A DNA stretch of 14,001 bases from Desulfobacteraceae bacterium (GTDB taxonomy: Bacteria > Desulfobacterota > Desulfobacteria > Desulfobacterales > UBA11574): assembly GCA_002868985.1 (NCBI GenBank), contig PKTV01000363.1, forward strand, positions 1 through 14,001, in the 5' to 3' direction. Shown one piece after another: positions 1-14,001 of this stretch. Each line of letters begins with the position of its first letter. Position 1 is the first letter of the stretch. The translations under genes were made by a program, and so were the position numbers. The notes below the pieces were generated by a model. It ran no database searches. It was not told where the DNA came from and saw only the letters and a list, made by a program, of their open reading frames with translations.

Positions 1-932
1 AGTGTTTTTGAATCCTTTTGAATTTCAAGGGCTGCTTCTTCAAAAATGTAATCCCGAAGACTTTGGGCGTTTTCGACCCTGCGATCGATGCTGTATCCTG
101 GCTGGTTGAAGGTGCCGAATATCATCTTCTTTAAGTCGATAAACTCATCGAAATCGTGCTTTGGCCGGGCTGTGGGGTCCCATTGAGGGTCTTGCAGATG
201 CTGTCTGGCGGAGACACAGAATATTTTTTGTATGGGTTTTTCCCAGGCGGTTTTGATAAATTCTAAAAATTCCGGAACAATGGTTTGGGTTAGTTCTTTC
301 TTGTCCTGGCGATCGCACTTGTTGATGACCACCACCAGGGCGTCTCCGTTGAACAGGCGTACGTAATGGGCCAGAAAATCCACATGATCCTTTCTTTTTG
401 GATTTTCCGCATCAAACATGCAAATGAGAATATCTGAAATGGCAATGGCGTTTTGGACCAGGTGAATGTGTTTTTCCTGCTGGGTGCTGTCCGTATCCGG
501 TGTGTCGATCAACAGGACATGTTCAAGGGAGGCAGCCGCCGGACTCGATCGCATGTTCACATGTCCGAGGCCGAGCTGTTCCTTCAAATAATCGGCATCT
601 TTTGCTTCATGGCTGAGGACAACGATGCTCTGAGTGGTGGGCCGTCGGTGTCCGGTTTCGGACAGATTGTCCACTTGTGCCAGGGCATTTAGCAGTGTCG
701 ATTTTCCGGAGCCGCACGGGCCGATGATGGTCACAATGAGCTTGCGTTCAAAGCGTGCTTCTAAATGATCGATCATGCGGAGCACTTCATCACACTGCTT
801 TCTAAGGCCTGCCCCGGGCTGCCACATGGGCGCCTGGTCAATGGCATTGCAAAGCATTTTAACGTCATGTTTAAAGCCTTCTATTTTCCCCAGAGCCTTG
901 ATGGGGCCGGTCTGTACATTTGAAATCATCAT
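1..932 (-). CDS. Dynamin-like/large GTPase domain protein, partial (C-terminus beyond the window)
   Basis: This gene begins at 932 on the minus strand and is open to the left edge, giving 310 visible residues. I translated it by hand. It has a full set of GTPase motifs: a P-loop GPCGSGKST at residues 71-79, a candidate switch-I threonine at about 99-100 (RRPTTQ), a G3-like LLIDTPDTD at 140-148, NKCD at 204-207 (guanine specificity) and a G5-like VSA at 240-242. The G3 glycine of DxxG is replaced by aspartate. The start codon overlaps the stop of the upstream GTPase gene in an ATGA arrangement, so the two are probably translationally coupled and the proteins probably made together. By family knowledge, paired bacterial dynamin-like proteins act on membranes as hetero-oligomers; that role here is inference. 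The missing C-terminus would show whether it has a helical stalk and a membrane-binding region. Confidence 0.85.
   Translation of the reverse strand, partial: MMISNVQTGPIKALGKIEGFKHDVKMLCNAIDQAPMWQPGAGLRKQCDEVLRMIDHLEARFERKLIVTIIGPCGSGKSTLLNALAQVDNLSETGHRRPTTQSIVVLSHEAKDADYLKEQLGLGHVNMRSSPAAASLEHVLLIDTPDTDSTQQEKHIHLVQNAIAISDILICMFDAENPKRKDHVDFLAHYVRLFNGDALVVVINKCDRQDKKELTQTIVPEFLEFIKTAWEKPIQKIFCVSARQHLQDPQWDPTARPKHDFDEFIDLKKMIFGTFNQPGYSIDRRVENAQSLRDYIFEEAALEIQKDSKT
929..932 (-). promoter_or_regulatory. ATGA stop/start overlap coupling the two GTPase genes
   Basis: On the minus strand the TGA stop of the 659-residue GTPase (931-929) overlaps the ATG of the next GTPase gene (932-930). Such overlaps usually mean reinitiation by the same ribosome and near-equal amounts of the two proteins. 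A second in-frame ATG follows at once (929-927). Confidence 0.75.
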
Positions 933-2908
933 GATATCATCGCCTTTTTACAGACTGCAATTTGATCTTGGATCTGTGTGATCAGAACATCAGACGATTG
1001 CAGCGCGTCTGTTGCATGTTGAATAATTTGACCGGTGATCTCTTTTTCGAAAAGATCCTGAACAGCTTTGAGCTTGTTGTTGAGCCAGGTCTGGATAATG
1101 GGGCCCAGCATCTCTTTGAGCTGATTCTGATCCGCCTTTTTAAGGCCAGTGGTGGCTGGAAGCGCAATCAGGGCATAAAGATCATGGAGCCCGAACAGTC
1201 CGGTGAGCTTCACCTTGATTCCCACAGCACCTACAGGATCTCCTGTTGAAAGGATATAGGTTACGGCAACAGTTGCCGGCACCACGTTTAAAAACGCGGC
1301 AAACATCTGTCGAATTTTGGTCCAGGTTCCCATTTTACTTCTAAACCCGTCGGCGAGGTTTCTGAGATCCTTTTCGATGTCGTGTGACAGCTCTGCGATG
1401 ATCTCTTGCTGTGATAGAATCGACTGCTGTATCGATTTCCAATCCATGCGACGCAGGGTTTCCTGGTGCGGAAAAACAACCGGATGGGCTGAAACAATAA
1501 ATGTTAACGCCCTTTTTTCATCTTCGGCTTCCTTTCGGGGATTTTCATGGTTTTTCAAGCCCCTTTGGGCTCTGAGCTCTTCAACGGCGTCTGCCATGCG
1601 CCGGGTCACCGGATCTTTTAAGGCGGCGGCCACCGATATTTCAGAGTTTAGCGTGTGAAAATGCATCCGGTTTACGGCACTCAGCAGGTCTTCTTTGATG
1701 GCATCATTAAAATGCCCCCGGCCAACGGTTTTCTCTTTATCAGAAAATGTGCCCTTAATCTTTTTTGCCGTCCCCACCAGCGCTTTAAACGGGAGTTCGA
1801 TAATATTGCCGGCTTTTCGCATGGCCTTGACAAAGGGAGGATCCGTTGACATCCATATGTCGACAAAACGTTTCATCACCAGGTCCACGGGAAAGTGTTG
1901 AAGGGCTTCATGAACGCAGTGACTCTGGGCCGTTTGCAGGGCATCAAGATAAAGATGAAGCTCCTGGTTGGAGGTTTTTGTTTGTCCAAGAAATTCTTGA
2001 GCCCGGTCCAAAACATCATTTAAGATGGACGACAGCAATTCGAGTCTGAGCTTTTCGGTATGGATACTTTTCAATGCATCGAAAAACGACGGATCTTCTT
2101 TTCCAGCAGGGCGCAAGGTCATGTATTTTTCACCCGAGGCCACTAAATTGTCTTCATCGGTGCGGTAAACGCCCAGAACATATTGATCTGCTGCGCTGCC
2201 GTAAAGATTTTTGGCAACGGTCATGGCGTGTTCCTGCACCTCCTGTGTCTCAAAGCTTGGATAAACGCGATAGATTAAAAAGCATTTTCGCATGCCGATG
2301 CTGGTGAGCATTTCAGAGATAAAATCCGTATTTTCGCGGTTGTTATAGTTGGAATTGGTGAAAATATAGATCAGGATGTCGGATGATTCCAGGGCCTGCC
2401 GGGAGACCTCCCGATTGATGTAGACCCCTTTTGCACCGGTATCGAAATCCGGCGTGTCCATTAATACCAGGTTTTTAGGAATGGCGTTGCTCAACACATA
2501 CACCGGATGCCCCGGGGTGGTCAGCTCATCTTTGTCTTTGAGGGGACGGGGCAAGGTGCCGAAAGGCTCAAACAGAGCGGAGAGAAAGTCGGGCTTTTCC
2601 AAAAGCTCCCCATGGGCCGAAAAAAGCACCCGGCGGTTGAGTCCTGCGCGGCCGCCGACGGGTGAGAGTCCCTCTTTTACGATGGAATTAAACAGCGTCG
2701 ATTTTCCGGATGACCCGCCGCCGCAGATGGTGGCCATCAAGGGGAAATCCGGAGACAGCTTTGTCAGCAATTTTTTGTCGATGATTTGGGCCCATGGTTC
2801 CGCCTCTTTGTGACGGTCGAGCCCAAGCACGTCCATGACGCGGGGAATATCGCCTCTCAGTTTTTTAAGAGCGTCAATCAGATTTTGATCATTCAGGTTT
2901 TTCATCAT
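929..2908 (-). CDS. Dynamin-like large GTPase, 659 aa, with C-terminal hydrophobic segment
   Basis: The N-terminal GTPase domain has a clear P-loop GGGSSGKST at residues 63-71 and a G3-like LVLMDTPDFD at 147-156, again with Asp in place of the DxxG glycine. No NKxD is visible where G4 should be: the strand FLIYRVY (210-216) is followed directly by PSFET. Base specificity may therefore be relaxed or supplied by the partner. The remaining 370 residues are mainly helical, with a hydrophobic region at about 535-590 (AAFLNVVPATVAVTYIL, then a stretch ending ALIALPATTGL) that could dip into or cross the membrane, as in bacterial dynamin-like proteins. The start is the first of two adjacent ATG codons (2908 and 2905); no convincing Shine-Dalgarno sequence precedes either. 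The 3' end overlaps the next GTPase gene by 4 bases. The cargo and exact role are unknown. Confidence is high for a GTPase and moderate for the dynamin-like label. Confidence 0.85.
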   Translation of the reverse strand: MMKNLNDQNLIDALKKLRGDIPRVMDVLGLDRHKEAEPWAQIIDKKLLTKLSPDFPLMATICGGGSSGKSTLFNSIVKEGLSPVGGRAGLNRRVLFSAHGELLEKPDFLSALFEPFGTLPRPLKDKDELTTPGHPVYVLSNAIPKNLVLMDTPDFDTGAKGVYINREVSRQALESSDILIYIFTNSNYNNRENTDFISEMLTSIGMRKCFLIYRVYPSFETQEVQEHAMTVAKNLYGSAADQYVLGVYRTDEDNLVASGEKYMTLRPAGKEDPSFFDALKSIHTEKLRLELLSSILNDVLDRAQEFLGQTKTSNQELHLYLDALQTAQSHCVHEALQHFPVDLVMKRFVDIWMSTDPPFVKAMRKAGNIIELPFKALVGTAKKIKGTFSDKEKTVGRGHFNDAIKEDLLSAVNRMHFHTLNSEISVAAALKDPVTRRMADAVEELRAQRGLKNHENPRKEAEDEKRALTFIVSAHPVVFPHQETLRRMDWKSIQQSILSQQEIIAELSHDIEKDLRNLADGFRSKMGTWTKIRQMFAAFLNVVPATVAVTYILSTGDPVGAVGIKVKLTGLFGLHDLYALIALPATTGLKKADQNQLKEMLGPIIQTWLNNKLKAVQDLFEKEITGQIIQHATDALQSSDVLITQIQDQIAVCKKAMIS

Positions 2909-3258
2909 GGCATTGATACGAATAACACATTTTTAGAGACAAAGGAACATTTTACCCCAACGGTTTCAGGGAAGCGTCAAAGTTAACTCTAACTGATTCA
3001 GATATAAGAGATTTGCTTTCCCGGATAGGGTGCTAAAATCCCAAATTCCAAGCACCAAATTCCAAATAAATCCCAAATCCCAATATTCAATGACCAAAAC
3101 CTTTCAATCGCTTATTGGATGTTTTCCCGTCTTTTTATCTGTTTTGAATTTCGGTCATTGAGATTTATTTGAGATTTGTATTTTTGTGCTTGGAATTTTC
3201 ATAATTTTCATAAGCCAAAAACTTTATTTATTCCAAACCATTACCTGTTTAAATAATT
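2909..3258. other. 350-base intergenic region between the GTPase operon and the MFS gene
   Basis: No coding potential was found. The right two thirds is filled by a long imperfect palindrome, listed separately. Left of it, on the minus strand, a weak promoter-like pair for the GTPase operon can be seen: TTGACG (2980-2975) and TAAAAT (2954-2949), but the 20-base spacing is longer than ideal. No terminator with a GC stem and T-run was recognised downstream of the MFS gene. Confidence 0.5.
3036..3205. repeat. Long imperfect inverted repeat (dispersed-repeat or MITE-like palindrome)
   Basis: The two arms are reverse complements over several blocks. AAATTCCAAGCAC at 3043-3055 matches 3186-3198 (13 of 13). 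AAATAAATC at 3064-3072 matches 3162-3170 (9 of 9). CAATGACC at 3088-3095 matches 3153-3160 (8 of 8). The gaps between blocks differ in length, so the stem would have bulges around a loop of about 57 bases. The arms are built from reiterated AAATTCC/AAATCCC words. It carries no gene. It could be a non-autonomous mobile or dispersed intergenic repeat, or act as an RNA hairpin between two minus-strand genes. Its family is inference. Confidence 0.7.
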
Positions 3259-4476
3259 TTATTCACCTTCATCTCTTTCCATCCTCTGCCAGCCCCGTAG
3301 CCCCCAAATCAGACACAAAAGCCCCAAGCCGCTCATAACGGCTGAAACAGCCCCGGTCATAAGGATTCCGCCGGCCAGCCAGACCGGGCCTCCCATCAGC
3401 GCACCGATAACCCTCCCAACACCGGCGGCTGCCAGAAAACCCGACATCATGGTGGCCCGCAGGCCGGGGAGCAATTCTGTGCAAAGCGACAATGCCGAAA
3501 CAATTGTAAATTCATACGTCAAAAAAATAAAAAACAATCCACCCAGGGACCAGGATAACGTTTGGCCCAGCAAGGGCAGAACAATGTAGCTTATGATGCA
3601 CAGAACCATTCCTGAAGCCACCGATCGTTTTAATCCCAGGCGGTCGGAAATGGCTGCAGTCAGGCCTTCCCCGGAAAGCTCGGCTATTCCGATGACACTG
3701 GTGCCGAGTCCCAGGGCAACAATGCTCAAACTGAACGATTTTTCCAGCCATGCCCCGTAGACCACAAAGAGATTGTCGTTGGCAGCACTGGCAAAAAACC
3801 CAAATCCCAAAGCCCCCAGTGCAGCCCGCTCCTGACACAACCTGGTCCAGGCACTCCAAAGACCGGAAGCGCTTTGATGCCGTATGGTCTTTTTTTCATC
3901 CTTTGGCAGCAAAATTTTCAGTGCCACCATACCGATCAACCCGACGCCGCCCATGGCAAAAAAGGGTGCCCGCCACCCCATATATTCGATAAGCAATCCA
4001 ATTAAAGGAATACCTACCAATGTACTTCCTGCCCAGCTGAACTCGATCAAGCCGATAAACAATCCCCGCCGGTGAAAAGGGACCCGCTGACTGATATACG
4101 CTTGTATGGCCGGGTCAAAAACACTTTTTCCCAGTCCGGCCAAAAAGAGTGAGGCCAAAACAACACCGTAAAAGGGTAAAAACCCTCCGGCGAACATGCC
4201 CAGAACAAGCATCCCCAGCCCGGAAAGCATCATCAAACGGTATCCCAATCGATCTGCAAAAGGTCCGAAGAACATGCCCAGTATCGCCGTGGACTGGTTG
4301 ACGGCTATAATAGACGTAACGGCGGTTAAGGGCACGCCCATTCCACGACTCAGCGCAGGTGCAAACGGGTAGGCAAACCGCCGTGCCGTATTGAGCGCCA
4401 GGCGGCATAGCGTGGCCACACACACTTTCCAGACCAATCCTGAACCCTGGGTCACTGGGGTGGTTTTTTGAGGCAT
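3259..4476 (-). CDS. Major facilitator superfamily (MFS) transporter, 405 aa
   Basis: This is a very hydrophobic protein of the usual MFS length, about 400 residues with roughly 12 predicted membrane helices in the inner membrane. The diagnostic motif A lies between helices 2 and 3 as GPFADRLGYR (residues 71-80). A weaker second copy, SDRLGLKR (277-284), starts the matching loop of the C-terminal half. A charged cytoplasmic loop at about 190-215 (PKDEKKT followed by a His/Ser-rich stretch) separates the two six-helix halves. This is the drug:H+ antiporter/sugar-efflux type architecture, so proton-driven export of a small molecule is plausible, but the substrate cannot be read from the sequence. 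The ATG start has only a weak Shine-Dalgarno upstream. The gene stands alone, between the palindromic spacer and a divergent small gene. Confidence 0.88.
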   Translation of the reverse strand: MPQKTTPVTQGSGLVWKVCVATLCRLALNTARRFAYPFAPALSRGMGVPLTAVTSIIAVNQSTAILGMFFGPFADRLGYRLMMLSGLGMLVLGMFAGGFLPFYGVVLASLFLAGLGKSVFDPAIQAYISQRVPFHRRGLFIGLIEFSWAGSTLVGIPLIGLLIEYMGWRAPFFAMGGVGLIGMVALKILLPKDEKKTIRHQSASGLWSAWTRLCQERAALGALGFGFFASAANDNLFVVYGAWLEKSFSLSIVALGLGTSVIGIAELSGEGLTAAISDRLGLKRSVASGMVLCIISYIVLPLLGQTLSWSLGGLFFIFLTYEFTIVSALSLCTELLPGLRATMMSGFLAAAGVGRVIGALMGGPVWLAGGILMTGAVSAVMSGLGLLCLIWGLRGWQRMERDEGE

Positions 4477-4716
4477 AGACGTATCTTTTAATTAGATTCT
4501 TTAACCCAAAAAAAATGATGAGTTAACCTTGTATCCCCCTAAAATGCAAGCAAAATTTTCTGGTCTGCTACACGACAGTTACATGACTGAAAATTAGGGG
4601 TGCGAAGCATGACATTATTACTTAAACAATAAAAACAGCTTTACTTTTAAAAAAGAAAGGCATATTGATATGCGCTCGTTTCGAGTTTGATCGTTACCGA
4701 CCATTGGGGGTAATCT
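4477..4716. other. Divergent intergenic region with short dyads
   Basis: This 240-base AT-rich spacer lies between the divergent MFS and 80-residue protein genes and must hold promoters for both. I could not pick either with confidence. Two dyads are visible: GCATAT/ATATGC separated by two bases (4660-4673), 43 bases upstream of the small gene, which could be an operator; and CCCCTAA (4536-4542) with its complement TTAGGGG (4594-4600), which encloses AATTTTC (4554-4560) and GAAAATT (4589-4595). Confidence 0.35.
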
Positions 4717-4959
4717 ATGGAAATTAAAGTGGAATGTTATGCCGGATACCGGGGAGAAGAGACACCTCGTAGAATCTGGATAGGCAATCGAAAAATCGAG
4801 GTTAAAGAAATTCAAGATCGCTGGCTGGCGCCGACCCACCGATATTTTAAGATCCATGGAGATGATAACGCCATTTATATTCTTCGTCACAGCTCTGAAA
4901 CATGGGAATGGGACATGACCTTTTACAAGCAAGCGGAAAATCATTTTGACGTGACATAA
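4717..4959 (+). CDS. Small conserved-looking protein of unknown function, 80 aa
   Basis: This is a charged soluble protein with no signal peptide or membrane helix. A purine-rich Shine-Dalgarno (TTGGGGG, 4704-4710) lies six bases before the ATG, which supports translation. The sequence alternates short beta-like stretches (MEIKVECYAGYRG, RRIWIGNRKIEVKEI, YFKIHGDDNAIYILRHS), typical of a small beta-barrel or beta-sheet fold. It contains many aromatics, including RWLAP (35-39) and TWEWDMTFY (62-70). Small proteins of this style, opening with MEIKVEC and carrying a central RW and ILRH, seem familiar to me from other Deltaproteobacteria, but I know of no assigned function. It converges on the aminotransferase gene with only nine bases between stop codons, so the two transcripts may interfere. 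It has no cysteine pair or catalytic motif. Confidence 0.75.
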   Translation: MEIKVECYAGYRGEETPRRIWIGNRKIEVKEIQDRWLAPTHRYFKIHGDDNAIYILRHSSETWEWDMTFYKQAENHFDVT

Positions 4960-4968
4960 ATACTTCCT

Positions 4969-6297
4969 CTATACCGCTATCTCTCTAACAACATCATCGA
5001 ATATAGACAGACACTTATCAATCTCTGAGGTATTCACCGTTAAAGAAGGGCAAAAGCGAATACTATTTTCACCACACCCTAAAAGAAGCAATCCTTTATT
5101 AAACGCTTGCTTAATAATGTCGTTTCGCCACGTTCTGGCCGGTTCTTTGGTCTCACGATCTTTGACAAACTCCACGGCCACCATCAAGCCTTTTCCCCGG
5201 ACATCCCCCATGCATTCATGTGATTGTTGAAGTTTTACAAGTCCGTCCATAAGACGCTTTCCCTGAACCGCTGCATTTTCCATGAGTCCTTCTTCTAAGA
5301 GCTCAATGGTGGTAAGGGCTGCCATGCATGATACGGGATTTCCGCCGAATGTTGAGGCATGGGAACCGGCCTCCCAGTCCATGATTTCCGCCCGTGCCGT
5401 GAGGGCCCCCAAGGGCATGCCGGAAGCGATGCCTTTGGCAAGGGCGATGATGTCCGGATCCACGCCGAAATGTTCCATGGCAAACATTTTTCCGGTTCGG
5501 CCCATTCCGGACTGAACCTCATCGACCACATAAAGAATGCCGTATTTTTTGGCGATCCTATTCATTTCTCTATGAAATTCAGGCGGCGGCACAATATATC
5601 CCCCCTCACCCTGTATGGGTTCCACAAAAATGGTCGCCACCTCTTCCGGAGGGATGGTGGTTCTAAAAAGGGTATCTTCGACCCACTTGACGCATCCCAG
5701 TTCGCATTCGGGATAACTAAGATTATACGGGCAGCGATAGCAATACGCATAGGGGATGTGCGTGATTCCAGGTACCAGTGGATTGTAATGTTTTTTCTGA
5801 ATGGTCTTGCTCGCCGTCAGTGAAAGCGCCCCCATGGTTCGTCCATGAAACGCCCCGTAAAATGCCAGGTTTAATTCACGTTTTGTGTGCCATCGCGCCA
5901 GTTTAAAGGCCGCCTCCACCGCTTCTGCGCCTGAATTTCCGAAATAGACTTTCTTGCTCCCTTTCCCGGGCGCCATTTGGGCAAGTTTTTTGGCCAGTAC
6001 AATCTGGGGTCTGTAATAAAAATCCGTTCCCGACATATGCAACAGAAGGTCGGCCTGTTTTTTGATGGCTTTAATCACTCTGGGATGACAGTGTCCTGTG
6101 GCACAAACGGCAATACCTGCCGTAAAATCCAGAAATATATTGCCGTCCACATCGTGTACCCAAAGCCCTTTGGCTTTTTCGACCACCAGCGGATAATAGC
6201 GGGTATAGGAGGGAGAGACGTATTTTCGATCCTGATTAATGAGCTTGCGGGCTTTTGGACCTGGCAGCGGGGGGTGAATCAGGGGCCATTTTTTCAT
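4969..6297 (-). CDS. Class III PLP-dependent aminotransferase (acetylornithine/ornithine/4-aminobutyrate aminotransferase family), 442 aa
   Basis: This is a fold-type I PLP enzyme of typical length. Visible landmarks are the phosphate-binding GNSGAEA (120-126), FHGR (150-153), EPIQGEGG (226-233), the pyridine-nitrogen aspartate in VVDEVQSGMGRTG (D259), the Schiff-base lysine in LAKGIASGMPLGA (K288) and the TFGGNP loop that follows. By family it moves the terminal amino group of ornithine, acetylornithine, 4-aminobutyrate or a similar omega-amino acid to 2-oxoglutarate. Some close archaeal relatives are amino-acid racemases, so the substrate is uncertain and I give no symbol. It has an unusual cysteine cluster, C186-x2-C189-x8-C198-x3-C202, seen in the archaeal-type branch. 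A strong Shine-Dalgarno (GGAGGA) precedes the ATG. It lies 57 bases downstream of the universal stress protein gene on the same strand and is likely co-transcribed. Confidence 0.9.
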   Translation of the reverse strand: MKKWPLIHPPLPGPKARKLINQDRKYVSPSYTRYYPLVVEKAKGLWVHDVDGNIFLDFTAGIAVCATGHCHPRVIKAIKKQADLLLHMSGTDFYYRPQIVLAKKLAQMAPGKGSKKVYFGNSGAEAVEAAFKLARWHTKRELNLAFYGAFHGRTMGALSLTASKTIQKKHYNPLVPGITHIPYAYCYRCPYNLSYPECELGCVKWVEDTLFRTTIPPEEVATIFVEPIQGEGGYIVPPPEFHREMNRIAKKYGILYVVDEVQSGMGRTGKMFAMEHFGVDPDIIALAKGIASGMPLGALTARAEIMDWEAGSHASTFGGNPVSCMAALTTIELLEEGLMENAAVQGKRLMDGLVKLQQSHECMGDVRGKGLMVAVEFVKDRETKEPARTWRNDIIKQAFNKGLLLLGCGENSIRFCPSLTVNTSEIDKCLSIFDDVVREIAV

Positions 6298-6354
6298 GAT
6301 TCCTCCACAAAGAGATGAGCATCAATTTTTATGCGAAATTCAGGTTAGACGATT

Positions 6355-7263
6355 TTATTCGGGCAGACATACCGAAAGTACCGGGCAGGGGGTTTGTCGA
6401 ACGACGCGATCCGTCGTCGAGCCAATAAATAACCTTTCCACGAGCACTTGCCCTCGAACACCCAGAACAATCAAGTCCATTTTATTTGTCTTGGCATATC
6501 GGATCAGTTCTTCATGAGACGGGCCGTCCAAAAGAACGGTTTGTGGTGTACACCAGTTAAAGGCTTCTGTGGGGACCATTTTTTTGAGTTTGTCTTTTAT
6601 CTGGGTCTGTAAATCCACTTGAAGATCTTTCCCGTACTCAACAGATATTTTAAACATGTCCATATATACGGGCGGCTCCATAACATGAACCAGATGCAGC
6701 TCTGATTGAAACTCCTGGGCAAGACTGAGCCCGTGTTGAAATGCCAGGGCGGAATCTTTTGAAAAATCGCAACCCACCAGAATTTTTTTAAATCTTAACC
6801 CCTGTTCCGACAAAATGTTCAGATCATGTTCCGGGCCACGAACGATCAGCAACGGGCAATGAAGCGTGCGCATGAGGCGTTCGGTGACCGAACCGAGAAT
6901 CAGTCGCTTGAGTCCGGAGCGCCCGTGGGTGGCAGAAATGGCCAGGTCCGCACCCTTTTCTTTGGCCAGACGAGAAATTTCATCGCCGGCATGACCGATG
7001 GTGACCAAGGACTCCCATTGAATCTCTTTATCACCCACCAAGAGTTTAAGTTGATGGTTGGCATTAGCGATGGCCTGGCTCTGCTGATCCACAAAAAATA
7101 TGGGTCCATCTCCATATGTTATGCTGGTGGGAAAATCAACCACATGGCACACATAAAGTTTGGCGCTAAACTCCCGGGCCAGGGCAATTCCCCAGGAAAC
7201 CGAATGGTTGGAAAAGTCTGAAATGTCGGTGGTACAAAAAATCGTTTTTATTTCAACTCTCAT
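6355..7263 (-). CDS. Universal stress protein, two tandem UspA domains, 302 aa
   Basis: Two UspA domains lie in one chain, at about residues 6-142 and 158-299. Each starts with a beta strand and an aspartate (KTIFCTTDIS with D13; KKILVGCDFS with D166) and ends with the nucleotide-binding loop. Domain 2 has the full G-x2-G-x9-G-S motif (G268, G271, G281, S282). In domain 1 the first glycine is alanine (A111, G114, G124, S125), so ATP binding is best supported in domain 2. These proteins are cytoplasmic and are induced by stress or growth arrest. A longer reading frame extends upstream to 7314, but AAGGAG at 7270-7275 sits six bases before the ATG at 7263, so I chose that start. The transcript probably begins near 7483, giving a leader of about 220 bases. 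Confidence 0.9.
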   Translation of the reverse strand: MRVEIKTIFCTTDISDFSNHSVSWGIALAREFSAKLYVCHVVDFPTSITYGDGPIFFVDQQSQAIANANHQLKLLVGDKEIQWESLVTIGHAGDEISRLAKEKGADLAISATHGRSGLKRLILGSVTERLMRTLHCPLLIVRGPEHDLNILSEQGLRFKKILVGCDFSKDSALAFQHGLSLAQEFQSELHLVHVMEPPVYMDMFKISVEYGKDLQVDLQTQIKDKLKKMVPTEAFNWCTPQTVLLDGPSHEELIRYAKTNKMDLIVLGVRGQVLVERLFIGSTTDRVVRQTPCPVLSVCLPE

Positions 7264-7269
7264 AACCTT

Positions 7270-7275
7270 CTCCTT
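7270..7275 (-). promoter_or_regulatory. Ribosome binding site fixing the universal stress protein start
   Basis: On the minus strand AAGGAG lies six bases before the ATG at 7263 inside a purine-rich run (GGAAGGAGAAGG). The upstream in-frame ATG at 7314 has no comparable site. The 17 extra residues it would add are basic and do not belong to the UspA fold. Confidence 0.8.
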
Positions 7276-7312
7276 CCGTTTTTCAAACCGGGCAATCACG
7301 CCCGAGGCGGAC

Positions 7313-7352
7313 AAGTCATGCCAAAGGTAGATAAATCATGCCGGAGGTAGAC
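7313..7352. repeat. Tandem 20-base direct repeat in the universal stress protein leader
   Basis: AAGTCATGCCAAAGGTAGAT (7313-7332) is followed directly by AAATCATGCCGGAGGTAGAC (7333-7352), 16 of 20 identical. The bases just before (CGAGGCGGACAAG) resemble the end of the unit, hinting at a decayed third copy. It lies within the presumed mRNA leader, 50-90 bases before the start codon. It could be a protein-binding site on DNA or RNA, or simple duplication. Confidence 0.55.
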
Positions 7353-7489
7353 AAACCGAAACATATTTTATCCGAAAATCAGCATCCGGACGAATTTAAA
7401 AGATAAGTCAGAACAACACAGACATAGAGAATCAAAAGCTGGAATCGTTTGAGCACAGCATACCGCATGTCGAGAAATGATATAAAAAT

Positions 7490-7518
7490 AACATATGATA
7501 AAACTGGGTTCATGTCAA
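7490..7518 (-). promoter_or_regulatory. Sigma70-type promoter for the universal stress protein operon
   Basis: Read on the minus strand, a consensus -35 TTGACA (7518-7513) is followed by a 17-base spacer and TATGTT (7495-7490), four of six matches to TATAAT. Transcription would start near 7483, about 220 bases before the ATG. The perfect -35 and ideal spacing make it credible; the -10 is moderate. Confidence 0.55.
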
Positions 7519-7555
7519 AGGGAACTCGTTTCTCTTTTCAACCTTTTTTCTTTTA

Positions 7556-7584
7556 TTGACACCCCGATGTTACAAAATTATCAT
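7556..7584 (+). promoter_or_regulatory. Sigma70-type promoter for the cytidylate-kinase-like gene
   Basis: A consensus -35 TTGACA (7556-7561), a 17-base spacer and TATCAT (7579-7584, five of six to consensus) give a near-ideal promoter 30 bases before the start codon. Initiation would fall near 7591. A strong Shine-Dalgarno (GGAGG, 7605-7609) follows, leaving a very short leader. Confidence 0.75.
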
Positions 7585-7613
7585 AGTAAACAGGCGGCAA
7601 GAAAGGAGGGATC

Positions 7614-8297
7614 ATGAAAACAAAAACACGTTCTACAGAGCAAATCGTAGAAGAACAAGTAAGACGATGGCAGATTATCCAAAAAGAAGAAAAAAGAGAA
7701 AAAGAACGTATTTCTGTCATCACCATTTCCAGAGAACCTGGAAGTGGAGGGAACATACTGGCCAAACGACTCTCCGAGCAACTTGAATTCGATCTGTTTT
7801 ACCAGGAGTTTATCCACAATATGGCTGAAAGTGCCCGGGTCAGTGTTCGCCTCCTTGAAACGCTAGATGAAAAAGGCGTTTCAGTACTCGAAGAGTGGAT
7901 ATCATCTCTTGTGGATAAGCGTCACCTCTGGCCGGACCGGTATCTCCAGCATCTTATGAAAATCATTGGTACTATCGGGAAACATGGTCGGGCGGTGATC
8001 GTGGGAAGAGGCGCCAATTTTGTTTTGCCTCTTGATAAAAGACTCGGTATCCGCGTCATTGCCCCTTTGGAAACGCGACTAAAAAACGTATCTCAAGACT
8101 ATGATGTGGCCGCGGAAGACGCCAAACCCAGGGTGTTAAAAACAGAATCGGACCGAAAGGCATTTGTTAAAAAATACTTCAATGATGACATCACAAACCC
8201 TCTCAATTACGATCTTATTATCAATACCGGAATTTTGAGCATCGATGACGCCGCCAATGCCGTCAAAGGGGCTCTGAGCGAGTTAAGCAGGGCGTAA
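7614..8297 (+). CDS. Cytidylate kinase-like family protein (P-loop NMP-kinase fold), 227 aa
   Basis: After a charged helical N-terminus (residues 1-33, rich in Lys, Glu and Arg), the protein shows the opening strand and loop VITISREPGSGGNILAKRL (35-53), the hallmark of the Cytidylate_kin2-type family. GSGG replaces the usual Walker A GKS/T, so the canonical lysine is not in its normal place. Other family marks are AVIVGRGANFVL (127-138), a lid-like segment with DRKAFVKKYFN (180-190) and YDLIINTG (199-206) near the end. The family is predicted to bind nucleotides; its reaction is not established to my knowledge, and true Cmk activity should not be assumed. It is preceded by a strong promoter and Shine-Dalgarno and is probably a single-gene transcript. 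It converges on the CULT domain gene. Confidence 0.85.
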   Translation: MKTKTRSTEQIVEEQVRRWQIIQKEEKREKERISVITISREPGSGGNILAKRLSEQLEFDLFYQEFIHNMAESARVSVRLLETLDEKGVSVLEEWISSLVDKRHLWPDRYLQHLMKIIGTIGKHGRAVIVGRGANFVLPLDKRLGIRVIAPLETRLKNVSQDYDVAAEDAKPRVLKTESDRKAFVKKYFNDDITNPLNYDLIINTGILSIDDAANAVKGALSELSRA

Positions 8298-8363
8298 TTT
8301 GAACCTAAACCGAGCATTTCAAATCGTGACAAGGATATAAAAAAGTTATAATTATAAATAAAT

Positions 8364-8451
8364 AAGGGGTCGGGGAGTTTTTATTGCAACCGGTTATATA
8401 TCATCGGAATGGACAATCTTTTTCTGACGTAAGCATTTCACTCGACCCCTT
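8364..8451. repeat. Inverted repeat between convergent genes (REP-like or bidirectional terminator)
   Basis: AAGGGGTCG (8364-8372) is perfectly complementary to CGACCCCTT (8443-8451), with about 70 bases between. GGGGAG follows the left arm, and the right arm is preceded by TTTCACT. The arms sit in the spacer between the converging cytidylate-kinase-like and CULT genes. A GC-rich motif like this, with a GGAG-type tetranucleotide beside it, resembles REP elements mobilised by RAYT transposases, though no transposase is nearby. The wide loop and lack of a clean T-run make it a poor intrinsic terminator. Confidence 0.5.
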
Positions 8452-8482
8452 GACTTCTTGAATCCTTATGATCTTACCCTTA

Positions 8483-8908
8483 CTATTGAGTTATTAGTCG
8501 ATCCAGAATCAGCCCATGAAAACTTTCTTTTCCAGGAGAGGAGAAAAACCAACCCAGGTGGGTAAGGCAGATGAGACAAACAGCCACCCGCCAGCCATAT
8601 CCTGCAAACCAGCTGAATTCATCTGATGGAGGACCCACATGGCCGCATCCTTTAACGGCGGTGAAACATCCGATTTCAAAAACGATGCCATGTGGATTGG
8701 CAAACGTATGCTGGTGGGACCCCTGGACGCTGATGCGGTCATCAGAGCTCGCGAGGATGTTTCGGCATTGACGGCAGCGGATATATTCCTCTTGCTCCAG
8801 TATTTCCTTTTCGGTTTCGTCTTCAACCACACTTACAGGCATCTCATCGTCTTGATTTTCAGGTGGAACACGAAACAGATAAGAGAAAGCCGGATAAGAT
8901 GGAATCAT
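8483..8908 (-). CDS. Stand-alone CULT domain protein (cereblon-type thalidomide-binding fold), 141 aa
   Basis: Residues about 42-137 match the C-terminal CULT domain of human cereblon by recalled alignment. There are two zinc cysteine pairs, C45-x2-C48 (RCRQC, the same as in human CRBN) and C111-x2-C114; the NPHG turn (71-74); and the segment PSDEFSWFAGYGW (94-106) with C-terminal HLGWFF (117-122). The three tryptophans of the imide-binding cage are all present (W100, W106, W120, matching human W380, W386, W400), as is the glutamate matching E377 (E97). The residue matching human H378 is Phe (F98). There is no Lon domain, signal peptide or membrane helix, so it should be a small cytoplasmic zinc-bound ligand-binding protein. 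Residues 1-41 are proline- and acid-rich. AGAAGG precedes the ATG by about seven bases. The natural ligand in bacteria is not settled; cyclic imides, uracil-like compounds or imide-ended proteins are candidates. Confidence 0.88.
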   Translation of the reverse strand: MIPSYPAFSYLFRVPPENQDDEMPVSVVEDETEKEILEQEEYIRCRQCRNILASSDDRISVQGSHQHTFANPHGIVFEIGCFTAVKGCGHVGPPSDEFSWFAGYGWRVAVCLICLTHLGWFFSSPGKESFHGLILDRLITQ

Positions 8909-9030
8909 TTTTAACCTTCTTTGGATTTAGTTCACTTTGTCATTTGCCGGTATGTCTGGTTCAGACTACAATGTTTTCGGATGGATTTCAATATGGTGTT
9001 GCCTATTCACTCAATTTCATCCGCCTCGTT

Positions 9031-9043
9031 GGGCATTATGCCC
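9031..9043. repeat. Short perfect dyad upstream of the small membrane protein gene
   Basis: GGGCAT-T-ATGCCC is a perfect 6-base inverted repeat around one base. It is followed at 9063-9068 by TATAAT, which lacks a good -35, and at 9073-9101 by TTGAAA-17-TAATAT, a plausible weak promoter for the gene at 9193. The dyad could be an operator. The rest of the 284-base spacer (8909-9192) holds nothing else I can support. Confidence 0.35.
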
Positions 9044-9192
9044 ACACTCCAGGAAACGTTTCTATAATACCCTTGAAAACACATCGATTCTATATTAATA
9101 TAAACTTACCTTCAACCACGATCTACAGGATTGTGCGGTTTAAAGCAGCCAGGTTGATTTAGACAGGGTTTAATAAAGGAACACTTTCAGAG

Positions 9193-9390
9193 ATGAACAC
9201 ACCGACAATCGTTTTAACGCTATTGATATTCTGGCTGGTAATGGGTTTGGGTTTTCTTTCTAAGTATGTAACCGTTCGGAATAAAGGGAAGACCCGGTAT
9301 GAAGCTTGGACCTCTTATGAAGGATTGTTGTTTATCTCAAGTATCGCTATACCACTTTTCGTGTTGCTGTATAGATCTTTAACGGGTTAA
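9193..9390 (+). CDS. Small two-helix membrane protein of unknown function, 65 aa
   Basis: Two hydrophobic helices are evident, at residues 5-23 (starting TIVLTLLIFWLVMG) and 46-62 (ending IPLFVLLY). They are joined by a basic, aromatic loop (KYVTVRNKGKTRYEAW). This is a hairpin inner-membrane protein, with the loop probably in the cytoplasm by the positive-inside rule. I do not recognise the family. The Shine-Dalgarno AAGGA (9176-9180) is 12 bases from the ATG, longer than ideal, which lowers confidence. The TAA stop shares its bases with the stop of rmuC on the other strand: TTAA at 9387-9390 serves both. No neighbour suggests a role. Confidence 0.6.
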   Translation: MNTPTIVLTLLIFWLVMGLGFLSKYVTVRNKGKTRYEAWTSYEGLLFISSIAIPLFVLLYRSLTG

Positions 9391-10682
9391 GACTCATCAT
9401 TAACCTCTTGTTCATCATCGTCGGGCAATTCCAGAATTTTTGCTGTTGATTCCAGCGGCAGTTCCTCCACCCCCCTCAGCCTGCGCTCCATGGCACGGGT
9501 TCTTATACCGGTTTGATCAATGGTATTGGAAGCAGTATTTAGCTGTTTCTTGACTTTGCTTAAAACATCTCCGAATTTCCCAAATTCTGTCTTGACTGCT
9601 GCAAGGATTTTCCAGACTTCACTGGACCGCTTTTCTATGGCCAATGTGCGGAAACCGATGCGTAAACTGCTCAAAATTGCCGACAGCGATGTGGGCCCGG
9701 CGATCACAATCCGATAATCCTGCTGAATTTTTTCTACCTGACCCGGCTGCCGAAGGACTTCTGCATAAAGCCCTTCTGTCGGCAAAAACATGATGGCAAA
9801 GTCGGTGGTTTTCGGTGGTTCGATATATTTATCACGAATCTCTTTTGCAGAACTGTGAACGGCGCGGATGAGCGAGGCTGTAGCCCGTTGTACGGCATCG
9901 ACGTCGGCAGCATCGGCAGCCTCCACAAGCCGCAGATAATCTTCTTGGGGAAACTTTGAGTCAATGGGCATCCAAACACAGGATTCAAAGGAATCGTCTT
10001 TTCCGGGCAACCGGACGGCATATTCAACACTCTCTTGTGATCCGGTTTTAATATTTACATTTTTACCATATTGATCCGGGGTCAATATTTGTTCTAAAAG
10101 TGAACCGAGTTGGACTTCTCCCCAGGTGCCCCGTGCTTTAACGTTTGTGAGAACTCTCTTTAAATCGCCCACTCCTGTAGCAAGATTCTGCATTTCACCC
10201 AAGCCATGCTGAACTGCCTCGAGGCGTTCACTGACAAGCTTGAAGGATTCTCCAAGTCGTTTTTCAAGGGTGGTTTGAAGTTTTTCATCCACCGTTTCAC
10301 GCATTTGATCGAGCTTCTTTTCATTGCTTTCCTGTAAATATTTTAGCTGTGTGTCAATGGTGGTTCGAAGTTTTTCGATGCCTTTCGTATTCGATTCGGT
10401 CAGTTCCTGAATACGTTTGGCAATGGATTCAAGTTGATCGTTTTGTGATTTACCCATTTCACCGATGGTTTTCACCATGGTGTCCACGATATTCTTTTGA
10501 CTTGCAGATACTTCTTCTCTCAGATCCCTTGCGCCTTTTGCGGACTCTTCGCGACCGAAACGCAGTTCATCGCGGACCGCCTGTTCAATTTTGGAACCCC
10601 CATTTGATCTCATCCGTATCAGTGCGAAAATCAACAGCAGCGCACTGATGGCCAGTAAAACGAACTGCGTCCAAATGAACAT
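9387..10682 (-). CDS. rmuC: RmuC family protein (DNA recombination/genome stability), 431 aa
   Basis: The architecture is that of RmuC: one N-terminal membrane helix (residues 4-22), a long charged coiled coil (about 30-165), then a conserved nuclease-fold-like domain (about 175-400). Conserved stretches include ARGTWGEVQLGSLLEQIL (183-200), WMPIDSKFPQEDY (237-249), FLPTEGLYAEVL (about 303-314) and AGPTSLSAIL. The tail is acidic (PDDDEQE). RmuC in E. coli limits inversion between short repeats; it is thought to be nuclease-related, but its biochemistry is poorly defined. The length fits the family. Start choice follows from the membrane helix, which would be lost with the next Met (residue 24); the Shine-Dalgarno is weak. 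It is a single gene, tail to tail with the small membrane protein. Confidence 0.95.
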   Translation of the reverse strand: MFIWTQFVLLAISALLLIFALIRMRSNGGSKIEQAVRDELRFGREESAKGARDLREEVSASQKNIVDTMVKTIGEMGKSQNDQLESIAKRIQELTESNTKGIEKLRTTIDTQLKYLQESNEKKLDQMRETVDEKLQTTLEKRLGESFKLVSERLEAVQHGLGEMQNLATGVGDLKRVLTNVKARGTWGEVQLGSLLEQILTPDQYGKNVNIKTGSQESVEYAVRLPGKDDSFESCVWMPIDSKFPQEDYLRLVEAADAADVDAVQRATASLIRAVHSSAKEIRDKYIEPPKTTDFAIMFLPTEGLYAEVLRQPGQVEKIQQDYRIVIAGPTSLSAILSSLRIGFRTLAIEKRSSEVWKILAAVKTEFGKFGDVLSKVKKQLNTASNTIDQTGIRTRAMERRLRGVEELPLESTAKILELPDDDEQEVNDES

Positions 10683-11054
10683 ATCCGTTACGATAGAAAA
10701 TCCCCCATTTTAATAAAGCGAGCTTAGCGCTTTGCAAAAAATTAAATTAGCGAGTGGTGGGTTTTGAAACAGCCTTTTATAAAAGTAGTACAAAACATTA
10801 CAAAGAAAATCAACCTTGGAACACGTTCGGCTGAAAAATACCGTTAATTTTTCGATGAAGTACCGGAAGAGCGCTGAGAGGCAATTTCCCGACAGGGATG
10901 GAACAAAAGGGGCAGTTGAGGCGGACTGATCGGGCCGGTCAATATGAAAGCGGTGAAAAACGTTAATGGATTTGACTAAGTACTGACCGACAAAAAACAG
11001 AAATCTCCTAAAACCATTTGGCTGGTTGAGAAATAATCTGTTGAAACTTCCTGT
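10683..11054. other. 372-base intergenic region upstream of rmuC
   Basis: No gene is supported here. A perfect hairpin, AAAGCG (10715-10720) and CGCTTT (10728-10733) with a 7-base loop, lies 33 bases before the rmuC start. On the minus strand it is followed by TATTAAAA rather than a T-run, so it is at best a weak terminator for the response regulator transcript. The middle part (about 10835-10975) is less AT-rich than the flanks and may be a remnant of something, but I could not assign it. A 22-codon frame at 10899 has no Shine-Dalgarno and was not accepted. Confidence 0.4.
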
Positions 11055-11612
11055 CTACTCAAATAAAAAATAAGGTTCTTTATCCTTCTTTTTGTTTAAC
11101 ATGTCACGTACTTTTCGCAATGTATCCGAATCGGCCTGATGAATTAATTTAGCAAGTTTACTGCGTTCATCTGACATGTCTTCGGTTATATCTTCTTTAC
11201 CTTCCCACTCTACCCCCAAAATTTTACACGTCGATTTAATCAGATTGGTTGTGGAGATCGGTTTATCCAATATTACTCTTGGGCGCACGTTCGCTGTCAA
11301 GGCCATAAATTCCTTAATTTGGTCGCTTCCCATGTCATCACGGGCATGAGCGGTGATGATAATGATGGGCAATTTGGCCCACTTTTTTTGTTTTCTCAGC
11401 TCTCGAATAACCTTGATCCCGGGCATTCTCGGCATGACCATATCGAGGGTCATTAAATCAGGAGAAAACACGTCAACCTTTTCGAGGGCATCTATGCCGT
11501 CAACAGCTGTTTCGACGATAAAACCGGCATCTTCTAAACAGGCTGCTAGAAAATTACGAACATCCGGTTCATCATCCACGACCAGAATTCTTTTTTCAGA
11601 TGCTTTTGTCAT
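11055..11612 (-). CDS. Receiver-domain response regulator with short C-terminal extension, 185 aa
   Basis: The CheY-like receiver domain spans about residues 7-130: acidic pocket D13-D14 (VVDDEP), phospho-acceptor D57 in LMTLDMVMPRMPG, the switch threonine T87 in IIIITAHA and the conserved lysine in LDKP (K117). After it come about 55 charged residues (including DTLRKVRDMLNKKKDKE) with no recognised DNA-binding, enzymatic or other output domain, so its action is probably through protein contacts. It lies downstream of a soluble PAS histidine kinase on the same strand, 242 bases away, and is its likely phosphorylation partner. An ATG at 11618 is in frame but abuts the Shine-Dalgarno; the ATG at 11612 has AAAGGAG at the ideal six-base spacing, so I chose it. 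Starting at 11618 would add only two residues. Confidence 0.88.
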   Translation of the reverse strand: MTKASEKRILVVDDEPDVRNFLAACLEDAGFIVETAVDGIDALEKVDVFSPDLMTLDMVMPRMPGIKVIRELRKQKKWAKLPIIIITAHARDDMGSDQIKEFMALTANVRPRVILDKPISTTNLIKSTCKILGVEWEGKEDITEDMSDERSKLAKLIHQADSDTLRKVRDMLNKKKDKEPYFLFE

Positions 11613-11854
11613 TTTCATCTCCTTTATGTGAAGAAATTAGCATTATTTGGACGATATCATTAAAAAGAATGTTAATGAAGAGAGGGGGTGTTCGTGGATC
11701 TTTATTAAACGACCTCCCTCAAGAAAAGACATTACGGTTTTATTTTAATCGGATAATATTTCCGCAATTAATTTCAATATCCTCCTTTTCGATATAATTT
11801 TTGATATCGTTTTGTTTTGCTCTTCTGTTTGATGTTCTTCATGAGAAATTCGGG
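11613..11854. other. Spacer between histidine kinase and response regulator genes
   Basis: This 242-base AT-rich spacer contains two potential RNA structures on the minus strand. One is CGATAT (11790-11795) with ATATCG (11804-11809). The other is a longer imperfect GC-richer stem whose arms are near 11684-11697 and 11714-11727. Either could lower read-through from the kinase gene and let the regulator be made at a different level. An isolated AAAAGGAGG at about 11780-11788 (minus) is followed only by a ten-codon TTG-started frame, not counted as a gene. Confidence 0.3.
11619..11625 (-). promoter_or_regulatory. Ribosome binding site deciding the response regulator start
   Basis: AAAGGAG on the minus strand directly touches the ATG at 11618 (spacing zero) but stands six bases before the second ATG at 11612. 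That spacing favours the second codon as the true start. Confidence 0.7.
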
Positions 11855-13678
11855 TCAGGCTTCTTTTTCAACTAGTTTGGGCAAACGCCTTCGTGGAAGT
11901 CTGATGCTGAAAGTTGTTCCTTTCCCGGGCTTGGATTTCAAATCTATTGTTCCACCATGCTCGTGAACAATTTTCTTGGTCATTAACAGTCCTATGCCGG
12001 AACCACCCAAACCCTTTGTGGTAAAAAAGGTTGTAAAAACCTTACGCTTTATCTCATAGTCCATACCGCATCCGTTGTCAGCCACTTCATATATAATCGT
12101 ATTGTACTCTTCAAACGTCCGAACCGTTACATAACACGAATTTTCGTCACTCATCTGACAGGCATCTATGGCATTACCCACAAGGTTTGTCAGGCATTCG
12201 TGCATGCTTTCAAAATCAATGTGAGCTGGATCGATATCCCCTATTTTTTCGTATTTTAGCGTTATACCCAGTTTATCGGCTTTGACGACGTATAAATCGA
12301 CCACCTCTTTTGCAATTTCAGCAGGATCACAAATTTTAACTTGAATTTCACGGCCTTTGGAAAAGCTTAAAAATGCTTTTACAAATGTTGAAATCCGTTC
12401 GATATTCCGTGCCAACATTTCCATGCCTTTTTGAATGCGGTCGATGTTTCCTTTAGCCAAACCGGTTTTCAGCATATACATACCGCCTTCAAGGGCGGTA
12501 TTCAGATTCTTAATGCCATGAGCCAGTCCGGCAACCGTTTGCCCCACAGCGGAAAGGCGTTCGGCTTCTAGCTTTTCTCTTTCAAGCTGTTTGATTTCCC
12601 TTAGATCCTGAACTGAAAAGGCCATGCCGATTGATTTGTCGTCAACCATCAGCTTGTTGCCCACCAGACGTACCGGAAAAGTCTTACCGTCAATGGTTTT
12701 AACCTCCGCTTCCGGCAAATAAACATGTTCGCGCTGCTCGAAAACCTTGGCCAAAAAATCGTTAGGGAGCATAGCGGTAAAATCTTCTCTCGAAACCACT
12801 TGGTTATCCTTGATTTTAAAAAATTTTCGGGCTGCGGGGTTGAAAATAGTCACTTTTCCCTTTTCATTCACCGCAAAGATACCGTCCATAGACGTTGAAA
12901 TGATGGTATTCAGATACGTATGCGCAAATTTCAATCCATCCTGCAGTTTCATCGTTTCCGTAACGTCAACCGCCATCTCCAATACGACATCAAAACTGCC
13001 GTCTTTGCGTTTCAGCGGTACGGTGATCACATGTAAATGGAGGGGTTGTTCTCCTTTGGATTTCCAAGCATGATACCCGGTGTGTATTTGGCCGTCTTCA
13101 AACGTTTGTCTGGCCGTACATTCGCTGCATTTATGTTTCAATCCTTTGAGTGTTTCGAAGCAGAGTTTGCCCTCGGGATTTCCGATGGAATCTCTGAGCC
13201 GTTTGTTTGCCTTTACGATCCGGAAGTTTTTGTCAATTAAAAGAATATTGCACGGAACCTGGTCAAAGAGAATCTGATGTTCATCTCGAATCTGAGTTGC
13301 TTCTGTAATGTTGGTGAAAATATGGACGATATAGGGGAAATTACCATCTTCGTCAACGATAGGGGAAGCGTGCTGCAAGTAATTTATATGCCGGCCGTTT
13401 TTGTCATACCCCACTTCTTCGTTTACACGGGGCGTGCCGTCTGTAAAGGTTGATGAACTTTCACAGTGAGCGCACATTTCATTTTGGCTTTTATAGGCGT
13501 TGTAACATTTACGATTTTTCCAATCGCCGAACAATTGTTCAAAAGTGTTGTTGGCATAAACCAGATTATACTTCGGATCGATTATGGCGATTCCCAAAGG
13601 GATGGTTTCAATTAATTGTAAATTCACCCATCTTTCAAGATCGGATGTTGGTCCATTTTCTGTTGTTGTTTTTGTCAT
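11855..13678 (-). CDS. Soluble multi-PAS sensor histidine kinase, 607 aa
   Basis: The order is PAS (about 22-125), PAS (about 135-243), PAS (about 251-362), a dimerisation/phospho-acceptor helix with H387 in AGLAHGIKNLNTALEGG, then a HATPase domain. The ATPase has the N box ECLTNLVGNAIDA (N498, N502), the G1 box VADNGCGMD (D534), FTTFFTTKG and GLGGSGIGLLM (556-566). There is no membrane helix, so it senses something in the cytoplasm. The first two PAS domains each contain C-x10-C-x2-C (C58, C69, C72 and C173, C184, C187), which may hold a metal or redox group; the third lacks it. The acceptor box is HGIKN rather than the common HEIRN. The frame opens at a TTG at 13690; no good Shine-Dalgarno precedes it, and I prefer the ATG at 13678 (weak GGCGAG upstream). 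The partner regulator lies downstream. Confidence 0.88.
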   Translation of the reverse strand: MTKTTTENGPTSDLERWVNLQLIETIPLGIAIIDPKYNLVYANNTFEQLFGDWKNRKCYNAYKSQNEMCAHCESSSTFTDGTPRVNEEVGYDKNGRHINYLQHASPIVDEDGNFPYIVHIFTNITEATQIRDEHQILFDQVPCNILLIDKNFRIVKANKRLRDSIGNPEGKLCFETLKGLKHKCSECTARQTFEDGQIHTGYHAWKSKGEQPLHLHVITVPLKRKDGSFDVVLEMAVDVTETMKLQDGLKFAHTYLNTIISTSMDGIFAVNEKGKVTIFNPAARKFFKIKDNQVVSREDFTAMLPNDFLAKVFEQREHVYLPEAEVKTIDGKTFPVRLVGNKLMVDDKSIGMAFSVQDLREIKQLEREKLEAERLSAVGQTVAGLAHGIKNLNTALEGGMYMLKTGLAKGNIDRIQKGMEMLARNIERISTFVKAFLSFSKGREIQVKICDPAEIAKEVVDLYVVKADKLGITLKYEKIGDIDPAHIDFESMHECLTNLVGNAIDACQMSDENSCYVTVRTFEEYNTIIYEVADNGCGMDYEIKRKVFTTFFTTKGLGGSGIGLLMTKKIVHEHGGTIDLKSKPGKGTTFSIRLPRRRLPKLVEKEA

Positions 13679-14001
13679 CTGACTCGCCAATAAATATGTT
13701 TTTTATCTTCAACGGACGGTTGTCCAAATGAAAATCTTTTTGAGCACTTATGGAAACGTTTTTTATTTATAAATCTTGGCAAAGTGGCAAAGAGAAGGAT
13801 GTTTGATTCCGTCTGTTTGGGCAAAAGAACGTATTCTCGAATTGCCCCAAACGAGCCCTATATGTATCAAAAACGCTTCAGAAACAGTCCTTCATTTAAA
13901 TTTTTGCCGATCGATAACAACGAAATCTGTGTTCATATTCATTTATAACAAAACAATTTTAAAACACAAGAAAAACTTTTAACCAATTGATATTTATTCA
14001 T
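13679..14001. other. AT-rich region upstream of the histidine kinase, to the window edge
   Basis: Nothing coding is convincing. A hairpin with GTTTGGGCAA (13815-13824) and TTGCCCCAAAC (13842-13852), ten pairs with one bulged base, lies about 140-175 bases before the kinase start. It could sit in the leader or be an operator or an upstream terminator. The promoter for the kinase must be in this stretch or beyond the window, but no clear -35/-10 pair was found. Confidence 0.35.

What the first reader, a model, noticed from the sequence alone, without database searches (positions are those of the whole stretch)
8483..8908. Stand-alone bacterial cereblon-type CULT domain with intact zinc site and tryptophan cage
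The sequence shows C45/C48 and C111/C114, NPHG, SWFAGYGW and HLGW in the order and spacing of the human CRBN thalidomide-binding domain, with all three cage tryptophans. Single-domain CULT proteins are known in proteobacteria (a Magnetospirillum homologue binds thalidomide and uracil-type ligands), but their job is not known. Human cereblon recognises C-terminal cyclic imides on damaged proteins, so this protein could sense imide-damaged proteins or a small cyclic imide. The acidic, proline-rich N-terminal 41 residues are outside the domain and may carry a partner site.
Basis: partly seen in the sequence, partly recalled or inferred. Interest (0 to 1): 0.75.

Follow-up and report, generated by a model that had tools for sequence, protein, structure and literature searches.

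The report
Bacterial stand-alone cereblon-type CULT protein
This bacterial gene encodes the same small pocket domain with which human cereblon binds thalidomide and damaged protein ends; such bacterial proteins were already known, but this one carries a conserved tail, and a related bacterial group sits beside a Lon-like protease gene, which suggests how their unknown job could be tested.

Summary

Added here: (1) a mostly single-copy gene in 154 of 242 genomes of its order, not found in the plasmid, phage or viral collections searched. (2) Its 41-residue N-terminal extension, modelled mostly as disordered, carries a conserved hydrophobic-[FL]-R-x-P motif. (3) A distant CULT clade ('type B') lies beside a LonC-type protease gene and a bifunctional-nuclease gene in 5 of 8 genomes, in two gene orders; all 8 encode that LonC.

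Best explanation: an adaptor that recognises cyclic-imide protein ends and passes them to a protease. The window's own clade shows no protease linkage, so this is inference (0.4). Its pocket is more human-like than MsCI4's.

The parts
8483..8908 (-). CULT-domain protein gene, 141 aa, single copy in its genome assembly
8492..8785 (-). CULT domain (residues 42-139), beta-tent fold
8765..8776 (-). first zinc motif C45-x-x-C48
   Evidence: present in 59 of 59 sequences, window included
8567..8578 (-). second zinc motif C111-x-x-C114
   Evidence: present in 59 of 59 sequences, window included
8687..8698 (-). N71-P-H73-G74 loop; H73 corresponds to human His353, which is Ala52 in MsCI4
8591..8611 (-). 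W100 to W106, two cage tryptophans (human Trp380, Trp386)
   Evidence: 59 of 59; correspondence
8543..8551 (-). W120 (human Trp400) and F122, Phe at the base of the cage as in human, Tyr101 in MsCI4
8786..8908 (-). 41-residue acidic N-terminal tail, modelled mostly as disordered
   Evidence: residues 1-5 and 15-36 under pLDDT 50; composition
8864..8878 (-). conserved tail motif L11-F12-R13-V14-P15
   Evidence: R13 0.92 and P15 0.93 in a 201-row alignment with many near-duplicates; hydrophobic-[FL]-R in 35 of 81 divergent tails against a shuffle mean of 6.1; no nonsynonymous difference at residues 9-17 among the five closest sequences
8915..8922 (-). AAAGAAGG, likely ribosome-binding site of the gene

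Best explanation
It is a soluble (no signal or membrane stretch seen by eye), zinc-pinned CULT protein whose tri-tryptophan cage binds a cyclic imide group, most likely the aspartimide or glutarimide left at the C-terminus of damaged proteins, the ligand class of the same cage in cereblon. It works as a substrate-recognition adaptor: the cage holds the damaged end while the disordered, acidic N-terminal tail, through its [FL]-R-x-P motif, docks on a partner, most likely an intracellular protease or its unfoldase, so that the damaged protein is destroyed without ubiquitin. Shown: the domain, the intact cage and zinc residues, the conserved tail motif, and, in a related clade only, genetic linkage to a Lon-like protease. 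Inferred: the ligand in the cell, the docking role of the tail, the identity of the partner in the window's clade.
For: Sequence and fold. Cage conserved in 59 of 59 genome-derived sequences (window included) and in 26 of 26 type-B rows, of which at least two are the same protein; this suggests that ligand binding, not only the fold, is kept. Cereblon's domain recognises C-terminal cyclic imides (PMC12117711, passages; PDB title 9nr3 'CRBN-DDB1 in complex with GLUL-cN'). Tail: hydrophobic-[FL]-R in 35 of 81 divergent tails (300 shuffles: mean 6.1, maximum 15), [FL]R.P in 29 of 81 (mean 2.35, maximum 9); 0 nonsynonymous against 10 synonymous differences at residues 9-17 in ten pairs of five close sequences. 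Protease linkage in type B: CULT on the same strand as and next to LonC-BFN in 5 of 8 genomes (three CULT-LonC-BFN, two LonC-BFN-CULT, the latter two from one genus); all 8 encode this LonC at 61-100% identity. In the one order surveyed whole, the 6 type-B genomes are all among 10 of 85 counted as having that LonC, hypergeometric 4.8e-7 ignoring phylogeny. ClpS is a precedent for a small degron-binding domain whose N-terminal extension engages the protease machine (PMC8138137, passages). Present in 154 of 242 genomes of the order, own genome counted: a lineage-wide rather than mobile distribution.
Against: The window clade shows no protease linkage: none of the 80 loci fetched with its alignment contains a LonC gene at E<=1e-8 (many loci are short), the window's own assembly has no AAA_32 match (89.7% complete), and its neighbours vary between clades. 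Four of the 10 LonC genomes in the surveyed order lack a type-B CULT (G503, G509, G517, G518). In 3 of 8 type-B genomes the two genes are apart. Two intermediate sequences (G367, G441; E 1e-34 to 1e-35 with the type-B model) have only the other LonC class (39-41% identity); counting them as type B would give 5 of 10 linked and 8 of 10 with that LonC. A LonC-type enzyme studied before lacks ATPase activity and degrades only unfolded proteins (PMC3391209, passages), and the linked LonC has no canonical Walker A, so it is not a classical adaptor-fed unfoldase. Type-B proteins have a short GGNG tail instead of [FL]RxP (by eye), so the two lines of evidence come from different clades. Synteny in related genomes is not independent evidence. 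No binding was tested. MsCI4 has also been solved with deoxyuridine, so a nucleoside ligand is open.
Confidence: 0.4

Rival explanations
1. Small-molecule sensor or buffer: the cage binds a free metabolite such as uracil, uridine, dihydrouracil, hydantoin or another cyclic imide, and ligand binding changes an interaction made by the tail. No protein degradation is involved.
For: MsCI4 complexes with deoxyuridine and thalidomide are solved (titles); a cytidylate-kinase-like gene lies on the downstream side of CULT, 1 to 3 genes away, in 14 of 81 loci (the window among them and its own gene map).
Against: The kinase gene is on the opposite strand in 14 of 14, so convergent and not co-transcribed with CULT; the 12 members that one search prints all come from loci L060-L076, the window's sub-clade. 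No pyrimidine-catabolism gene was recognised among the neighbours scanned with Pfam, which are a sample.
Confidence: 0.3
2. Cyclic-imide quality control without a protease: the protein only binds and shields, or helps to hydrolyse or repair, imide-damaged ends.
For: No conserved neighbour in the window's clade; small, very conserved domain; relatives of the fold include the repair enzyme MsrB (PMC4287342, passages).
Against: Cereblon's CULT is described as a recognition domain, and no obvious catalytic residues beyond cage and zinc site stand out among the invariant columns (judged by eye).
Confidence: 0.2
3. The tail motif is an internal element that folds back on the domain (for example over the cage) and is not a partner site.
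For: Residues 6-14, which include part of the motif, are not among the stretches under pLDDT 50 while both sides are.
Against: Confidence there is still low (11 residues of the whole model lie at 50-70) and no contact could be inspected; tails differ between clades.
Confidence: 0.1

Closest known systems
MsCI4 (MGR_0879, cereblon isoform 4 of Magnetospirillum gryphiswaldense)
   Same: Stand-alone bacterial CULT; 42% identity over 101 superposed residues, rmsd 0.9 A; three cage Trp, two CxxC, Phe at the human His378 position.
   Different: Window protein has Phe122 where MsCI4 has Tyr101 and His73 where MsCI4 has Ala52 (both as in human), C88 which MsCI4 lacks (C81 is shared), and an acidic tail with the [FL]RxP motif.
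Thalidomide-binding domain of human cereblon (CRBN)
   Same: Same fold and cage, 33% identity, rmsd 1.2 A to 9odr_D.
   Different: No LON domain in the window protein; Phe98 instead of His378.
Type-B bacterial CULT clade (named here; G190, G348, G506, G512, G513, G516, G193, G445)
   Same: Cage and zinc residues identical in 26 of 26 aligned rows.
   Different: Separate clade in a FastTree tree with 59 other sequences (support 1.0), GGNG tail instead of [FL]RxP, Tyr at the cage base, T and A/V instead of C81 and C88, often beside LonC and BFN genes.
ClpS and SspB protease adaptors
   Same: Working analogy only: small degron-binding domain plus flexible docking tail (PMC8138137, passages).
   Different: Different folds (recalled, not tested); no interaction shown for the window protein.
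Yippee / Mis18 (PF03226)
   Same: Neighbouring beta-tent family (PMC4287342, passages).
   Different: Window protein scores under the Pfam cut-off (20.5 against 26.6 bits); one type-B protein of two tested passes it (33.1 bits).

Membership tests
CULT domain family | Significant sequence similarity to known CULT domains | tested here: met
   phmmer 2.8e-26 to MsCI4 4v32, 7.3e-16 to cereblon 8rq1
CULT domain family | Two CxxC zinc motifs | tested here: met
   C45/C48 and C111/C114; 59 of 59 sequences, window included
CULT domain family | Three cage tryptophans | tested here: met
   W100, W106, W120; 59 of 59 sequences, window included
CULT domain family | Beta-tent fold superposable on CULT structures | tested here: met
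CULT domain family | Binds thalidomide, uridine or cyclic imides | not testable with these tools
   needs a binding assay
Bacterial CULT group of Lupas et al. 2015 | Bacterial protein with CULT as its only recognisable domain | tested here: met
   no other Pfam domain over its cut-off. The paper says the group's proteins consist entirely of the domain; the window protein has 41 further residues with a conserved motif
Cereblon (full CRBN, E3 substrate receptor) | LON domain fused to CULT | tested here: not met
   141-aa ORF without a LON match; the genome's three LON-domain matches lie on other contigs in open frames of 787-842 aa
Yippee-Mis18 (PF03226) | Score over Pfam gathering cut-off | tested here: not met
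   20.5 against 26.6 bits
Protease adaptor (works like) | Flexible tail with a conserved docking motif | tested here: inconclusive
   a conserved motif in a tail modelled mostly as disordered; that it docks on anything is not shown
Protease adaptor (works like) | Genetic linkage to a protease in the window's own clade | tested here: not met
   no LonC gene in the 80 loci found with the window clade's alignment; no AAA_32 match in the own assembly
Protease adaptor (works like) | Physical delivery of substrate to a protease | not testable with these tools
   needs biochemistry

The most novel reading that the evidence does not exclude
Bacteria have a ubiquitin-free C-degron pathway for imide-damaged proteins: CULT proteins recognise the cyclic-imide end and hand the protein to a Lon-family protease (encoded alongside in the type-B clade) or, in the window's clade, to another protease docked by the [FL]RxP tail. 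Cereblon's pairing of a LON domain with a CULT domain would then echo an older CULT-Lon partnership.
Probability: 0.25. Interest if true: 0.9.

Novelty: new member of a known kind. Interest (0 to 1): 0.6.

Why it matters
I found no paper that says what bacterial CULT proteins do in the cell, and the natural substrates of human cereblon are an active question. This case gives two concrete handles: a conserved tail motif to use as bait, and a CULT-LonC-nuclease gene cluster in a related clade to reconstitute. The window protein also carries naturally the Phe and His that MsCI4 lacks as a stand-in for the human drug pocket (PMC8900816, passages), so it might serve as a crystallisation surrogate; that is inference.

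Tried and rejected
Mobile-element origin: no relatives in 72,556 plasmid records, 50,697 phage records or viral contigs (16 pattern hits, none confirmed). Domain fusions: the long open frames around the relatives in G020 and G192 (240 and 312 aa) were read in full, that of G340 only in its first 50 residues; by eye they look like upstream extensions without a second domain, but none was scanned with Pfam, and other long frames (for example G533, G535, G582, G645) were not examined. Universal operon partner: none; the commonest neighbouring family occurs in 18 of 81 loci, many of them short, and 20 distant loci showed no common partner. The ADP-ribosylglycohydrolase gene downstream of CULT in 6 of 81 loci (Pfam on one of them) is absent from the window. 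Extra cysteine pair C81/C88 as a second metal or disulfide site: in 29 phylum-level sequences C81 is kept in 26 and C88 in 23, and several have one without the other, so a strict pair is not supported. Rfam: no match at gathering score in the window. Promoter and terminator scan: only weak consensus sites. The first structure model (21-row alignment) was mediocre, mean pLDDT 66.2, the other four models 57.4, 45.5, 41.9, 40.6; the 69-row alignment gave 80.7 with the others at 79.7-80.4 and is the one used. Closer kinship of type B than of the window clade to cereblon: not shown by bit scores (best cereblon chain 62.6 against 61.8), so not claimed. The first neighbourhood pass lost the CULT gene in 21 of 81 loci because of overlapping spurious frames and was replaced.

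Caveats on counts. Presence counts include the window's own genome; searches scored at most 10 and 16 candidates per genome. The genome-contig loci were found with patterns HTFANPHG and VFEIGCF, so residue frequencies are biased at those positions; one search uses whole-genome hits instead, with the window as one of its 59. The motif was first seen in the near family and then counted, so the shuffle test is not blind; 12 of the 29 phylum-level tails (L031-L059) carry it by the marks, one of them right next to the CxxC. Tails are the 45 residues upstream whatever the start codon, so some may include untranslated sequence. Type B: 8 of 85 genomes of that order match a broader CULT model; 6 pass the type-B model, G092 and G504 were left out as other types. 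LonC assignment in those 85: 10 counted (8, 2); of 13 high-scoring genomes of family f107, 5 were checked, are about 48% identical and, with the other 8, were counted as lacking it; if these 13 and G504 were counted as having it, the hypergeometric value would be about 3e-4 (worked out by hand). Weaker AAA_32 hits were checked only for genomes given; that call was given 71 chosen genomes.

Full report
Observation. The ORF at 8483-8908 is on the minus strand, 141 codons plus stop, ATG start. The nearest Pfam model, Yippee-Mis18, is under its cut-off; NCBIfam has no match. A database search scored 654 of 657 candidates at E<=1e-3; the 120 listed cover 84-100% of the query, the best at 91% identity.

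Reality as a gene. The start is preceded by AAAGAAGG, seen in 7 of 10 upstream sequences printed, window included. In five close sequences (ten pairs) dN/dS is 0.14 over the domain; in twelve comparisons with more distant relatives it is 0.07, with nearly saturated synonymous sites. In its assembly the gene is single copy. It occurs in 43 of 60 relatives, 154 of 242 genomes of the order (96 of 131 genera) and 39 of 395 genomes drawn across the phylum; each count includes the window's own genome. A second copy is listed for G540 and G588 and G019. Of the 80 named loci the titles are mostly Desulfobacterales, Desulfobacteraceae or Deltaproteobacteria assemblies; the nearest is 94% identical.

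Pocket. In whole-genome hits all four Cys and three Trp are present in 59 of 59 sequences, the window's among them. The window has Phe122 at the cage base, as human, where MsCI4 has Tyr101, and His73 where human has His353 and MsCI4 Ala52; it shares Phe with MsCI4 at human His378 (correspondences from PMC8900816, passages, and the alignment). Among the 30 sequences, window included, Phe122 is kept in 29 and His73 in 26; among 29 phylum-level sequences the cage base is Tyr in 15 and Phe in 14, and His73 is kept in 7. The human-like pocket is thus a feature of the window's neighbourhood, not of bacterial CULTs at large.

Tail. The 2015 description says bacterial CULT proteins consist entirely of the domain (PMC4287342, section 7 read). 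Here 41 residues precede it. R13 and P15 are conserved at 0.92 and 0.93 in a 201-row alignment (window, 80 loci, 120 proteins, many near-duplicates). Of 139 tails, reduced to 81 with under 45% identity, 35 hold hydrophobic-[FL]-R (300 shuffles: mean 6.1, maximum 15) and 29 hold [FL]-R-x-P (mean 2.35, maximum 9). Residues 9-17 have no nonsynonymous difference in the five closest sequences, while residues 18-41 have dN/dS 0.51 there. The tail therefore carries a short motif under selection in an otherwise loose segment; 46 of the 81 tails do not show it.

Neighbourhood of the window clade. In 81 loci no family occurs near CULT in more than 18. RmuC, a convergent cytidylate-kinase-like gene, Usp and an aminotransferase mark the window's sub-clade; other sub-clades have EF-G with an ATPase-like gene (weak KaiC match), asparagine synthase, a CLC-like channel (named by eye) or a 180-aa protein without a Pfam match. 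None is common to the clade.

Type-B CULT. Among distant phylum hits one CULT gene (G190) is followed after 87 bp by a LonC-type gene (AAA_32, LonB_AAA-LID, LonC_helical, Lon_C). In the whole order of that genome 8 of 85 genomes match a broad CULT model and 6 the type-B model. In five of the six the cluster is intact on one strand: CULT-LonC-BFN in G190, G348, G516 and LonC-BFN-CULT in G512 and G513, which share a genus. In G506 CULT and LonC are on different contigs. G193 and G445, from other families, also have both genes on different contigs, G445 with a LonC broken at a contig end. The eight type-B genomes encode this LonC at 61-100% identity. Four genomes have it without type-B CULT: G503, G509, G517, G518. 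Six of the eight (G190, G348, G506, G512, G513, G516) also carry a full or nearly full second LonC, at 38-42% identity; only G190's was looked at in context (5.5 kb) and has no CULT there. Two intermediate CULTs (G367, G441) have only that other class. Type-B CULTs form a clade (support 1.0) with the same cage, a GGNG tail and no [FL]RxP (by eye). Five linked LonCs show no canonical Walker A in a pattern scan, and a LonA-style serine pattern also found nothing; a GDSAS motif and the lysine pattern are there, the former read by eye in G190's. They resemble in this the Meiothermus enzyme that degrades only unfolded proteins without ATP (PMC3391209, passages).

Mechanism. Human CULT recognises C-terminal aspartimide and glutarimide (PMC12117711, passages). 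Put together, the most economical reading is an adaptor that binds damaged ends and brings them to a protease, with a clade-specific tail for docking. For the window protein the protease step is inference: its clade has no such linkage, its own assembly lacks AAA_32 though same-genus G001 and G004 have the unlinked LonC class, and it has three separate LON-domain genes. A nucleoside or small-imide sensor remains the main rival.

Literature. Searches in the open-licence library listed no paper that, by title or the abstract start shown, reports a cellular function for a bacterial CULT protein or a CULT-LonC link; one search was swamped by 'bacterial culture', and subscription papers are not held. 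Seen as passages: PMC4287342 (plus its section 7), PMC8900816, PMC12117711, PMC3391209, PMC8138137; PMC11974815 as a listing and an empty word search.

Verdict. Observation confirmed; family known; ordinary as a domain, but its lineage-wide presence, the tail motif and the protease linkage in a related clade make an open question testable.

Noticed in passing
L156, L171, L174, L172, L175 (genomes G190, G348, G516, G512, G513): A distant CULT clade is encoded beside a LonC-type Lon-like protease and a bifunctional-nuclease-domain protein, in two gene orders; the eight genomes with this CULT all encode that LonC.
   Followed up: yes
EF-G in 11 of 81 loci (L093, L105, L110, L111, L112, L122, L125, L126, L132, L134, L136) and in L144, L145; asparagine synthase family in 10 of 81: In another sub-clade CULT often lies between a divergent asparagine-synthase / GCS2-like group and a downstream EF-G gene followed by an ATPase-like gene.
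   Followed up: partly
L060:8584-9408 and L065, L068, L073, L074, L075: ADP-ribosylglycohydrolase-family gene downstream of CULT on the same strand in 6 of 81 loci (Pfam run on L060 only), missing from the window itself.
   Followed up: partly
window 929-2908, minus: 659-aa dynamin-family GTPase (Dynamin_N over cut-off).
   Followed up: no
window 11055-13690, minus: Response regulator next to a histidine-kinase-like protein with PAS domains.
   Followed up: no
window 8645-8668, minus (residues C81 to C88): Two extra cysteines, C81 and C88, kept in 30 of 30 sequences of the near set (window included), not strictly paired in distant ones, absent from type B.
   Followed up: partly
G000 contigs C535, C367, C83: The window's genome has three LON-domain matches in long open frames, probably three Lon proteases.
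   Followed up: no
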